Shown: piece after piece, positions 1-64,000 of the stretch
Position numbering within the stretch: position 1 is the stretch's first letter
Layout of the letters: every line of letters starts with the position of its first letter
From: Ruminococcus flavefaciens AE3010
GTDB lineage: Bacteria; Bacillota; Clostridia; Oscillospirales; Ruminococcaceae
Direction of reading: 5' to 3'
Assembly: GCF_000526795.1 (NCBI RefSeq)
Contig: NZ_JAGT01000001.1
Location: 2,392,001 to 2,456,000, forward strand
Length of the DNA stretch: 64,000 nucleotides
Translations under genes and position numbers: made by a program
The notes under the pieces: model-generated
Told to the model about the DNA's origin: nothing
Database searches by the model: none
Seen by the model: only the letters and a program-made list of their open reading frames with translations

Positions 1-1
1 A

Positions 2-2302
2 CAGGCTATGAGTGCCGCACAGAGCAAGGTATACCGCTCGGGAGAGCTTGTGGTGATACCAAGCTCAGACCTCGTCCCCGGTGACGTGGTAGCTCTCGAA
101 GCAGGCGACAATGTACCTGCGGACTGCCGTATACTTGAAGCAGCTGCACTCAAAGCAGAGGAATCAGCCCTCACAGGTGAGAGCGTGCCCTCGGAAAAGG
201 ACAGTGATATCCTCACAGGCGAGGAAGTACCTCTTGGCGACAGAAAGAATATGCTCTACATGGGCAGCAGTATCGCCTACGGACGTGCGGAAGCAGTAGT
301 AGTTGCTACGGGTATGCAGACCGAAATGGGCAAGATAGCAGGCGCTATCGCCAATGCCGACGACGATGAGACTCCTCTCCAGAAAAGCCTTGACCAGCTC
401 AGCAAGATACTCTCTATCGCTGTACTTGTTATATGTATAATAATCCTCGGACTCAATATAGTCCAGATGCTTGTAAAGAACGGAACTATCACGCTTCCCG
501 GCTTCCTTGAATCCTTTATGATAGCAGTCAGCCTTGCCGTTGCCGCTATCCCCGAGGGACTTGCAGCCGTTGTAACCGTAGTTCTCTCTATCGGCGTTAC
601 AAATATGTCCAAGCGCGGAGCTATCATACGCAGACTTACTGCAGTTGAGGCTCTTGGCTGCGCTGAGGTCATCTGCTCCGACAAGACAGGTACTCTCACA
701 CAGAACAAGATGACAGTCGTTCACGAAAATACCGACGACAAGAACCTCCTTGCAAAGGCTATGGCACTGTGCTGCGACGCTCAGCTCAATTCCGACGACA
801 CCGTTGCAGGCGAGCCTACAGAGGCTGCCCTCGTAGCTTACGCTCACAAGTGCGGCTTCAAGAAGTATGAGCTGGAGGCTGCAACACCAAGAGTTGCTGA
901 GGCTCCATTTGATTCACTGAGAAAGATGATGTCCACGGTACACAAGACCGACAAGGGCTATATACAGTACACTAAGGGCGCTCCCGACGAGGTGCTGAAG
1001 AACTGCACCCATATGTTCAAGGAGGGCGGCGTCCGCATCATGACCGAGTCCGACAGACTTGAGATACTCCGCCGCAACAAGGAAATGGCTGATCAGGCGC
1101 TGAGAGTTCTCCTTGCGGCTTACCGCGAGTACGACGAGCTCCCTACAGACACATCACCCGCAGGACTTGAACACGACCTTATCTACATAGGCATGACAGG
1201 CATGATAGACCCTGTACGTCCCGAGGTAAAGGACGCTATCGGGCTCTGCCGCACAGCAGGCATACGTCCTGTTATGATAACAGGCGACCACAGAGATACA
1301 GCCGTTGCTATCGCAAAGGAGCTGGGTATCCTCGGAAAGGGTCAGCAGGCTCTCACAGGCGCAGAGCTCTCAAAGATCCCCGATGACGAGTTCAACGCAC
1401 ACGTTCAGGACTACAGCGTATACGCAAGAGTTCAGCCCGAGCACAAGGTGCGTATAGTAAACGCATGGCGCAAGAAGGGCATGACCACTGCTATGACAGG
1501 CGACGGCGTAAACGACGCTCCGTCTATCAAGAGCGCTGACATCGGCGTTGGTATGGGTATCACAGGTACAGACGTTACAAAGAACGTTGCTGATATGGTG
1601 CTCACCGACGACAACTTCGCAACTATCGTAGGCGCTGTCGAGGAAGGCAGACGTATCTATGACAATATACGCAAGGCTATACAGTTCCTGCTTTCAAGCA
1701 ACCTCAGCGAGGTGCTCTGCATACTCATTGCAACACTTGGTCTGGGCAAGCTCACAGGGGGCTCATTCGTAATATTCAATCCTGTACATCTGCTTTGGAT
1801 AAACCTTATCTCAGACTGCTTCCCTGCAATAGCGCTGGGTATGGAGCCTGCCGAGGAGGGCATAATGTCCCGTAAGCCAAGAAGCAGCAAGTCACACATC
1901 TTCTCCGACGGATTAGGCATAAATCTGCTGTGGCAGGGTGCAGTTATCACAATACTCACACTGGTTTCCTACGTTATAGGCTATAATACACAGGGTCACG
2001 GCGCAGGCATGACAATGGCATTCATCACACTCTGCGTGTGCGAAATGCTCCACGCATGGAATATGAGAAGCCTTAAAGGCTCTATCTTCACCATGAAGAA
2101 GCGCAACCTCGTACTCATTGGTGCGATAGCACTTTCAGCTTTACTGACAATCCCCGTGCTCTTTATCCCTGCACTCAGAAATATGTTCTCACTTTCAGCT
2201 CTTTCGGGTATGAATTACCTCTGGGCATTCCTTGCAGGCGCTTGCATAGTTCCTATCGTTGAGATAGTAAAGTGCTTCCAGAGAGCAGCTGATAAGAAGT
2301 GA
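2..2302 (+). CDS. Calcium-type cation-transporting P-type ATPase (5' end missing)
   Basis: P-type ATPase of the SERCA/PMR1-like type IIA group, which pumps cations (usually Ca2+) out of the cytosol using ATP. The frame is open at the left edge of the window, so the N-terminus and first membrane helices are missing; the phosphorylated Asp lies near residue 225 counted from the first Met, about 110 residues earlier than in full-length relatives. Visible motifs are TGES in the actuator domain, PEGL in helix M4, the DKTGTLT phosphorylation loop, the KGAPDEVL nucleotide-binding segment, TGDGVNDAP at the hinge, and several C-terminal membrane helices. PEGL fits a Ca2+ rather than a heavy-metal pump, which would have CPC. 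The next gene is a separate unit. The family is certain and the ion is inferred. Confidence 0.93.
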
Positions 2303-2304
2303 GC

Positions 2305-2410
2305 AGTGAGTAGAAAGTAGTATGGGCGCCCAAAGGGCGTCCATACTTTTTATCCGTCCGCGTCAGCGGACACAATAATTACGCATTACGCATTACGAAT
2401 TACTCATTAA
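2305..2410. repeat. Composite intergenic repeat: heptamers, palindrome, hairpin, heptamers
   Basis: Two GTGAGTA-type heptamers at 2305-2320 run into a palindrome (2321-2345, ATGGGCGCCC paired with GGGCGTCCAT) followed by TTTTT, which may also end transcription of the ATPase. A GTCCGC-tcag-type hairpin (2356-2371) and an array of exactly five 7-bp units (2376-2410, TAATTAC/GCATTAC/GAATTAC) follow. The same parts recur in other gaps of the window. Confidence 0.8.
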
Positions 2411-2425
2411 CAAAGAGGTTTTATT

Positions 2426-2923
2426 ATGAGACTGAGACCATACATACCGAGCCACGACTTCGACGCTATAAAGGACTGGGTAACAGACGAACGCACTCAC
2501 GCCATGTGGAGCGCTAAACATGCTCCCTATCCTCTTGAAAGGACCGCTTTTGACAAGTTCCTCGCAGATATGTACACGAAGCACGGGGACTGTCCCTTTG
2601 TGGCGACTACAGACGACGGAAATGTGGTCGGCTTTATATGCTGCGGCGTGAACCTTGACAGCAACGAAGCTATGCTGGCTTTTGTACTGATAGACCCTGC
2701 ACAGCGCGGCAAGGGCTATGGCAGGGAAATGATACAGCTTGCCGCTAAGTACTGCATTGATATACTGAAAGCAGACGCTGTACAGCTCAATGTTTTCACT
2801 GTCAACGAAAAAGCGCGGAAGTGCTATGAGAGCGCAGGCTTTACCGAAAGGATAACGACTCCCAATGCATTCTCATACGGGGACGAGCTTTGGGGCAGAT
2901 GCAATATGGTGTTTAAGCCATAA
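2426..2923 (+). CDS. GNAT family N-acetyltransferase
   Basis: A 165-residue protein of the GCN5-related acetyltransferase fold. It has the RPY strand-1 start, a central FVLIDPAQRGKGYGREMI segment that is the acetyl-CoA-binding motif A (R/Q-x-x-G-x-G/A), and the C-terminal LNVFTVNEKARKCYESAGF segment typical of motif B. These enzymes transfer an acetyl group from acetyl-CoA to an amine on a protein, polyamine, amino acid or antibiotic; nothing here identifies the acceptor. AGAGG lies 9 bases before the ATG. It stands alone between two repeat-filled gaps. Confidence 0.88.
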   Translation: MRLRPYIPSHDFDAIKDWVTDERTHAMWSAKHAPYPLERTAFDKFLADMYTKHGDCPFVATTDDGNVVGFICCGVNLDSNEAMLAFVLIDPAQRGKGYGREMIQLAAKYCIDILKADAVQLNVFTVNEKARKCYESAGFTERITTPNAFSYGDELWGRCNMVFKP

Positions 2924-2924
2924 C

Positions 2925-3101
2925 GAGTGAGTAGAGAGTAGTGAGTAGAAAGTAGTAGAGGCGGATATTATCCGCACTTTCTTAAATGTTATGTATAGGG
3001 ACGCGCAATGCACGTCCCTACACTACTCTCTACTTTCTACTCACTACTCAATCGCGGACGCCCCTACTTAGTTCTTAGATCTTAGCTCTTAGTTCTTTCT
3101 T
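2925..3101. repeat. Composite repeat: inverted heptamer arrays around GTAG palindromes
   Basis: A plus-strand array of TAGNGAG/TAGAAAG heptamers (2925-2959) runs into a palindrome (GCGGATA at 2961-2975). A second palindrome (2996-3020, TAGGGACG...CGTCCCTA) follows, then the same heptamers in reverse orientation (3022-3050). After a half palindrome ending CCCCTAC comes a CTTAG-type array (3067-3101) with five units, the last degenerate. The opposed arrays around opposed palindromes give a REPIN-like inverted layout. Confidence 0.8.
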
Positions 3102-3185
3102 ACACCGCACCTGTCCGTCAGTGGCGTACAAGCGTATTCACCAAAAACACAGTTTTTGCGGTACTGAAATTCGACTTTCTGTCAA

Positions 3186-3214
3186 TTGATTTCAGAACTG
3201 AAATAGCATATAAT
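3186..3214 (+). promoter_or_regulatory. Promoter of aspartate kinase gene
   Basis: TTGATT (3186-3191), a 17-base spacer and TATAAT (3209-3214). The leader is only about 35 bases, leaving no room for a lysine riboswitch. Confidence 0.75.
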
Positions 3215-3256
3215 AGATATTGCTATAAAATTATCAATTATAAAGGAATGATATAT

Positions 3257-4594
3257 ATGAGTAATAAGGTCGTTAAATTCGGCGGAAGCTCCCTTGCAGA
3301 CGCTAATCAGTTCAGAAAGGTAGCCGCTATCATCAAGAGCGATGCACAGCGCAAGTACGTTGTGCCCTCTGCTCCCGGAAAGAGATTCTCCGACGATATC
3401 AAGGTAACTGATATGCTCTACAAGTGCTGCGAGCTTGCAAGCAGCGGCGTGGACTTCTCCAAGGACTTCCAGATGATAAAGGACCGCTATAACGGCATTA
3501 TTTCCGAGCTCGGCATAGATATGTCCCTTGACAGCGAGTTCGACGCTATCACCAAGGAGCTCAAGAACCGTCCCACAAAGGACTTCGCAGCAAGCCGCGG
3601 CGAGTTCCTCAACGGCAAGGTGCTGGCAAACTACCTTGGCTTCACTTTTGTTGACGCTGCCGACGTTATCATCTTTGATACAAACGGCACACTTCTCCTC
3701 GATGATACAGTAAAGGCTGTACGCGAGAAGCTCAAAGGACTGGACAACGCTGTTATCCCCGGCTTCTACGGCAAGACCACCGAGGGCTTCATCAAGACCT
3801 TCTCACGCGGCGGCTCCGACGTTACAGGCTCTATCATCGCAAACGCTGTAAAGGCTGATATCTACGAGAACTGGACAGACGTTTCGGGCTTCCTCGTTGC
3901 AGACCCAAGAATAGTTGACAAGCCCGACGTAATCGAGGTCATCACTTACCGTGAGCTCCGCGAGCTGGCTTACATGGGAGCTTCCGTGCTCCACGAGGAC
4001 GCTATCTTCCCTGTTCGCTCAGCAGGTATCCCGATCAATATCAGAAATACCAACGCTCCCGAGGACGCAGGTACTATGATCGTCAGCGACGACTACAACT
4101 TCAGCAAGGAGAGCCTCAGCCACACTATCACAGGTATCGCAGGCAAGAAGGGCTTCAGCACTATCAATATCGAAAAGGCTATGATGAATAACGAGACAGG
4201 CTTCGGCATGAAGGTGCTCAAGGTCCTCTATGACAACGGTCTTTCATTCGAGCATATGCCCTCGGGTATCGATACCATGAGCATTACACTCAGCACTGAG
4301 AAGCTCGATCCTGTACGCGATAAGGTGCTTGCTGATCTCCGCAAGGCAGTCAATCCCGACCACCTGGAAATCGAGGACGGTATCGCACTTCTTGCAGTCG
4401 TAGGACGCAGAATGAAGAACACACGCGGTACTGTTGCGCGTATATTCGCTTCTATGGCTCATGCACGCATCAACGTAAAGATGATAGATCAGGGCTCCAG
4501 CGAGCTGAACGTAATCATCGGCGTAAGCGAGAACGACCTCCCTGAGGCTATCCGCCGTATCTACGATATGTTTATCAATTCAGAGAAGCAGTAA
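3257..4594 (+). CDS. lysC: Aspartate kinase
   Basis: Phosphorylates aspartate, the first step to lysine, threonine, methionine and isoleucine. The N-terminus has the kinase signature VVKFGGSSLAD, the central amino-acid-kinase domain includes SRGGSDVTGS and WTDVSGF, and the last 150 or so residues form tandem ACT domains that normally bind lysine or threonine as feedback inhibitors. I take the ATG at 3257 rather than the one at 3248 because AAAGGA (3242-3247) is 9 bases before 3257 and touches 3248. The gene is single, with its own promoter and a strong terminator. Length (445 aa) is normal for a monofunctional aspartokinase. Confidence 0.93.
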   Translation: MSNKVVKFGGSSLADANQFRKVAAIIKSDAQRKYVVPSAPGKRFSDDIKVTDMLYKCCELASSGVDFSKDFQMIKDRYNGIISELGIDMSLDSEFDAITKELKNRPTKDFAASRGEFLNGKVLANYLGFTFVDAADVIIFDTNGTLLLDDTVKAVREKLKGLDNAVIPGFYGKTTEGFIKTFSRGGSDVTGSIIANAVKADIYENWTDVSGFLVADPRIVDKPDVIEVITYRELRELAYMGASVLHEDAIFPVRSAGIPINIRNTNAPEDAGTMIVSDDYNFSKESLSHTITGIAGKKGFSTINIEKAMMNNETGFGMKVLKVLYDNGLSFEHMPSGIDTMSITLSTEKLDPVRDKVLADLRKAVNPDHLEIEDGIALLAVVGRRMKNTRGTVARIFASMAHARINVKMIDQGSSELNVIIGVSENDLPEAIRRIYDMFINSEKQ

Positions 4595-4596
4595 GC

Positions 4597-4634
4597 AAAA
4601 CCCGTGAACGATAAATCGTTCACGGGTTTTTTAG
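4597..4634 (+). terminator. Intrinsic terminator of lysC
   Basis: Perfect stem AAAACCCGTGAACGAT / ATCGTTCACGGGTTTT around a 2-base loop, followed by a T run. Confidence 0.92.
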
Positions 4635-4699
4635 CTATTAGTCGTTAACCTTAGCCGTTAGCTTGTAGGGGCGCACAGTGTGCGCCCTTCTTAGTTCTT
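4632..4699. repeat. Degenerate heptamers running into a GTAG palindrome
   Basis: About four TTAGCC-like 7-bp units (4632-4664) run directly into a GTAG palindrome (4665-4687; arms GGGCGCAC / GTGCGCCC). Two CTTAGTT-like units follow up to the stop of the next gene. Confidence 0.7.
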
Positions 4700-4700
4700 A

Positions 4701-7418
4701 TCACTTTGTACCGTCAACGAGATAGATGAACTTCACGCTGCCGTCCATGCTGTCTGAGATGCCCGAATAGCTGTTGTACTCCTGTGAAGCCTCTCTCAGT
4801 GCCTTGAACGTGTCTATCATCTCGGGGAGCGCCTTGTCAACTGCTCCTGTGAGAACTGATATGCCCTCGTCGTTGAACTTTATCATGCCGTCGTTGAGCT
4901 CCTTAGCGCCGTCCTCCAGCTTCTGTGTACCGTCAGCAAGAGTCTTGCCGCCCTCTTTGAGAGTACCTATACCGCTGTAAAGAGCTGCCGAGCCGCTTGA
5001 AAGCTTGCCTGTGCCGCCGCTGAGAAGCTTTATTGAATCGTACAGAGTCTTAGCGCCGCCGCTGAGCTGTGAGCTGCCGCCGTAGAGCTTTGCAAGTCCG
5101 CCGTCAAGGTCTGCCGCACCTGCTGAGAGCTGTCCCAGACCGCCGTTCAGTGTAAGGGAGCCCTGTGAGAGCTGCGCAAGACCACTGTCAAGAGCAGCTG
5201 CGCCGTTTGAGAGCTGACCGATACCGCCGCTGAGGTCAAAAGCGCCCTGCGAGAGCTGTCCCAGACCTGCGTTAAGTGAAGCGTTTCCGCCGCTGAGCTG
5301 CTGTATACCTTTTATGAGAGAGTCCAGACCGCCTATGAGCTGACCGCTGCCTCCTGCAAGAGTACCGATACCGCTGTCAAGTGCAGCCGCGCCTGTGCTA
5401 AGGTCTGCCGCGCCCTTTGAAAGCTGTGCTGTAGAGCCCGAGAGCTGTGAAGCTCCTGCTGCCAGTGCCGCACCGCCGTCATTGAGCTGTGCCAGACCCT
5501 GCTGTAATGCTGCTGAGCCGCCCTGTGCAGCTTCAAGGCCTGTGCTGAGCTGTCCCAGACCGCCCCCAAGCTGTGCAGCTCCGCTCTTTACGGAAGCTGC
5601 TCCTGTACTGAGAGCGCCGCCCTCAGCCATGGAAGCTGATATCTGCTTCTGACCGTCGATAGTCTGCTGTAATGTGCCTATTGCCACAGCAAGCTCCTGT
5701 GAGGGAGACTGCTGATATAATGCCTGCAATGCTGCCAGAGCCTGCTCATTTGCGGCTATGGTAGTATCGAGAGAAGCTCCTGCCTGTGCGATGCCGTCGC
5801 TGAGCTGTGAAGCTCCTGCGCTGAGGGTATCTGCGCCTACTGTCAGAGCATCTGCACCTGTCTTTGCGCTTGCAATGCCCTCTGCAAGGCTGTCAGCGCC
5901 GCTCTTTGCGGAGCCTATGCCTGCGGACATCTGTCCTGCGGACTCGCTGAGCTTTGCTGCTCCCTCGTTGAGTGCAGCCGCACCTGTTGAGAGCTGTGCG
6001 GAGCCGTCCCTGACCTGCTTGCTGCCGTCTGCCAGTGCGCCAACGCCGCCGCTGAGTTTATCAGCGCCTGTTTTGAGAGCTGCTGCGCCCTCGTCCACTT
6101 TCTTGAAGCCCTCTGTGAGAGTGTCGGAGCCCGACTTTGCGTCTTTGAGACCGCTGCTGAGAGCGTCTGCGCCTGCGCTGACCTTGCCGAAGCCCTCAAC
6201 AAGTGCCGCTGAGCCGTTCTTAGCAGAGCCTATACCCTCTGAGAGCTGTGCTGCGCCGCCGCTTACCTGTCCGATACCGTCTTTCAGCTTTGCGGAGCCG
6301 TCCTTTGCGCTGCCAAGACCTGCCTCGAATGTTCCTGTGGAATCAGAGAGTGTCTTAGCTCCGTCAGTCAGCTTCTTAGCGCCGCTGTCAAGCTCTGCCG
6401 CGCCGTTTTTCAGCTCCGAAGAGCCTGACAGGAGCTTGTCGATGCCTGCGGTGAGGTCGCCTGCGCCGCCGTTGAGCTTCTTGACTCCGTCATAGAGAGA
6501 AGCCGTACCGTCGGTGAGCTTTTCTGCGCCGTCGCTGAGCTCTTTAAGCTTGCCCATTACGTCGTCTATATCAACAGACTTGTCAATATCAAGCTGTGAG
6601 AATATCTCGTTTGAAACTACAGTAACCGAGGTATTCATCTCGAAGCCCCTAACGTCTGCGGAGAGCTCGAAGCTCTCGGGGATATCAACGTCCAGACCCT
6701 CTATCCTGCCAAGGTCAAGGCTCTCGCCCAGTCCCGGGAATGCCATGCCCACAACTATGAGCTTTTCGCCGTCGGAGATGACCTTGCCGTTTGTCACCTC
6801 AACGTTGAGATACTTGTCAGTGCTGAGAAGAGCTGCGCTTGCAGCCATGAAAGGAACGTATACCTCTTTTTCGCTGCCGTTTATGTTCTTCTTGACTTTC
6901 TGATTGTTCTTGTATGTCCAGCGGATAACAAGGTGTCCGCTCTTGCCAACGATATTCTTGGGCTCGACCTTTTTGCCGTCAAGGAAGTACTCCATAGTCA
7001 CATCCACAGGGAGCTCCTTATCGGAATTGCCCTTGTAGTAGATATCGTCGCCGTCTGCTTTCCAGCTTATTTTGCTGCCCGATACCTCAAAGGTCTCGTC
7101 GCCCTTGACGTTTACGATGTCGCTGAGGTCTGAGATATCTGATATACTTGTCAGTGCAGGAGCATTTTTCAGCCAGTCGCTTACCACTACGTTCTTAACG
7201 GAAGAATCACTGTTGCAGAGGACGTAGACTGTCTCGTCCTTGTAGGCGCTCTCGCCGTTATTTTCTCTTGAGGAGCTGTCTGCGGTCTGAGCCTTATCCT
7301 TTGTCTCAGCGGGAGTATCCTCTGTCTTGCTGTTGTTTGCGTATGCTATAGAACCTGTTGCACCTGCGGAAACTGCCGCTGCCATAAGGGCTGCCATTAT
7401 CTTATTGAGCTTTTTCAT
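4701..7418 (-). CDS. Secreted LxxG-heptad-repeat protein partnered with MMPL exporter
   Basis: A 905-residue exported protein: signal peptide (about residues 1-27, cleavage near AYA-NNS), a Ser/Glu-rich linker, a folded N-terminal domain (about 60-270), then nearly 600 residues of a repeating seven-residue pattern of the form LSxGAxx with L-x-x-G every heptad. This matches the X-X-X-Leu-X-X-Gly repeat family seen in YhgE/Pip-like and MMPL-associated proteins, where it forms long helical rods. Unlike YhgE it has no C-terminal membrane helices here. It lies 34 bases downstream of the MMPL gene on the same strand and is surely co-transcribed, so it may form an extracytoplasmic extension of that exporter (inferred). 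AAAGGAGAGACAG precedes the ATG. Cargo unknown. Confidence 0.8.
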   Translation of the reverse strand: MKKLNKIMAALMAAAVSAGATGSIAYANNSKTEDTPAETKDKAQTADSSSRENNGESAYKDETVYVLCNSDSSVKNVVVSDWLKNAPALTSISDISDLSDIVNVKGDETFEVSGSKISWKADGDDIYYKGNSDKELPVDVTMEYFLDGKKVEPKNIVGKSGHLVIRWTYKNNQKVKKNINGSEKEVYVPFMAASAALLSTDKYLNVEVTNGKVISDGEKLIVVGMAFPGLGESLDLGRIEGLDVDIPESFELSADVRGFEMNTSVTVVSNEIFSQLDIDKSVDIDDVMGKLKELSDGAEKLTDGTASLYDGVKKLNGGAGDLTAGIDKLLSGSSELKNGAAELDSGAKKLTDGAKTLSDSTGTFEAGLGSAKDGSAKLKDGIGQVSGGAAQLSEGIGSAKNGSAALVEGFGKVSAGADALSSGLKDAKSGSDTLTEGFKKVDEGAAALKTGADKLSGGVGALADGSKQVRDGSAQLSTGAAALNEGAAKLSESAGQMSAGIGSAKSGADSLAEGIASAKTGADALTVGADTLSAGASQLSDGIAQAGASLDTTIAANEQALAALQALYQQSPSQELAVAIGTLQQTIDGQKQISASMAEGGALSTGAASVKSGAAQLGGGLGQLSTGLEAAQGGSAALQQGLAQLNDGGAALAAGASQLSGSTAQLSKGAADLSTGAAALDSGIGTLAGGSGQLIGGLDSLIKGIQQLSGGNASLNAGLGQLSQGAFDLSGGIGQLSNGAAALDSGLAQLSQGSLTLNGGLGQLSAGAADLDGGLAKLYGGSSQLSGGAKTLYDSIKLLSGGTGKLSSGSAALYSGIGTLKEGGKTLADGTQKLEDGAKELNDGMIKFNDEGISVLTGAVDKALPEMIDTFKALREASQEYNSYSGISDSMDGSVKFIYLVDGTK

Positions 7419-7453
7419 ATCTGTCTCTCCTTTATATGAAGCCTTTCACTGTT

Positions 7454-9559
7454 TTACGCATTTTTGAATCTGTATTCGTACTTGTTTTTGCTTTCCTTGG
7501 GAAGAAATCCCACGCTGGTCTTGCAGATGACCTTATCGAATACCATGAACATTGAGGGCAGTACTGTTATTACTACCACCATGGAGATAAGAGCGCCTCT
7601 TGCAAGGAGCATGCACAGCTCCGAGATAAGTCCGATATCGGAGTAGAGTGCAACGCCTACTGTTGCGGCAAAGAAGCCCAGAGCCGATGTGATTATGGAC
7701 TTTATGGAAGTGCTGAGAGCGATACCCACGGATTCCTTTTTGTCCCTGCCGCTGTGTCTCTCGGTGCGGTATCTTGTTGTCATAAGTATAGCGTAGTCAA
7801 CTGTAGCGCCAAGCTGTATAGTTCCTATAACGATAGGAGCTATGAATGACAGCTTCGAGCCTGTATAGCAGGCTGTGCCAAGATTTATCATTATTGCCAG
7901 CTCGATGACCGATACGAGTATCACAGGAAGTGATACGGACTTGAATGTGAATGCTATGATAAGGAATATAGCTCCGATAGACAGGAAGTTTACCACCTTG
8001 AAGTCCTTGTCGGTGATAGTGATAAGGTCCTTTGTTGCGGGAGCTTCGCCTATGAGCATGCCGTTGGGATCGTACTTCTGTATTATCTTGTTCAGCTCCG
8101 ATACCTGAGCATTTACTGCGTCGGAGGCTACCTCATACTCAGAACCTATGAGCATGAGCTGCCATTCATCGCTTTTGAGTATGCTCTTTATCTCACCGGG
8201 AACTACCTCTTCGGGGATAGCCGAGCCCACCAGTGAATTGAAGCCCATTGCGAACTGTACGCCGTCAACGTCTTTCATCTCGCTGAGCATCTTGTTTGCG
8301 TCCTTGGCGGTCATATCCGACTTTACCATGAGGATATGTGTGCTGTTCATATTGTACTCCTCGGCAAGCTTTGTGTTGGCGATAACGCTGTCAAGGTGTG
8401 CGGGGAGGGTGCTGTCCAGCTTATAGTAAACGCCGTAGTGGCTGTTGCCGTAAACTGCGGGGATAAGCACCACGATAGCCGCTGTAAGGAATATCCATGA
8501 GTTTTTTACAATGAAGCCCGATGTGCGCTTGAATTCGGGGAGGAAGTCCCTGTGTGAGGTTTTTGCGATAGCCTTGTCGAAGAGGAGTATCATTGCAGGG
8601 AGAATTGTTACGCAGGCGATAACGCCGCATACAACGCCCTTTGCCATAACTATGCCAAGGTCAAGACCAAGTGTGAATGTCATAAAGCACATTGCAAGGA
8701 AGCCTGCAACTGTTGTGAATGAGCTTCCGACCACTGATGTGATTGTTGCCGCGATAGCGTGAGCCATTGCCTCCTGTCTGCTGTCGGGGTAGTACTTCTG
8801 CTGCTCCTTGTAGCTGTGCCAGAGGAATATGGAGTAGTCCATTGTAACGCCAAGCTGCAATACCATTGCCAGAGCCTGTGTTATAAAGGATATCTGTCCG
8901 AGGAAGATGTTGGAGCCTAAGTTCCATACTACAGCGAAGCCAATGCTCAGCATGAAGAACAGCGGAATCAGGAACGAATCCATAGTCACCGTAAGGACTA
9001 TGCTTGTGAGGATAACTGCGATGACTGCGTAGATAAGAGTTTCGCTCTGTGTCAGCTTTTTCATGTCAAGGGTTATTGCCGACATACCGCTGATGAAGCA
9101 CTGCTTTGAGGTGATGCTTCTCATTTCCTCAATTGCGTTCAGAGTTCCGTCCGCAGAGGTGGTATCGTCGAAGAATACCGCCATCATGGTGTTGTCGCCC
9201 TTGTTGAAGAAGTCGTACACGTCTGAGGGGAGCACTTCTTTCGGGATAGTGCAGTTCGTAAGGGACTGGTAGCAGAGCACCTTTGAAACGTGGTCGATAC
9301 CCTCTATCTTTTCGGCAGTCGCCGCCACGTCCTTGTCGCTCATGCCCTCCACCATTACAAGGGAGAAGCCGCCCTGTCCGAATTCATCTTTAAGAATGTC
9401 CTGACCTACCATAGTGTTTATATCCTTTGGCAGATAGGACAGTATATCGTAGTTAACACGGGTGTTGAGATAGCCCATTGCCGAGGGCAGAAGCATTACC
9501 ACGCCGAATATAAGTATCAGTGCGCGGTGCTTTGCGATCCATTCACCGAATTTTAGCAT
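7454..9559 (-). CDS. MMPL/RND family transporter
   Basis: A 701-residue exporter with the RND layout: one membrane helix (about 14-33), a large extracytoplasmic loop, five helices, then the same plan repeated (second half from about residue 345). The helix-4-like stretches carry GVTMDYSIFLWHSY and GATVDYAILMTTRYR, the paired acidic motifs that mark proton-coupled MMPL and patched-like proteins. It probably exports a lipid, peptide or toxic hydrophobic compound. It is the first gene of a two-gene unit with the LxxG-repeat protein and faces a TetR gene, with TetR-type operators on its promoter, so it is probably induced by its substrate. Start ATG follows GAAAGGAACG. Confidence 0.9.
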   Translation of the reverse strand: MLKFGEWIAKHRALILIFGVVMLLPSAMGYLNTRVNYDILSYLPKDINTMVGQDILKDEFGQGGFSLVMVEGMSDKDVAATAEKIEGIDHVSKVLCYQSLTNCTIPKEVLPSDVYDFFNKGDNTMMAVFFDDTTSADGTLNAIEEMRSITSKQCFISGMSAITLDMKKLTQSETLIYAVIAVILTSIVLTVTMDSFLIPLFFMLSIGFAVVWNLGSNIFLGQISFITQALAMVLQLGVTMDYSIFLWHSYKEQQKYYPDSRQEAMAHAIAATITSVVGSSFTTVAGFLAMCFMTFTLGLDLGIVMAKGVVCGVIACVTILPAMILLFDKAIAKTSHRDFLPEFKRTSGFIVKNSWIFLTAAIVVLIPAVYGNSHYGVYYKLDSTLPAHLDSVIANTKLAEEYNMNSTHILMVKSDMTAKDANKMLSEMKDVDGVQFAMGFNSLVGSAIPEEVVPGEIKSILKSDEWQLMLIGSEYEVASDAVNAQVSELNKIIQKYDPNGMLIGEAPATKDLITITDKDFKVVNFLSIGAIFLIIAFTFKSVSLPVILVSVIELAIMINLGTACYTGSKLSFIAPIVIGTIQLGATVDYAILMTTRYRTERHSGRDKKESVGIALSTSIKSIITSALGFFAATVGVALYSDIGLISELCMLLARGALISMVVVITVLPSMFMVFDKVICKTSVGFLPKESKNKYEYRFKNA

Positions 9560-9590
9560 AATATCGTTCCTTTCTATATGTTATTCCGAG

Positions 9591-9698
9591 CGTATATTGA
9601 AAGTCCGCGAGCCTTTTATACCTTTAGGAGAATAAGCTAACTGCTGCTTTGGGAAAGGAAACAGAAAGAGGAGTGACTCCGCGGACATTCAATATACG
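9591..9698 (-). promoter_or_regulatory. Structured 5' leader of the MMPL operon (long inverted repeat)
   Basis: Arms 9591-9609 (CGTATATTGAAAGTCCGCG) and 9680-9698 are complementary over 19 bases with one mismatch and enclose 70 bases. The element lies wholly within the predicted untranslated leader, between the promoter at 9720-9748 and the start codon at 9559. I recognise no known riboswitch class. It could be an attenuator, an RNA-binding site or a decayed mobile repeat. Confidence 0.6.
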
Positions 9699-9719
9699 CC
9701 CGTGTTCTTGTTATTTCAT

Positions 9720-9748
9720 AGTATATTACAAAACTGACCGATAGTCAA
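9720..9748 (-). promoter_or_regulatory. Promoter of the MMPL operon
   Basis: On the minus strand TTGACT (9743-9748), a 17-base spacer and TATACT (9720-9725). The operator at 9735-9747 covers the -35 box and part of the spacer, so a bound repressor would block RNA polymerase. Confidence 0.85.
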
Positions 9749-9833
9749 CCGAGTTTTAACAAAAAACTGACTTTCGGTCATATTTTTGTAGACCTGCACA
9801 ATTCTGCCGCAGATTTGCCGTGACCGTTGGTCA
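9735..9833. promoter_or_regulatory. Three TetR-type operators
   Basis: Three 13-bp sites share the pattern TGACYNNNRGTCA: TGACCGATAGTCA (9735-9747), TGACTTTCGGTCA (9768-9780) and TGACCGTTGGTCA (9821-9833). Centres are 33 and 53 bp apart, about 3 and 5 helical turns. The first overlaps the -35 box of the MMPL promoter, and the third ends 11 bp before the -35 box of the tetR promoter. Confidence 0.8.
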
Positions 9834-9844
9834 CTTTTATGCCC

Positions 9845-9873
9845 TTGACAGGCTCGATTTTTGGGGATATAAT
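9845..9873 (+). promoter_or_regulatory. Consensus promoter of the tetR gene
   Basis: TTGACA (9845-9850), 17 bases, TATAAT (9868-9873): a perfect housekeeping promoter. It leaves a leader of about 190 bases occupied by a composite repeat. Confidence 0.85.
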
Positions 9874-9904
9874 AAAAGAAAGTCAGATCATAATTCAGCG
9901 CAAA

Positions 9905-10047
9905 GTTGAGAGTTGAGAATTGAGAATTGAGAGTTAATGTGTTCGCTTCGCTCACATTATTTAAATATTGTCGCCGTAGGCGACACCAAAACTGTCAACT
10001 CTAAACTCTAAACTAAATCATAATTTTGCTTCGCAAAATTATGATTT
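9905..10047. repeat. Composite repeat with opposed heptamer arrays and hairpins
   Basis: Exactly five heptamers of the GTTGAGA/ATTGAGA type (9905-9939) are followed by a TTCGCTTCGCT hairpin, the spacer TTATTTAAATATT and a GTCGCC-GGCGAC hairpin (9969-9983). The same heptamers then appear reversed (about 9994-10013). A perfect hairpin (10015-10047, AAATCATAATTTTGC with its complement) ends just before the tetR ribosome site. The region is transcribed as the tetR leader. Confidence 0.75.
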
Positions 10048-10065
10048 AAAGAAAGGTGTGTATAA

Positions 10066-10674
10066 ATGGGCAAGGTCGATACAAACAAGAAGCTTAAAGA
10101 AAATTCCCTGCTGAAAACAGCTTTCGAGTTCTTTACCACAAAGGGCTTCAGTAAGACTTCCATAACCGACATCGTCAGTAAGGCAGGAGTTGCAAAGGGC
10201 ACATTCTACCTATACTTCAAGGACAAATACGACATACGAAACAAGCTCATATCCCATAAATCAAGCCAGCTTTTCAAAAACGCCATGGCAGACCTCGGCG
10301 CAGAGCTGGACAAGCTCTCCTTTGAGGACAAGATAATCAAGGTCATTGACAATATCATAAATCAGCTCAATGCGAACCAGTCCCTGCTCACATTCATATC
10401 CAAAAACCTGAGCTGGGGCGTGTTCAAGACAGCTATAACCACTCCCGTTTCCGAGGACGACGTGGACTTTTCGACCATATACGAGAAGCTCCTTTCGGAA
10501 GCTCCACAAGGTATAAAGGATCCCGAGATAATGCTGTTTATGATAATCGAGCTTGTAAGCTCCACCTGCTACTCGGTTATACTCTACAAGGAGCCCTGCT
10601 CGCTGGAGAAGCTCAAGCCCTACCTGTACAAATCCATAAGGCTTATAATCGCCCAGCATGAAGTTAGTGATTAG
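10066..10674 (+). CDS. TetR/AcrR family transcriptional regulator
   Basis: A 202-residue repressor. Residues 12-60 form the TetR helix-turn-helix (AFEFFTTKGFSKTSITDIVSKAGVAKG followed by TFYLYFKDK); the rest is the variable ligand-binding and dimer domain. It is divergent from the MMPL operon, and three matching palindromes lie between the two promoters, so it very probably represses the exporter and perhaps itself until a ligand binds. The ligand is unknown. AGAAAGG lies 10 bases before the ATG. Confidence 0.92.
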   Translation: MGKVDTNKKLKENSLLKTAFEFFTTKGFSKTSITDIVSKAGVAKGTFYLYFKDKYDIRNKLISHKSSQLFKNAMADLGAELDKLSFEDKIIKVIDNIINQLNANQSLLTFISKNLSWGVFKTAITTPVSEDDVDFSTIYEKLLSEAPQGIKDPEIMLFMIIELVSSTCYSVILYKEPCSLEKLKPYLYKSIRLIIAQHEVSD

Positions 10675-10682
10675 TGATAAGA

Positions 10683-10709
10683 AAAAGGCAGTCCTATGGA
10701 CTGCCTTTT
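10683..10709 (+). terminator. Intrinsic terminator of tetR
   Basis: AAAAGGCAGTCC-tat-GGACTGCCTTTT, a perfect stem with flanking A and T runs that could work in both directions. Confidence 0.9.
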
Positions 10710-10730
10710 GTTATGCTTATAAAAAACGCT

Positions 10731-11014
10731 GTAGGGGCTGATGCCTACATCAGCCCGTCATATAACCATTAATTTACGGGGCGATGTGGGTGACTCCCTA
10801 CAGTGTAGGGAGATGTCAGCATAGCTGACAGAGGGTCGTCGCTCCTGTTAGGAGATGTCCGTAGGACAGAGGGTACGGGTGCCTGTTAGGCATCGCCCCC
10901 TACGATAGGTCATTTGAAATTTTATGGGCTTTAGCGGGCGGGCGGAACTCGCCCCAACACTACCCTCTACTCTCTACTTTCTACTCACTCGCGGGCGGAT
11001 AATATCCGCCCCTA
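10731..11014. repeat. Cluster of intergenic palindromes and heptamers
   Basis: The 345-base gap between tetR and the MATE gene holds no gene. It has a GTAG palindrome (10731-10756), a dense stretch of GGAGATGTC-loop-GACAGAGGG hairpins (10810-10875) nested inside larger GGGGCGAT / ATCGCCCC arms, reversed TAG-type heptamers (10969-10987) and a reverse GTAG palindrome (10991-11014, GGGCGGATA arms). The GATGTC...GACAGAGGG motif is shared with the elements at 12474 and 26575. Confidence 0.75.
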
Positions 11015-11019
11015 CATGG

Positions 11020-12360
11020 TTAACGCGTTATGTTCTTAACCCATTTATACTTGACGTAATGCTTGTATACCGCAGGTATTTTCACAAACTCGTCCAGTGT
11101 GAGTATAAAAGCTACCGCCAGCACGGGGAGCTTCAGCCAGAATGCGGCTATCATACCCATGGGCACCACCACGCACCAGAGTGTCACAATGTCGCATATC
11201 ATGCCGAATCTCGTGTCTCCGCCTGCGGGGAACATTCCGCCTATGATAGTGGAGTTAAGCGCGTTTCCGATGATGTAGTAAGCCGCCATGAACATCATAT
11301 ACTTCAAGTAATACTGCGCCTGCGGATTGAGAGTTATCACTTTGAGTATAATCGGCGTCAGCGCAAGTATGACTACTCCCGAGCCTGCTCCTATAATAAG
11401 GGACAGCCGCACGAATTTTCCGCCTGCCTTTTTGGCTTCGTCTGTTTCGTTCCTACCAAGCATACCGCCAAGTACGATGCCGACACCCGCCGCGATTCCC
11501 CAGCAGAGACTGGCTATAATACAGCGGACGATGCTTGCTATGGAGTTCGCCGCAACAGCGTCGCTTCCCAGTCTGCCCATGATGACGGAGTACATGGTCA
11601 CTCCGCCGCCCCAGCCAAGCTGATTGAGCAGGATAGGCGCGGTATATTTTATGTAGTCCTTGTGCAGAATACTGTCTTTAAGCACGAACATCATACCAAC
11701 ACGCAGTGGCGGACACTTGCCGCGGAGCATTACCGCAAGGATAAACACACATTCAAAAGCGCGTGCGAGGACCGTAGCCAGAGCCGCACCTGCTATGCCC
11801 ATTTCGGGGAAGGGTCCCACTCCGAAGATGAGCAGCCAGTTCATAAGGATATTGAATACCACGGAAAGGCTTCCGATAAGGGAGCTGAGCCCTGCACAGT
11901 CGCATATCTTCATAATGCCGAAATACGCCTGCGAGAAGCCTGCCAGCACATATGACAGCGCCACGGTGCGCAGGTACACTCCGCCGAGGCGTACAAGTTC
12001 GGGGTCATTGGTAAATATACGCATTATGTATTGGGGGAAGATAAGAGCTCCCAGAGTAAAGACAGCTCCCACAAGGAGGGAGTATCTCATGGTCAGCGCG
12101 AGTACCTTATCCACGGTCTTGTGGTCCTTTTTGCCCCAGTACTGAGCACCAAGGACGTTGCAGCCCGATATGAACGCCATAAAGAACAGGCTGAACACAA
12201 AGGCTACCTGACCTGCGAGAGATGACGCCGACAGGGAGTCCTGATCGAGAAATCCCAGCATAAAGGCGTCCGAAGCCGATACCAGTGACGCCATGAAGTA
12301 CTGGAAGGCTATGGGCGCTACTATGGTGAATAATTTTTTGTATAATTCTTTATCTTTCAT
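11020..12360 (-). CDS. MATE family efflux transporter
   Basis: A 446-residue membrane protein with about 12 helices in two similar halves, typical of the multidrug and toxin extrusion family that expels cationic drugs or metabolites using a Na+ or H+ gradient. The N-terminal half has the SASDAFMLGFLD and LAGQ-type helix 1-2 signature, and the second half has GWGGGVTMYSVIMGRLG and the AAGVGIVLGGMLGRNE segment. I take the start at 12360, where AAAGGAGATAT directly precedes the ATG, not the longer form from 12381. Substrate not predictable. It is a single gene. Confidence 0.9.
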   Translation of the reverse strand: MKDKELYKKLFTIVAPIAFQYFMASLVSASDAFMLGFLDQDSLSASSLAGQVAFVFSLFFMAFISGCNVLGAQYWGKKDHKTVDKVLALTMRYSLLVGAVFTLGALIFPQYIMRIFTNDPELVRLGGVYLRTVALSYVLAGFSQAYFGIMKICDCAGLSSLIGSLSVVFNILMNWLLIFGVGPFPEMGIAGAALATVLARAFECVFILAVMLRGKCPPLRVGMMFVLKDSILHKDYIKYTAPILLNQLGWGGGVTMYSVIMGRLGSDAVAANSIASIVRCIIASLCWGIAAGVGIVLGGMLGRNETDEAKKAGGKFVRLSLIIGAGSGVVILALTPIILKVITLNPQAQYYLKYMMFMAAYYIIGNALNSTIIGGMFPAGGDTRFGMICDIVTLWCVVVPMGMIAAFWLKLPVLAVAFILTLDEFVKIPAVYKHYVKYKWVKNITR

Positions 12361-12386
12361 ATATCTCCTTTTATTTGTCATTGCCT

Positions 12387-12449
12387 GTAGGGACGGATAC
12401 TATCCGCCCGTTATTCATCATCTGTAGGGGACGGCGTCCTCGACGTCCC
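12387..12449. repeat. Pair of GTAG palindromes
   Basis: GTAG palindromes at 12387-12409 (arms GGCGGATA-like) and 12424-12449 (arms GGGACGnCG / CGACGTCCC) stand in the same orientation with 14 bases between. They sit just upstream of the MATE gene. Confidence 0.75.
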
Positions 12450-12473
12450 ATTAAGGGACGCCCTCTCTTGCAG

Positions 12474-12571
12474 GTCCCCCTAATCGGGTCCGTCCCCTCT
12501 GTCGCGTTGCGACATCTCCCCATCTTATGGGGAGTCACTCCGCCAAAGGAACACGGTCCCTTTGGAATCCC
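12474..12571 (-). repeat. About 100-bp intergenic element, copy 1
   Basis: Read on the minus strand it starts GGGATTCCAAAGGGAC, continues with TTCCTTTGG, ACTCCCCA...TGGGGAGATGTCGC, a GCGACAGAGGGGACGG segment and CCCGATTAGGGGGAC. It matches the element at 26575-26679 almost base for base at both ends and in the centre, in the opposite orientation. It has several nested hairpins and encodes no convincing protein. Confidence 0.8.
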
Positions 12572-12604
12572 GTTCATATTCTAATCCAAGTTCTTATGCA
12601 GACG

Positions 12605-12637
12605 AAAAAGCTGCCGCACATCTGTGCAGCAGCCATA
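12605..12637 (-). terminator. Intrinsic terminator of murA
   Basis: On the minus strand GCTGCTGCACA-ga-TGTGCGGCAGC followed by TTTTTC, just after the murA stop. Confidence 0.85.
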
Positions 12638-12644
12638 TTGCTTA

Positions 12645-13949
12645 TTAAACAGCAGCCTTGTCGCTTTCGGGCTTTGTATCCTCTGCCTTATCGGGAACGC
12701 TTACCTTTTCGATATCAGCGCCCAGCGCACGAAGCTTGCCCTCCATACAGTCATAGCCTCTTTCGATATGATAGATATCCTCTATCTCGGTAACGCCGCT
12801 GGCAGCCAGACCTGCGATTATAAGCGCAGCGCCTGCTCTCAGGTCGCATGCCTTTACGGGAGCTCCCATAAGCTTGCCTGTGCCCTCGATAAGAGCTACC
12901 TTGCCGTTTACTGTGATATCAGCGCCCATTCTTCTGAGCTCGTCAACATAGCGGAAGCGCTGCTCCCAGATATTCTCGGTGATGATGCTTGTCCCCTCTG
13001 CAAGACAGAGAAGCGTAGCTATCTGAGACTGCATATCTGTAGGGAATCCCGGGTGTGGAGCTGTCTTGATGTTGGTCTTTACAAGAGGACCGTCCACCCA
13101 TACTCTGATGCTGTCGTCGAACTGCTCTATGTTCACGCCGATCTTTTCAAGCTTCTTTGTGATCGACTCAAGATGCTTTGGAATTACATTCTTTATGAGC
13201 ACATCACCCTTTGTAGCGGCAACTGCTACCATGAATGTGCCTGCCTCTATCTGGTCGGGAATAACAGCGTAGGTAGTACCGTGGAGGTGCTCCACGCCTC
13301 TGATCTTGATAACATCGGTACCTGCGCCCATGATATTAGCGCCCATAGAGTTGAGGAAGTTTGCAAGATCAACGATATGCGGCTCCTTAGCCGCATTCTC
13401 AATAACAGTGAGTCCCTCTGCCTTTACAGCAGCCAGCATGGCGTTCATAGTAGCTCCAACGGTAACAACGTCGAAGAATATCTGATTGCCTGTGAGCTTA
13501 TCGGCTGTAAGGTCTATCATGCCCTGACTGAGAGTATACTCCGCACCGAGAGCTGTGAAAGCCTTCAGATGCTGATCGATAGGACGGTCGCCCAATGGAC
13601 ATCCGCCCGGCATGGAAACTCTTGCCTTATTGAATTTTCCGAGAAGTGCTCCGAGGAAATAGTATGAAGCACGCATTTTTCTTGCATACTCATAGGGGAC
13701 GCAGAACTTATCGATAGTGGTAGGATCGATCCTGTAAGCGTCCTTGCCTATATTAGTGACCTCAGCACCCATCTCCTTGAGGATATGGATACATATTCTG
13801 ACATCGCTGATGTAGGGGACATTTTCTACGATACATGGTTCATCTGAAAGAATAACTGCGGGAAGAATAGCAACAGCTGCATTCTTGGCTCCGCTGATGG
13901 TGACTTCGCCCTCAAGGCGTCTTCCGCCTTTTACAACAAACTTATCCAA
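12645..13949 (-). CDS. murA: UDP-N-acetylglucosamine 1-carboxyvinyltransferase
   Basis: First committed step of peptidoglycan synthesis: transfer of enolpyruvate from PEP to UDP-GlcNAc, in the cytoplasm. The protein has the EPT inside-out barrel pattern, the substrate-binding GAKNAA motif at residues 20-25, and the catalytic loop SMPGGCPLGDRP with Cys117, the residue attacked by fosfomycin. The long form (434 aa) is of normal length plus a short acidic tail. The start codon is TTG, with AAGGAGAG about 8 bases upstream; no better ATG lies nearby. Many Firmicutes have two murA genes; this window shows only one. Confidence 0.95.
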   Translation of the reverse strand: MDKFVVKGGRRLEGEVTISGAKNAAVAILPAVILSDEPCIVENVPYISDVRICIHILKEMGAEVTNIGKDAYRIDPTTIDKFCVPYEYARKMRASYYFLGALLGKFNKARVSMPGGCPLGDRPIDQHLKAFTALGAEYTLSQGMIDLTADKLTGNQIFFDVVTVGATMNAMLAAVKAEGLTVIENAAKEPHIVDLANFLNSMGANIMGAGTDVIKIRGVEHLHGTTYAVIPDQIEAGTFMVAVAATKGDVLIKNVIPKHLESITKKLEKIGVNIEQFDDSIRVWVDGPLVKTNIKTAPHPGFPTDMQSQIATLLCLAEGTSIITENIWEQRFRYVDELRRMGADITVNGKVALIEGTGKLMGAPVKACDLRAGAALIIAGLAASGVTEIEDIYHIERGYDCMEGKLRALGADIEKVSVPDKAEDTKPESDKAAV

Positions 13950-14057
13950 ATATTTTCTCTCCTTATTTTTCGGGTCTCTTTATCTTTTCCCGAATTTCTT
14001 TCTTTTGTTCCTCGGCATAAGACGCCGACAATTTACACAAAGGGTATTTGCTGAGAA

Positions 14058-15623
14058 TTATTCATTTGTGGTGGTTTCCGCAGTGGTTTCTGTGGAAGCT
14101 TCTGTAGCAGTCTGAGTATTTGCCTTTATTTTATCATAATCGGAAATATTGAAGCGAACAGCTTCGCCCTTGTATTCCGATACCTTAACGTACTCTATGG
14201 TAACGTCCTTGACAGGCTTATCATTGGTGTCTGTCTCAACATTCTGGACATCGAATACGATATCGAGTCCGTCGAACACCTGACCGAAGATAGTATAGCT
14301 GCCGTCCAGCCATGGTGTACCGCCGTTGGTGGAATATACCTCCGCCTCGTTGTCGGTAAAGTCATAGCCTTGCTCTTCAAGATTACTGATCTCTTCAGTG
14401 TTGTAGACGTCGCCAGTAACTATATAGAACTGGCTGCCGCTTGAAGCAGTAGAGCCGCTGTTTGCATAGGCAACAGCGCCTGCGGCATGGATAAGATGGG
14501 AATTGGTGCCGTCGTCAAAGCCCTTTTCGTATATGGACTCGCCGCCTGTACCGTCGCCTTTGGGATCGCCGCCCTGTATCATAAAGTCCTTGATAACTCT
14601 GTGGAATGTAAGGCCGTCATAGTAGCCCTTTTCCGCATGCTCCAAAAAGCTGGGAACGCCCTTTTCGGCGTACTCTGGGAAGAGCTTTATCTTGATCTCT
14701 CCGTCGTAGCCCTTGAGCTTCATGGAAACTATCTTTTCGCCCTCCTTGGGAGCTGTATAGTTTGCAATGGTAACATTTTCCTTTTCGGAAGCCTTCTTTG
14801 CTTCCTCTATGTCAAAGTCCTTGTAATCGTCTATATACCAGCGTATTTCCTCGCCGTTGTACTCTCCGACAGTAACAGATTCAATGATAACATCCTCAAG
14901 AGGCATACTTGAAGCAGCGTTTACCGCAACGTACTGTACCTTGAAAATAACATCAAGTCCGTCGATGACCTGTCCGAAAACGGTATAACTGCCATCGAGC
15001 CACGGTGTGCCGCCGACTTTTTTATAGACAGCCTTAGCCTTGTCCGAGAAAACATAACCGCCCTGGCTGAAATAATCGAGATCATCATCAGTTATAGCAG
15101 AGCCCGTTACAACGTAGAACTGGCTTCCGTCAGTGGAAGTGGAGCCGCTGTTTGCATATACAAGAGCACCGGGAACGTGGATAAGGTGTGGGTCTGTGCC
15201 GCCGTCAAACTTGCCGCCCCAGACGCTTTCGCCGCCCATTCCTGTGCCTTCGGGATCGCCGCCCTGTATCATGAAGTCCCTGATGACTCTGTGGAACTTG
15301 AGTCCGTCATAGTAACCCTTTTTAGCCAGCTCAACGAAGTTCTCAACGCCCTTGTCCGCATATTCGGGAAAGAGCCTGAACTTGACTTCACCGTAATCCT
15401 TGATCTTCATAGTGATTATGGTATCGCCCTTCTGTGGAGCTGTAAAATTGGCTATATCAACATTTTCTGCTGTAAGCGCCTCTGTTGTCGTCTCGGTAGC
15501 CGAAGCACTTGTGGTATCTGTGGTGCTTTCAGAGCTGCTTACACCTGCTTTGCCGCTGCATGATGCAAAAGCAGAGAATACCAGCGTTGTACAGAAAACA
15601 CCTGCCAGAATCTTTCTAAACAT
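14058..15623 (-). CDS. Lipoprotein with two cyclophilin-type peptidyl-prolyl isomerase domains
   Basis: A 521-residue protein. A lipoprotein-like signal (FRKILAG...SAFASC) is followed by a Ser/Thr linker and two complete cyclophilin domains (about 55-240 and 280-470). Both keep the active-site strand FHRVI(R/K)DFMIQGGDP and the GSQFY(V/I)VTG segment, so both should catalyse Xaa-Pro isomerisation outside the membrane, probably to help exported proteins fold. The first ATG in the frame (15668) has no ribosome site; AAGGAGTG precedes the ATG at 15623. The two halves are close copies, a tandem domain duplication. The next gene upstream encodes a third, degenerate relative. Confidence 0.9.
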   Translation of the reverse strand: MFRKILAGVFCTTLVFSAFASCSGKAGVSSSESTTDTTSASATETTTEALTAENVDIANFTAPQKGDTIITMKIKDYGEVKFRLFPEYADKGVENFVELAKKGYYDGLKFHRVIRDFMIQGGDPEGTGMGGESVWGGKFDGGTDPHLIHVPGALVYANSGSTSTDGSQFYVVTGSAITDDDLDYFSQGGYVFSDKAKAVYKKVGGTPWLDGSYTVFGQVIDGLDVIFKVQYVAVNAASSMPLEDVIIESVTVGEYNGEEIRWYIDDYKDFDIEEAKKASEKENVTIANYTAPKEGEKIVSMKLKGYDGEIKIKLFPEYAEKGVPSFLEHAEKGYYDGLTFHRVIKDFMIQGGDPKGDGTGGESIYEKGFDDGTNSHLIHAAGAVAYANSGSTASSGSQFYIVTGDVYNTEEISNLEEQGYDFTDNEAEVYSTNGGTPWLDGSYTIFGQVFDGLDIVFDVQNVETDTNDKPVKDVTIEYVKVSEYKGEAVRFNISDYDKIKANTQTATEASTETTAETTTNE

Positions 15624-15700
15624 GATTTCACTCCTTGAAAACGTGAAACTATATGATAGTATGTTCAAAACAGAACAAAAAACTATACTTCAACTTATAT

Positions 15701-15729
15701 ATTATACACCACAAAAACCGATTTGTAAA
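15701..15729 (-). promoter_or_regulatory. Promoter of the double cyclophilin gene
   Basis: Minus strand: TTTACA (15724-15729), 17-base spacer, TATAAT (15701-15706). Confidence 0.75.
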
Positions 15730-15812
15730 GAGTTTTCATGATTTTTTGTATTTTTCGGACAAAGCCGACGGTTCAAATACGGTAAAATCTTCCAATAATA
15801 ACCGTATATTCT

Positions 15813-16619
15813 TTACTTTTCAGCTTCCTCAGTCTTTTCATCTTCTGCGGAATATGTGCTGATAGTTACCGAGTTTATCATCACGTCCTCAACGGGCACC
15901 TTGTATACGCCTATCTCGTTGGCTTCCAGATTCGCCAGCTTCTCCACAACGTCAAAGCCCTTATAGGTCTGACCGATCACGGTTAGCTGCTGAGAGAAAT
16001 TGGGAACGCCGCCCTTTTCGATAAAGGCGTTGGCAAGGTCCTTGCTCTCGGATATATCTATGAGCTCCTGCTTTATCTCGTCGGTAAAATCGATAGTATT
16101 CACCGTCATGAAGCGGCTTCCGTTATAGTATGTGCCGCCGCCGAGGAATTTCTCCTTGAAGTTCCTCTTAACGGTGGTGTTCATAGCCAGAACAGCACCC
16201 TTGAATGGCCACAGGTCTTGGTGGAGCTCTCTCTCCACAAGCTCGTGGGAGTTATCGTTTGCGTTGCCGTTTTTATTGGGAGCTCCTGCCGCAGAATATA
16301 CGCCGCTCTCCGAGTGGAACACATAGGTGTTGTTGTAATAGCCCTGATTTGCCAGCTCAGTGAAGTTGGCAACAGCATTGGGAGAATACTGGGGATAGAG
16401 CACAAAGCGGTACTCGCCGAGGGTAGTGTCCACGATAGCGATAGGGTCGCCGTCCTTGGGAGGGTCCAGCTGTACCAGCTTCATGGTCTCGGCATCAACG
16501 GTGATGTAGCTGTTATTGCGTGCCATAAGGGTATTGCTGAGCATTATCACCAGAGATGAAATGCCCATTATGAGGGTAAATATCAGTACAAGTCTGACAA
16601 CATTGTTCTTTTTCAGCAT
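15813..16619 (-). CDS. Membrane-anchored degenerate cyclophilin-like protein
   Basis: A 268-residue protein with one N-terminal membrane helix (about 7-28) and an outer cyclophilin-like domain. The fold markers are visible (VDTTLGEYRFVLYPQYSPNAVANFTELANQGYYN, then GSRFMTV), but the active-site strand FHRV...QGG is replaced by VFHSESGVYSAAG, so the key Arg is lost, and the loop before GAVLAMN is rebuilt. It is probably not an efficient prolyl isomerase and may bind peptides or be structural. It lies upstream of the double cyclophilin gene on the same strand, with a separate promoter between them. GAAAGGACA precedes the ATG. Confidence 0.78.
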   Translation of the reverse strand: MLKKNNVVRLVLIFTLIMGISSLVIMLSNTLMARNNSYITVDAETMKLVQLDPPKDGDPIAIVDTTLGEYRFVLYPQYSPNAVANFTELANQGYYNNTYVFHSESGVYSAAGAPNKNGNANDNSHELVERELHQDLWPFKGAVLAMNTTVKRNFKEKFLGGGTYYNGSRFMTVNTIDFTDEIKQELIDISESKDLANAFIEKGGVPNFSQQLTVIGQTYKGFDVVEKLANLEANEIGVYKVPVEDVMINSVTISTYSAEDEKTEEAEK

Positions 16620-16683
16620 AAAATTGTCCTTTCAAAAGCATATCGCTTTTATTATACCCGTTATTTCGGCTTTTGTCAATATT

Positions 16684-16832
16684 TAAGCCGTTAGCCTTTA
16701 GCTGCAGGGACGCGCAGTGCGCGTCCACAAGTGATTTGTTAATAGTGATTTGTAGGGAACGCCGCCCTCGGCGTTCCGTGTAGGGGCGCCGTTTCGGCGC
16801 CCGCAGACCAAATTAATTCCGAATTCCGAATT
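16684..16832. repeat. Composite repeat: heptamers and three GTAG-type palindromes
   Basis: Three TTAGCC-type heptamers (16684-16704) run into a GCAG-tagged palindrome (16704-16726). GTGATTT-type heptamers (16730-16751) run directly into a GTAG palindrome (16752-16777), then another follows (16780-16806) and AATTCCG heptamers (16811-16832). The heptamer array abuts the GTAG tag in each case. Confidence 0.8.
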
Positions 16833-16859
16833 AAAAATGGCGTCCAATGGACGCCATTT
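16833..16859 (-). terminator. Intrinsic terminator of recR
   Basis: AAAATGGCGTCC-aat-GGACGCCATTTT directly after the recR stop; minus-strand transcripts end in TTTTTAAT. Confidence 0.85.
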
Positions 16860-17462
16860 TTACATATCGTTTCGATTTTCGAGAGCCTTGAAAAGCGTTA
16901 CCTCGTCGGCATATTCAAGGATACCGCCCACGGGAAGTCCGAAGGCAAGCCTTGTGACCTTGATACCCATTGGTTTGAGCAGTCCTGCTATATACATAGC
17001 CGTAGCATCGCCCTCAACAGTGGGATTTGTCGCCATGATGACCTCCTCTACACCGCCCTCGGCTATCCTCGCAAGGAGCTCCTTTACGCGGAGCTTGTCG
17101 GGAGTTATGCCGTCCATAGGTGAGAGCAGTCCGTGAAGCACATGGTACACGCCGCCGTACTCTCTTGTACGCTCAAAGGCAGTGACGTCCTTGGGGTTCT
17201 CGACCACGCATATAACGCTCCTGTCACGCTCGGGATCGTCGCAGATAGGACATATATCCCTCTCTGTGAGGTTCTGGCAGCACTTGCAGCAGTGAACGTT
17301 TTTCTTTGCGTCGATAAGCGCCTTTGCGAAGTCCTCAACCGCTTCCGTATCCATAGACATGACATGATACGCAAGTCTCTGCGCCGATTTCATGCCGATA
17401 CCGGGAAGTGACGCGAACTTCTCCGCCAGTATGACCAGCGGAAGCGCGTTATGATCTGCCAT
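16860..17462 (-). CDS. recR: Recombination mediator RecR
   Basis: Works with RecO (and RecF) to load RecA on single-stranded DNA at gaps. The 200-residue protein has the helix-hairpin-helix (LPGIGMKSAQRLAYHV), the four-Cys zinc finger (CxxC...CPIC, residues about 58-73), and the Toprim domain (ICVVENPKDVTAFERT...). It follows ybaB with only 6 bases between stop and start; no strong ribosome site is visible, so translation may be coupled to ybaB. The order dnaX-ybaB-recR is conserved in Firmicutes. Confidence 0.96.
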   Translation of the reverse strand: MADHNALPLVILAEKFASLPGIGMKSAQRLAYHVMSMDTEAVEDFAKALIDAKKNVHCCKCCQNLTERDICPICDDPERDRSVICVVENPKDVTAFERTREYGGVYHVLHGLLSPMDGITPDKLRVKELLARIAEGGVEEVIMATNPTVEGDATAMYIAGLLKPMGIKVTRLAFGLPVGGILEYADEVTLFKALENRNDM

Positions 17463-17468
17463 TATTTA

Positions 17469-17819
17469 TCAGAAAAGACCGGGGAGAGATACTCCGCCTG
17501 TGATCTTGCCCATTTCTGTCTCTGTAGTAGTCTCAACGTTGTTTACAGCTTCGTTTACAGCACTGATGATGAGATCCTGGAGCATATCGATATCCTCGGG
17601 ATCAACTACCTCGGGCTTGAGTGTGAGAGACTTGATAGTCTTCTTGCCTGTGATAGTGACCTCAACTGCACCGCCGCCTGCTGTAGCGGAGAACTCTCTT
17701 GCTTCGATATCTTCCTGGAGCTCAGTGATCTGATCCTGCATCTTCTGAGCCTGCTTTATCATCTGGTTCATGTTCTGAGCGCCGCCTGCGTTGATATTCT
17801 TTGGTATTCTTGCTTTCAT
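17469..17819 (-). CDS. YbaB/EbfC family nucleoid-associated protein
   Basis: A 116-residue small DNA-binding protein of the YbaB/EbfC family, which forms tweezer-like dimers on DNA. The family core MNQMIKQAQKMQDQITELQEDIEAREFSATAGGGAVEVTITG is present, with a C-terminal helix. It lies between dnaX and recR, the standard arrangement. AAAGGAG lies before the ATG at 17819. A palindrome-bearing gap separates it from dnaX. Confidence 0.93.
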   Translation of the reverse strand: MKARIPKNINAGGAQNMNQMIKQAQKMQDQITELQEDIEAREFSATAGGGAVEVTITGKKTIKSLTLKPEVVDPEDIDMLQDLIISAVNEAVNNVETTTETEMGKITGGVSLPGLF

Positions 17820-17894
17820 TTTAAAATTCTCCTTTGAAAATAAAAATTCTTAGTTTTATATAAAGCAAAGTTAATTGCTTTTGAACTTGATTAC

Positions 17895-17922
17895 GCGGAA
17901 CGCCTGACAGGCGTTCCCTGCA
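17895..17922 (-). repeat. Single REP-like palindrome between dnaX and ybaB
   Basis: Minus strand: GCAGGGAACGCC-tgtca-GGCGTTCC. Same plan as the GTAG palindromes, with GCAG as the tag. Confidence 0.7.
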
Positions 17923-17927
17923 CAAGC

Positions 17928-19538
17928 TTACTGATTCTCCACAGCTGTTTCTATCTGGCTGTCCATAGCCTTTTTGATTAGGCTCTCCGCAAGGTTCTTC
18001 TGCTCCGTTACGGTAGTCGCGCACCTTGCCTTGATTATGAAGCGCTGTCCCAGCACCTTGGCAATAGCCGCGCCGAGGGAATTGGCGTTCTCCTTGACCT
18101 TGAACAGCTCCATGAAGAAGCGGTTCTGAGCTGTGATAAAGATATAGTTTCCTGCTGTGCCTGCAAAGGAGCCGTCAAGGCTTCCTGCAACGGCAGGATT
18201 GATATTTCTGAACTCGTCAAGTATATCGTTCCAGCGTTCACAGGGAATGATATCCTCGGCTTTCAGCTTCTTGATGTCGATAGTGGGGATTATCTTCTCG
18301 TCCGCAGGAACGGCACTTGCTTCAAGCACCTCGGGCTGCTCGGGAGCCTGCCGATCTGCTGTCGGTACAGCTCTCGGGACTGTGTTGATCTTATCCTCCA
18401 ACTGTTTTATTTTATCATATATTTCAGAATTGTCAATACTTTCAGCAGTATTCTTTACATTTCCGCAAAGCTTTATGAGAGACATCTCAAACTCTACACG
18501 CTTATTCATAGCCCTCTGCATGCGCTCGCGGCACTCCTGTAAAGCTGACAGCCTGTCCATAACTGTGGGCAGGTCGGACTTTTCTGCAATAGCCTTTAAG
18601 CGCTCCAGCTCGTCGGGCATACAAACGATGAGCTTGTCAGCGGTATCGGGCGAAGCCTTTATGAGCATGACGTTGCGGAGCTGAGTTATTAGCTCCTCGC
18701 AGAGCCTTGTCAGGTCTTTGGACATATCGTAGAGGTCTGCGGTTATGGAAAGAGCCTTTGGCGTATCGGAGTCCGATACAGCGTCCAGCATATCATAGAG
18801 GTAGTCTCTGCCTGCGATGCCTGCGGCATTTGAGACAGCCTCGGCGTTTATGGTCTCAGCGCACACCGAGCACTGGTCGAGGAGAGATACTGCGTCACGC
18901 ATACCGCCGTCGGCAAGCTTCGCTATCATAGCCGCGCCGTCCTCGGTGAGGTTCAGCTCCTCCTGCTGAGCGATATAGCTTATTCTTGCGGCGATGTCCT
19001 CCGCCTTTATCCTGCGGAAATCGTAGCGCTGACAGCGTGAAACGATCGTGGCAGGTACCTTGTGTATCTCGGTGGTGGCGAGAATAAACTTCACATACGG
19101 GGGCGGCTCCTCCATGATTTTCAGCAGGGCATTGAAAGCGCCTGCGGAGAGCATGTGCACCTCGTCGATGATGTATATCTTATATGCGCCCCGCTCGGGA
19201 GTATATACTGCCGCATCGCGGAGGTCGCGGATATTGTCTACGCCGTTGTTTGAAGCCGCGTCAATCTCGACGATATCGGTGAGAGCGCCGCTGTCTGCGT
19301 CACGGCAGATGTCACATTCGAGACAGGGATTGCCGTTTTTCATGTTGCGGCAGTTCACGGCTTTTGCAAGGATACGGGCACAGGTGGTCTTACCTGTTCC
19401 GCGTGAGCCTGTGAAAAGGTATGCATGGGCGGTCTTTCCGCTGATTATCTGGTTTTTCAGAGCTTCTGTGGTGTATTGCTGGGATATGACGTCGTCAAAG
19501 GTCATGGGACGCCATTTGCGGTAAAGCGCCTTGTACAC
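17928..19538 (-). CDS. dnaX: DNA polymerase III subunit gamma/tau
   Basis: ATPase subunit of the clamp loader at the replication fork. It has Walker A GSRGTGKTT, the four-Cys zinc module (CRNMKNGNPCLECDIC), Walker B IIDEVHML, sensor 1 LATTE and the SRC arginine finger (IVSRCQRY). After domain III (to about residue 365) there is a variable linker and a C-terminal domain of tau type. Length 536 is usual for Firmicutes. The start is GTG with AGGAGG about 7 bases before it. I saw no clear frameshift signal for a short gamma form. Confidence 0.95.
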   Translation of the reverse strand: MYKALYRKWRPMTFDDVISQQYTTEALKNQIISGKTAHAYLFTGSRGTGKTTCARILAKAVNCRNMKNGNPCLECDICRDADSGALTDIVEIDAASNNGVDNIRDLRDAAVYTPERGAYKIYIIDEVHMLSAGAFNALLKIMEEPPPYVKFILATTEIHKVPATIVSRCQRYDFRRIKAEDIAARISYIAQQEELNLTEDGAAMIAKLADGGMRDAVSLLDQCSVCAETINAEAVSNAAGIAGRDYLYDMLDAVSDSDTPKALSITADLYDMSKDLTRLCEELITQLRNVMLIKASPDTADKLIVCMPDELERLKAIAEKSDLPTVMDRLSALQECRERMQRAMNKRVEFEMSLIKLCGNVKNTAESIDNSEIYDKIKQLEDKINTVPRAVPTADRQAPEQPEVLEASAVPADEKIIPTIDIKKLKAEDIIPCERWNDILDEFRNINPAVAGSLDGSFAGTAGNYIFITAQNRFFMELFKVKENANSLGAAIAKVLGQRFIIKARCATTVTEQKNLAESLIKKAMDSQIETAVENQ

Positions 19539-19551
19539 AGCCTTTCCTCCT

Positions 19552-20445
19552 TTACAGTTTTTTTATGAATTCGTCCTTTTGCAGGGCGACTGTTCCCTTG
19601 TAGTATTTGATAAAGTCCACGGGATTGTCGATATTATGGGTTATCGCCAGCTTATAGAGCTTTTCCGCTTCCTCGTATTTCCCGAGGAGCACGTTTGCGA
19701 TCGCCGCGCCGCCGAGAGCGTTTGCGTAGTCCTCATGCCGCTCAATGGAATCATTGAACCACCTGAGAGCTTCTTCTCCGTCGTACTCTTTAAGGTATAC
19801 GTTTCCCATTTCGCAGCGGAGCTTATTGCTGTATTTGTAGTCCTTCTCCTCCATAAGGCTCTCATAGATAGCCATGGCGCGCTTAGGGTCGCCGTTTACG
19901 GAGTAGCACCGCGCTATAAAGATAGGCAGCTCGGGAATATAGAAGCCGTTCTCCTGAGCGTTCTTATAGCATATTATAGCATTGGGATAGGCGTCAAGGA
20001 TATCGTAGCAGCGTCCGCGGTAGAACTCGTTTACGGCAGTCTCCTGCTTTGAAAGCCCGTTTTCCTCTCTGCCGAGGTCTGTGAAAGCCTCCAGCGCCAT
20101 ACGGAAGTTGTTCTTGTGGAACAGGTTCAGGCCTTTCTCGAAGCGCCTTGACTTGCGGTTTATCCCCGTAAAGGCGTTGCCGATGAGGTCGTCGTCGAAC
20201 TGGTGGAATATGCTCTTTTTGTATCTTATTATCTCGGCGAATGAAAAGCATACCCAGTGAAACACAAAGAATACCGCCATATCCATGATGACAAACGGGA
20301 AGCCGGTCTCCCTCTCGCCTGCAATGGTCATTGCTGCGAAGATGAAGATCGAAAACACAAAGGAAGCCGCAAGAGCCTTCGGGATACTGCGCCAGAAACA
20401 CAGCAGGACTCGCTTTGTCCGTGCTGCAAGTATAGAACGGAACAT
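19552..20445 (-). CDS. Membrane protein with tetratricopeptide repeats
   Basis: A 297-residue protein: two membrane helices near the N-terminus (about 19-60), then a cytoplasmic region (from about 75) with at least five TPR-like helix pairs such as KGLNLFHKNNFRMALEAFTDL, AIICYKNAQENGF and AEKLYKLAITHN. TPRs bind partner proteins; function unknown. A longer frame reaches 20583 but would translate the SRP RNA gene; I use the ATG at 20445, preceded by a G-rich ribosome site. It sits between SRP RNA and dnaX and is 13 bases upstream of dnaX, so it is probably co-transcribed with it. Confidence 0.8.
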   Translation of the reverse strand: MFRSILAARTKRVLLCFWRSIPKALAASFVFSIFIFAAMTIAGERETGFPFVIMDMAVFFVFHWVCFSFAEIIRYKKSIFHQFDDDLIGNAFTGINRKSRRFEKGLNLFHKNNFRMALEAFTDLGREENGLSKQETAVNEFYRGRCYDILDAYPNAIICYKNAQENGFYIPELPIFIARCYSVNGDPKRAMAIYESLMEEKDYKYSNKLRCEMGNVYLKEYDGEEALRWFNDSIERHEDYANALGGAAIANVLLGKYEEAEKLYKLAITHNIDNPVDFIKYYKGTVALQKDEFIKKL

Positions 20446-20469
20446 TCTTACCCCCCCTGTTAAAGAAAA

Positions 20470-20594
20470 ATTCCGGAACATAGATGTGCAGGCTTGCTGC
20501 GGCACACAACACGCACCGCTTAATGCTGCTCGGTCTCCCGCCTGACATGGTTCACGGGGTCTTGTTGCACAGGGCCCACACATCTATATTTCGG
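20470..20594 (-). ncRNA. ffs: Signal recognition particle RNA, small bacterial type (4.5S)
   Basis: The minus strand carries the conserved SRP hairpin: ATGTCAGGCGGGAGACCGAG with the following CAGCA, the Ffh-binding loop. It is enclosed by long pairing arms (GATGTGTGGGC with GCCTGCACATC, extended by TTCCGAAATATA with TATGTTCCGGAA). A T run follows the 3' arm. The RNA binds Ffh and targets membrane proteins to the translocon. Its position upstream of dnaX is typical of Firmicutes. Ends are estimated from the pairing. Confidence 0.92.
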
Positions 20595-20636
20595 AATTTA
20601 TCACCCGTTTATACGAGCAGACGATGCTCTTTTAAT

Positions 20637-20665
20637 ATGATAACATAAAAGCAAACTTTTGTCAA
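20637..20665 (-). promoter_or_regulatory. Promoter of SRP RNA
   Basis: Minus strand: TTGACA (20660-20665), 17-base spacer, TATCAT (20637-20642). Confidence 0.8.
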
Positions 20666-20709
20666 GCAGAAATTTGATTGCAGTCTGATAATGCATTTTT
20701 GGTGTTTTA

Positions 20710-20738
20710 TTGACATATTTCGGCGGCTGTGGTATACT
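20710..20738 (+). promoter_or_regulatory. Promoter of the GT2 gene
   Basis: TTGACA (20710-20715), 17-base spacer, TATACT (20733-20738). It is divergent from the SRP promoter. Confidence 0.85.
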
Positions 20739-20777
20739 AAATGCAACTATATAAAAAACGAAAGGAAAATCCTCTCA

Positions 20778-21749
20778 ATGTCTCCCGAAAAACTATACAT
20801 GGTAGTACCCTGCTACAATGAACAGGAAATGCTCCCCGAGACCTCAAAGCAGCTCAAAGCGAAGTACACCGCTCTCATGGAACAGGGGCTGATCTCCCGT
20901 GAAAGCCGCATAGTATTCGTAAACGACGGCTCCTCAGACCGGACATGGAGCATTATAAAAGAGCTCCACCGCACCGAGCCGCAATTCTTCTCGGGTATCG
21001 ACCTCGCCCACAACAGCGGTCACCAGAACGCTGTCCTGGCAGGACTCATGACCGTCAAGGATATATGCGATATGTGCATAACCATGGACGCAGACCTGCA
21101 GGACGATATCAACACCATCGACGAAATGGTAAAGAAGTACTATGAAGGCAATCAGGTGGTATACGGCGTAAGGAGTGCCCGCGACACCGATACATTTTTC
21201 AAGAAGACCACTGCCGAGGGCTTCTACAAGTTCATGAAAGCCATGGGCACGGACGTTATCTACAACCACGCAGACTTCCGCCTTATGAGCAGAAGAGTTT
21301 TACAGGAGCTTTCGGGCTTCAAGGAGGTCAACCTTTTCCTCCGCGGAATGGTGCCGCTTATAGGCTTCCGGAACTGTAAGGTCTATTATGAGCGCCATGA
21401 GAGAGCCGCAGGCGAGAGCAAGTACCCTCTGAAAAAAATGCTCTCCTTTGCAATAAACGGCATTACCTCATTCAGCACAAAGCCGCTGAAAATGATAACA
21501 GGTCTCGGACTTATAATGTCCGCAGTCAGCATAATCGCCTTTATATGGGCATTCATCACTAAGATAGTGGGCTTCACCGAGCACGGCTGGTCAAGTACCA
21601 TGTGCTCAATATGGCTCATCGGAGGCTTGCAGCTCTTCTGTCTCGGTATCATAGGCGAGTACATAGGCAAGATATATGCCGAGGTAAAGCAGCGTCCGCG
21701 GTATATCATAGCGGAGTTCCTCAGCGACGCCGCAAAGGAAGAAAAATAA
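20778..21749 (+). CDS. Family 2 glycosyltransferase, GtrB/DPM1 type
   Basis: A 323-residue membrane-bound enzyme that likely moves a sugar from a nucleotide donor to undecaprenyl phosphate for cell-envelope decoration. The GT2 domain starts MVVPCYNEQEMLP, has the donor-binding VNDGSSD and the metal-binding MDADLQDD (DxD-like) motifs, and the FRLMSRRVL segment found in DPM1-like enzymes. Two C-terminal membrane helices (about 235-290) complete the GtrB plan. The ATG at 20778 follows GAAAGGA; the longer frame from 20691 overlaps the promoter. The next small membrane gene is 19 bases downstream. Confidence 0.9.
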   Translation: MSPEKLYMVVPCYNEQEMLPETSKQLKAKYTALMEQGLISRESRIVFVNDGSSDRTWSIIKELHRTEPQFFSGIDLAHNSGHQNAVLAGLMTVKDICDMCITMDADLQDDINTIDEMVKKYYEGNQVVYGVRSARDTDTFFKKTTAEGFYKFMKAMGTDVIYNHADFRLMSRRVLQELSGFKEVNLFLRGMVPLIGFRNCKVYYERHERAAGESKYPLKKMLSFAINGITSFSTKPLKMITGLGLIMSAVSIIAFIWAFITKIVGFTEHGWSSTMCSIWLIGGLQLFCLGIIGEYIGKIYAEVKQRPRYIIAEFLSDAAKEEK

Positions 21750-21768
21750 ATACCAAAGGAGAACAGAC

Positions 21769-21951
21769 ATGGACTCGATACTCAATACAATAACAGGCTT
21801 TCTCGCCCAGTACTGGGCAATAATCCTTTTCATAATCGTGCTGATAGTACTGCTGAAAATAAAGCACATGATAAAAAAGACGATATTTATTGCAATACTT
21901 ATCGGAGCTGCCCTGTTTGCATCGGGCGTTACTTTCTTTAATATCAAGTAA
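21769..21951 (+). CDS. Small membrane protein of unknown function
   Basis: A 60-residue protein that is almost wholly hydrophobic: two membrane helices (about 15-31 and 36-57) split by a short basic turn (KIKHMIKK). AAAGGAG lies 6 bases before the ATG, and it follows the GT2 gene closely, so it is probably in the same transcript. I recognise no family. It might be an accessory subunit for the glycosyltransferase, which is only a guess from position. Confidence 0.7.
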   Translation: MDSILNTITGFLAQYWAIILFIIVLIVLLKIKHMIKKTIFIAILIGAALFASGVTFFNIK

Positions 21952-21957
21952 ATGAAT

Positions 21958-22030
21958 GTAGGGGCGCACACTGTGCGCCCCTACATATCTATGCACTGAT
22001 CACTTGCGGACGCGCATTGCGCGTCCCTAC
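21958..22030. repeat. REPIN-like pair of palindromes
   Basis: A perfect 27-bp palindrome with GTAG on both strands (21958-21984) is followed, 21 bases on, by a reverse palindrome ending CCCTAC (22006-22030). It lies between two convergent genes and may double as a terminator. Confidence 0.78.
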
Positions 22031-22045
22031 AAGCTAACAGCTGTA

Positions 22046-22516
22046 TCACCGTAAATATTCTTCGATAACGTCCAGCTCGCCGTAGGTTCGGAGCAGAGTA
22101 TACCCCGTATTCTCCAGCACCGCATTCACGAAGTCATCGCGCTCAACGCGGTCGGGACGGGCATGTGACGTGTCGTCAAGCTCAATGAGCGCCACTATGG
22201 ACGTCTCATCGTCCGCAAGAGCGAAGTCTATATGCTTTGCCTTTATTTTGTTGAAGCACTCCATCCAGAATGGATTCTCGGCTTTTGGCTTGGGTTCGAT
22301 AAGGTCTGCAAGCCTCACCTTTGTGAAAATGCTGAGCCCGTACTCGTCCGCAAGAGGCTTCAGCCGCTTGTAGAACTCATACTCACGGTCGGTGAGAACG
22401 GTCTTTGCGTTGTAGAGCTTGGTTATATCGGGCTTGTGCAGCCGCCTGTAAAGCCATATGCAAAAGGCTGTGACAGCTGCAATAAATAGAAGTGCAAGAA
22501 GTTCGTTTCCGTTCAT
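22046..22516 (-). CDS. DUF2726 domain protein with membrane anchor
   Basis: A 156-residue protein with one N-terminal membrane helix (about 5-22) and a DUF2726 domain. Its HIDFALADD...VALIELDD core resembles the catalytic strands of PD-(D/E)xK-type nucleases related to Vsr/DUF559, with ASP and Glu on adjacent strands. Whether it cuts nucleic acid is unknown. It lies 33 bases downstream of the phenylacetate-CoA ligase gene on the same strand but has only a weak ribosome site. Many Firmicutes and Proteobacteria carry such membrane-tethered DUF2726 proteins. Confidence 0.75.
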   Translation of the reverse strand: MNGNELLALLFIAAVTAFCIWLYRRLHKPDITKLYNAKTVLTDREYEFYKRLKPLADEYGLSIFTKVRLADLIEPKPKAENPFWMECFNKIKAKHIDFALADDETSIVALIELDDTSHARPDRVERDDFVNAVLENTGYTLLRTYGELDVIEEYLR

Positions 22517-22549
22517 TGTATGGAGTTTTGTATCCTGCTGCCTGCGTTA

Positions 22550-23785
22550 TCAGTCGAATCTCTCGTCGATAACACGGGCAGTTTTCTTCATGCTTCTCGG
22601 GAGCACGCCTACCTCGACTACCTTTACGATAGGTGTGAAGCCGATGCGGCTCTTTACCTTTTCAGCTATCTTTTTGCTGAGAGTCTCAAAGTCCACATCG
22701 CCTGTGGATTCAACGTAGATACGCATAGTATCCTTGCCGTCAAGATGTGAGATACGTATCTGGTACTCGCTGGATATTTCATCAAATGTTGCAAGAACTT
22801 CCTCTATCTGGCTTGGGAATACGTTTACGCCCTTTATCTTCATCATGTCGTCGGTACGTCCCATGATAACGTCTATTCTCGGGTAGCAGCGTCCGCACTT
22901 GCACTTGCCGGGCACTATTCTTGACAGGTCGTGAGTTCTGTATCTGATAAGGGGAGCACCCTCCTTAACGAGAGTAGTTATAACTATCTCGCCAAGCTCG
23001 CCGTCGGGAACGGGCTCGCCTGTCTTGGGGTCGATTATCTCGATGTAGAGATAGTCGTCCCAGTAGTGCATAGCGGTCTCGCCCGGGCAGTTGATACCGA
23101 TACCGGGGCCGTATATCTCAGTAAGTCCGTAGATGTCGAAGAGCTCTATGCCAAGCTCGTTGTGGATACGCTCACGCATCTTGTCGCTCCAGCGCTCGGA
23201 GCCGATAACTCCCTTTTTCAGGTGTATCTTGTCCTTGATGCCGCGCTTCTGTATCTCCTCGGCAAGGAGAAGTGCATATGAAGATGTGGAGCAGAGAACT
23301 GTGCTCTCCATATCCTGCATCATCTGGAGCTGCTTGTCGGTGTTTCCGGGACCCATAGGGATAACCATAGCGCCAAGCTTCTCGGCGCCGTTCTGGAAGC
23401 CTATACCTGCTGTCCAGAGACCGTAGCCCGGGGTTATCTGTATACGGTCCATATTTGTGATGCCTGCTGTCTCGTAGCAGCGCTTGAACATGATAGCCCA
23501 GTCGTCAACGTCCTTGGCTGTGTAGGGAATGATAACGGGAGTACCTGTAGTTCCCGATGATGAGTGGATACGGACGATCTCGTTCTCGGGAGCTGTCATA
23601 AGTCCCAGAGGATAAGCGTCGCGGAGGTCCTTTTTCTCGGAGAACGGGAGCTTTGTGAAGTCCTCGGGCGAATCAACGTGAGTGATGCCTGCCTCCTTGA
23701 GTTTTTTTCCGTAGAAGCTGCCTGCTTCAACGAGAGCGCGGATACGGTCGTTAACGAGGTCGAGCTGTGCCTGTGAGATCTGCAT
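22550..23785 (-). CDS. paaK: Phenylacetate-CoA ligase
   Basis: An adenylate-forming enzyme (411 aa) that makes aryl-acetyl-CoA from phenylacetate or indoleacetate, ATP and CoA. It has the P-loop HSSSGTTGTPVI, the A5-like YGLTEIYGPG motif, the RTHDLSR hinge region, the CKCGRCYPR metal-binding loop typical of PaaK, and a C-terminal lid with VNVFPSQIEE. IorAB lies 250 bases upstream on the same strand; together they fit arylpyruvate to aryl-acetyl-CoA chemistry, or the reverse direction used by rumen anaerobes to make aromatic amino acids from arylacetates. GAAAGGAAAG precedes the ATG. Confidence 0.92.
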   Translation of the reverse strand: MQISQAQLDLVNDRIRALVEAGSFYGKKLKEAGITHVDSPEDFTKLPFSEKKDLRDAYPLGLMTAPENEIVRIHSSSGTTGTPVIIPYTAKDVDDWAIMFKRCYETAGITNMDRIQITPGYGLWTAGIGFQNGAEKLGAMVIPMGPGNTDKQLQMMQDMESTVLCSTSSYALLLAEEIQKRGIKDKIHLKKGVIGSERWSDKMRERIHNELGIELFDIYGLTEIYGPGIGINCPGETAMHYWDDYLYIEIIDPKTGEPVPDGELGEIVITTLVKEGAPLIRYRTHDLSRIVPGKCKCGRCYPRIDVIMGRTDDMMKIKGVNVFPSQIEEVLATFDEISSEYQIRISHLDGKDTMRIYVESTGDVDFETLSKKIAEKVKSRIGFTPIVKVVEVGVLPRSMKKTARVIDERFD

Positions 23786-23814
23786 TTTAATTCTTTCCTT
23801 TCATTTAATGCCGT

Positions 23815-24034
23815 GTAGGGGCGCCCTTTGGGCGCCCGCAAATAGCAAAACGAATATCTCTTTTTGATATTTGTCACGGACTTTATATGCGGACTGCCAA
23901 AGGCAGCCCCTGCATATTGGTTCATGTTACATTTTTTGATCCGTCCGCGTCAGCGGACACATTCAATTCCTAATTCCGAATTCCGCATTCCGAATTAAGC
24001 TAATAGCTAAAGGCTAATGGCTAACGGCTAAGCG
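23815..24034. repeat. Long composite repeat with two exact five-unit heptamer arrays
   Basis: A GTAG palindrome (23815-23840; arms GGGCGCCC), an AT-rich hairpin stretch, a reverse palindrome ending CCCCTGC (23889-23914), a GTCCGC-tca-GCGGAC type hairpin (23943-23958), then two arrays back to back: AATTCCG-type (23965-23999) and CTAATGG-type (24000-24034). Each array has exactly five 7-bp units. Confidence 0.85.
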
Positions 24035-24604
24035 TCAGCTCCAGCGGAGCGCCTTTGAGTTCATTTCCACGAACTGAGGCTTTACCGTCTTTTTCATGGT
24101 CTCTTCGATATCGTCCACCGAGAAGGGCAGAACGTCGTTGCGGACGGAAGCTCCCAGCATTATCATATTGAGCACCTTCGGGGAGCCTATCTCCTCACAT
24201 GCCTTAGTGCCGTCAACGAGAAGAACGTTCTTCACATTGCGCCGGAGATAGTCTATCATTTCCTGTCCTGTGTAGTCGGAGCCGCTGAGTGTAGCTGTTA
24301 CGGGCATTATTGGGTGGGTATTGACTACCACCTGTCCGCCGTCTTTGAGATAGGGAAGCATACGAACTGCCTCCGCAGGCTCGAAGCCGATAATTATATC
24401 CGCAGTCTTTTCGGGGAACATGGGGCAGTAAAGATCATCGCCCAGTCTCAGGAAGCTGAAAACGCTTCCGCCCTTCTGAGCCATACCGATAGTCTCGGCG
24501 CTCATTACAGGGATATCATGCTCCATGGCAGTAGCTGCTATGAGCTTCGAGGTGAGGACGATACCCTGACCGCCTACGCCGCATATAAGGATATTACTCT
24601 GCAT
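24035..24604 (-). CDS. iorB: Indolepyruvate ferredoxin oxidoreductase beta subunit
   Basis: The gamma-domain subunit of indolepyruvate:ferredoxin oxidoreductase, which with IorA oxidatively decarboxylates aryl pyruvates to aryl-acetyl-CoA with reduced ferredoxin as product. The N-terminus NILICGVGGQGIVLTSKL is the signature of the family. I take the ATG at 24604 (189 aa), 9 bases after GGAGG; the GTG at 24613 would overlap that site. It overlaps the end of iorA by 11 bases, so the two are translationally coupled. Confidence 0.93.
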   Translation of the reverse strand: MQSNILICGVGGQGIVLTSKLIAATAMEHDIPVMSAETIGMAQKGGSVFSFLRLGDDLYCPMFPEKTADIIIGFEPAEAVRMLPYLKDGGQVVVNTHPIMPVTATLSGSDYTGQEMIDYLRRNVKNVLLVDGTKACEEIGSPKVLNMIMLGASVRNDVLPFSVDDIEETMKKTVKPQFVEMNSKALRWS

Positions 24605-26411
24605 CTTCGCCACCTCCTATTGCTCCGAAAGGACATACCTGCGAACAAAGCCCGCAGCCTGTACAGAGAGAATTTTCTATAGTTACACTGCCGTCCCTGA
24701 ATACGATACCGGGACATCCGAGAGTTTTTATGCACTTCTTGCAGGAGGTACACTTTGCGCTGTCGATAACGGCAGGCTTGTTGCCCTTGATAAGCACAGC
24801 GCAGGGAGACTTGAACACGATAGCCTTTACGCCCTTTTCGGCGGAAACACGCTTGACTGTATCGATAGCCTTATTGAGTTCAAGAGGATTTACAGTCTCA
24901 ACGGTCTTTACGCCCACGCCCTTGAGGACTTCCTGTATGCTTACCTTTTCGACTACCTCACCCATCATGGTGCGGCCTGTGCCCGGGTGCGGCTGATGAC
25001 CTGTCATGGCAGTTGTGGAGTTGTCGAGGACTACCAGTGTCATATCCGCCTGATTGTACACAGCGTTTACAGCTCCCGTGATAGCAGAAGCGAAGAACGT
25101 GGAGTCGCCCACGAATGCAAAGCAGTTTGTATCGGGCTCTATCTTGCCGATACCCTGAGTGATGTTCACGCCTGCGCCCATACAGAGGCAAGTATCAACC
25201 ATATCAAGAGGCATTGCGTTACCGAGGGTATAGCAGCCGATATCGCCGCAGAATACGGACTTCTTGCCCTTCATTGCTTCCTTTACGGCAAAGAATGAAG
25301 CTCTGTGTGGACAGCCTGCACAGAGCACGGGCGGTCTTACGGGAAGTGCAGGGGGAGCTTCCGTTTCAGCAGCGGCAGGCTTCTCCCAGCCCATGAAATC
25401 GGCAATATTCACAGCCACAGAAGCGCAGGTGTTCTCGCCAGCGGTCTTTACATGGTGGGTGAGCTTGCCCAGTATCTTGGTATTCAGATGATACTTTCCG
25501 CATATGTATGTGAGCTCGCGCTCGATGATGGGGTCAAGCTCCTCGATACAGAGCACCTCGTCAAGTCCCTCGAGGAACTTCACAGCAGCCTGCTCGGGGA
25601 AGGGGAAAGGCGTTGACACCTTGAATACTCTCGGAGCGTTCTTTCCGCGGAGAGCTTCCATTACGTAGGTGTAACTGATACCGTGGGTAGCGATACCCCT
25701 GCGACAGCCCTTATCACCAGTCTCAGTGATGATATTGCGCTTGTAGTCGGAGAATACCTGAGAGAGCTCCACATTGCGCTCCTCGATATGTATATGTGCA
25801 TTATAAGAAAGACGGGGGAATATTACCCACTTTGAGGAGTCCTTCACGAAGCCCTCGGGCTTGTTTACCTTGTACTCCTCCTTGTCCTTGACTTCGATAG
25901 AAGCGTAGCCGTGACAGACTCTTGTAGTCGGTCTGAAAAGCACGGGAGTATGGTATTTTTCGGAATACTCAAAGGCTTCCTGTATCATGTCATAGGCTTC
26001 CTGAACGGACGACGGATCGAAGCAGGGAAGCTTTGAGAATGAAGCGAAATGGCGTGTATCCTGCTCGGTCTGAGAGGATATGGGTCCCGGGTCGTCGGCA
26101 ACAAGTATGACCATACCGCCCTTGACGCCGATATAAGCAAGGCTCATAAGGGGGTCTGAGGCTACATTGAGTCCCACCTGCTTCATGGTGACCATTGAAC
26201 GGGCTCCGCTGTAGGCAGCGCCTGCTCCCAGCTCCAGAGCAGCCTTTTCGTTTACCGACCACTCAACGTATATCGAGCCGTCGTTGACCTTTGCGGTGGT
26301 TTCAAGCACTTCCGTTGAGGGAGTACCGGGGTAGCCCGAAACAAGGTTCAGACCTGCCGCAACAGCACCGCGGGCAATAGCAGCATTGCCCATTAAAAAT
26401 TCCTTGTGCAT
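24594..26411 (-). CDS. iorA: Indolepyruvate ferredoxin oxidoreductase alpha subunit
   Basis: A 605-residue catalytic subunit. The N-terminal pyrimidine-binding domain starts GNAAIARGAVAAGLNLVSGYPGTPSTE; the thiamine-diphosphate domain (from about 370) has the GDIGCYTLG and FVGDSTFFASAITG...NS motif; the C-terminus has two [4Fe-4S] Cys clusters (CTSCKKCIKTLGCPG and CTGCGLCSQVCPFG). The reaction yields aryl-acetyl-CoA, CO2 and reduced ferredoxin, and is reversible in some anaerobes. GGAGAG lies 6 bases before the ATG, and its own promoter lies about 90 bases upstream. Confidence 0.95.
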   Translation of the reverse strand: MHKEFLMGNAAIARGAVAAGLNLVSGYPGTPSTEVLETTAKVNDGSIYVEWSVNEKAALELGAGAAYSGARSMVTMKQVGLNVASDPLMSLAYIGVKGGMVILVADDPGPISSQTEQDTRHFASFSKLPCFDPSSVQEAYDMIQEAFEYSEKYHTPVLFRPTTRVCHGYASIEVKDKEEYKVNKPEGFVKDSSKWVIFPRLSYNAHIHIEERNVELSQVFSDYKRNIITETGDKGCRRGIATHGISYTYVMEALRGKNAPRVFKVSTPFPFPEQAAVKFLEGLDEVLCIEELDPIIERELTYICGKYHLNTKILGKLTHHVKTAGENTCASVAVNIADFMGWEKPAAAETEAPPALPVRPPVLCAGCPHRASFFAVKEAMKGKKSVFCGDIGCYTLGNAMPLDMVDTCLCMGAGVNITQGIGKIEPDTNCFAFVGDSTFFASAITGAVNAVYNQADMTLVVLDNSTTAMTGHQPHPGTGRTMMGEVVEKVSIQEVLKGVGVKTVETVNPLELNKAIDTVKRVSAEKGVKAIVFKSPCAVLIKGNKPAVIDSAKCTSCKKCIKTLGCPGIVFRDGSVTIENSLCTGCGLCSQVCPFGAIGGGEDAE

Positions 26412-26458
26412 AGTATCTCTCCTAAAAATAGATCAATCCATATTATGATGATTAATGT

Positions 26459-26492
26459 CAGTACAATAACCGCCTTTCGGCGGTCATTGCGT
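26459..26492 (-). promoter_or_regulatory. Leader hairpin of iorAB with GAAA tetraloop
   Basis: On the minus strand GTACGCAATGACCGCC-gaaa-GGCGGTTATTGTAC forms a long stem with a GNRA-type loop. It starts at or within a few bases of the predicted start of transcription, so it may stabilise or regulate the mRNA. Confidence 0.55.
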
Positions 26493-26500
26493 ACACACTA

Positions 26501-26529
26501 ATTATAGCACTCTTAAAATGCAAAGTCAA
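26501..26529 (-). promoter_or_regulatory. Promoter of iorAB
   Basis: Minus strand: TTGACT (26524-26529), 17-base spacer, TATAAT (26501-26506). Confidence 0.85.
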
Positions 26530-26574
26530 TTCTTAGAACTAAGAGCTAAGAAAAATTCAGATTACACCAAGCAA

Positions 26575-26679
26575 GGGATTCCAAAGGGACTGTGTTCCTT
26601 TGGTCAGGTCAAGGGTTACTCCCCACAGGGTGGGGAGATGTCGCAATGCGACAGAGGGGACGGACCCGATTAGGGGGAC
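26575..26679 (+). repeat. About 100-bp intergenic element, copy 2
   Basis: Same element as at 12474-12571, here on the plus strand: GGGATTCCAAAGGGAC, TTCCTTTGG, CTCCCCA...TGGGGAGATGTCGC, GCGACAGAGGGGACGG and CCCGATTAGGGGGAC. Short open frames cross it, but they differ between the copies and are not genes. CTTAGAA-type heptamers precede it at 26531-26551. After it the gap holds a CAAAACAGTCC-ggt-GGACTGTTTTG hairpin (26743-26766). Confidence 0.8.
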
Positions 26680-26771
26680 AGCCCTTGCAGGGTTTGGAGC
26701 AGCGCCCCAATACGTCAGGCGCTTCGCAAGGGGTGAATTTCAAAACAGTCCGGTGGACTGTTTTGAAAAAG

Positions 26772-26803
26772 GGGACGCCTTGCAAGTGAAGGCGTCCCCT
26801 AAT
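26772..26803 (-). terminator. Intrinsic terminator of the lipoprotein operon
   Basis: Minus strand: GGGGACGCC-ttcacttgcaa-GGCGTCCCC followed by TTTTTC, 15 bases after the stop at 26818. A near copy of the stem lies at 28983-29012 after pssA. Confidence 0.8.
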
Positions 26804-26817
26804 AAAAATTTGCGATA

Positions 26818-27738
26818 TTATTCTGTTGTTGTGGGTTCTTCCTCGGGATTGAGGATAATATCCTCGTCGGGTATCTCCTCGGGTGCTGCCGAGAAGTCAT
26901 ACTCTGTGAATTTATCCACCTTTTCGAGTGTTATCTTCATACCCTTTTCATCGTCAAGGCAGAGCTTGTCCCCATTGAGCTTCATGGTAAAGCCCTCATA
27001 GTCACGCCACATATAGAGCTGATCCTTTTTGTCGGGCTCCCACTCATAGGAGGAGGTCTCGCCGATTATGGACATTGCGGCGTTGTTGTCCTCGAACACT
27101 TCAAGCTTGAATGCCGCATTTATGGGGTATTCGCCCAGTGTCTCGTCATGTATCTCTCCGTCCATATTGACCTCTACAGCTTCCCATCTGCCCATGAAGC
27201 CGCTGTAATCAGCCTTGTCCAGACCTTCCTCGGTAGGACGCTCTATCACGGTGAACTTGTTGGTCTTCATGAGATAAATGATAGTACCGTCGTCATAATC
27301 GCCGTACCTCATAAGCATCTGTCCCTGCTTTATGGTGCAGTCATAGAAATCGGTAGGACTTGCAAGGTGGAGCACATCATCTCCGTCGATATTGGTTATG
27401 CTCCATGCGAAATCGAAGGTATTCTCCTTGCCGTGGGGATTGAGGGCAACTATCATAGTAGCTGTCTTGTCGTCTTTTACCTCCAGCTTTGCAACTGCGC
27501 TGAGAGGATAGCCTGCGTACTCGGTCTCATATTCCTCGCCCATTACCAGAGCCTTGTAGGACTCCCACTTGCCGAGGAACTGTTTTCCCTCGTTGTCTAT
27601 GGGTTCATTGCTTGTAGTGGTCTCGGTCTCGGAAGAGCTTCCGTCGGACGAGCTCTTGGTATTCTTCTTGTCGGAACAGCCGCAGAAAATTCCTGCAAGC
27701 AGGACGGCTGATAAGCAAAAACAAATTATTTTTTTCAT
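26818..27738 (-). CDS. Lipoprotein with two GKWE-type domains
   Basis: A 306-residue exported lipoprotein: signal MKKIICFCLSAVLLAGIFCGC with lipid-bearing Cys about position 21, a Ser/Thr linker, then two similar domains that begin GKWESYKALVMGEE and GRWEAVEVNMDGE. Each has a run of alternating beta strands ending in KVxKFTxxE. No enzyme motif is visible; the G(K/R)WE start is seen in small beta-barrel or lipocalin-like lipoproteins. It is the last gene of a three-gene unit of relatives (28701 to 26818). Start ATG at 27738 with AAAGGAG; the longer frame has no ribosome site. Confidence 0.78.
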   Translation of the reverse strand: MKKIICFCLSAVLLAGIFCGCSDKKNTKSSSDGSSSETETTTSNEPIDNEGKQFLGKWESYKALVMGEEYETEYAGYPLSAVAKLEVKDDKTATMIVALNPHGKENTFDFAWSITNIDGDDVLHLASPTDFYDCTIKQGQMLMRYGDYDDGTIIYLMKTNKFTVIERPTEEGLDKADYSGFMGRWEAVEVNMDGEIHDETLGEYPINAAFKLEVFEDNNAAMSIIGETSSYEWEPDKKDQLYMWRDYEGFTMKLNGDKLCLDDEKGMKITLEKVDKFTEYDFSAAPEEIPDEDIILNPEEEPTTTE

Positions 27739-27748
27739 AATTACTCCT

Positions 27749-28234
27749 TTATTGTGTGATGCCGAAGTTCTGTATAGCACTTGCAGCACTGTTGAGCAGA
27801 TCTGTGTCTATTTCCGTAAATTCGTCTACCTTGCTGAGGTATATGGCTGAATCATTTTCTTCCACCACCAGCTCGCCGTCGCGGTAAACGAACTCCATAG
27901 TCTGTGTATCCGTTTTTCCCGAGAGGTCTGTGACCTTGAACTGTATCCTGTTTTCCTCGGTCTCTTTCCATCTTATATCAAGGTCGTTATTGGCATTCTG
28001 GATAACAGAATTATCAACAGCTGAGTTCCAGACCACCTTGCCGTCCTCGTTTATTTCAAAGCGGAAGATAGCTCCTACGGGTATACCCATGAAGTTGTCT
28101 ATGGACTCTCCCGAGGCTTCCAGCCTTGTTGCTTCCCATTTTCCGTAATACTTGGGGTCGCGCTTTGCGCCGCAGCCTGCAAGACAGCACATGAGAACTA
28201 TTGCCGACAGAGTGAGAGCTATTATCTTTTTCAT
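27749..28234 (-). CDS. Lipoprotein with one GKWE-type domain
   Basis: A 161-residue lipoprotein (MKKIIALTLSAIVLMCCLAGC lipobox) with one domain beginning GKWEATRLEASGE and ending LSKVDEFTEID, clearly related to both neighbours. It overlaps the upstream gene by 4 bases (ATGA) and is 10 bases from the downstream one, so all three are one operon. Function unknown. Confidence 0.78.
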   Translation of the reverse strand: MKKIIALTLSAIVLMCCLAGCGAKRDPKYYGKWEATRLEASGESIDNFMGIPVGAIFRFEINEDGKVVWNSAVDNSVIQNANNDLDIRWKETEENRIQFKVTDLSGKTDTQTMEFVYRDGELVVEENDSAIYLSKVDEFTEIDTDLLNSAASAIQNFGITQ

Positions 28235-28701
28235 GCTTCGGAGCCCTCCCTTGGAGTGAATTTATTTACCTTTGCAAGGTATATGTCGAGAGTACCCTCT
28301 TCTGTGGCTTTTTTCGTTACAAGGTCGCAGCCGAGGAAGTCATAGTACTCGGTGAACTCTCCCTTTTCCTCATAAAGTATCTTCACGCCGCCGTCGGGAG
28401 TGACCTCCCAGCTGACCTGCTGCTTGTTATCGTCAGCGTCCCAGTAGACGCCGCTCCCGTCGTCAGCCAGCTCATAGCGGTTATAGGTGATATCGGTCTT
28501 GTCCCTCTCCTTGCCGTCAAGGTACTCCCTTGAAGTCTCCCACTTTCCTGTGGTCTGGGTCTTGCGCTCCTTGACAGGGACATTGTTTACAGTTTCAACA
28601 GACGCCTTTATCCCGCTTTTTGAAGCAGGACGGCTCCCGCACGAAGCTCCGCAGACAGCAAGCACTGCCGCAGCGCATATGCAGAAAAGCTGCTTTTTCA
28701 T
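28231..28701 (-). CDS. Lipoprotein with one GKWE-type domain
   Basis: First gene of the lipoprotein trio: 156 residues, signal peptide with a GASC lipobox, then a domain starting GKWETSREYLDGKE and ending LAKVNKFTPRE. The shared start, the central W or DxxW strand and the K-V-(N/D)-(K/E)-F-T end show that the three genes arose by duplication. GGATAGGATAT precedes the ATG. Its own promoter lies 38 bases upstream. Function unknown. Confidence 0.78.
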   Translation of the reverse strand: MKKQLFCICAAAVLAVCGASCGSRPASKSGIKASVETVNNVPVKERKTQTTGKWETSREYLDGKERDKTDITYNRYELADDGSGVYWDADDNKQQVSWEVTPDGGVKILYEEKGEFTEYYDFLGCDLVTKKATEEGTLDIYLAKVNKFTPREGSEA

Positions 28702-28738
28702 ATATCCTATCCTTTCACGTAATATCTTGATAATTTGT

Positions 28739-28767
28739 ATTATACATTAATTTTTATCCGTTGTAAA
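28739..28767 (-). promoter_or_regulatory. Promoter of the lipoprotein trio
   Basis: Minus strand: TTTACA (28762-28767), 17-base spacer, TATAAT (28739-28744). Confidence 0.75.
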
Positions 28768-28783
28768 GTCTTTTTTTGCTAAA

Positions 28784-29012
28784 AGGCAGCGTGACGCTGC
28801 ACCCTTGCCACGCTGTCGCTCGTAAACTCGCTCACTCTATACATTAACGATACTCTGCTTTCGCTTACAGCACATTTTGAATGAAATTGACAAATCTCTA
28901 TGCACTGATCACTAATAACTAATCACTCGCGTTCCCTCTGCCGTTTGTTTCACGCGCTTACAGCAAATAATGAAAGCGACAGAGGGGACGCCCTCATCTG
29001 CAAGGCGTCCCC
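28784..29012. repeat. Intergenic repeat cluster
   Basis: The 329-base gap between pssA and the lipoprotein trio has no gene. It holds a GGCAGCGT-GACGCTGC hairpin (28785-28800), a copy of a 32-bp element (28842-28873, matched at 61629-61660), CACTAAT-type heptamers (28902-28929), a long imperfect inverted repeat (GCGTTCCCTCTG near 28929 with CAGAGGGGACGC near 28980), and a perfect hairpin AGGGGACGCC / GGCGTCCCCT (28983-29012) just after pssA. Confidence 0.7.
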
Positions 29013-29030
29013 TGATAAAACTGAAGCTTA

Positions 29031-29675
29031 TTATTTGGTTTTGGTCTTATAGAGCATCCATATGAGCTCCACAACGCCGATCCCGATGAAGCACAGCATG
29101 GTCTTCATGCTCGGCTTTTTCACCTTGAATCGGGTGATGAAAGCGATAGCGATGAGCAGCAGTGCTCCGCCGTAGACCTCCGGGAACCAGTCTCCGCCGA
29201 TGTCCTTGTGGAAGCTGTACAGCAGCGGTATTATCAGCGCAACGCTGGTAACGGGCAGACCCTCATAGACCTTTCGGTTCTCGGCAGTCTTTTTCTGACG
29301 CTCCTCCTCGGCTACATTGAAGTAGGCAAGTCTTATGACAGCGCACAGCGGGAAAAGTACAAGGATAGGCAGATCACACCAGTCCTTCATGCCCACTGAA
29401 TAGCCTATTACTGCGGGAAGAACTCCGAAGCAGACAGCGTCGCAGAGAGAGTCTATCTGTATGCCGAATTTTTTCTCGCTCTCGGTACGGTCTTTTTTTG
29501 TACGGGCAACCTTACCGTCAAACATATCACACAGACCCGACACCATAAGGCATATTATGGCATATTCGGGGTGAGGTCTCGTGCCGCCGTAGCCGACTGC
29601 GAAAAGCATGCCGATAACGGAAGAAACGAGGCTCATATATGTAAGAATAACCGTATAGTTATAATATCCAATCAT
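29031..29675 (-). CDS. pssA: CDP-diacylglycerol--serine O-phosphatidyltransferase
   Basis: A CDP-alcohol phosphatidyltransferase (214 aa, about six membrane helices) that makes phosphatidylserine from CDP-diacylglycerol and serine. The family motif D-G-x2-A-R...G-x3-D-x3-D is present as CDMFDGKVARTKKDRTESEKK followed by FGIQIDSLCDAVCFG. The extra residues between AR and G and the VCFGVLPA continuation fit the serine branch better than PgsA. It is a single gene with its own promoter. Confidence 0.88.
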   Translation of the reverse strand: MIGYYNYTVILTYMSLVSSVIGMLFAVGYGGTRPHPEYAIICLMVSGLCDMFDGKVARTKKDRTESEKKFGIQIDSLCDAVCFGVLPAVIGYSVGMKDWCDLPILVLFPLCAVIRLAYFNVAEEERQKKTAENRKVYEGLPVTSVALIIPLLYSFHKDIGGDWFPEVYGGALLLIAIAFITRFKVKKPSMKTMLCFIGIGVVELIWMLYKTKTK

Positions 29676-29709
29676 TTATCAAAACCTCAGACAGCTTAAT
29701 TACCTGATT

Positions 29710-29738
29710 ATTATATCACAAAAAACGTTGTTTTTCAA
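29710..29738 (-). promoter_or_regulatory. Promoter of pssA
   Basis: Minus strand: TTGAAA (29733-29738), 17-base spacer, TATAAT (29710-29715). Confidence 0.8.
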
Positions 29739-29872
29739 GTGTTTTCTTATGGAAAGATTTTTTTGTGTATTCCCCGACTTTTGGCGGAGAATAGGCTGTT
29801 TCTGCAAGTATCGCCTCTCAGGCGGCGTATGTAAAATATGGATTTTTTGTTAATTTTTTCGCAGATATGCGG

Positions 29873-32083
29873 TCATTTGGTCTTTTTCGGTCTGCCGCGC
29901 TTTGCGGGAGCCTTTTCAGGCTTTTCGGGAGCTGTCTTTGCAGGCTTTCTTCCTGCGGTCTTTCTGGCGGGAGCTTTCTTCGCGGGAGCCTTCTTTTCGG
30001 CGCTCTTTTCGCGGTTCCTGCGGAGCTGCTCCTTGCGTGAGCTCTTGTCCTCAAGGCGCTTGTAAGCCTCTGCGTAGAAGTATTCCTGCGAATTGAAAGG
30101 AACGTCGGAATTTCTGCGCTCGCGGATATATTTTCCGTCGCTGAGCATTATCCTTGCCTTTGTGTTGTCCCGCATAAATATGCTGAACATCTCGCGGATA
30201 CGCTTTCTCAGGCGCTCGTCCTCAATGGGAGCAGCCACCTCTACGCGGCGGATAGTATTTCTGCTCATATAGTCGGCTGAGCCGATATAGATCTTCTGGT
30301 CGGGACCGTCCGCACCGAAAATGAAGATACGGCTGTGTTCAAGGAAGCGTCCCACTATACTGCGGACGGTTATATTCTCGGTATAGCCCTGAACTCCTGC
30401 AATAAGGCAGCACAGTCCGCGGACTATGAGTTCCACCTTGACGCCTGCCTGCGAAGCTTCAATAAGCTTTGTGATAATGGCGAAGTCGTTGAGAGAGTTT
30501 ATCTTTGCAGCTATATAGCCATTTCCGCCGTTCTTGGCGATAGCTATCTGCTGATCCATCATGTCCAGCACCTGTGGCCTCAGTGCAAGAGGAGACACAA
30601 GGAGCTTTTTGGTGTTTTCCACGAAGGTGCCGTTCTGCAGAGCATCGAATACAGCCTCTGCGTCGGCAGCAATGTCCCTGTCGGCAGTGAGCAGCATCAT
30701 ATCAGTGTAAAGAGCAGCAGTCTTTTCGTTATAGTTGCCCGTGCCTATCTGCGTCACGTAGTCGAAGCTGCCGCCCTGCGCCTTGCGTGTGATGAGCAGG
30801 AGCTTTGAGTGAGCCTTGAACTCCTTGGGACCGTAAATGACATTTACGCCTGCCTCCTGCAGATGCTTTGACCATTCTATATTGTTTTCCTCGTCAAATC
30901 GGGCGCGGAGCTCTATCATGACAAGGACGTCCTTGCCGTTTTCGGCAGCGGTGCACAGTGCGTCTATGACCTTGCTGTTTCGTGCAAGACGGTAGAGTGT
31001 TATCTTTATGGAAGTAACCTTGGGGTCGTTGGCAGACTCCTGCAGGAGTCTGATAAACGACTGGTTCATGGACTCAAAGGGGAAGCTCAGCAGTATATCC
31101 TTTGATTTTACCTGCGAGAACACAGTCCTTGTATCCGACAGAGCCGCAGGCTTCCGCGGTGTGCGAAGTATATAGTGGAGCTTGGGATCCTCGTCGTTTT
31201 CCTGCAATGTGAACAGGAAAGACAGGTCGAGGGGTATCCTCGATGTGAACACGCGGACGTTTTTCAGCTTCAGCTTCTTGCAGAGGTAGTCCAGTGCATC
31301 GCGGCTGAAAACGTCTGACATCTCAAGGCGCATAGGCTCCAGCTTCTTGCGCTTGTCGACCAGCTCCTCCATGCGTCTGCGGAACTCGGGACCTGTTCCC
31401 GAAGCGGTGATAGCGGCGCTTCTGGTGACTCTTATGAGAGCACGGTCAATGACCTTATAGTTCTTGAACATCTGGTGAGCGAAGTGGAGAATGACCTCCT
31501 CAGCAAGGATAAAGCGCTTGCCGTCGTTGCCCAGACTTATCATACGCTCGGAGCGGTTGATAGTGGCAGGTATCAGACCTATGGATATGCCCTTTTTCGA
31601 GCCCAGCTGCACTACGGCGTATATCTCCTTGTTCTGTAAAAAGGGGAAAGGCAGGGCGTCATTGATGACTATGCCCGAGATAAAGGGCATAAGCTCACGC
31701 TTGAAGTACAGCTCCAGCTGAGCCAGCTCCTCCTTTGACATTTTATCAAAGGAAGCGTGCTCATAGCCGAATTCCGCCAGCTCGCTCATGGTGGTGAGAA
31801 AAGCTCCCTCTACAGAGGGCTGTAATCTGCGGACTGCTGTGAATATGGCGTCAAGCTGCTGTGCGGGAGTCATACCCGAGAATTTGTCGGGCTTTGCCTT
31901 TTTGTCCTTTGCCTTTTCTGTCAAAGAGCCCACTCTGACCATGAAAAATTCGTCAAGGTTGCTCTGATATATAGCTGAGAAAGATATCCTTTCAAGGAGA
32001 GGCGTGTCGGGATCGACAGCCTCTTCAAGGACTCTTTTATTGAATTTGAGCCAAGAAAGCTCTCTGTTTTCCATGTATTCCAT
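29873..32083 (-). CDS. ppk: Polyphosphate kinase 1 with basic histone-like tail
   Basis: Makes inorganic polyphosphate from ATP. The N-domain starts YMENRELSWLKFNKRVLEEA, the head domain follows, and the two phospholipase-D-like C domains hold the autophosphorylated His in FKAHSKLLLITRK and the second His in LEHSRIFIFG. The unusual part is the last 55 or so residues: a Lys/Ala/Pro-rich tail (KKAPAKKAPARKTAGRKP...) ending KRGRPKKTK, which looks like a histone-H1 or AT-hook tail. Ordinary PPK1 stops before this. I use the ATG at 32083 after CAGGAGAAC. Single gene. Confidence 0.93.
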   Translation of the reverse strand: MEYMENRELSWLKFNKRVLEEAVDPDTPLLERISFSAIYQSNLDEFFMVRVGSLTEKAKDKKAKPDKFSGMTPAQQLDAIFTAVRRLQPSVEGAFLTTMSELAEFGYEHASFDKMSKEELAQLELYFKRELMPFISGIVINDALPFPFLQNKEIYAVVQLGSKKGISIGLIPATINRSERMISLGNDGKRFILAEEVILHFAHQMFKNYKVIDRALIRVTRSAAITASGTGPEFRRRMEELVDKRKKLEPMRLEMSDVFSRDALDYLCKKLKLKNVRVFTSRIPLDLSFLFTLQENDEDPKLHYILRTPRKPAALSDTRTVFSQVKSKDILLSFPFESMNQSFIRLLQESANDPKVTSIKITLYRLARNSKVIDALCTAAENGKDVLVMIELRARFDEENNIEWSKHLQEAGVNVIYGPKEFKAHSKLLLITRKAQGGSFDYVTQIGTGNYNEKTAALYTDMMLLTADRDIAADAEAVFDALQNGTFVENTKKLLVSPLALRPQVLDMMDQQIAIAKNGGNGYIAAKINSLNDFAIITKLIEASQAGVKVELIVRGLCCLIAGVQGYTENITVRSIVGRFLEHSRIFIFGADGPDQKIYIGSADYMSRNTIRRVEVAAPIEDERLRKRIREMFSIFMRDNTKARIMLSDGKYIRERRNSDVPFNSQEYFYAEAYKRLEDKSSRKEQLRRNREKSAEKKAPAKKAPARKTAGRKPAKTAPEKPEKAPAKRGRPKKTK

Positions 32084-32130
32084 ATTGTTCTCCTGTTTTT
32101 TTGTTTTTTGCATGGCACGAATTATGTGTC

Positions 32131-32165
32131 CTCTAAGCTAATAGCTAATGGCTAATGGCTCAATA
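32131..32165. repeat. Five-unit CTAATGG heptamer array
   Basis: CTCTAAG, CTAATAG, CTAATGG, CTAATGG, CTCAATA: exactly 35 bp, running into the stop codon of the next gene (32160). Confidence 0.75.
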
Positions 32166-33080
32166 CTTGAATTGTCCGTGTCCTATGAATTCACATATGA
32201 GGGAATCGGGAGTGATATCCGCCTTGTCAATGGGCGTGAGCTGCTCCAGTACGTTTATGCACTCCTTTATCTCGGGAACGTCGGAAAGCTCCTCCAGCTG
32301 TGTGAGCAGGTCGTTGCGGTACGCCGACAGCTCATAGGACATAAAGGTGTCCACGTCGTAGTCCGAGCGGTACTTGTAGGGCATTATATACTTGTTCTCG
32401 CCCGCTTCAACGCTGTGGAACATATTCATGGTCTCGCGGAGAGAACGCTTGCGGAAGTTCCTGTCCCGTATCATTCGGCGCATGAGCCTTACCCTTGACG
32501 GGTGGAGAAGTATGCCCTCTCCCGATATTCTGGTGCGGACACTGACGTATATCTTGCTTATCATGCTGTCGGGAACGGTGATGACAGCGGGATTGAGAGC
32601 GTGGATACCCTCAAAGATGACTATCTCGCCCTCGTTGCGCTTGAATTTCCTGCCCGAGCCTGTACGGGTAGAGGTCTTGAAATCGTATTTGGGAAGCTCT
32701 ATCTCGCGGCAGGCGCTGATAGCCTCTATCTGCTGGTTCAGGAGCTGGTTGTCAACGCGGAGAGGAGACTCCAAGTCCATTTTGCCCTCTGCCGCCAGAG
32801 CCTTTTCGGCTTCCGTCAGCGGACAGAACCAGTTGTCCATGGAAAGGGTATGGGTCTCGTGTCCCATATCGTCAAGGAGCTTTTCTATCATCATAGCCGT
32901 TGTGGTCTTGCCAGAGCCCGAGGGTCCTGACAGGAGTATTACAGGCTTTTCGTTGTGGTTTTCCGCTATATCGTTGGCTATCTGCGTCAGCTTGTACATA
33001 TAGTCCTCATTGACTGCCCTTACGAATTCCTTTGGGTCTTTTTCTATTCCCTGATTTATTCTTGCTATCTCAATATTCAT
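32160..33080 (-). CDS. Uridine kinase/phosphoribulokinase family protein
   Basis: A 306-residue P-loop kinase. Walker A LLSGPSGSGKTTTA, the DNWFCPLTEAEK segment, the FEGIHALNP strand and the R-rich lid (RLMRRMIRDRNFRKRS) match uridine kinase-like enzymes that phosphorylate a nucleoside or sugar. In many Firmicutes such a domain is fused behind a TGS-like domain in a protein of about 550 residues; this one lacks that part. The substrate is therefore uncertain. Start ATG at 33080 after AGGGAGA. Confidence 0.83.
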   Translation of the reverse strand: MNIEIARINQGIEKDPKEFVRAVNEDYMYKLTQIANDIAENHNEKPVILLSGPSGSGKTTTAMMIEKLLDDMGHETHTLSMDNWFCPLTEAEKALAAEGKMDLESPLRVDNQLLNQQIEAISACREIELPKYDFKTSTRTGSGRKFKRNEGEIVIFEGIHALNPAVITVPDSMISKIYVSVRTRISGEGILLHPSRVRLMRRMIRDRNFRKRSLRETMNMFHSVEAGENKYIMPYKYRSDYDVDTFMSYELSAYRNDLLTQLEELSDVPEIKECINVLEQLTPIDKADITPDSLICEFIGHGQFKY

Positions 33081-33295
33081 GTATATCTCCCTTATGCACG
33101 GTATATGAAGCATTGTAAATGTTTTTATGCCTCATTGTAAACCATTCTATAATATGTAATAACAGTATATCACATTTTTTCGCATATTTCAACCCGTAAT
33201 TTTGTAGTTTTTAACGTTGTTTTCAACAGACTGTTTAATCGCGTGCGGAAAACTGCGGATAATCCAACATTTCAAATTTTCCCTCTTGACAAATA

Positions 33296-33324
33296 GTAAA
33301 ATTTGTGCTAAGATAATTGTACAA
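33296..33324 (+). promoter_or_regulatory. Promoter of the T-box leader
   Basis: TTGACA (33296-33301), 17-base spacer, TAAGAT (33319-33324). Confidence 0.75.
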
Positions 33325-33334
33325 TATTACGAAA

Positions 33335-33560
33335 AACGTTGATGAGGAAGGCTTTTTCCATGCCGTTTCAGAGAGCAGCCGCAGGGTGCGAGGCTGCACG
33401 GTGGGGAATATTCAGCACACCGCCTCTGAGTGCGCCCAATAAGCGTCGGGAGCTCCCGTTACAGAGCACTTGAGATACGGAGAAAGCTCCGTGTGAATCA
33501 GGGTGGAACCACGGTCATCATCGTCCCTTGTGCCTATTTACAGGCGTAAGGGGCTTTTTT
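33335..33560 (+). ncRNA. T-box leader RNA (probably threonine)
   Basis: An RNA that binds uncharged tRNA and lets transcription pass. The T-box sequence AGGGTGGAACCACG (33500-33513) is followed by a terminator (CCCTTGTGCCT / AGGCGTAAGGGG, T6; 33524-33560). Stem I has GATGAGGAA, the AGAGAG bulge and a loop before it. The ACC at 33419-33421, opposite the GAGG/CCTC closing pair, is a candidate threonine specifier. The first gene after it is the small unknown gene at 33591, then the RAYT relic, then thrS. Confidence 0.88.
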
Positions 33561-33590
33561 GTTATTTTTTCTTCGGGGAGGTGAGAGCGT

Positions 33591-33971
33591 TTGAGCAATA
33601 TCAGCTACAATAAGCAGGAGGAAGCCTTCGAGCTGCCCTATAAGCTCTGGGGCGAGACCATGACAGTCCGCTTCTACGTTGACGACGAGAAGCAGATCAT
33701 GGATAACCTCTCCTCTATAGCCAAAAAGCTGGCAAAGCTGGACGGCAGCCGCCGACAGCTGGCTGAGATAATAATAGACGAGGGCTACTATGAGGGCGCC
33801 GATCCCGATGCACTGGCTAAGCTGCTGGAGCTCCGCAACGTCCATATAGACCTTGACGACGGAGACATTATCGTGTGCTTCGATACGGGCACCCATGACG
33901 GCTATATGCAGGGCTTCGTGTATGTGGAGCTCTTCGCGGATATGTTCGAGGTAACAGGCTGGGCGGATTAA
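33591..33971 (+). CDS. Unknown acidic protein behind the T-box
   Basis: A 126-residue acidic protein that I do not recognise. It has a beta-rich start (AFELPYKLWGETMTVRFYVDD), a helical middle and a beta hairpin (VHIDLDDGDIIVCFDTGTHDGYM). The start is TTG with GGGGAGGTGA 7 bases before it. Its stop overlaps the ATG of the RAYT relic (TAATG). It sits 30 bases after the T-box terminator and is thus the first gene under T-box control, which is odd for an unknown protein. Confidence 0.7.
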   Translation: MSNISYNKQEEAFELPYKLWGETMTVRFYVDDEKQIMDNLSSIAKKLAKLDGSRRQLAEIIIDEGYYEGADPDALAKLLELRNVHIDLDDGDIIVCFDTGTHDGYMQGFVYVELFADMFEVTGWAD

Positions 33972-34483
33972 TGGATACGCCCGTTCGTAAGGATATATGC
34001 CTCGATGATTACGATTATTCCCGTAACGGCGCGTATTTCGTGACAATATGCACATGTGACAAGAAATTTTTATTTTGGAATAATTACGTTATTCGCCGTG
34101 TAGGTGCCGCCTTTGGCGGTCCGCATGAGAAAATAACACTAACGTAATACGGAAAAATCGTAAAAGATGAATTAAAGAAAATTCCTTCGATCTATCCCGA
34201 TATTGTGTTTATTCCAAAATTCGTTATTATGCCAAACCACATACATTTAATTATTGTATTGAATTCGTTTTCAGAGGGCGGACCGCCAAATGCGGCCCCT
34301 ACAATCGGAAGAATCATCAATAAATTCAAAGGGGCGGTATCCAAATAATCAGGTTTTAAGGTTTGGCAAAAATCGTTTTACGACCGCGTATTGCGCAATG
34401 ATCTTGAATATCGCGGCGCATGGCAATACATCGAAAACAATCCCGCAAACTGGGAAAGCGATGAATTATTCAGTAAAGAATAA
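33971..34483 (+). pseudogene. REP-associated tyrosine transposase (RAYT, Y1/IS200-like), two internal stops
   Basis: The 171-codon frame reads like a RAYT transposase: DYSRNGAYFVTICT start, YGKIVKDELKKIPSIYP, the HUH metal motif in MPNHIHLIIV, TIGRIINKFKGAVSK, WQKSFYDRVLRND (catalytic Tyr region) and YIENNPANWE. Two TAA codons interrupt it in frame at 34145 and 34346 (codons 59 and 126); both sit where relatives have a residue, and no frameshift is present. Two GTAG palindromes of the type found in the gaps lie inside the frame (34100-34125 and, reversed, 34277-34303). It stands alone, with no IS ends seen. Confidence 0.88.
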
Positions 34484-34508
34484 AATTATTATATAAGGAG
34501 AGATCATC

Positions 34509-36449
34509 ATGATCAAATTAACATTACCTGACGGCAGCGTTCGCGAGCTCGAAGCTGCACAGTCAGCAGCAGACGTGATCAAGGGCATAGGCATGGGACT
34601 TTTTAAGGCTGCATGCTGCGTAAAGATAAACGGCGAGGTCTGTGACCTCCGCACCGTTATCGACAGCGACTGCAAGTTTGAGGTATGCACCTTTGACAGC
34701 CTTGACGGCAAGAAGACCTTCTGGCACACAGCTTCGCATATCCTTGCACAGGCTGTAAAGAGACTTTACCCTGCTGCAAAGCTGGCTATCGGTCCTGCTA
34801 TCGACAACGGCTTCTACTATGACTTCGACCTGGAAAAGCCTTTCACTCCCGAGGAGCTTGAAAAAATCGAGGGCGAGATGAAGAAGATAGTCAAGGAGGG
34901 TCTTGAGCTTGAAAAGTTCGAGCTCTCACCTGCTGACGCTATCGCTAAGCTGAAAGAAATGGACGAGCCCTACAAGGTAGAGCTCTGCGAGGAACACGTT
35001 GACAAGGGCGAGCCTATCTCATTCTACAAGCAGGGCGAGTTCATCGACCTCTGCGCAGGTCCTCATCTTATGGACACAGCTCCCGTAAAGGCATTCAAGC
35101 TCCTTTCATGTACAGGTGCTTACTGGCGCGGCAACGAGAACAACAAGATGCTCAGCCGTGTATATGCTATCGCATTCCCCAAGGCTTCACAGCTTGACGA
35201 GTATGTAAAGATGATCGAGGAAGCTAAGCTCCGCGACCACAAGAAGCTGGGCAAGGAGCAGGCTCTCTTCATGTTCGACCACACAGCTCCGGGTATGCCT
35301 TACTGGCTCCCAAGAGGCTGGAAGCTCTTCAACGCACTCCTTGAATACTGGAGAGGCGTTCACGAGGATCACGGCTATACCGAAATTTCAGGTCCTGTTC
35401 TTTCCAAGAAAGAGCTCTGGGTTACATCAGGTCACTGGGACCACTATCAGGACGGTATGTTCGTTATACCTGCTGAGGAGGACAACGAGGTATACTGCGC
35501 TAAGCCTATGAACTGCCCCAACGCTATCAAGGTTTACATGAACAAGCAGCGCTCTTACAAGGAGCTTCCCCTTAAATTCAATCAGGTAGACGTTATCCAC
35601 CGTAAGGAGAAGTCAGGCGAGCTCAACGGTCTCTTCCGCGTTCAGCAGTTCAGACAGGACGACGCTCATATCCTTGTTACTGAGGAGCAGATAGCTTCCG
35701 AGATAAACGATATCATGGACATCGCTACAGAGATGTACAATACATTCGGTCTTACCTACAAGGCTGAGCTCTCAACTCGTCCCGACGACTACATGGGAGA
35801 TATCAACGTATGGAACAAGGCTGAGGCTGACCTCAAGGCTATCCTGGAGGACAAGTACGGTCCCGACGGATACGAGCTCAATGAGGGCGACGGCGCATTC
35901 TACGGTCCTAAGATCGACCTCAAAATGAAGGACGCTATCGGACGTGAGTGGCAGATGGGTACTATCCAGCTGGACTTCCAGCTCCCGCTGAACTTCAAGA
36001 TGAAGTACATCGCTTCCGACGGCTCCGAAAAGCAGCCTGTAATGATACACCGTGCTATATTCGGTTCATTCGAGAGATTCATCGGTATCATCACCGAGAA
36101 CTTCGCAGGCGCATTCCCGTTCTGGCTCTCACCTATGCAGGTAGGTATCGTTCCTATCAGAACAGACCACAATGAGTACGCTAAAAAGGTAGCAGACCTC
36201 CTCAAGAAGAACCGCATCAGAGCCGAGGTTGACTACACTGACGACAACATGAAGAACAAGATCAGAAAGTTCAAGGACTTCAAGGATCCATATGTTGTTA
36301 TCATCGGTGACAGCGAGGCTGAGAACGAGCAGGTTTCTATCAATATCCGTGGCAACAAGCAGCTGAAAAACGTTCCTCTGGACAAGTTCATCGAAATGTG
36401 CCGCACAATGAACGAGGAACATTCTCTCGATATCATCGACACACTGTAA
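34509..36449 (+). CDS. thrS: Threonine--tRNA ligase
   Basis: Class II synthetase (646 aa) that charges tRNA-Thr and edits mis-charged Ser. The TGS domain (1-62) is followed by the editing domain with HTASHILAQAVKRLYP and CAGPHLMDT, the catalytic core with the motif 2 region (RKEKSGELNGLFRVQQFRQDDAH) and zinc ligands (MNCPNAIKVY, HRAIFGSFERFIGI), and the anticodon-binding domain (from about 535). Length and order are standard. AAGGAGAG lies 7 bases before the ATG. The T-box lies 950 bases upstream with two genes between, so read-through or an unseen promoter must supply transcription. Confidence 0.96.
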   Translation: MIKLTLPDGSVRELEAAQSAADVIKGIGMGLFKAACCVKINGEVCDLRTVIDSDCKFEVCTFDSLDGKKTFWHTASHILAQAVKRLYPAAKLAIGPAIDNGFYYDFDLEKPFTPEELEKIEGEMKKIVKEGLELEKFELSPADAIAKLKEMDEPYKVELCEEHVDKGEPISFYKQGEFIDLCAGPHLMDTAPVKAFKLLSCTGAYWRGNENNKMLSRVYAIAFPKASQLDEYVKMIEEAKLRDHKKLGKEQALFMFDHTAPGMPYWLPRGWKLFNALLEYWRGVHEDHGYTEISGPVLSKKELWVTSGHWDHYQDGMFVIPAEEDNEVYCAKPMNCPNAIKVYMNKQRSYKELPLKFNQVDVIHRKEKSGELNGLFRVQQFRQDDAHILVTEEQIASEINDIMDIATEMYNTFGLTYKAELSTRPDDYMGDINVWNKAEADLKAILEDKYGPDGYELNEGDGAFYGPKIDLKMKDAIGREWQMGTIQLDFQLPLNFKMKYIASDGSEKQPVMIHRAIFGSFERFIGIITENFAGAFPFWLSPMQVGIVPIRTDHNEYAKKVADLLKKNRIRAEVDYTDDNMKNKIRKFKDFKDPYVVIIGDSEAENEQVSINIRGNKQLKNVPLDKFIEMCRTMNEEHSLDIIDTL

Positions 36450-36531
36450 TTAATGCGTAATTGTAGGGGCGCCGTTTCGGCGCCCGTGCCTTACGATGAT
36501 ATTATCACGGGCGGATAATATCCGCCCCTAC
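36447..36531. repeat. REPIN: two inverted GTAG palindromes with spacer
   Basis: Short GTAATTA heptamers (36447-36462) run into GTAG palindrome 1 (36463-36488, ends CCCGTG). The spacer CCTTACGATGATATTAT (36489-36505) leads to palindrome 2 in reverse (36506-36531, CACGGG...CCCCTAC). The ATGATAT spacer recurs in the pairs at 61534 and 61753. Confidence 0.85.
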
Positions 36532-36554
36532 ATAAAAAGAACGGAGGGAATTTT

Positions 36555-37079
36555 ATGAACGAGCTTTGCAAGATAATCAAAGATATGGTAGTACCCAACT
36601 TTATGAACATAAGGACTTCACTGCGAACTTACGACCGTGACGCCCTGTGCTGCGGAGCTCCCTGCTGGCGCTGGGCTTATCACGCTATACACTCGGCGGA
36701 CAAGTGGTTCATAAATCCCTGTGTTTACGATGAACCGCCTTTCCACGAGGAGGGACTGGACAATCCCGACAAGCCTGCAAAAGTCGTCCTTTCAGATGAG
36801 CAGCTCCTTGAATATCTGGACGCAGTCGAGAAGAAAACTCTCGATTATATCGATACTCTCACGGACGAAATGCTCTATGAATGTCCCGAAAACTGTGAGC
36901 ATACGCGAATGGAGCTGGTACTGAGACAGTTCAGGCATATCTCGTTCCATACGGGAATGTTGAACGGGCAGACGGCACTGGCTACGGGGAAATTCCCCAT
37001 GTGGGTATCACAGGCTGATAAATACGTCGATGACGGCATATTCTTCGGCAGATACCGCAAGGGACAGGTCACAAAATAA
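36555..37079 (+). CDS. DinB/YfiT-like metal-dependent helical-bundle protein
   Basis: A 174-residue protein with the four-helix DinB-like plan. HAIHSADKWF in helix 2 and RHISFHTGML in helix 4 give His residues placed like the metal site of DinB/YfiT proteins, which include thiol-dependent transferases. The exact reaction is unknown. CGGAGGG lies 8 bases before the ATG. It is a single gene ending in a strong terminator. Confidence 0.75.
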   Translation: MNELCKIIKDMVVPNFMNIRTSLRTYDRDALCCGAPCWRWAYHAIHSADKWFINPCVYDEPPFHEEGLDNPDKPAKVVLSDEQLLEYLDAVEKKTLDYIDTLTDEMLYECPENCEHTRMELVLRQFRHISFHTGMLNGQTALATGKFPMWVSQADKYVDDGIFFGRYRKGQVTK

Positions 37080-37107
37080 TAAAAGGACACCTTCGGGTGT
37101 CCTTTTT
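37080..37107 (+). terminator. Intrinsic terminator after the DinB-like gene
   Basis: AAAAGGACACC-ttcg-GGTGTCCTTTTT: a stem with a UUCG tetraloop and T run. Confidence 0.92.
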
Positions 37108-37109
37108 AA

Positions 37110-37145
37110 TTCATAATTACACGGGCGCCGAAACGGCACCCCTAC
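37110..37145 (-). repeat. Heptamer fragment and reverse GTAG palindrome
   Basis: TCATAATTAC-like units precede a palindrome ending CACCCCTAC (37120-37145), between convergent genes. Confidence 0.7.
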
Positions 37146-37147
37146 AC

Positions 37148-38554
37148 TCAGAACTGCATTTTTGCTTCGAGGTATGCAACGAGGTCGTTGATGTTTACGC
37201 GCTCCTGCTGCATTGTGTCACGGTCACGGACTGTTACGCAGTTATCCTTTTCAAGTGTATCGAAGTCGTATGTGATACAGAAAGGTGTACCTATCTCGTC
37301 CTGACGGCGGTATCTCTTACCGATAGTACCTGCCTCGTCGAAGTCTACCATGAACTTCTTGGAGAGCATGTCGTATACTTCCTCAGCCTTTGGTGTGAGC
37401 TTCTTAACGAGAGGAAGCACAGCAGCCTTGAAAGGAGCAAGTGCAGGGTGGAAGTGCATAACAGTTCTTGTCTCTCTCTTCTCCTTGCCGTCCTTGTCTG
37501 TGGAAACCATTTCTTCCTCGTCGTAAGCCTCTGTTACTACTGAGAGGAAGAGTCTCTCAACGCCGAGAGACGGCTCGATAACGTATGGGATATACTTCTC
37601 GTTTGTCTCGGGGTCGAAGTATTCGAGGGACTTGCCGCTGGTGTTGATGTGCTGTGTCAGGTCGTAGTCAGTTCTGTCTGCAACGCCCCAGAGCTCGCCC
37701 CAGCCGAATGGGAAGAGGTACTCGAAGTCTGTTGTAGCCTTTGAATAGAAGCAGAGCTCCTCCTGATCGTGGTCGCGGAGACGGATATTCTCCTCCTTGA
37801 GACCCAGTGAGAGCAGGAAGTTCTTGCAGTAGCTTCTCCAGTAGTCGAACCACTCAAGGTCTGTACCCGGCTTGCAGAAGAACTCAAGCTCCATCTGCTC
37901 GAACTCACGTACACGGAAGATGAAGTTGCCGGGTGTTATCTCGTTACGGAAGGACTTACCTACCTGTGCAACGCCGAAAGGAACCTTTTTACGTGTAGTC
38001 CTCTGGATATTAGCGAAGTTTACAAAGATACCCTGTGCAGTCTCGGGGCGGAGATAGAGCTCGGACTTGCTGTCCTCAGTAACGCCCTGGAACGTCTTGA
38101 ACATAAGGTTGAACTGGCGGATATCTGTGAAGTTCTGCTTGCCGCAGTTAGGGCAGGTAATGCCCTTTTCCTTGATGTAGTTCATCATCTGCTCGTTGGA
38201 CCAGCCTGCAACGTTAGTGCCGTCGAAGTCCTCGATGAGATTGTCTGCACGGTGACGTGTCTTACACTCCTTACAGTCCATGAGAGGGTCTGAGAAGCCG
38301 CCGATATGTCCCGAAGCCACCCATGTCTGTGGATTCATGAGGATAGCGGAGTCAAGACCAACGTTGTACTTGTTCTCCTGAACGAACTTCTTCATCCAAG
38401 CTCTCTTGATGTTGTTCTTCAGCTCAACGCCGAGAGGACCGTAGTCCCATGTATTTGCAAGACCGCCGTAAATTTCAGAGCCGGGGTATACAAAGCCCTT
38501 TGACTTACAAAGGTCAACTATCTTGTCCATTACTTTTTCATTGTTTTTAAGCAT
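37148..38554 (-). CDS. glyS: Glycine--tRNA ligase (dimeric type)
   Basis: Class II synthetase of the single-chain alpha2 type. The N-terminus has [32 protein letters not shown], a zinc-like pair is seen in [12 protein letters not shown] and CPNCGKQNF, motif 2 is [25 protein letters not shown], motif 3 lies near [11 protein letters not shown], and the C-terminal anticodon domain has [18 protein letters not shown]. The ATG at 38554 has AGCGAGGT about 7 bases before it; a TTG three codons earlier is less likely. Single gene with its own promoter. Confidence 0.95.
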
Positions 38555-38595
38555 AATAAGCAACCTCGCTTCTATTATTTATATAGTTACATTAT

Positions 38596-38624
38596 ATTGT
38601 AACTCAAACGGTGAAAAAAGTCAA
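38596..38624 (-). promoter_or_regulatory. Promoter of glyS
   Basis: Minus strand: TTGACT (38619-38624), 17-base spacer, TACAAT (38596-38601). Confidence 0.75.
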
Positions 38625-38653
38625 GGGCTATAATGATTTATGGAGCGTTTTCG

Positions 38654-38722
38654 TTATAGGCTGCGTCTATAAATAATGATAATCCTTTCGTATTGGACAA
38701 AAGCCTATCAGTATGATATGAT
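38654..38722 (+). promoter_or_regulatory. Regulated promoter of the sulfonate-type ABC operon
   Basis: TTGGAC (38693-38698), 18-base spacer, TATGAT (38717-38722). The 45 bases ending at the -35 box (38654-38698) align without gaps to 46492-46536 upstream of the second ligase: TTATA...CTATAA, ATGATAATC and GTATTGGAC match. TTATAG-N7-CTATAA is an inverted repeat of LysR type. Confidence 0.75.
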
Positions 38723-38756
38723 TAGTATGCAAACAAAAACAAGGAGTGAACAGAAC

Positions 38757-38810
38757 ATGAGAAATTACAGACATATCACCAATTCGGAGCGAATGCGATG
38801 CTGCATCTGA
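38757..38810 (+). CDS. Cysteine leader peptide 1 (17 residues)
   Basis: A short frame coding MRNYRHITNSERMRCCI, with AAGGAGTG 9 bases before its ATG. Two Cys codons stand just before the stop. Its end (RCCI) resembles that of the second leader (RCCVIS). The mRNA around it can form nested stems: ATTCGGA (38782-38788) with TCCGAAT (38815-38821), and TATCACC (38774-38780) with GGTGATA (38846-38852), which is the ribosome site of the next gene. A ribosome paused at the Cys codons would open the inner stem. Function as a leader is inferred. Confidence 0.75.
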   Translation: MRNYRHITNSERMRCCI

Positions 38811-38855
38811 TACGTCCGAATGAATATTAAGTTTTAAGTTTGAAAGGTGATAAAT

Positions 38856-40064
38856 ATGAATAACAAGGCTAAATTTATTTCTATACTGGCAGCGGTTTCG
38901 CTGCTCACAGGCTGCGGAGCTTTAAACAACAGCTCACAGGATCCGGAATCAAACACAGAGGCTAAGACAGCAGTTCAGGCAGGAGCTTCTGCTCCCACAG
39001 AGGAAAAGGACTGTTGTAAGGACGGAGAAAAGGACTGCTGCAAGGACGGCGTGGCTGACTGCTGCGGCGACAGTGCAGAGGCAGTTCTCGGCAAGCCAGA
39101 AAAGACCGACATCAACATCGGCTACCTGAACTCTACAGCACATCTCCTCGCATTCGTTGCTCAGGAGGAGGGCTACTTCAAGGAAGAGGGACTTAAAGTC
39201 ACACTCACACAGTTCTCCAGCGCGGCTGAGCTGGTAAACGGACTTGAATCCGACAAGCTTGACGTTGCATTCATTGGTTCGGTACCAACACTTACTTTCC
39301 AGAGTCAGGGACATGACGTTTCAATATTCGGCGGAGCAATGACAAACGGTCACGGCTACGTTATCAAATCCGAATTCGCAGACAAGGACGAGCTTGGTGT
39401 TGAAGTATTAAAGGGCAGGAACGTTGCTTCCGTAAAGAACAGCGTTCAGGACGCAGAGCTCCAGATACTTCTGAAGAATGCCCACATCGAAATAGGCGAG
39501 GGCGCTGACAAGGTGAACATCGTTTACTTCGACAGCCAGAAGGACGCTTATGCAGCACTTCTCAACAGCTCTATCGACGCAGCTTCCGTATATTCGCCCT
39601 ACGCTTCGCTTGCAAAGTCTCAGGGCTACAAGGTAGTTTACTACTGCGCACACGAAAAGGCTCTTGAAAATCAGCCTTGCTGCCGTCAGGTAGCCAAGAC
39701 ATCAGCTCTCAATGACAGCCCCAATACATTCACAGCTGTTGAGAGAGCATTCATAAAAGCTTATCACTTCACACAGTCCGACCATGACAAGACCATCAAG
39801 GACGTTAAGAAGTACATCGACATTGACGAGGAGTTCATAGACACAGAGGTTTACGGCGGATACAGCGTATCAAGCCCCGATCCTGACAAGCAGGGTACTC
39901 TCACTCTTAAAGATACTATCATAGAACTTGGATATACAAACGATTACGACATCGAGCCATACTACAACACAGACATCTACAAAAAGGCTCTTGACAGTAT
40001 CTTGGCTGAGAACTCCGATGATATCTACAAATCATTAGAGGAGCATTTCAATGACTACGAATAA
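38856..40064 (+). CDS. ABC transporter substrate-binding lipoprotein, sulfonate/NitT/TauT type, Cys-rich linker
   Basis: A 402-residue periplasmic-type binding protein of the SsuA/TauA/NMT1 fold. The lipobox is SLLTGC. The mature domain starts INIGYLNSTAHLLAFVAQEEGYFKEEGLKV and has the ELVNGLESDKLDVAFIGSVPTL segment typical of the family. Between lipobox and domain lies a linker with three CC pairs (KDCCKDGEKDCCKDGVADCC), and another CC is in NQPCCRQVAK. Such Cys use is strange in a gene expected to respond to sulfur shortage. The ligand may be a sulfonate, another sulfur compound or a metal complex. Start ATG follows GAAAGGTGA. It overlaps the ATPase gene by 14 bases. Confidence 0.85.
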   Translation: MNNKAKFISILAAVSLLTGCGALNNSSQDPESNTEAKTAVQAGASAPTEEKDCCKDGEKDCCKDGVADCCGDSAEAVLGKPEKTDINIGYLNSTAHLLAFVAQEEGYFKEEGLKVTLTQFSSAAELVNGLESDKLDVAFIGSVPTLTFQSQGHDVSIFGGAMTNGHGYVIKSEFADKDELGVEVLKGRNVASVKNSVQDAELQILLKNAHIEIGEGADKVNIVYFDSQKDAYAALLNSSIDAASVYSPYASLAKSQGYKVVYYCAHEKALENQPCCRQVAKTSALNDSPNTFTAVERAFIKAYHFTQSDHDKTIKDVKKYIDIDEEFIDTEVYGGYSVSSPDPDKQGTLTLKDTIIELGYTNDYDIEPYYNTDIYKKALDSILAENSDDIYKSLEEHFNDYE

Positions 40065-40869
40065 GATAGAAATAAAAGACCTTACCGTAAATTACATAGA
40101 AAACAAGCGCAGCTTCAACGCACTCCACGACGTTTCATTCGGAGTTGCCGACGGCGAGTTCGTAAGCGTTATCGGTGCAAGCGGCTGCGGCAAATCAACT
40201 CTGCTCAGTGTGCTGGAGGGGCTCTATGCCCCTGCCGGCGGCACAGTACAGATAGACGGCAAGGAGCTTCACGGCACAGGTACAGAGCGCGGAGTCGTTT
40301 TCCAGCACTATTCGCTGTTCCCGTGGATGACCACAAGAAAGAACATCGAGTTCGGCATAAAGCAGTCCAGACACGATGTAAAGCGCAGTGAACGCGCCAA
40401 GATAGCAGACGAATTCCTCACAAAGGTAGGACTTACAGGCTTCGGCAATAAGTTCCCCTCACAGCTCTCGGGCGGTATGCAGCAGAGAGCAGCTATTGCA
40501 AGAGCTCTTGCAATGGATACCGAGATACTTCTCATGGACGAACCGTTCAGCGCTATCGACGCCAAGAACCGCGTTATATTGCAGGAGCTTCTCCTTAAAC
40601 TCTGGGAGGGCGACGGCTCAGAGCCCCGCAAGACTGTTGTATTCGTTACTCACGATATCGACGAGGCTATACTTCTTTCCGATAAGATAGTAGTTCTCAC
40701 AGCTCACCCCGGTACAGTAAACGAAGTGGTAAAGGTACCCTTCGACCGTCCACGCAGACGTGAGGATTTGGTCAAGACCGATGAGTACGGCAAGTTCAGA
40801 AACAGACTGCTCTCACTTCTTTACAATGACATTGCCGAACGCATCGGCGGAGATGAGGTGGTACTATGA
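40051..40869 (+). CDS. ABC transporter ATP-binding protein, SsuB/TauB type
   Basis: The ATPase of the importer (272 aa). Walker A is GASGCGKST, the Q-loop is VVFQHYSLFPWMT, the signature LSGGMQQRAAIARAL, Walker B ILLMDEPFSAID, and the H-loop VFVTHDIDEAI. FPWMT after the Q-loop is typical for nitrate/sulfonate/taurine ATPases. The gene starts inside the end of the binding-protein gene with GAGGAG upstream and overlaps the permease gene by ATGA, so all three are coupled. Confidence 0.93.
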   Translation: MTTNKIEIKDLTVNYIENKRSFNALHDVSFGVADGEFVSVIGASGCGKSTLLSVLEGLYAPAGGTVQIDGKELHGTGTERGVVFQHYSLFPWMTTRKNIEFGIKQSRHDVKRSERAKIADEFLTKVGLTGFGNKFPSQLSGGMQQRAAIARALAMDTEILLMDEPFSAIDAKNRVILQELLLKLWEGDGSEPRKTVVFVTHDIDEAILLSDKIVVLTAHPGTVNEVVKVPFDRPRRREDLVKTDEYGKFRNRLLSLLYNDIAERIGGDEVVL

Positions 40870-41786
40870 CGCTTAAAAAACGCTATCTCCGTATCACACA
40901 CCTGCTGTTCATAGCACTTCTGCTTATACAGCTTCTCCCCGACAAGTCCACAAAGGAAGTTTTCACAGGCTCACTTATAGCCTTTGCAGTGGGACTTGAA
41001 GTCATCGTGCTTGCAGCCTCCTCATTCATCAAAAAAGAGGAAAGCCTGTCACTTCTCCTTGATATCACGGGCTTTGTGTTCGTACTTCTGGGAGTATGGT
41101 CACTGGCTACTGCAAAGTACAATATACTCAACGACCTGCTTTTCCCTGCACCCGGCAAGGTGATACACCAGTTCACCGAGGACAGATCGGCTATATTCAC
41201 CAATATAGTAAGTTCCCTCGGCACAACGATCAAGGGCTTCCTTATCGCGGCTGCCGTTGCAATACCTCTGGGACTTTTCATCGGCTGGAGCGCAAGAGTA
41301 GGCGGAGCTGCCACATACATCACAAAGTTTTTCAGCTCAATTCCGCCTATAGTTTACATACCCTACGGTATCGCACTTCTCCCCACATTCAAGTCCGTAT
41401 CCGTATTCGTTATCTTCCTTGCAACATTCTGGCCTGTATTCGCAGGTACAATGAGCGGTGTTCTCGGAGTTGACAAGAGAATAATCGACTCGGCAAAGGT
41501 GCTCAACGTAAGCAAGCCCGAAATGCTGTTCAGAGTTATTCTTCCCGCTTCCCTGCAGCAGATATTCCTTGGCTGCAATCAGGGTCTGAGCGTGTCCTTC
41601 ATACTTCTCACATCGGCTGAGATGATAGGCGCACGCGACGGAATGGGCTATTATGTGAAGTACTACTCCGACTTCGGAGACTACACCAGAACTATCACAG
41701 GACTTCTCGTTATCGGTTTTGTTGTAATTGCAGTTACATTCCTGTTCAACAAGCTTCAGAATCGACTGCTTCGCTGGAAACACTGA
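40866..41786 (+). CDS. ABC transporter permease, SsuC/TauC type
   Basis: Membrane subunit (306 aa). The first 90 residues add about three helices that most SsuC proteins lack, then follows a BPD-type permease domain with the EAA loop (LNVSKPEMLFRVILPASLQQIFLG) that docks the ATPase. The GAxDGMGYYV segment after it is common in TauC/SsuC. Last gene of the transporter operon; a terminator follows at once. Confidence 0.9.
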   Translation: MTLKKRYLRITHLLFIALLLIQLLPDKSTKEVFTGSLIAFAVGLEVIVLAASSFIKKEESLSLLLDITGFVFVLLGVWSLATAKYNILNDLLFPAPGKVIHQFTEDRSAIFTNIVSSLGTTIKGFLIAAAVAIPLGLFIGWSARVGGAATYITKFFSSIPPIVYIPYGIALLPTFKSVSVFVIFLATFWPVFAGTMSGVLGVDKRIIDSAKVLNVSKPEMLFRVILPASLQQIFLGCNQGLSVSFILLTSAEMIGARDGMGYYVKYYSDFGDYTRTITGLLVIGFVVIAVTFLFNKLQNRLLRWKH

Positions 41787-41789
41787 AAT

Positions 41790-41822
41790 ATGCCAAAGGA
41801 CTTTTAGTTCTTTGGCTTTTTT
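41790..41822 (+). terminator. Intrinsic terminator of the ABC operon
   Basis: GCCAAAGgac...gttCTTTGGC followed by TTTTTTG, directly after the permease stop. Confidence 0.88.
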
Positions 41823-41834
41823 GCTGCGTAAGGC

Positions 41835-41930
41835 GCGGACTGCCAAAGGCAGCCCCTACACATAGTTCTTAGCTCTTAGTTCTCATACTAATGGCTAACG
41901 GCGCGGGACGTCGAGGACGCCGTCCCCTAC
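41835..41930. repeat. Two reverse GTAG palindromes around mixed heptamers
   Basis: Reverse palindromes at 41835-41859 (arms GGACTGCC / GGCAGCCCCTAC) and 41905-41930 (GGGACGTCG.../CGTCCCCTAC). Between them are CTTAGTT- and CTAATGG-type heptamers (41862-41900). Confidence 0.8.
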
Positions 41931-42003
41931 AATACATAATCTACAAAGACTATAAGAATAATAGGATAATTCTATAACTATCGCCGAATATAGCCCGAAC
42001 CTA

Positions 42004-42032
42004 TTGACAATCATTGGGTTATATGCTATAAT
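42004..42032 (+). promoter_or_regulatory. Promoter of the methyltransferase-mccB-mccA operon
   Basis: TTGACA (42004-42009), 17-base spacer, TATAAT (42027-42032): consensus. It leaves a 220-base leader with the attenuator. Confidence 0.88.
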
Positions 42033-42083
42033 TCATATAGTTCCGATAGGAATATAGAGTATTTATGAAAAGGAGTGCTGGAC

Positions 42084-42188
42084 ATGAGAACTAATATGAT
42101 GTGTTGTATGCAGTGTTGTTGTATGAGCTTATCAACCGATATCCGTATTCTGCATACTTATGCTCAGCGATGTTGCGTCATCTCCTGA
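42084..42188 (+). CDS. Cysteine-rich leader peptide 2 (34 residues)
   Basis: A short frame with AAGGAGTG 7 bases before its ATG. It starts MRTNMMCCMQCCCMS, so five of its first 13 residues are Cys (codons at 42102-42107 and 42114-42122), and it ends AQRCCVIS. Seven Cys in 34 residues, clustered where the RNA must sense the ribosome, mark it as a regulatory leader rather than a working protein. It reads into an intrinsic terminator 21 bases after its stop. Confidence 0.85.
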   Translation: MRTNMMCCMQCCCMSLSTDIRILHTYAQRCCVIS

Positions 42189-42244
42189 CTTTAAGCGAGT
42201 AAATTGTTATGCGCAGAATGCGAATGTCATTCTGCGCATTTTTT
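42107..42244 (+). promoter_or_regulatory. Transcription attenuator sensing cysteine (1:2, 2:3, 3:4 stems)
   Basis: Segment 1 (42106-42113, GTATGCAG, between the Cys clusters) pairs perfectly with segment 2 (42150-42157, CTGCATAC). Segment 2 (42144-42153, CGTATTCTGC) pairs over 10 bases, one of them G-U, with segment 3 (42213-42222, GCAGAATGCG). Segments 3 and 4 (42209-42220 and 42228-42239, ATGCGCAGAATG / CATTCTGCGCAT) form a perfect terminator with T6. A ribosome held at Cys codons would cover segment 1, free 2 to bind 3, and let transcription pass. Confidence 0.85.
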
Positions 42245-42261
42245 GTTATGGAGAGGTCACT

Positions 42262-43158
42262 ATGGTAAATGAAAGAGAAAGCGTAACCGCTAAGATATGC
42301 GCATTTGTGAGAGCATGGCACTCAAACAGGTCGCGCCAGAAGATATACGACGATTACCTTGCCTACGATATGCTTGGCAAGGAGGAATACGACAGCATAT
42401 ACGAGCTAATCAGCAGCGGACTTGACGGTTCGCAGATGTTCTCCCGCGAGGACACCGAGCAGATAATCAGCGAATACTTCGCTCCCATACCGCTGTCGAG
42501 GATACACTTCAACGAGAGCAGGCTTGCGGACTTCGCAAAGGAAAACGGAAAGGTCCAGTACGTCATATGCGGCGCAGGCTCGGACACATTTGCATTCCGC
42601 AACGACAACGAGGATATCGAGGTATTTGAAATAGACCACCCCGACACTCAGCGCTACAAGCTTGAAAAAATACGGGAGCTTGAATGGAATATCCGCTCAA
42701 ACGTACACTATGTACCCGTTGATTTCGAGAAAGAGCGAATGTGCGGCAAGCTTCTTGAAGCAGGCTTTGACCCGTCGAAAAAGACATTTTTCAGCATACT
42801 GGGAGTAACCTACTACCTGACGCTGGACGTGTTCACGGATACCCTCAGTCAAATGGCTGAGCTCTCTGCACTGGGAAGCGCTGTGGTGTTCGATTATCCC
42901 ATTAAAACGGGGGAATTTCCACGCAGAGTTGAAAGACTTGAGCTTATGACGGAAGCTCTCGGAGAGGTCATGCGGGGCGGCTACGATTACAGTGAGGTCT
43001 CCCGTGCACTGTACTCACTGGGCTTCCAGATAGACACATATATGCCCCCCGAAAAGGTACAGAAGGAGTACTTCGACGGACGTCAGGACGACCTGAAAGC
43101 ATTTGAAAACGTGAGCCTGATATCGGCTGCCTACACCGCAGGCTATGACTATAAATAG
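42262..43158 (+). CDS. Class I SAM-dependent methyltransferase, LCM family
   Basis: A 298-residue methyltransferase of the leucine-carboxyl-methyltransferase (PPM1/TIGR00027-like) family. The SAM site is VQYVICGAGSDTFAFRN, and the FEIDHPDTQRYKLEKI segment is typical. The natural substrate is unknown. It is first in a unit with cystathionine-type PLP enzymes, like the methyltransferase yrrT placed before mccA-mccB in Bacillus subtilis, so it may supply S-adenosylhomocysteine to the methionine-to-cysteine route (inferred). The ATG at 42262 follows GGAGAGGTCACT; the longer frame from 42160 crosses the terminator. Transcription is controlled by the attenuator just upstream. Confidence 0.85.
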   Translation: MVNERESVTAKICAFVRAWHSNRSRQKIYDDYLAYDMLGKEEYDSIYELISSGLDGSQMFSREDTEQIISEYFAPIPLSRIHFNESRLADFAKENGKVQYVICGAGSDTFAFRNDNEDIEVFEIDHPDTQRYKLEKIRELEWNIRSNVHYVPVDFEKERMCGKLLEAGFDPSKKTFFSILGVTYYLTLDVFTDTLSQMAELSALGSAVVFDYPIKTGEFPRRVERLELMTEALGEVMRGGYDYSEVSRALYSLGFQIDTYMPPEKVQKEYFDGRQDDLKAFENVSLISAAYTAGYDYK

Positions 43159-43200
43159 TTGAGAGTTTGTTATAGACAGACGGCAATGATATTTAAATAA

Positions 43201-43253
43201 GTCCGCAAAGCGGACACATAAACTCTCAATTCTCAACTCTAAACTCTCAACTC
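43201..43253 (-). repeat. GTCCGC hairpin with five-unit heptamer array
   Basis: GTCCGC-aaa-GCGGAC (43201-43215), then exactly five reversed heptamers TAAACTC/TCAATTC/TCAACTC (43219-43253). On the other side is ATTTAAATAA, the same spacer as near 9960. Confidence 0.8.
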
Positions 43254-43273
43254 AATTAAAAAGGAGAATTATT

Positions 43274-44434
43274 ATGAGTAACTATAAAAATACAGAAACC
43301 ACACTTATCCACGGAGGTATCTCCATTGACGAGCGCACAGGCGCAGTAAATGTGCCTATATATCAGACCTCCACTTACAAGCAGGACGGTCTCGGAAAAA
43401 TGCGCGGCTATGAGTACTCACGCACAGGCAACCCCACCCGTGAGGCTCTCGAAGCTCTCATCAGAGATTTAGAGGGCGGCTATGCAGGCTTTGCTTTCGG
43501 CTCGGGAATGGCTGCACTCACAGCAGTTCTCAGCCTGCTCCACAGCGGCGACAGAGTGCTTATTTCCAGCAATGTTTACGGCGGAACATTCCGTCTGCTG
43601 AGCAAGGTCTTCGACCACTTTGACTTCACCTACACCATTGCCGATACCGAGCACCCCGACGTTTACGAGAGCCAGATAACCGACGATGTAAAGGCAGTCA
43701 TCATCGAGAGCCCTGCTAATCCCCTTATGACCATTACCGATATCAGGGCGATCGCAGAGATATCCCACAGACACGGACTTCTCGTTATCGTGGACAACAC
43801 ATTCATGACGCCATATCTCCAGAAGCCCCTTGAACTGGGCGCAGATATAGTCGTACACAGCGCTACAAAGTATCTCGGCGGTCACAGCGACGTTGTATCG
43901 GGACTTGCAGTGGTAAATACTCCCGAGCTTGCCGAGAAGATCGCTTTCATTCAGAACTCCACAGGCGGAGTTCTCGGACCATTCGATTCATTCCTGCTTA
44001 TCCGCGGCATAAAGACTCTTGCAGTCCGCATGGACAGACACGTTGAGAATGCAGAGACAGTGGCAAAGCTCCTCGTGAACCACAAGGCCGTGAAGAACGT
44101 CTACTACCCCGGACTTGAAAGCGACAAGGGCTATGAGATCAACAAAAAGCAGGCCAAGAACGGCGGTGCGATGATCTCCTTTGAGCTCAATGAGAACTAC
44201 GACATAAACACTTTCTTCGAGAGCCTTGAGCTTATATCCCTCGCTGAGAGTCTTGGCGGCGTGGAGTCCCTTGTATGCCACCCCTCCACAATGACTCACG
44301 CTTCCATTCCTGCTGATATCCGCAAGAAAGTGGGCATCACAGACGGACTTATCCGACTTTCCGTTGGTATCGAGAATATTGAGGATATTATTGCGGATAT
44401 TGAACAGGCTATTGCAAAATCCGAGAGAAAGTGA
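43274..44434 (+). CDS. mccB: Cystathionine gamma-lyase / gamma-synthase family enzyme
   Basis: A PLP enzyme (386 aa) of the Cys/Met metabolism family. The N-terminus has TTLIHGG and the YSRTGNPTREALE segment, the phosphate-binding stretch FGSGMAALTAVL, and the PLP Lys in VHSATKYLGGHSDV. With the next gene, a cystathionine beta-synthase or cysteine synthase homologue, it fits reverse transsulfuration: homocysteine plus O-acetylserine to cystathionine, then to cysteine. The family also includes MetB, so the direction is inferred from the pairing and from cysteine-type control. AAAAAGGAG lies before the ATG. Confidence 0.88.
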   Translation: MSNYKNTETTLIHGGISIDERTGAVNVPIYQTSTYKQDGLGKMRGYEYSRTGNPTREALEALIRDLEGGYAGFAFGSGMAALTAVLSLLHSGDRVLISSNVYGGTFRLLSKVFDHFDFTYTIADTEHPDVYESQITDDVKAVIIESPANPLMTITDIRAIAEISHRHGLLVIVDNTFMTPYLQKPLELGADIVVHSATKYLGGHSDVVSGLAVVNTPELAEKIAFIQNSTGGVLGPFDSFLLIRGIKTLAVRMDRHVENAETVAKLLVNHKAVKNVYYPGLESDKGYEINKKQAKNGGAMISFELNENYDINTFFESLELISLAESLGGVESLVCHPSTMTHASIPADIRKKVGITDGLIRLSVGIENIEDIIADIEQAIAKSERK

Positions 44435-44444
44435 GATAATAGAT

Positions 44445-45356
44445 ATGAGATACTATGATTCTATGCAGTCCCTCATCGGCAATACTCCCCTTGTGAGACT
44501 GGGAAATATAGTAAAGGCGGAGGGCGTGAACGTTTTCGCCAAGCTGGAGCTCTACAATCCCTCGGGCAGTGTAAAGGACCGCACAGGTCTGTACATGATA
44601 AACGACGCCGAGAAAAAGGGGCTTCTCAAAAAGGGCGGCACTATCGTTGAAGCCACCGCAGGCAATACGGGTCTCGGCATAGCCTTTGCGGCTCTGAACC
44701 GCGGCTACAAAATAATATTTGTAGTTCCCACAAAGTTCTCCGCCGAAAAGCAGTCTCTGCTCCGCGCTCTGGGCGCCGAGGTAGTAAACACTCCCCGTGA
44801 GCTTGGTATGCTTGGTGCAGTCGCAAAGGCTGAGGAGATAAAGGCGCAGATACCTGATTCCATATCGCTGGAGCAGTTTAAAAACCAAAGCAATCCCCTT
44901 GCTCATTATGAGACTACAGGTCGTGAGATATATGAAGATCTCGACGGTCACATCGACTACGTTGTGGCAGGGGCAGGCAGCGGCGGCACTTACACGGGAA
45001 TACTCCGCTATATCAAGGAGCGCGTACCCAATGCAAAGGGCATACTTGCAGACCCTGTGGGCTCTACTATGGGCGGCGGTGAACACGCCGACTACAACAT
45101 TGAGGGCATCGGCAATGACTTCATCGCAGATACCATGGATATGTCCCTTGTGGACGGAGTTATCAAAATGAACGATGAAGAAGCTTTCGGCACAGCAAGG
45201 CTGCTTGCCAAGACCGAGGGCATCATCGCAGGCTCGTCCTCGGGAGCAGCTATGGCGGCAGTCCTCAAGCTCATAGAAAGCGGTGCAAAGGGCAATATCG
45301 TAACGGTATTCCCCGACCGCGGCGACCGCTATTTCAGCACAGGACTCTTTGATTAG
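44445..45356 (+). CDS. mccA: Cysteine synthase / cystathionine beta-synthase family enzyme
   Basis: A fold type II PLP enzyme (303 aa). The N-terminus has the SLIGNTPLVRLGN start, PLP Lys in NPSGSVKDRTGLYMI, the TSGNTG-like EATAGNTGLGIAF, and the GAGSGGTYTGILRY phosphate loop. It lacks CBS domains. It lies 10 bases after mccB, which together with the methyltransferase mirrors the mcc operon. It could use sulfide (CysK) or homocysteine (MccA). The ATG at 44445 has a GAGAG stretch upstream, not a strong ribosome site. Confidence 0.88.
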   Translation: MRYYDSMQSLIGNTPLVRLGNIVKAEGVNVFAKLELYNPSGSVKDRTGLYMINDAEKKGLLKKGGTIVEATAGNTGLGIAFAALNRGYKIIFVVPTKFSAEKQSLLRALGAEVVNTPRELGMLGAVAKAEEIKAQIPDSISLEQFKNQSNPLAHYETTGREIYEDLDGHIDYVVAGAGSGGTYTGILRYIKERVPNAKGILADPVGSTMGGGEHADYNIEGIGNDFIADTMDMSLVDGVIKMNDEEAFGTARLLAKTEGIIAGSSSGAAMAAVLKLIESGAKGNIVTVFPDRGDRYFSTGLFD

Positions 45357-45359
45357 CAG

Positions 45360-45490
45360 GGAGCCCCCGCGGGCGGTTCACGCGGACGCTCGCAAGCTTG
45401 CTTACCTGTATGGACGGCAAGTCTTTCTCCGCGAGCCCACATCTTCGGAACGGTACGAATCAACATAGTAGGACCGGATATTATCCGCCC
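45360..45490. repeat. GC-rich gap with one GTAG palindrome
   Basis: The gap between mccA and lysR has GCGGGCGG and related short inverted parts (45370-45445) and a GTAG palindrome (45478-45490, CCGGATA / TATCCG). No gene seen. Confidence 0.6.
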
Positions 45491-45526
45491 GAAAGTCCTC
45501 AAACGAGAATAAAACGGAGGTAAACA

Positions 45527-46438
45527 ATGACTTTACAGCAGCTTAAATATATACTTGCAATATCTTCAACAGGCTCAATGAACAAGGCTGCGGAGCAGCT
45601 TTACGTTTCTCAGCCCTCCCTCACCTCATCGGTGCAGGAGCTCGAAAAGGAGATAGGCATAAAGATATTCAACCGCAGCGGACGCGGCGTCACTCTCACC
45701 AATGACGGAGCTGAGTTCGTTCAGTACGCCCGTCAGGTAGTCGGACAGTTCGACGTTCTCGCTGAAAAGTACATAAGCAAGGGCAGCGTAAAGAAGAAGT
45801 TCGGCGTGTCCACTCAGCACTATTCCTTTGCGGTAAAGGCATTCGTGGAAATGGTCAAGGAGTTCGATACTGCGGAGTACGAGTTTGCAGTCCGCGAGAC
45901 CAAGACCGCCGAGGTCATCAGCGACGTTGCGACTATGAGGAGCGAGATAGGCATCATCTACCTAAACGACTTCAACCGCAAGTCCATAACCAAGCTGCTC
46001 CACGCCAACGGTCTGGAGTTCCACACCCTGACAAAGTGCAGTCCTTTCGTTTACCTCTGGAAAGGACACCCTCTTGCAAAAGAGAAGAAGATAACCTTTG
46101 AGCAGCTTGCCGACTATCCCTGCCTCTCCTTTGAGCAGGGCGACAACAGCACGTTCTATCTGGCTGAGGAGCTCCTCAGCACAGCCGACTATCAGCGCAC
46201 TATCAAGGCCAACGACCGTGCAACTATGCTGAATCTGATGATAGGTCTAAACGGCTATACACTGTGCTCGGGTATCATCTGTGAGGAGCTCAACGGCGAT
46301 GATTATATTGCCGTGCCCTTTGAGGACGAGTCCGACGAGGTAATGGAAATAGGCTATATCACGCTGAAAAATGTCATTCTCAGCGGAATGGCGGAAATAT
46401 ATATCCGCGAGATAAAGGCGTATCTTGGCATAAACTGA
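45527..46438 (+). CDS. LysR family transcriptional regulator
   Basis: A 303-residue LysR-type regulator. The HTH is residues 1-60 (MTLQQLKYILAISSTGSMNKAAEQLYVSQPSLTSSVQELEKEIG). The C-terminal ligand domain is type 2 periplasmic-binding-like. In B. subtilis, LysR proteins CysL and YtlI control sulfur assimilation; its place between mccA and the ligase suggests a similar role (inferred). The inverted repeats upstream of 38693 and 46531 are candidate sites. CGGAGG lies 8 bases before the ATG. Confidence 0.9.
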   Translation: MTLQQLKYILAISSTGSMNKAAEQLYVSQPSLTSSVQELEKEIGIKIFNRSGRGVTLTNDGAEFVQYARQVVGQFDVLAEKYISKGSVKKKFGVSTQHYSFAVKAFVEMVKEFDTAEYEFAVRETKTAEVISDVATMRSEIGIIYLNDFNRKSITKLLHANGLEFHTLTKCSPFVYLWKGHPLAKEKKITFEQLADYPCLSFEQGDNSTFYLAEELLSTADYQRTIKANDRATMLNLMIGLNGYTLCSGIICEELNGDDYIAVPFEDESDEVMEIGYITLKNVILSGMAEIYIREIKAYLGIN

Positions 46439-46450
46439 GAAAAATTTTAC

Positions 46451-46472
46451 GGGACGTCGTCCGCGGCGTCCC
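46451..46472. repeat. Palindrome of the GGGACG type
   Basis: GGGACGTCGTCCGCGGCGTCCC; no GTAG tag on either side, so a degenerate copy. Confidence 0.55.
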
Positions 46473-46491
46473 TCAATGATATATTTATAGG

Positions 46492-46560
46492 TTATAACCC
46501 AAGCCTATAACTCATGATAATCAGTTGGTATTGGACAAATACAGAAATGTGCTGTATAAT
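46492..46560 (+). promoter_or_regulatory. Regulated promoter of the second ligase gene
   Basis: TTGGAC (46531-46536), 18-base spacer, TATAAT (46555-46560). The 45 bases ending in the -35 box align without gaps to 38654-38698. TTATAGG (46485-46491) and CCTATAA (46504-46510) form an extra inverted repeat. Confidence 0.75.
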
Positions 46561-46610
46561 ATAATCATACCAAACAGATATGAAATATATGAATATGGAG
46601 GATAAATAAA

Positions 46611-47951
46611 ATGAGCAGAGATATCAACAACAAATTCTGGGACGAGGAGCTTGAAACTCTTCCCCGTGAGGAACTGGAGAAGAGACAGCTTGAAGACTTA
46701 AAGGAGATCGTGAAGTTCGCTTACGACCACGCTCCCTACTACAAGCGTTCATTCGATGAGGCAGGCGTTAAGCCCGAGGACATCAAGACCCTCAAGGACA
46801 TCGAGAAGTTCCCCTTCATCAACAAGAAGACACAGCGAGACACTCAGGGCGTAGGCTCGTTCCTTGGCGAGCTGGCAGCAGTTCCCGAGGAGGACGTAGT
46901 GTTCATCTCAACATCATCAGGTTCAACAGGCGTACCTACAATGAGCCCGTTCACAAAGAAGGACTTCGACGAGTTTCAGGATACTGAGAGCCGCTGGTTC
47001 TGGCAGATAGGAATGAGACCAAACGACCGTTACGTACACGCTCTCAACTTCTCACTCTACGTTGGCGGACCTGACGTAATCGGTGCACAGAATCTCGGTG
47101 CATTATGTATCTGGGGCGGTACTCTCCCAAGCGAGAGACTTCTCTTCATCTTAAAGACATATAAGCCCACAATTATCTGGACTTCTCCCTCTTACGCTTG
47201 GCAGCTTGGTGAAAAGGCTGTAAAGGCAGGCTACGACCCCAAGAAGGACTTCAACATCAAGAAGATCATCGTTGCAGGTGAGCTTGGCGGCTCTATCGAC
47301 GCAACAAGAAAGGCTATCGAGGATCTCTGGGGAGCTGAGGTTTACGACTTCTACGGTCTGTCAGATATATTCGGCGCATGCGCTGCACAGTGCGAATACC
47401 ACGACGGACTTCACATCGCTGAGAACCACATTCTCGTTGAGACTATTGACATTCACACAGGCGAAGTTCTTGAACCCGGTCAGACAGGTGAGCTTGTATT
47501 CACAACACTTCGCAAGCACGCTCGTCCCCTTATCAGATTCAAGACAGGCGATATCGGACGCATCGACATCACTCCCTGCAAATGCGGACGTACACATGGC
47601 AGGATCAGCATTCTCGGCAGAAAGGACGACATGTTCATTGTTTCCGCTGTTAATGTATTCCCAAGCGATATCGAGGCTGTTATCCGTGAGCAGAGCGGCA
47701 TCACAGGCGAGTACCTTATCCGTATCTTTGAGAAGGACTTCACAAGCAAGTACGCAGTTGAGATAGAAAAGAAGGCTGACAATACCAAGAGCGACGACGA
47801 AGTTGCAGAGCAGGTAAGTGCAGCACTGAAGGCTCGTACAGGCGTTAAGCCTGCAAGAGTTGTGGTTCACCCCGACGGCGGACTGAATACTCGTTCCGAG
47901 CACAAGTCAAGACGTGTTATCGACGAGAGAAACATTGACTACAGCATCTGA
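46611..47951 (+). CDS. Phenylacetate-CoA ligase-like adenylate-forming enzyme
   Basis: A 446-residue member of the PaaK family. It has P-loop STSSGSTGVPTMSPF, the YGLSDIFGAC motif, RFKTGDIGR, the CKCGRTHGR metal loop and the VNVFPSDIEA lid. It differs clearly from the paaK at 22550 and may use another aryl or small acid. Its promoter carries the same 45-base element as the sulfonate-type ABC operon, so it may be under the same regulator. GGAGG lies before the ATG. The aminotransferase follows 120 bases on. Confidence 0.87.
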   Translation: MSRDINNKFWDEELETLPREELEKRQLEDLKEIVKFAYDHAPYYKRSFDEAGVKPEDIKTLKDIEKFPFINKKTQRDTQGVGSFLGELAAVPEEDVVFISTSSGSTGVPTMSPFTKKDFDEFQDTESRWFWQIGMRPNDRYVHALNFSLYVGGPDVIGAQNLGALCIWGGTLPSERLLFILKTYKPTIIWTSPSYAWQLGEKAVKAGYDPKKDFNIKKIIVAGELGGSIDATRKAIEDLWGAEVYDFYGLSDIFGACAAQCEYHDGLHIAENHILVETIDIHTGEVLEPGQTGELVFTTLRKHARPLIRFKTGDIGRIDITPCKCGRTHGRISILGRKDDMFIVSAVNVFPSDIEAVIREQSGITGEYLIRIFEKDFTSKYAVEIEKKADNTKSDDEVAEQVSAALKARTGVKPARVVVHPDGGLNTRSEHKSRRVIDERNIDYSI

Positions 47952-47981
47952 TGGTGCTATAATTAAATTATGACACAAACC

Positions 47982-48047
47982 GTAGGGGACGGCGTCCTCG
48001 ACGTCCCATGATACGTTATGCGGGCTGTCGGGGACGCCAGCCCCTAC
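47982..48047. repeat. REPIN-like pair of palindromes
   Basis: GTAG palindrome (47982-48007, GGGACGnCG arms), spacer ATGATACGTTATG, then reverse palindrome ending CCCCTAC (48021-48047). It lies between the ligase and the aminotransferase. Confidence 0.8.
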
Positions 48048-48072
48048 ATTTTTCTGATTAAGGAGAAAAAAT

Positions 48073-49239
48073 ATGCCAGAGCTTTCAAACCGCACAGCCA
48101 CCTTTACCGATTCCGTCATCAGACGTATGACGAGAATTTCCAATAAATACGGCGCAGTCAATCTCTCACAGGGCTTCCCCGACTTTGAGCCGCCGAGAGA
48201 GATACTGGACCGCCTTGCGGAAGTCACCCGTGAGGACTTCCACCAGTATTCCATAACATGGGGAGCTCAGAACTTCCGTGAAGCCCTTGCGGAAAAGCAG
48301 TCCCGCCTTATGGGACGTCCTATCGACCCCAACGGCGAGATAGTTGTCACCTGCGGAAGCACAGAAGCCATGATGGCTGCCATGATGTCCGTTACCAATC
48401 CCGGAGACAAGGTCATAGTGTTCTCGCCATTCTATGAGAACTACGGCGCAGATACCATACTTTCGGGCGCTGAGCCTATTTATGTCCCCCTTATACCGCC
48501 TGAGTTCAGCTTTGACGCAGACGTGCTTGAAGCCGCTTTCAAGCAGCACCCCAAGGCACTTATACTCTGCAATCCCTCCAACCCATGCGGTAAAGTTTTC
48601 ACATTGGAAGAGCTGCAAATAATCGCAGACCTTGCCAAGAAGTACGACACATTCGTTATCACCGATGAGGTATATGAGCATATCGTCTATGCTCCCCACA
48701 AGCATGTTTACTTTGCAAGCCTGCCCGATATGTGGGAGAGAACTATCTCCTGCTCCTCACTGTCCAAGACCTACTCTATCACAGGCTGGCGTCTCGGATA
48801 TGTCATAGCTCCGCCGAATATCATCGACACAGTGAAGAAAGTCCACGACTTCCTCACAGTAGGCGCTGCCGCACCGTTACAGGAGGCTGCCGTTACGGGA
48901 CTTCGCTTCGGTGACGACTACTACAAGTGGTTACAGGACAAGTACACCGAGAAGCGTGACCTCTTCCTCAACGGTCTTGACCGCATAGGCATTCAGCATA
49001 CCGTACCTCAGGGAGCTTACTACATACTCCTCGATATATCGGAGTTCGGCTATAAGAGCGACCTTGTGTTCTGCGAAAAGCTGGCTGAATATGTGGGCGT
49101 GGGAGCAGTACCCGGTTCAAGCTTCTTCAAGGAGCCCGAGAACCGCTATATCCGCTTCCACTATGCAAAGAAGAACGAAACTCTCGAAAATGCGCTGGAG
49201 CGTCTTAACGATATCAGGAAGAAAATGCCGAAGGAATAA
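48073..49239 (+). CDS. Class I/II aminotransferase, aspartate/aromatic type
   Basis: A 388-residue PLP aminotransferase. The N-terminus has VNLSQGFPDFEPP, the cofactor ring and substrate regions are NPSNPCGKVFT and ITDEVYEHIVY, the PLP Lys is in SLSKTYSITGWRLGYV, and the C-terminal Arg lies in NRYIRFHYA. Relatives include methionine, kynurenine and aromatic aminotransferases. Next to a PaaK-like ligase it may make an aryl or thio keto acid; substrate inferred. AAGGAG lies 8 bases before the ATG. Confidence 0.88.
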   Translation: MPELSNRTATFTDSVIRRMTRISNKYGAVNLSQGFPDFEPPREILDRLAEVTREDFHQYSITWGAQNFREALAEKQSRLMGRPIDPNGEIVVTCGSTEAMMAAMMSVTNPGDKVIVFSPFYENYGADTILSGAEPIYVPLIPPEFSFDADVLEAAFKQHPKALILCNPSNPCGKVFTLEELQIIADLAKKYDTFVITDEVYEHIVYAPHKHVYFASLPDMWERTISCSSLSKTYSITGWRLGYVIAPPNIIDTVKKVHDFLTVGAAAPLQEAAVTGLRFGDDYYKWLQDKYTEKRDLFLNGLDRIGIQHTVPQGAYYILLDISEFGYKSDLVFCEKLAEYVGVGAVPGSSFFKEPENRYIRFHYAKKNETLENALERLNDIRKKMPKE

Positions 49240-49245
49240 AGCAAA

Positions 49246-49268
49246 AGGGCTGCAATTGCAGCCCTTTC
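49246..49268. terminator. Bidirectional terminator
   Basis: AAAGGGCTGCAATTGCAGCCCTTT, a perfect palindrome between the convergent aminotransferase and lipoprotein genes. Confidence 0.85.
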
Positions 49269-49269
49269 C

Positions 49270-50697
49270 TTATTTCTTCTTTACTGTGTAGACCTTGTCT
49301 ATCCTGTCGTATTGGTGTGAAAAGCTTCCTGTATAGAAATGATTTACTTCGCCGTTTTCGTCCACGACCTCGTATTCTTCATGTACCTCGCCGTTTTCAT
49401 CTACGCTCACTGTTCCTGACTTTATCACATTCTTCTGACGGCTGGTCTGATTAAATGTTACGCCGTCGGCTGTGGCGCAAATGTCGGAATAGATACCGTC
49501 CTCAACTATTGGGTAGGTTATGCCCAGCTCGGGTATCACGCAATATACAGGCATTCTGAAATCGCTGCTCCTGTGCCCGATGAACAGCTTTCCGTCGTAT
49601 ACCGCCATTTCGCTGCCAAAATCATCAACGTCAAGGATACAGTGCTCCATTTTTTCAAGGTTATAGATGTGGAGCTTCACGTTGTTGTAAAGTATGGCAA
49701 GCTTCTGGTCGGCATAGACGATACGTCCTGTAGTAAGAGGTGTACTGATACGGTAATAGTCGTTTATAAGCTCATATTTACGCTTGCCGTCGGGCTTCAC
49801 GAGGTAGGAATAAACGCCGCCGAAGCAGTCGCTTGCCATTATCCTGCCCTCGGGGACGTCTATATCGCTCTCCTGCACAAATTCATCCTTGTCGGTGTCG
49901 TATTTGTAGATCACAGTGCCTTTTTCGCTGACATTATGATATTCCTGAAGCTCTGCATTTCCCGAATCATTGGTATGCAGCCATATAGTTATATCTATGT
50001 CGGCAGCTTCATAAAGAGTCTTTTCCTCTCCCGTTTCAAGGTCAATGCGCTTAACTGTGCTTGTGGGAGTGTTTCCGTCCTTGCCGCTGTATGCGAAGAA
50101 AAGGCTGCCCTCACAGAAACAGGCGTTCCTGTCGCTGCGCTCGTCAAGATTCGCAGCTGACCAGCTGTATATCTCCTCTGCCTTGCCGCTTGCCATATCA
50201 TAGCTGAAAAGCGACCAGTCGGCATATTCAAAACATTCATATATAACGTAAATATAGCACTTGCCGTTCCATATGTGGCATTTGTGAGGACTTCCCGTTA
50301 TGGCTTTGCCTGCAAAATCCTTCCAGTTGTACATGGGCGATCCGTTATAGAATTCACGCATATTTGTGTAGTACTCCTCGGCAAATTCCTCTTTATTGCA
50401 CACGGGGACTTTCTCGCCGTAGTCAAGCCCGCTGATATCAATGCTGCTGACCTCCACAGGCGGCTCCTTGTCAACTATGGTCAGGGACATGTCAACGTCC
50501 TTGAAATCGGACTCGGTATACTCTCTGAACACAGGTGCTTCCGTGGTCTCGGGAGCTTCCGCGATAGTCTCGCTGTAGTCACCCATATCCTCAGAGGTAA
50601 CGGGCTGAGGCTTCTTCTTGTCCTGACAGCCTGCGCTGAATGCTGTAACAGTCAGAATGAGAGCCGCCGCCATTGCGCGAAATAGCTTCTTATCCAT
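49270..50697 (-). CDS. Lipoprotein of unknown function, paralogue 2
   Basis: A 475-residue lipoprotein (lipobox FSAGC about residue 24, Lys/Gln-rich then acidic linker). The main domain has beta-propeller-like stretches (NGKCYIYVIYECFEYADWSLFSYDMASGKAEEIYSW) with WD/DUF5050-like strands. It shares with the gene upstream an N-terminal piece of the form (T/N)xxDKEPPxxxxSIxxxxxDxGE. The start overlaps the end of the upstream gene by 8 bases, with GGAGATGAG as ribosome site. Function unknown; perhaps a surface sugar or peptide sensor. Confidence 0.75.
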   Translation of the reverse strand: MDKKLFRAMAAALILTVTAFSAGCQDKKKPQPVTSEDMGDYSETIAEAPETTEAPVFREYTESDFKDVDMSLTIVDKEPPVEVSSIDISGLDYGEKVPVCNKEEFAEEYYTNMREFYNGSPMYNWKDFAGKAITGSPHKCHIWNGKCYIYVIYECFEYADWSLFSYDMASGKAEEIYSWSAANLDERSDRNACFCEGSLFFAYSGKDGNTPTSTVKRIDLETGEEKTLYEAADIDITIWLHTNDSGNAELQEYHNVSEKGTVIYKYDTDKDEFVQESDIDVPEGRIMASDCFGGVYSYLVKPDGKRKYELINDYYRISTPLTTGRIVYADQKLAILYNNVKLHIYNLEKMEHCILDVDDFGSEMAVYDGKLFIGHRSSDFRMPVYCVIPELGITYPIVEDGIYSDICATADGVTFNQTSRQKNVIKSGTVSVDENGEVHEEYEVVDENGEVNHFYTGSFSHQYDRIDKVYTVKKK

Positions 50698-52234
50698 TCA
50701 TCTCATCTCCATTTATCCAGAATCGGGTCACGCTGTACTTATAATCCGTATAGTAGGTATTTTCGCCGTTATTATGCTCTTTTTTGTCAACAACAACGCC
50801 CTCTTCAAAGGAGAAGCTGTTTTCTTCATTGTATACGCTGAATATCCTTTGTGTAAAGTCAGTTACATCACTTTTGCCCTCAAGCTTGTAATAGGGGAAT
50901 GTCAGTCCCAGCTCGGGCATAACATAGTAAAGCGTTCCGCTTGTGCCCGCAGGATATACGAACAGTCCGCCGTTGAAATACTGGCAGTTCATTCCTAATG
51001 ACGAGCAATCGAAAACATAGTGCTCCATTTTGCTTATGTCAAAGATATGGACGACATCGCCGTCGTGGTTTCCGCCTGGAACGACGGTGCTTCCGCCGAA
51101 ATCCACCACCAGCCTGTCATGACCTGCATAAAGGATATTGCAGGCGGTAAGTCCCGTGGATATGCGGTATTCGTCGGTAACTACGTCATATTTGCGCTTG
51201 CCCTCGGGCTTTTCAGCCACTGCAAAGAGGTCGCCGTAGATAAGAGGGACACCGTCGACACTTTCTCCTGTATTCTGGTCTATATTACAGTATTCGTGGT
51301 AAAGCTCCTTCCATTCGCCTGTCTCGGGGAAATATTCGCTCATAACGTCGTCCGAACCGAGATAAAGGAACTTCTTGCCGTCAGTATCTCCCTGCACTAT
51401 TTCTCCCGACTTTGGCTCATAATCCTCGGGGACTTCTTTCAGGTCGCTCTTTGTGCTTTTTACAATGAGCCTGTCAGCGCTGTTTGGATAAAACCAGTTT
51501 GAATATTCGGGGAGATAGTTCATCGGCACAAGCTCGCCGTTGTCAAGATACATGAGCCCGTATTCCCTTGCGTCAATGTACAGCCTGTCATGGTACCAGT
51601 AGAGCTGATCTATGCCGAATGCGGATTCGGGGTCGGAATGGCGGTAGAGCTCCTCTGTTTTTCCTGTGAGACCGTCCACATGGAATATAGACAGCTCATG
51701 ATAACAGATAGCACTGCCCGACTTGCACCGCGGATCATAGGTGACTGCAACATATATATCGTTTCCGCGGTAGCAGCCTGTTACTATATCGCCCTTTACG
51801 GGCTCCTTGCAGAGCTGCTCCCACTCTTCTTCAAGCGCTTGTATTTCCCCGTTTTTTTCCTCATCGCCTAAATATTTATACTCCATTTCCTGACCGAAAT
51901 CGGGCTTGTAGCGGTCGCGGTACTCCTCGCTCTTGCAGGGCGAAAGGCGCTCACCGAAGTCAATATCCGTCACATTGATGCTGTGGAGCTTGAACGGCGG
52001 CTCCTTATCGGTCTTGTTGATGACCACGTTGATAGTTTTGAAGTCGTCCGCCTTGAACTCGCGGAACTCCGCCTGCTGCTGAACAACGGGCTTATCGACT
52101 GCGCCGTCGGATTCGGATACGATCACATCATCATCGGCAGGCTTGCTGTCGGAATTGGGCTTCTTCTCCTCGCTGCACGAAAAACAGCTTGATGCCAGCA
52201 TTAAAGCTGCTAATATACTTACAAATTTTTTCAT
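50690..52234 (-). CDS. Lipoprotein of unknown function, paralogue 1
   Basis: A 514-residue lipoprotein (MKKFVSILAALMLASSCFSC), related to the downstream gene over most of its length (NKTDKEPPFKLHSINVTDIDFGERLSPC, later YHELSIFHVDGLTGKTEELYRHSD). Repeated short beta strands suggest a propeller. The two genes overlap and are one operon. Their roles are unknown; no catalytic motif stands out. Confidence 0.75.
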   Translation of the reverse strand: MKKFVSILAALMLASSCFSCSEEKKPNSDSKPADDDVIVSESDGAVDKPVVQQQAEFREFKADDFKTINVVINKTDKEPPFKLHSINVTDIDFGERLSPCKSEEYRDRYKPDFGQEMEYKYLGDEEKNGEIQALEEEWEQLCKEPVKGDIVTGCYRGNDIYVAVTYDPRCKSGSAICYHELSIFHVDGLTGKTEELYRHSDPESAFGIDQLYWYHDRLYIDAREYGLMYLDNGELVPMNYLPEYSNWFYPNSADRLIVKSTKSDLKEVPEDYEPKSGEIVQGDTDGKKFLYLGSDDVMSEYFPETGEWKELYHEYCNIDQNTGESVDGVPLIYGDLFAVAEKPEGKRKYDVVTDEYRISTGLTACNILYAGHDRLVVDFGGSTVVPGGNHDGDVVHIFDISKMEHYVFDCSSLGMNCQYFNGGLFVYPAGTSGTLYYVMPELGLTFPYYKLEGKSDVTDFTQRIFSVYNEENSFSFEEGVVVDKKEHNNGENTYYTDYKYSVTRFWINGDEMNG

Positions 52235-52374
52235 AATACTGCCCCTCTCGGAAGTTATTCTATATATAAGTGATTTCAGAAGTCAAAAAAGACGAAGAAA
52301 TTTCATGTTAAAACAAAAAAATATTGCACTGTGATATGTTTTAATATTACCTTGTTTTCGGGAATATGTCAAGC

Positions 52375-52434
52375 GCGGGCAGCGTGACGCCGCCCCGACA
52401 TTCTCAATTCTCAATTCTGCATTTTCAATTCACA
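52375..52434 (-). repeat. Palindrome with GTCG tag and five-unit heptamer array
   Basis: Palindrome (52375-52399, GGGCAGCGT / ACGCCGCCC, ends CCCCGAC instead of CCCCTAC) joined with no gap to exactly five heptamers ATTCTCA, ATTCTCA, ATTCTGC, ATTTTCA, ATTCACA (52400-52434). The rest of the 292-base gap is AT-rich. Confidence 0.8.
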
Positions 52435-52455
52435 GACGGCTATTTTACCACAAAC

Positions 52456-52484
52456 TTGATATTTTTTTTATTATGTGTTATAAT
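52456..52484 (+). promoter_or_regulatory. Promoter of the GH95-GH26 operon
   Basis: TTGATA (52456-52461), 17-base spacer rich in T, TATAAT (52479-52484). Confidence 0.8.
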
Positions 52485-52526
52485 GTTTTTCGGCAAACGT
52501 TTAACAATGTCTATAGGAGATGAAAT

Positions 52527-54848
52527 ATGAATACCGAAACTTTAATGAAATACGATTTTCCAGCTGAGAGCTTCAGCGAGGCTCTCCCTATAGGTAACGG
52601 ACGTATAGGAGCTATGATCTACGGAACTCCCGCAAACGAGTCCATAGTGCTCAACGAGGATTCCATATGGTCGGGCGGTCTGCGCCACAGGATAAACCCT
52701 GAGGCTAAGGAGGGCTTCCGCGAAGCAAGAGAGCTCCTTATGCAGGGCAAGCCCCGCGAGGCAGAAGAGATAGCCCTCAGCAAAATGCAGGGCGTAACTC
52801 CAAATATGAGGCGGTATATACCTCTGGGAGAGCTCCACATCGACCTGGAGCTGGGCGGAAAGCCACTGAGCTATTCACGAAGTCTCGATATCGGCAGCGC
52901 CGTTGCGGACGCTTCTTTTACCGCAGCGGATATCACCTACACCAAGGAGTACTTTATATCTGCTCCCGACGAGGTAATGGTGGTGCGCATCTCGGCTTCA
53001 CAGCCTCAGTCCGTGTCCCTTTCCTGCTATATGGACAGCCGCGAGGACAACTTCGACGACAACCGCCCCTGCGGCAGCAATATGATACTCTTTAACGGCG
53101 GCACCAACAGCAGCCACGGCATACTCTATGCAGCCTGTCTCGGTGCAAACGCTTTAAACGGCGAGGTCAAGGCTTCGGGCAGCAAGCTCTGCGTAAGCAA
53201 TGCCGACGAGGTGGTGATATTCCTCTCTGTCCGCACAAGCTTCTACAGTCAGATGTTCGAGGAATCCGCTCAGCTTGACGCGGAAATGGCTATGCAGTGC
53301 GATTTCGACGAGCTCTACTACCGCCATGTCAACGACTACAGGGAGCTGTTTGACCGTGTCGAGCTCTCTCTCAACGACAACAGCGACAACGAGGAGATAG
53401 CCTTTCTCAATACAAATGAACGTATCGACCGCCTTAAAGGCAACGAGCTGGACAATCTGGACTGCCGCCGCCTTATCAACGACAACAAGCTCTTTGAGCT
53501 GTATTTCAACTTCGGAAGATATCTTCTGATATCGTGCAGCCGTGCAGGCACTCAGCCTGCCAATCTGCAGGGACTCTGGAACGATATGATGTCTCCCCCA
53601 AACGGCAGCCGCTATACTCTCAATCTCAATACCGAGATGAACTACTGGCTCGCCGAGAGCTGCAACCTCTCGGAATGTCATATGCCCCTGTTTGACCTGC
53701 TGGAGCGGGTCTGCGGCAACGGCAGAGTCACCGCAAAGGAAATGTACGGCATAAACAAGGGCTTTGTGTGCCATAATTCCACTGATATATGGGGAGATAC
53801 AGCTCCTCAGGACGAGCTCGCCACATCAAGCATATGGCCTATGGGCGGTGCATGGCTGGCTATCCACGTTTTTGAGCATTACGAGTACACCCTCGACAGA
53901 GACTTCCTCGAGGAGAAATACCATATACTGAAAGAGGCATCGGAGTTTTTCACCGAATACCTCACCACTGACGAAAAGGGCAGACTGCTGACAGGTCCGT
54001 CGGTATCTCCCGAGAACACATACATCGACGAAAACGGCGTAAAGGCAAGCATCTGCATGAGTCCTGCCATGGACTCCCAGATACTCACAGTCCTCTTCGC
54101 CGACACCATAAAGGCTTCAGCCATTCTTGACAGAGACCATGCCTTTGCGGAAAAGCTGGCAGGCATGCTGAAAAAGCTGCCCATGCCAAGCATAGGCAAG
54201 TACGGTCAGATAATGGAATGGCTGGAGGACTACGACGAGACGGATATCGGTCACAGACATATATCCCAGCTCTTCGCTCTGTATCCCGCAGACCTTATAA
54301 ACCCGTACAAAACGCCAAAGCTTGCCGACGCGGCAAGAGCTGCTCTCGTCCGCCGACTTATCAACGGCGGCAGCCATATGGGCTACAGCTGCGCATGGGT
54401 CACAAATATGTGGGCAAGGCTTTTCGACGGCATAATGGTCTCGGAAAACCTCAAACGCATGATATCACACTACTGCAATCCCAATCTCACCGACTCAAAG
54501 CCGCCTTTCCAGATAGAGGGCAACTTCGGTGCAGCAGCCGCCATCGCAGAGGCTCTTATGCAGAGCTGCGGCGGCGAGATAAACCTGCTGCCCGCACTTC
54601 CCGAGGAATGGACAAACGGTCATATAAAGGGTCTCCGCGCAAAGGGCGGCTTCACCGTTGACATATACTGGGCTGAAAGCAGGCTCTGCTATGCCGATAT
54701 CACCTCTGATCTCGGCGGAGAGCTCCGTCTGAGGGCAAATGCCGCTGTAAGCGTGTCCTGCGGCGGAGAAGCTGTTGACTCAGTCACCGAGGACGGCATA
54801 ATCATTATAAATACCGAAGAGGGTAAGACATATAATATCAAAGCCTGA
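52527..54848 (+). CDS. Family GH95 glycoside hydrolase (alpha-L-fucosidase/galactosidase)
   Basis: A 773-residue GH95 enzyme, which removes terminal alpha-1,2-linked L-fucose or alpha-L-galactose by inversion. The N-terminal domain starts EALPIGNGRIGAMIYG...ESIVLNEDSIWSGG. The catalytic (alpha/alpha)6 barrel has NLNTEMNYW with Asn366 and Asn368 and QIMEW with Glu564, matching the Asn-Asn and general-acid Glu residues of the Bifidobacterium enzyme AfcA. No signal peptide is seen, so it works inside the cell on imported sugars. The GH26 gene follows 17 bases on. Xyloglucan or host fucose may be the source; unknown. Confidence 0.92.
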   Translation: MNTETLMKYDFPAESFSEALPIGNGRIGAMIYGTPANESIVLNEDSIWSGGLRHRINPEAKEGFREARELLMQGKPREAEEIALSKMQGVTPNMRRYIPLGELHIDLELGGKPLSYSRSLDIGSAVADASFTAADITYTKEYFISAPDEVMVVRISASQPQSVSLSCYMDSREDNFDDNRPCGSNMILFNGGTNSSHGILYAACLGANALNGEVKASGSKLCVSNADEVVIFLSVRTSFYSQMFEESAQLDAEMAMQCDFDELYYRHVNDYRELFDRVELSLNDNSDNEEIAFLNTNERIDRLKGNELDNLDCRRLINDNKLFELYFNFGRYLLISCSRAGTQPANLQGLWNDMMSPPNGSRYTLNLNTEMNYWLAESCNLSECHMPLFDLLERVCGNGRVTAKEMYGINKGFVCHNSTDIWGDTAPQDELATSSIWPMGGAWLAIHVFEHYEYTLDRDFLEEKYHILKEASEFFTEYLTTDEKGRLLTGPSVSPENTYIDENGVKASICMSPAMDSQILTVLFADTIKASAILDRDHAFAEKLAGMLKKLPMPSIGKYGQIMEWLEDYDETDIGHRHISQLFALYPADLINPYKTPKLADAARAALVRRLINGGSHMGYSCAWVTNMWARLFDGIMVSENLKRMISHYCNPNLTDSKPPFQIEGNFGAAAAIAEALMQSCGGEINLLPALPEEWTNGHIKGLRAKGGFTVDIYWAESRLCYADITSDLGGELRLRANAAVSVSCGGEAVDSVTEDGIIIINTEEGKTYNIKA

Positions 54849-54865
54849 TCCTACAGGAGGAATAA

Positions 54866-56548
54866 ATGGATATTCGCAAGATCATAGCTCTCGCCTGTGC
54901 TGCGGGAGCTGCCGCTTCGGCTTTTGCAGCCTGCGACAAAAAGAACAAAATGACGGCTTCTGTGCCTATAGTGGAGGAAACTACCGCTAAAAAGACCACA
55001 GAGCCCACTACAACTGTCCCCGTGGAGACCTTCCCCGATTACCCTGTTACCTATCCCGAGATAGAGAAGAAAACATCGGGCAATCTCTACGAGGCTGAAA
55101 AGGCAGAGCTGAAAGGCGGCGCAAAGACTGCAACGGATCTTCCAGAATTCAGCGGCGACGGCTACGTCACAGGCTTCGGCAGCGAAGGCAAGGCTTCCGT
55201 TGTGTTCGACATAGACGTTCCCAGCAACCAGCACTACGACCTTTCCTTAAATATCTCATCGGGCAGCGCTGTTACCTGCCGCTTAAAGCTTGGGGACGAG
55301 CAGCTCACCGAGTTCAGGACTACCGACAACGGAAAGTTCACTTATATCACTATCTACGGAGTTTTCCTCACAAAGGGCAAGCAGAAGCTTGAAATTACTC
55401 CCGAAAACGGCGAGATGTGCCTTGATTACCTGAAGATCGAGAACAACACCTCCCTCAGCGATATAAGCTACGACGCAAAGGGCGAGCTGGTCAACAAAAA
55501 GGCAGGCGAGTCCGCAAAGGAGCTCATGAGCTTCCTCTCCGAGAATTACGGCAAGTACATGATAACAGGTCAGTACGCCTACGGCGGCGACAACTCCGAG
55601 CTTGACCTCATTTACCGCACCACAGGCAAATACCCCGTTATCAGGTTCTCAAACTTTGAAATTCCCGACGAGAGCTACGACGCAAGCTTCAAGGAAGTGG
55701 ACGCAGCTGCGGAATGGTACCTGAACGGCGGTATATCCTGCGTGAGCTGGTACTGGAAGGCTCCCTCGGACAAAAAGAAAGGTATCCGCACAGAGGATAC
55801 CGACTTCGATATTTCCAAGGCTGTCACCGACAAGGAGATAGCCGAGCTTACTGAGGAAGAGCTCCGCGAGCTCTACAGCAAGGGTGATATTTCCAAGGAG
55901 TGCTACGGACTTCTCCTTGATATAGACAATATGGCAGGTCAGCTCACCTCACTGAAAAACAGAGGTGTACCCGTACTGTGGAGACCTCTCCCCGAGGGCT
56001 GCGGCGACTGGTACTGGTGGGGCGCCAAGGGCTCGGACAGCTACAAGTGGCTCTGGCAGCTCATATACGACCGCTTTACCAAGTACTTTGAGCTGGACAA
56101 CCTTATCTGGATATGGAACGGTCAGAGCAACAGCGCTATGGTGGACAAGCGTACCTTCGATATAGCCTCAGTTGACCTGTATCTCAGCGGCGAAAAGGAC
56201 TACGGCAGCCGATTCTATGAGGAATTTGCCGCTGTACAGAAATTCGTGGGCAGCAATAAGCTCATCGCTATCAGCGAGTGCGGAAGCGTTCCCGATATGG
56301 ACGCGGCTTTCCGCGACAACGCGGTATGGTCATTCTTCGGAGTATGGTACGGCAAGTACGTACAGAACGACAAGGGCGAATACAACGAGGAATTCACCAG
56401 CAAGGACGCTCTTATCAGAGCCTATAACTCCGACGGTGCTATGACTCTTGACGAATACAGAAAAATGAGAGGTATCGAGCCTGCCGAGGCAAAGGCTGAC
56501 GGTGAAGCCGAGACCTCTGCCGAAAAAACAACGACTACTGCCAAATGA
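54866..56548 (+). CDS. GH26 beta-mannanase-like lipoprotein with N-terminal carbohydrate-binding domain
   Basis: A 560-residue surface lipoprotein (lipobox FAAC). After a Thr/Pro linker (27-60) comes a CBM35-like beta-sandwich (about 68-190; NLYEAEKAELKGG...GDGYVTGF, with CLDYLKIE at the end). The GH26 catalytic domain (about 205-520) has the acid Glu377 in LWRPLPEGCGDWYWWG and the nucleophile Glu471 in AISECGS. GH26 enzymes cut beta-1,4-mannan. PLPE instead of the common PLHE is a small change. The C-terminus has a Thr-rich tail. AGGAGG lies before the ATG. Paired with GH95 it fits hemicellulose use. Confidence 0.92.
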   Translation: MDIRKIIALACAAGAAASAFAACDKKNKMTASVPIVEETTAKKTTEPTTTVPVETFPDYPVTYPEIEKKTSGNLYEAEKAELKGGAKTATDLPEFSGDGYVTGFGSEGKASVVFDIDVPSNQHYDLSLNISSGSAVTCRLKLGDEQLTEFRTTDNGKFTYITIYGVFLTKGKQKLEITPENGEMCLDYLKIENNTSLSDISYDAKGELVNKKAGESAKELMSFLSENYGKYMITGQYAYGGDNSELDLIYRTTGKYPVIRFSNFEIPDESYDASFKEVDAAAEWYLNGGISCVSWYWKAPSDKKKGIRTEDTDFDISKAVTDKEIAELTEEELRELYSKGDISKECYGLLLDIDNMAGQLTSLKNRGVPVLWRPLPEGCGDWYWWGAKGSDSYKWLWQLIYDRFTKYFELDNLIWIWNGQSNSAMVDKRTFDIASVDLYLSGEKDYGSRFYEEFAAVQKFVGSNKLIAISECGSVPDMDAAFRDNAVWSFFGVWYGKYVQNDKGEYNEEFTSKDALIRAYNSDGAMTLDEYRKMRGIEPAEAKADGEAETSAEKTTTTAK

Positions 56549-56564
56549 CGAAACGAGGTGCGGA

Positions 56565-57875
56565 ATGAACGACGAATTTTCACCAATACGCAGAAATTCT
56601 CCGTTACAGGACGAGACGACCGTGAAAATGCTCCATGAGGTATCACGCAACGACCACTCCGCCACAAGCTTCCGTATGTGGGACACGCTGGTGCTTATGC
56701 CCTTTTCAAGGAATGAGGACATCTTCCTGTTCATGGAAGAGGACTTCTCCATGTTCAATACAGGCAGCAGAACATTCTCGGAAATGAGAATAGAGGCACA
56801 GAAGGCTGCCGAGAAAAAATACGCCCCCAAGGGCAATGTCACCCTTGAAAAGATATACGACATATTCATGAAGATAAGCGGACTTCCCCCGACTGCAAGG
56901 GAAAAGCTCATGACAAGGGAATGTGACCTTGTGGAGCATTTCGCCTTTCCGCGAAAAATGGGAAAGCTGCTCTTCGATAAAGCCAAGGACTGCCGCCACA
57001 AGGTCATAGTCGTTTCGGATTCCTACTATCCCCGCGACGTGGTGGTAAAGGTGCTCTGCAACTGCGGCTACGGCAATTATGATTCCATCGTTATCCCTGC
57101 GGAGCAGAATATCCCCGATTCCGCAGAGACCGCATACCTTGACGCAGTTATCAAGAAGTCGGGCACAAGCGCAGGGAATATACTCCATATCGGCGGTAAC
57201 TTCGCCAAGGACGTGGAAGCCCCCATTGTAAAGGGCATGCGCTCACTGATGTTACAGCCTGTGCTCCAGCTCATGGTAAAGTCGGGCAGGCTCCGCGGCT
57301 ACGTTGAGGAGGAACACCTCTACGATATCGACGAGGACAAGTTCATGGCGCTGCGCTGCGCATTCGCGCTTTATGCCGCCTACGGCTTTGATATACCACA
57401 GACAAAAATGCCCAAGAGCGATTTCTGCAATGACGATTACATGATAGGCTTCATGATACTGGGACCTCTTGGCTTCATCAAGGACTTTGAGCCCCAAAGC
57501 GACGAGCAGAAGGCTCTTATCGAGGGCATGAAGAATAATAAAAAGATAATGGACGGAAAACGGGATTTCGAGGAGATGCTGGACTTCCACTTCGGTGACT
57601 TCCTCGGGAAATACGGCGGCGAAGGCTGTCAGCTGCCGCTGGAATTCCTCGAAAAGCACAGCTACATCGGCGATAGAAACAAGATAATCCCCTATCTTTC
57701 CGATAATGTGAAGAAAAAGTGGAGCAAAGAGGTAAGCGAGCCGAAGCTGGCTCCCGTCCATACAGAAACAGTCAAAAAGAACGCTTTGCAGAAGCTTGCT
57801 GACAAGCTTTTCCCCGAAGGTACAAAGGTCAGAGATATGTCCGAGGGCGTTCTTCACAGAAAAAAGCGGAAATAA
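56565..57875 (+). CDS. HAD-like hydrolase family protein (COG5610-like)
   Basis: A 436-residue protein with a HAD-like core: SFRMWDTLVLMPF stands where most have SFDVFDTLL, VVSDSYYPRDVVVKVL is motif II, and HIGGNFAKDVEAP takes the place of the acidic motif III. The first catalytic Asp (D-x-D) is replaced by R-M-W-D, so the phosphatase action is in doubt. Relatives sit in cell-surface sugar clusters. Follows GH26 with 16 bases between. The ATG at 56565 has GAGGTG before it. Confidence 0.75.
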   Translation: MNDEFSPIRRNSPLQDETTVKMLHEVSRNDHSATSFRMWDTLVLMPFSRNEDIFLFMEEDFSMFNTGSRTFSEMRIEAQKAAEKKYAPKGNVTLEKIYDIFMKISGLPPTAREKLMTRECDLVEHFAFPRKMGKLLFDKAKDCRHKVIVVSDSYYPRDVVVKVLCNCGYGNYDSIVIPAEQNIPDSAETAYLDAVIKKSGTSAGNILHIGGNFAKDVEAPIVKGMRSLMLQPVLQLMVKSGRLRGYVEEEHLYDIDEDKFMALRCAFALYAAYGFDIPQTKMPKSDFCNDDYMIGFMILGPLGFIKDFEPQSDEQKALIEGMKNNKKIMDGKRDFEEMLDFHFGDFLGKYGGEGCQLPLEFLEKHSYIGDRNKIIPYLSDNVKKKWSKEVSEPKLAPVHTETVKKNALQKLADKLFPEGTKVRDMSEGVLHRKKRK

Positions 57876-58065
57876 CCGCTTCCTTCATATATTTTCAGTT
57901 TTATGCGACAGCGCTTTTCGACGGCGATTTATTACACTTATGTTTTACGGCATTTCCCGAACATATACGGCTTAAAGTCCTATAATTAGCCGTTGCTGCT
58001 CCTTTTGCGATGTGATATCATTATCTTGCGGCAAAAAACCGCCATGCAAAAGGAGGTATAAAATC

Positions 58066-58821
58066 ATGAATAACAAGATCAAGGTACTTATCGGCGACGA
58101 CTCAGCCGAAACAGGCGTGAGCGCTGCAAATAAGCTCCGCGAAAAGGGTATGTACGCCTATACAAGACGCAAGGACTGCGGCGTGATACTGGAATCCATA
58201 AAGAAAGACCCGCCAGATGTAGCTGTGCTGGATATCTCATCACAGAACGGCGACATCATATCCCTTATGAAAACTGTCCGTGAAATGGGCGTAAAGCCGC
58301 CTGTTTTCATCGTCACCTCTGCCTATGACAACGAGTTCATAGAAAAACAGGTCATCGAGAACGGAGCTTCAAAGCTCCTGCTCCGCCCATGCAGCGCAGA
58401 GGACCTGTGTACCGCTATAAACTCCGCCCTCGGAGACAGGGTAAGCAGCTTCAGCGACGATATGGAGGTAGTTGTCACGGACATGATACATCAGCTGGGC
58501 GTTCCCGCACATATCAAGGGCTATCACTATCTCAGGACCGCTATACTCTATTCAATAGAGGACAAGACCCTGCTGGACAGCGTTACAAAGCTGCTCTATC
58601 CCACAGTGGCAGGCATCTACGACACCACGTCCTCAAGAGTAGAGCGTGCCATTCGCCACGCTATCGAGATAGCTTGGGACAGAGGCAACGTGGATACCCT
58701 CAATTCCTTTTTCGGCTACACCGTTGATACGGGAAAGGGCAAGCCCACCAATTCGGAATTCATCGCACTTATCACAGATAAGCTCCGACTGCGCTATAAA
58801 TCGTCGCTGAGAGCTCACTGA
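58066..58821 (+). CDS. spo0A: Sporulation response regulator Spo0A
   Basis: Master regulator of entry to sporulation (251 aa). The C-terminal DNA-binding domain is clear: [43 protein letters not shown] and [17 protein letters not shown]. The receiver has the acidic pair (IGDD) and an Asp in [11 protein letters not shown]. However, the usual MPxxDG after the Asp is missing and the switch Lys (KP) is Arg (LLLRP), so phosphorylation may be weak or absent. AAAAGGAGG lies before the ATG at 58066. The 190-base upstream region has a TATAAT at 57981 and a TTTCGAC near 57917 that resembles a 0A-box. Confidence 0.93.
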
Positions 58822-58933
58822 CGCTGCATGAGCCGTGATGATCCCGAATATCATATTAAAGACGTTAAAAAGTCCGTTCCGTATACTTGGGTTCGGAACA
58901 GACATAAAATATTATATAAAGAGGAGATCGATC

Positions 58934-59443
58934 ATGGCTTTCAAAAAAATCAATATCGACGAACTTTCATTCAATCCATTCCGGAAGATAGGCAAGCAGT
59001 GGATGCTTCTCACAGGCGGCAGCAAGGATAATTACAATACCATGACCGCTTCATGGGGACAGCTGGGCGTGCTCTGGAACAAGAACGTGCTCACCTGCTA
59101 CGTAAGACCTACCCGCCATACCTACGGCTATATCGAGGATAACGATTGCTATACCGTTTCATTCCTTGGCGAGGAGTTCAGAGAAGCCCTTTCCTTCTGC
59201 GGCTCACATTCGGGCAGAGACTGCGACAAGGCAAAGGAGACAGGTCTCACTCCCGCTGAGATAGACGGCTGCGTGACCTTTGCAGAGGCAGAGCTGGTTC
59301 TTGTATGCCGCAAGCTCTACAGCTATGACCTGCAGGAGAGCGGCTTCCTCACAGATGACGGTATCCCCGAGAAGTTCTTCAACGGCGACGCATACCACCG
59401 TGCATATATCTCGGAGATCGTGGGAGTATACGTTAAGGAATAA
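58934..59443 (+). CDS. Flavin reductase-like FMN-binding protein
   Basis: A 169-residue flavoredoxin-like split-barrel protein. The NTMTASWGQLGVLWNKNVLTCYVRPTRHTYGYIE segment matches the FMN-binding part of the flavin reductase-like domain, which transfers electrons or reduces small compounds. AGAGGAG lies before the ATG at 58934. Single gene. Role unknown. Confidence 0.87.
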   Translation: MAFKKINIDELSFNPFRKIGKQWMLLTGGSKDNYNTMTASWGQLGVLWNKNVLTCYVRPTRHTYGYIEDNDCYTVSFLGEEFREALSFCGSHSGRDCDKAKETGLTPAEIDGCVTFAEAELVLVCRKLYSYDLQESGFLTDDGIPEKFFNGDAYHRAYISEIVGVYVKE

Positions 59444-59446
59444 AAA

Positions 59447-59474
59447 TACTCCCCTGTATTTCAAGGGGAGTCAT
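59447..59474 (-). terminator. Terminator shared by convergent genes
   Basis: ACTCCCC-ttgaaatac-aGGGGAGT; on the minus strand it is followed by ATTTTTAT, after the XRE gene stop. Confidence 0.75.
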
Positions 59475-59722
59475 TCTCTGAATTCAAGAAGCTTATAGGG
59501 CTCTATTTTAAGCGCACGTGCAAGCTCAAATATCACTTCGAGAGATACATTGTGGATAATATTGGGAGCCTCTATGGCACTGATGTGCGAGCGGCTTATA
59601 CCCGATATTTCTGCAAGCTCTTCCTGTGTAAGTCCCTGAAGCTTTCTGTAATAGGCTATATTCAGCCCGAGCTGGATATACTTGAATTCATTTTCCTTGG
59701 ATATTTTCATTGACTTTGACAT
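59471..59722 (-). CDS. Helix-turn-helix XRE family regulator
   Basis: An 83-residue DNA-binding protein. Residues about 15-75 form the Cro/CI-type HTH (NIAYYRKLQGLTQEELAEISGISRSHISAIEA and VIFELARALKIEPYKLLEF). The ATG at 59722 has AAGGAACG upstream. It faces a small gene, and the palindrome between them (59791-59815) is its likely operator. It may repress that small gene. Confidence 0.85.
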   Translation of the reverse strand: MSKSMKISKENEFKYIQLGLNIAYYRKLQGLTQEELAEISGISRSHISAIEAPNIIHNVSLEVIFELARALKIEPYKLLEFRE

Positions 59723-59790
59723 AAAAAGCGTTCCTTTCTTATTTAATCTTAACAAATTACAAGAAAGAAATACACTTTTTATCAAATAGC

Positions 59791-59821
59791 TATTGCTTTT
59801 TAATAATAAGCAATATATTAT
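59791..59821 (+). promoter_or_regulatory. Promoter and likely operator of the small gene at 59850
   Basis: Inverted repeat TATTGCTT (59791-59798) / AAGCAATA (59808-59815) covers the space between TTGCTT (59793-59798) and TATTAT (59816-59821), 17 bases apart. A repressor bound here would block the promoter. Confidence 0.65.
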
Positions 59822-59849
59822 TATAGTATATCAAAAAGGGAGGATCTGA

Positions 59850-60056
59850 ATGAAAAACAACGATATATTCAAAAGTATTGCAAGACAAAACGGCGTAAGT
59901 GAAGAAGAAGTCAAGCGCGAGATAGAGAAGTCCATTGCGGAAGCCTGCAAGGATCCCAACGCGCCCATAAACAAGATCGGCAAGGGCAAGGTGCCTACTC
60001 CCGAGGAAGTAATGGAACACGTCCTCCGTGAAGTGGCTAAAGCCAATATGAACTGA
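59850..60056 (+). CDS. Small helical protein of unknown function
   Basis: A 68-residue protein. FKSIARQNGVSEEEVKREIEKSIAEAC looks like a helix-turn-helix of the type found in small clostridial Spo0A-C-domain-like proteins, followed by a Gly/Pro-rich loop and a last helix (TPEEVMEHVLREVAKAN). GGGAGG lies 7 bases before the ATG. It has its own promoter facing the XRE gene and a terminator. Function unknown. Confidence 0.72.
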   Translation: MKNNDIFKSIARQNGVSEEEVKREIEKSIAEACKDPNAPINKIGKGKVPTPEEVMEHVLREVAKANMN

Positions 60057-60062
60057 ATAAAT

Positions 60063-60088
60063 ACCCTGCCTTACGGCAGGGCATTTTC
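60063..60088 (+). terminator. Terminator of the small gene
   Basis: CCCTGCC-ttac-GGCAGGG followed by CATTTTC. Confidence 0.75.
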
Positions 60089-60101
60089 TGTATAATAAAA
60101 A

Positions 60102-60140
60102 CGTCCCCTTGCAGACCGTGAGTTGTCCGCAAGGGGATTT
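60102..60140 (-). terminator. Terminator of rpsT
   Basis: CCCCTTGC / GCAAGGGG around an 18-base loop; minus-strand transcripts run into GTTTTTAT. Confidence 0.75.
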
Positions 60141-60168
60141 TGATTTCTTATATGATCAAAGAGACCGA

Positions 60169-60432
60169 TCACTCAGCAGAGTTGAGCTTCTTAGCGAGCT
60201 GTGACTTCTTTCTTGCAGCCTTATTCTTGTGCATAAGACCCTTAGCGCAAGCCTGGTCAACTCTCTTGATAGCAACCTTGATTGCCTCTGCCTTATCAGC
60301 AGCGCCTGTTGCTACAGCAGCGTCAGCCTTCTTGAGAACAGTCTTGAGATTAGACTTTCTTGCCTTGTTAGCAGCAGCCTTTGTTGCATTAACCTTTACT
60401 CTCTTCTTAGCAGACTTAATGTTTGGCATTTT
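60169..60432 (-). CDS. rpsT: Small ribosomal subunit protein bS20
   Basis: An 87-residue, highly basic protein that binds 16S rRNA. The start PNIKSAKKRVKVNATKAAANKARKS and the end HKNKAARKKSQLAKKLN are the S20 pattern. The ATG at 60432 has AAGGAGGTG 7 bases before it. Next to gpr, as in many clostridia. The leader (60433-60550) has an inverted pair AGCTG / CAGCT that may serve control. Confidence 0.96.
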   Translation of the reverse strand, partial: KMPNIKSAKKRVKVNATKAAANKARKSNLKTVLKKADAAVATGAADKAEAIKVAIKRVDQACAKGLMHKNKAARKKSQLAKKLNSAE

Positions 60433-60555
60433 GTTACACCTCCTTGAATCATGCAGACTGTATATTCGTCCGCATCTTACAGATAATAGGAGCAAACACG
60501 GGTTCGTTCACTCCCGACAGCTGCAACGCACAGCTGCCATACTGAGACAAATATA

Positions 60556-60584
60556 ATTATAGCATTTTTCCACATTGTTTTCAA
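60556..60584 (-). promoter_or_regulatory. Promoter of rpsT
   Basis: Minus strand: TTGAAA (60579-60584), 17-base spacer, TATAAT (60556-60561). Confidence 0.8.
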
Positions 60585-60655
60585 TAGTTAAAAGTGAAAT
60601 TATCCTTAGAAATATTTTCCACAATTAAAGCAATATGCACAATATGGAGGAAATA

Positions 60656-61504
60656 ATGGAAATACGCACCGATCTGGCTCTTGAGAGCTTTTCCGCTGAC
60701 GACCTGCCCGAGAATGTTCACATCACCACACGGGGCAGAGCTTTCAGCATTACCGAGATAATTATCGACGACGACAGCTGTCTTGCTTCCATAGGCAAGT
60801 GCAAGGGGCGCTACATTACCCTTGAGGGCAGCAGTCTGAGCCGATTTTCCGACGATTACCAGCTCATGGCACAGGAGCTCTCACAGGAGCTGTCTGCCCT
60901 TATCCCCGAGGGAGAGGTGCTGGTGGTGGGGCTTGGCAACAATGATATAACTCCCGACGCCATAGGTCCGCAGACTGCCGCAAAGGTGCTTGCTACGCGG
61001 CATTTAAGGGAGGAGCTTGACAGCGGCGAGGAGCACTTCCTCACGTCTCTGCGGCGGGTAAGTGCCTTTGCAGGGGGAGTCATGGGACAGACGGGCATCG
61101 AGACTGCGGAGATAGTCCGCGCAATATCGGCGGAGCTCCGCCCTGCGGCGATAATCGCCATTGACGCCCTTGCCTGCACGGATATAAGCCGTCTGGGCAC
61201 TACAATACAGATAACCGACACGGGTATCTCTCCCGGAAGCGGCGTTTCCAATGAGCGCAGGGAGCTTTCCCAGGAAATATTCGGCGTTCCCGTCATAGCC
61301 GTAGGAGTTCCCACCGTTGTGGATATGCATACCATAGTGAGAAGTCTCACGGGGAAAAGCATAAACGGGGAGCTGCCCAACATGATGGTAACTCCCCGTG
61401 ATATAGACCGCCTGACGGAAAGAGCTTCACAGCTCCTTGCATTCGGCATAAACCTTGCCTTGCAGCCCACACTCAGCTTTGAGGACGTAAGAGGGCTGTT
61501 TTAA
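60656..61504 (+). CDS. gpr: Germination protease GPR
   Basis: The protease that breaks down small acid-soluble proteins when spores germinate (282 aa). It starts with the propeptide-type MEIRTDLALES, then GLGNNDITPDAIGPQTA, a GVMGQTGIET loop, and the AIDALACTDISRLGTTIQITDTGISPGSGVSN block that is the family signature. The ATG at 60656 has GGAGGAAAT before it. The presence of gpr and spo0A suggests that the host makes spores or did so recently. Confidence 0.95.
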   Translation: MEIRTDLALESFSADDLPENVHITTRGRAFSITEIIIDDDSCLASIGKCKGRYITLEGSSLSRFSDDYQLMAQELSQELSALIPEGEVLVVGLGNNDITPDAIGPQTAAKVLATRHLREELDSGEEHFLTSLRRVSAFAGGVMGQTGIETAEIVRAISAELRPAAIIAIDALACTDISRLGTTIQITDTGISPGSGVSNERRELSQEIFGVPVIAVGVPTVVDMHTIVRSLTGKSINGELPNMMVTPRDIDRLTERASQLLAFGINLALQPTLSFEDVRGLF

Positions 61505-61506
61505 AT

Positions 61507-61602
61507 CAGCCCTTAGCCTTTAGCCATTAGCTTGTAGGGGCGCCCTTTGGGCGCCCGCAGACTTCGATGATATTAATACGGGCGACGAGACGTCGCCCCT
61601 AC
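61507..61602. repeat. Heptamer array running into a REPIN
   Basis: Four TTAGCC-type heptamers (61507-61534) join GTAG palindrome 1 (61534-61560). The spacer ACTTCGATGATATTAATA leads to reverse palindrome 2 (61579-61602, GGGCGACG / CGTCGCCCCTAC). The ATGATATTA spacer matches that at 36489-36505. Confidence 0.88.
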
Positions 61603-61628
61603 ATACGGTTTCATGTTTATTTCAATAT

Positions 61629-61660
61629 TTGTGCCGTAAGCGAAAGCAGAGTATCGTTAA
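61629..61660 (+). repeat. 32-bp intergenic element, copy 2
   Basis: GTGCCGTAAGCGAAAGCAGA followed by GTATCGTTAACG; the reverse complement lies at 28842-28873 with two changes. The bases after it (61660-61735) are GC-rich with AGCTGGCTCAGCT and no gene. Confidence 0.7.
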
Positions 61661-61752
61661 CGTACAGAATGAGCGCGTGAAACAAGCGACATCGTGGCTG
61701 CGGTCGAGCTGGCTCAGCTCGCAACGTGGTTAGGGGGCGCAGGCACTGCGCT

Positions 61753-61859
61753 GTAGGGGACGCCGCCCTCGGCGTCCCGCAAGTTTCAATGATATCAGCA
61801 CGGACTGCCACAGGCAGCCCCTACAATTACGCATTACGAATTACGCATTACGCATTAAA
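61753..61859. repeat. REPIN running into an exact five-unit heptamer array
   Basis: GTAG palindrome (61753-61781), spacer with CAATGATATCAGCA, reverse palindrome ending CCCCTAC (61801-61824), then exactly five reversed heptamers AATTACG/CATTACG (61825-61859) with no gap. In the other direction this reads heptamers, GTAG, palindrome. Confidence 0.9.
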
Positions 61860-61862
61860 TAA

Positions 61863-62615
61863 TTACCACATGAATTCAACATCGGGGGCTTTTACCATGT
61901 TTATCTCTGGCTCGGGCTGGGCGAGCTGCTGTTCCTTTTCCTCTTTGAGTATAGCCTTTGCAAGCTCCTCAACCTCGACTATCTCGTGGAAGTAGTCGTT
62001 GACAGGCTGCACCGCCCTGAACACCTCGGCGGTATGCTCCGCTATTTTACGGGAGAAAAGCTCCGCAGGATCGCTGACCTTGGTGTAAAGACTAAGCCCC
62101 TTTTTAATAAAGAAGCGCTCCAGCTCAGGTACGGGACAGGGCTTTTTACGCTTGTACTCGTCGCCGCCAAGTGTGAGCCCATAGTTTTCAACAAGTTCAT
62201 CCACCATGTTGATAAAGGACTCTGCATCTTCAAGAAGTCCGCTGCGGAAGCGCTCCATAACGGCGGCTTCGGGCTTTGAGATACGGAAGCCGAACTCCGC
62301 ACCCTCGGGAGAGAGCTCAAAATACAAAGTGGGAGTTTTGTTCCAGTACCACGCCTCATAGCGGACGTATATCCACATGGTATCGCGGTAGTGGAGATAG
62401 GGCGCGAAGTTCTCGTCGCGGTAAATCCTGCCCACCTTGTACATCATGCCGTCGGTATCAGCGAATGGCGCAAAGAGCTCCTCACCCAGAGCCTTCATGG
62501 GCTCGAATATCTTCTCGGTGTATATGGACTTGCGGGGCTCGAACCAGTCCTTATTGTTGTTGTGTCTTATACCAAGCAGGAATTCAAGAGCTTCCTGCGA
62601 AAAACCTTGAAACAT
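61863..62615 (-). CDS. DUF2461 family protein
   Basis: A 250-residue protein of the DUF2461 (TIGR02453) family: FLLGIRHNNNKDWFEPRKSIYTEKIFEPMKAL at the start, KVGRIYRDENFAPYLHYRD and SPEGAEFGFRISKPEAAVMERFR in the middle. The function of the family is unknown. AAAAGGAG lies before the ATG at 62615. Single gene. Confidence 0.85.
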   Translation of the reverse strand: MFQGFSQEALEFLLGIRHNNNKDWFEPRKSIYTEKIFEPMKALGEELFAPFADTDGMMYKVGRIYRDENFAPYLHYRDTMWIYVRYEAWYWNKTPTLYFELSPEGAEFGFRISKPEAAVMERFRSGLLEDAESFINMVDELVENYGLTLGGDEYKRKKPCPVPELERFFIKKGLSLYTKVSDPAELFSRKIAEHTAEVFRAVQPVNDYFHEIVEVEELAKAILKEEKEQQLAQPEPEINMVKAPDVEFMW

Positions 62616-62650
62616 TGTGTTCTCCTTTTGTAAATTCGTCGATACGTATA

Positions 62651-62787
62651 CGGGCGGCGGAACGCCGCCCATACAGTGTGTTCATGTTATTTTTTGAGTA
62701 AGGTGCGGACTGCCAAAGGCAGCCCCCCTACAGCGCGGAGTCCGAGGCGGCGTTCCCTACATTTCGGCGGATAATATCCACCCCTAC
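62651..62787 (-). repeat. Run of reverse palindromes
   Basis: Reverse copies at 62651-62674 (ends CCCATAC), 62705-62731 (GGACTGCC arms, ends CCCCCCTAC), a degenerate one at 62733-62760 (ends TTCCCTAC) and 62767-62787 (GGCGGATA arms, ends CCCCTAC). Confidence 0.78.
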
Positions 62788-63112
62788 TATGATACTCCAT
62801 ATAAACGGGCACGTCAAGCTGTTTTTATTGGATGCAGTATAACTATTGTGCTGGTAATATATCATTTATTGCTGACTTTTATTTATTTGTGCAAAATTTG
62901 CGTTGTTAGTTTACTTCCTTTGGTGATAATGATATACTGAAATTGCCAAATATCCCTATATATTGAACTTCAAGTTCAATATACACTGTTTTTATTTTCA
63001 GTTTGGTTTAAGATTATTTTAAGACTACTTTTTTATTATCTACTTAAGATATATCGAAGAAACGGGCGATAATAAGCTCAAAACATGAAAAATTACAATG
63101 GAGGGACGTTTT
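62788..63112. promoter_or_regulatory. AT-rich upstream region of the CotH-like gene with a 25-bp palindrome
   Basis: This stretch has no gene. It has a perfect palindrome (62959-62983: TATATTGAACTT, C, AAGTTCAATATA), 129 bases before the start codon. The rest is very AT-rich with several TTTAAGA repeats (63007-63050). I could not choose one promoter. The palindrome may bind a regulator. Confidence 0.55.
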
Positions 63113-64000
63113 ATGTTCAAGAAATCAGCTAAACGAACAGGTGCAGGTATCATGAGCCTTGCTATGCTTATGGGCGCAGCAGGTCTTCTTCCTGCAAGTC
63201 AGGCAGCAGCTGCGGATACTGTTACCATCAACGAGGTTTGCCCTAAGAATACTACCTATGCGGCTCCCGACGGCAATATGTACGACTGGATCGAGCTCTA
63301 CAACGGCTCGGGCAGCGCTGTGGATATCAGCGGCTGGGGTATCACAGATAAGGCAGATAACCCCTATCGCTTCACTATCCCCGATGGTACCACTCTTCAG
63401 GCAGGCGGCAGAAAGATAATCTTCTGCGACGGCACAGCAGGCGAGACCAATAAGGAGATCGCTCCTTTCGGTCTTTCAACAAGCGGCGAAACTCTTACTC
63501 TCACAGATAAATCAGGCAATATCGCCTCACAGATAACATTTGAGGATATGGCTAAGGACACTTCCTACGGTCAGTATCCCGACGGCAGCGGCGAGTTCTA
63601 TGTGCTCTCAGCTTCTCCCGACGCAGCCAACAAGGCTCCCGAGGGCTCAAACGCTGTAAGAACTCCCTCTTTCTCAGCTGAGAGCGGCTTCTATGACAAC
63701 GGCTTCTCACTCTCTATCGAGGTTCCACAGGGCACTACAGTTTATTATACAACAGACGGAAGCGATCCTACTACTTCCTCAGAAAAATATGGTTCTCCTC
63801 TCACAATAAAGGACATGACCAGCGAGCCCAACAAGTACAGCGCAAGAACTGATATCACAGCTTATACCGATATCCTTGCTCCCGACGAGGGCGTACTCAA
63901 GGCAGCTGTAGTTCGTGCAATCGCTGTTGACTCTCAGGGCAGAGCAAGCGACATCATCACAAAGACATACTTCGTTGGCTCCGCTAACGTTGAAAGATAC
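63113..64000 (+). CDS. CotH/lamin-tail domain surface protein (3' end missing)
   Basis: Open to the right edge (296 codons). A signal peptide (about 1-34, cleavage near AAA-ADT) is followed by a lamin-tail domain (about 36-150; VTINEVCPKNTTYAAPDG...YDWIELYNGSG, then GWGITDKADNPYRFTIPDG), a link, then a chitobiase/hexosaminidase C-terminal type domain (about 190-290; GTTVYYTTDGSDPTTSSEKY). In Ruminococcus and relatives these domains lead into a CotH kinase-like domain and sometimes a dockerin; the next bases are not in the window, so this is a forecast. GGAGGGACG lies 6 bases before the ATG. Confidence 0.85.
   Translation, partial: MFKKSAKRTGAGIMSLAMLMGAAGLLPASQAAAADTVTINEVCPKNTTYAAPDGNMYDWIELYNGSGSAVDISGWGITDKADNPYRFTIPDGTTLQAGGRKIIFCDGTAGETNKEIAPFGLSTSGETLTLTDKSGNIASQITFEDMAKDTSYGQYPDGSGEFYVLSASPDAANKAPEGSNAVRTPSFSAESGFYDNGFSLSIEVPQGTTVYYTTDGSDPTTSSEKYGSPLTIKDMTSEPNKYSARTDITAYTDILAPDEGVLKAAVVRAIAVDSQGRASDIITKTYFVGSANVERY

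Follow-up and report, generated by a model that had tools for sequence, protein, structure and literature searches.

How the expression of a group of putative sulfur amino acid genes is controlled in Ruminococcus flavefaciens AE3010 is the question raised by this locus, which lies in a 64,000-nucleotide stretch of DNA (termed here the window; all positions refer to it). In Firmicutes, the control of cysteine genes is best known from T-boxes, S-boxes or the Rrf2-family protein CymR, and ribosome-mediated transcription attenuation is the principle of the trp/his-type attenuators of Enterobacteria. The original prediction, made from the letters of the window, was that a cysteine-responsive peptide attenuator precedes an operon named methyltransferase-mccB-mccA. 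Our analysis leads to the same headline, as a conserved coding ORF with Cys runs, a covarying terminator and an exclusive antiterminator were found before the sulfur amino acid operon. It is very likely, judging from comparative sequence evidence, that the methyltransferase-mccB-mccA-like operon is controlled by a ribosome-mediated transcription attenuator sensing the supply of Cys-tRNA. A short Cys-rich peptide and the folding of the message would then probably decide, in these rumen bacteria, whether the downstream genes are read, and the leader codons together with the genes of the operon point to cysteine as the signal.

The leader and its operon

The genes downstream of the leader are as follows:

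42262..43158, + strand, LCM-family SAM-dependent methyltransferase, first gene of the operon (PF04072, E 2.6e-40; TIGR00027 above cut-off)
43274..44434, + strand, MccB-like Cys/Met metabolism PLP enzyme (PF01053, E 1.6e-150; best NCBIfam model PRK07671, 565 bits against a cut-off of 594)
44445..45356, + strand, CysK/MccA-like PLP enzyme (PF00291, E 1.1e-72; TIGR01136, 337 bits against a cut-off of 344)
45527..46438, + strand, LysR-family regulator (PF00126 and PF03466)

The predicted gene order is therefore seen at the locus, and the names mccB and mccA are kept only as 'like' because the scores of both PLP enzymes miss the NCBIfam cut-offs. The same applies to the SsuA-like protein of an ABC operon upstream of the mcc leader, which scores 108.5 bits against an NCBIfam cut-off of 163.5.

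The leader region itself contains the following elements:

42004..42032, + strand, sigma-70 promoter TTGACA-17-TATAAT with an extended -10 (12/12 match)
42070..42075, + strand, Shine-Dalgarno sequence AAGGAG of the leader
42084..42188, + strand, leader ORF of 34 codons (MRTNMMCCMQCCCMSLSTDIRILHTYAQRCCVIS), with Cys codons at 7, 8, 11-13, 30 and 31
42144..42153, + strand, segment 2, the 5' arm of the antiterminator, pairing with 42213-42222
42209..42244, + strand, intrinsic terminator made up of segment 3 (42209-42222), segment 4 (42228-42239) and a T run

Most of what had been claimed for these elements holds. The promoter is of consensus sequence, with TG before the -10 hexamer; the ribosome site is a good one and is conserved in the aligned leaders; and the frame, which opens with the ATG at 42084 and closes with the stop codon at 42186-42188, carries the CC, CCC and CC clusters described. 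The terminator stem is perfect over its 12 pairs (42209-42239) and is followed by the T run, and stem 2:3 has ten pairs in the window, one of them G-U. Stems 2:3 and 3:4 are mutually exclusive because both use segment 3.

Taken as a lone sequence, the mcc leader is only mildly special. Its folding energy in the window sequence alone gives a z of -1.79, with 10 of 200 shuffles equally stable. A scan for promoter-like sites, which does not give the rate of 12/12 matches, found two where shuffles gave 2.0, and the same scan found two terminator-like sites against 0.9 in shuffles. The leader stands above chance because it is conserved: it is present in 48 of 125 Ruminococcus genomes, the frame is kept in 43/43 aligned leaders and the Cys codons in 48/48, and both 3:4 and 2:3 covary. 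No Rfam covariance model (4227 families) matched positions 40000-45000 at E<=1, so that the region contains no T-box, S-box or other RNA that these models recognise.

Conservation of the leader and its stems

A first peptide search of 60 relatives returned 29 loci, 15 of which were judged from the peptide and the neighbouring genes to be true homologues, and the leader profile was built from these 15. It was with this profile, at E<=1e-5, that the 48 genus leaders were found, and the methyltransferase gene lies directly downstream in every one of them. The methyltransferase is present in 55 of the 125 genomes at E<=1e-15 and reaches at least 74% identity in 50 (two of these split between contigs). 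Among those 50, 48 have the leader, one (G075) has a divergent leader and one (G035), with just 147 nt visible upstream of the methyltransferase, has no leader there; this comparison leaves out four distant methyltransferase relatives (L107-L110) and a methyltransferase fragment in G078. The divergent G075 leader (L105; MRPVINIMCCCRCCAVPFQFLHPHTGSERC), which enters no stem count, ends in SERC, the reading frame closing at the last Cys position, and its end resembles that of the ssu leader described below.

Forty-three of the 48 leaders were aligned, the other five (L043, L050, L092, L095 and L097) having been missed by the 5'-repeat pattern. Differences in ORF length are multiples of three in all 43, as against only 21/43 for the post-stop spacer. 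Ahead of segment 2, every one of the 48 leaders carries three to six Cys codons, and a Cys run of at least three is found in 43, the longest run being shorter than three in five; codons 22-25 are variable. We conclude from the comparison of sequences that the leader ORF is under selection as a coding sequence that is rich in Cys codons before segment 2.

The two exclusive stems are also conserved. In the terminator, 8 of the 12 pairs are changed on both sides and 96.2% of cells are paired (43 leaders); none of 500 shuffles reaches its paired cells, double changes or covariation score, and 5/500 reach its number of pair types. For the antiterminator the figures are 6 of 10 pairs and 94.2% (43 leaders), with none of 500 shuffles as high on any measure, and slid registers are paired in 26-77% of cells. 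The +2 slid control has 12 double-changed cells against 9 in the true register, but these fall in 4 pairs against 6 and half as many cells are paired. As the aligned rows are related, these covariation counts are not independent events. Stem 2:3 keeps at least 8 of its 10 pairs, and finds its best partner in the tail, in 46/48 leaders, with the most divergent members among the poorest; the five leaders absent from the alignment have 10/10 pairs in 2:3 and 10-12/12 in 3:4, and a T run of at least four precedes the next gene in 48/48. At the level of sequence, these results show that compensatory change has maintained both the terminator and the antiterminator, which are mutually exclusive.

Stem 1:2 gave a different result. 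It had been proposed that segment 1, lying between the first two Cys clusters, forms the classic protector with segment 2. The stem forms 8 perfect base pairs in the window (42106-42113 with 42150-42157), and its exact form recurs in 9/43 leaders; pairing of the Cys region with segment 2 was no better than in codon shuffles, with 1/43 leaders at p<=0.05. A 1:2 protector as a conserved element is thus not supported, and the mechanism proposed below does not depend on it; such a stem is usual in ribosome-mediated attenuators but was not taken here as a defining feature. All three stems have the complementarity predicted for them in the window, covariation supports conservation of 3:4 and 2:3, and the search of related genomes that the original prediction had proposed as a check found the leader and covariation of the same two stems. 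Loss of the Cys codons or stems in homologues, which it had named as grounds for rejection, was not seen, since the Cys codons, 3:4 and 2:3 are conserved.

Some leaders carry additional features. L038, L039, L046, L096 and others have an extra small hairpin (such as ACAGCTTCGGCTGT) between the leader stop codon and the terminator, which is absent in the window, and in L053 (from G032) the 5' inverted repeat is doubled, with GTTCCGATAGGAATACAG and then TGCCTATAGGGATACAG ahead of the leader.

The profile was also run on 295 order, 391 class and 247 family genomes, samples that overlap and include the source genome and some congeners. Eight of the better matches outside the genus (L058-L061 and L228-L231) were inspected along with L232, and all were taken as chance matches, with no recognisable methyltransferase or mcc-like gene behind any. 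No credible homologue of the leader was found outside the genus among the sampled genomes. A search of named genomes with the leader pattern returned 37 stretches, of which 34 are from Ruminococcus and one each from a Clostridiales MAG, Lactococcus and Idiomarina. Among 29 loci of further mccB relatives in the order, outside the source genome, 19 were examined for a preceding Cys-Cys uORF (a set of 17 plus L149 and L155), and two such uORFs were seen, both more than 1,100 nt upstream; of the ten left out, nine were missed by the motif and L152 ends about 90 nt upstream. On present samples, the mcc leader appears confined to one genus.

The 15-nucleotide element and ribosome position

The 3' part of the leader ORF contains a second conserved element:

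42162..42176, + strand, near-invariant 15-mer GCTCAGCGATGTTGC spanning codons 27-31, which provides the 5' arm of hairpin P and can alternatively pair with the ribosome site of the leader; exact in 39/48 leaders
42186..42203, + strand, 3' arm of hairpin P, comprising the stop codon and the post-stop stretch; mean z -2.12 over 43 leaders

When the leader was scanned in 24-nt windows for partners of the 15-mer, the post-stop stretch (mean z about -2.2) and the region of the Shine-Dalgarno sequence and start codon (about -1.7) stood out; the Cys region was a weak third (z -1.0 to -1.3), and values elsewhere in the leader ran from -0.5 to +0.9. The post-stop arm is variable, and its 21 non-redundant versions give a mean z of -2.33 with 11/21 at p<=0.05. 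Pairing on the Shine-Dalgarno side gives a mean z of -1.87, also with 11/21 at p<=0.05, but here the rows are near-identical and the value is therefore largely one inherited complementarity counted many times. Hairpin P is only weakly predicted in the window itself (z -0.8). The RCC codons, whose Cys pair had been counted as the third Cys cluster, are present; given their place in the 15-mer and the outcome of the partner scan, they are better read as part of an element that pairs elsewhere.

These elements suggest the following course of events. With Cys-tRNA in short supply, the ribosome would stall in the first Cys cluster (codons 7-13), leaving segment 2 and the 15-mer free. The free 15-mer would fold onto the post-stop stretch to give hairpin P, which would shorten the loop between segments 2 and 3; the antiterminator 2:3 could then form and the operon be read. 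With Cys-tRNA plentiful, the ribosome would reach the RCC codons and the stop codon, where it would unwind hairpin P and adjoin segment 2, and the terminator 3:4 would form. In the absence of a ribosome the 15-mer could instead pair with the ribosome site of the leader, and this may hold down re-initiation.

We modelled folding for transcripts cut off directly behind segment 3, on the assumption that the ribosome covers the RNA from 18 nt upstream to 14 nt downstream of the A-site base. Over 43 leaders the mean probability of 2:3 was 0.76 for a ribosome at the first Cys codon of the cluster and 0.71 for one at its last; without a ribosome it was 0.53, and it was 0.50 with the ribosome at the stop codon and 0.30 with it at codon 30. 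A stall at the first Cys codon gave a higher 2:3 probability than no ribosome in 23/43 leaders and a lower one in 1, and a higher one than a ribosome at the stop codon in 26 and a lower one in 4. For the window itself the difference is small (0.96 with the stall, 0.89 when no ribosome is present and 0.65 at the stop codon). In the model, the effect of the stall is in the direction needed by a cysteine attenuator. As a ribosome at codon 30 lowers antitermination, the last Cys pair is unlike the first cluster in this model.

The last of these predictions bears on a different account of the 15-mer, in which the C-terminal [AS][QE]R..C end stalls the ribosome, as nascent peptide or through its CGA-UGY codon pair, and serves as the main sensor, the early Cys run being secondary. 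The conservation of AQRCC fits this account, as does the codon usage: Arg is CGA in 41/43 aligned rows, that is in all 41 having Arg, and the other two have Gln. So do the leaders before ssuA-like genes, which end in SERMRC and also use CGA, and the SERC end of the divergent G075 leader. Against this, the two rows without the 15-mer (L036 and L042) end in AQQYC, and third codon positions, which the peptide would not need, are equally fixed (Ala, for example, is GCT in 41/43); the RNA partners account for the 15-mer. The early Cys codons, moreover, are kept in every leader, and a ribosome at the C-terminal end is predicted to favour termination. We consider it unlikely that this end is the main sensor, and favour sensing by the first Cys cluster.

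Comparison of the proposed cysteine attenuator with known systems shows both likenesses and differences. The trp/his-type attenuators of Enterobacteria likewise combine a leader peptide rich in the regulated amino acid with an intrinsic terminator and an exclusive antiterminator; here the amino acid is cysteine, the host belongs to the Clostridia, no 1:2 protector is supported, and a hairpin spanning the stop codon sits within the antiterminator loop. By its description, the uORFC-8-2 motif before cysS in Rhodobacterales is similar in having a predicted Cys-codon uORF with an intrinsic terminator (PMC8632094), but it is found in Alphaproteobacteria and has tandem Cys codons at 14-15, whereas the runs here are at codons 7-13 and precede a methyltransferase-mccB-like operon. 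Cys-run leader peptides before cysteine genes are also found in Mycobacterium, Propionibacterium acnes and Bifidobacterium longum, with the runs near the stop codon and no conserved terminator reported (PMC1262725); the mycobacterial ones are described as leaderless, with the cysteine genes said to be under translation attenuation (PMC13236596). In contrast, the mcc leader has a Shine-Dalgarno sequence within a conserved 5' leader, an early Cys run and a terminator, and as far as those accounts go it does not fall in the mycobacterial poly-Cys class. The histidine leader peptides before hisZ/hisS in Bacilli are another regular Firmicutes leader peptide system replacing a T-box, and differ in concerning histidine, Bacilli and hisS paralogues (PMC2965389).

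Judged by title and abstract, none of the other open-access articles retrieved reports a cysteine leader in Clostridia, Firmicutes or Ruminococcus. Peptide-attenuator control is thus a known principle for which we found no report concerning cysteine in the Ruminococcus group. If Clostridia do use a peptide attenuator for cysteine, as the covariation suggests, the same logic must have originated in them too, or been recruited by them, and the nested hairpin would stand in place of the textbook protector. The 48 natural versions of the leader constitute ready-made variants.

The promoter and a second leader

The analysis also reveals a second leader family, on the neighbouring sulfur transport operon, and elements common to the two promoters:

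41978..41993, no strand assigned, CTAT-N8-ATAG box (CTATCGCCGAATATAG) 10 bp before the -35, candidate activator site conserved in mcc and ssu promoters
42040..42053, no strand assigned, nearly invariant inverted repeat GTTCCGATAGGAAT where the transcript is expected to start, either a DNA operator or a 5' hairpin
38757-38810, second leader peptide MRNYRHITNSERMRCCI, upstream of the ssuA-like gene

A near-consensus mcc promoter is matched at the same place in 47 of 49 relatives' loci, the other two being unmatched by the promoter pattern. With at most one mismatch, the box lies at the same 10-bp distance in 38 of these 47 promoters and in 19/23 distinct ssu promoters, the copy in the window being at 38667-38682; 2.7% of 3,000 random 60-mers contain such a box anywhere. 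The LysR protein encoded at 45527-46438 would be the natural candidate for binding this shared box. No pair of the inverted repeat is changed on both sides among the aligned leaders; since the repeat is nearly invariant, there is no evidence for an RNA hairpin there. CC-N-ATAGG repeats are sited differently at the two promoters, at +1 in mcc and between -35 and -10 in ssu.

These features raise the prospect that control is exerted at transcription initiation, through the LysR box and the operator-like repeat, with the leader merely trimming basal expression. The fixed spacing of the box at both promoters and the near-invariant repeat at +1 agree with this, and the genome encodes two Rrf2-family proteins above cut-off. 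However, both attenuator stems are under long selection, and the two layers are compatible; we regard it as quite improbable that initiation is the controlling step. It is very improbable that the ORF instead encodes a functional Cys-rich small protein (for metal binding, for example) with an incidental terminator: its Cys content and strict frame conservation would fit, but the middle of the peptide is free to vary in sequence and length, and segment 2, as part of the coding sequence, covaries with the terminator and antiterminator.

The second leader has the conserved form M..(Y)R.I.NSERMRC. Of 30 loci from relatives, 19 have it 34-68 nt before an SsuA-like ORF, three gave a match without one, and the remaining eight were dropped by a filter on the end of the pattern. 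The end of the leader is conserved at the DNA level (TCGGAGCGAATGCGATGT), and a degenerate pattern for it matches in 66/125 genus genomes, some of them by chance according to a reversed control. No terminator was seen behind this leader within the window. An anti-Shine-Dalgarno pairing (ATCACC with GGTGAT) seen in the window is not kept in the relatives compared and was dropped, and a hairpin test at the leader end gave a mean z of -1.07, with 8/29 at p<=0.05.

It is conceivable, although we would put it forward only tentatively, that two distinct leaders govern one Ruminococcus sulfur regulon. The mcc-like operon would be under the poly-Cys transcription attenuator and the ssuA-like operon under the SERMRC leader, behind which no terminator was seen; both leaders end in Arg-Cys on CGA. 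The 15-nt element of the mcc leader would in that case be a three-way switch that replaces the 1:2 protector, its three states being pairing with the ribosome site of the leader, the hairpin over the stop codon and burial under the ribosome.

A further observation concerns the SsuA-like lipoprotein itself: its N-terminal linker (DCCKDGEKDCCKDGVADCC; window positions 39012-39072) contains three Cys-Cys pairs. Cys-Cys pairs occur within the first 75 residues in 13/19 SsuA-like relatives, which is odd in a protein of a sulfur-scavenging operon.
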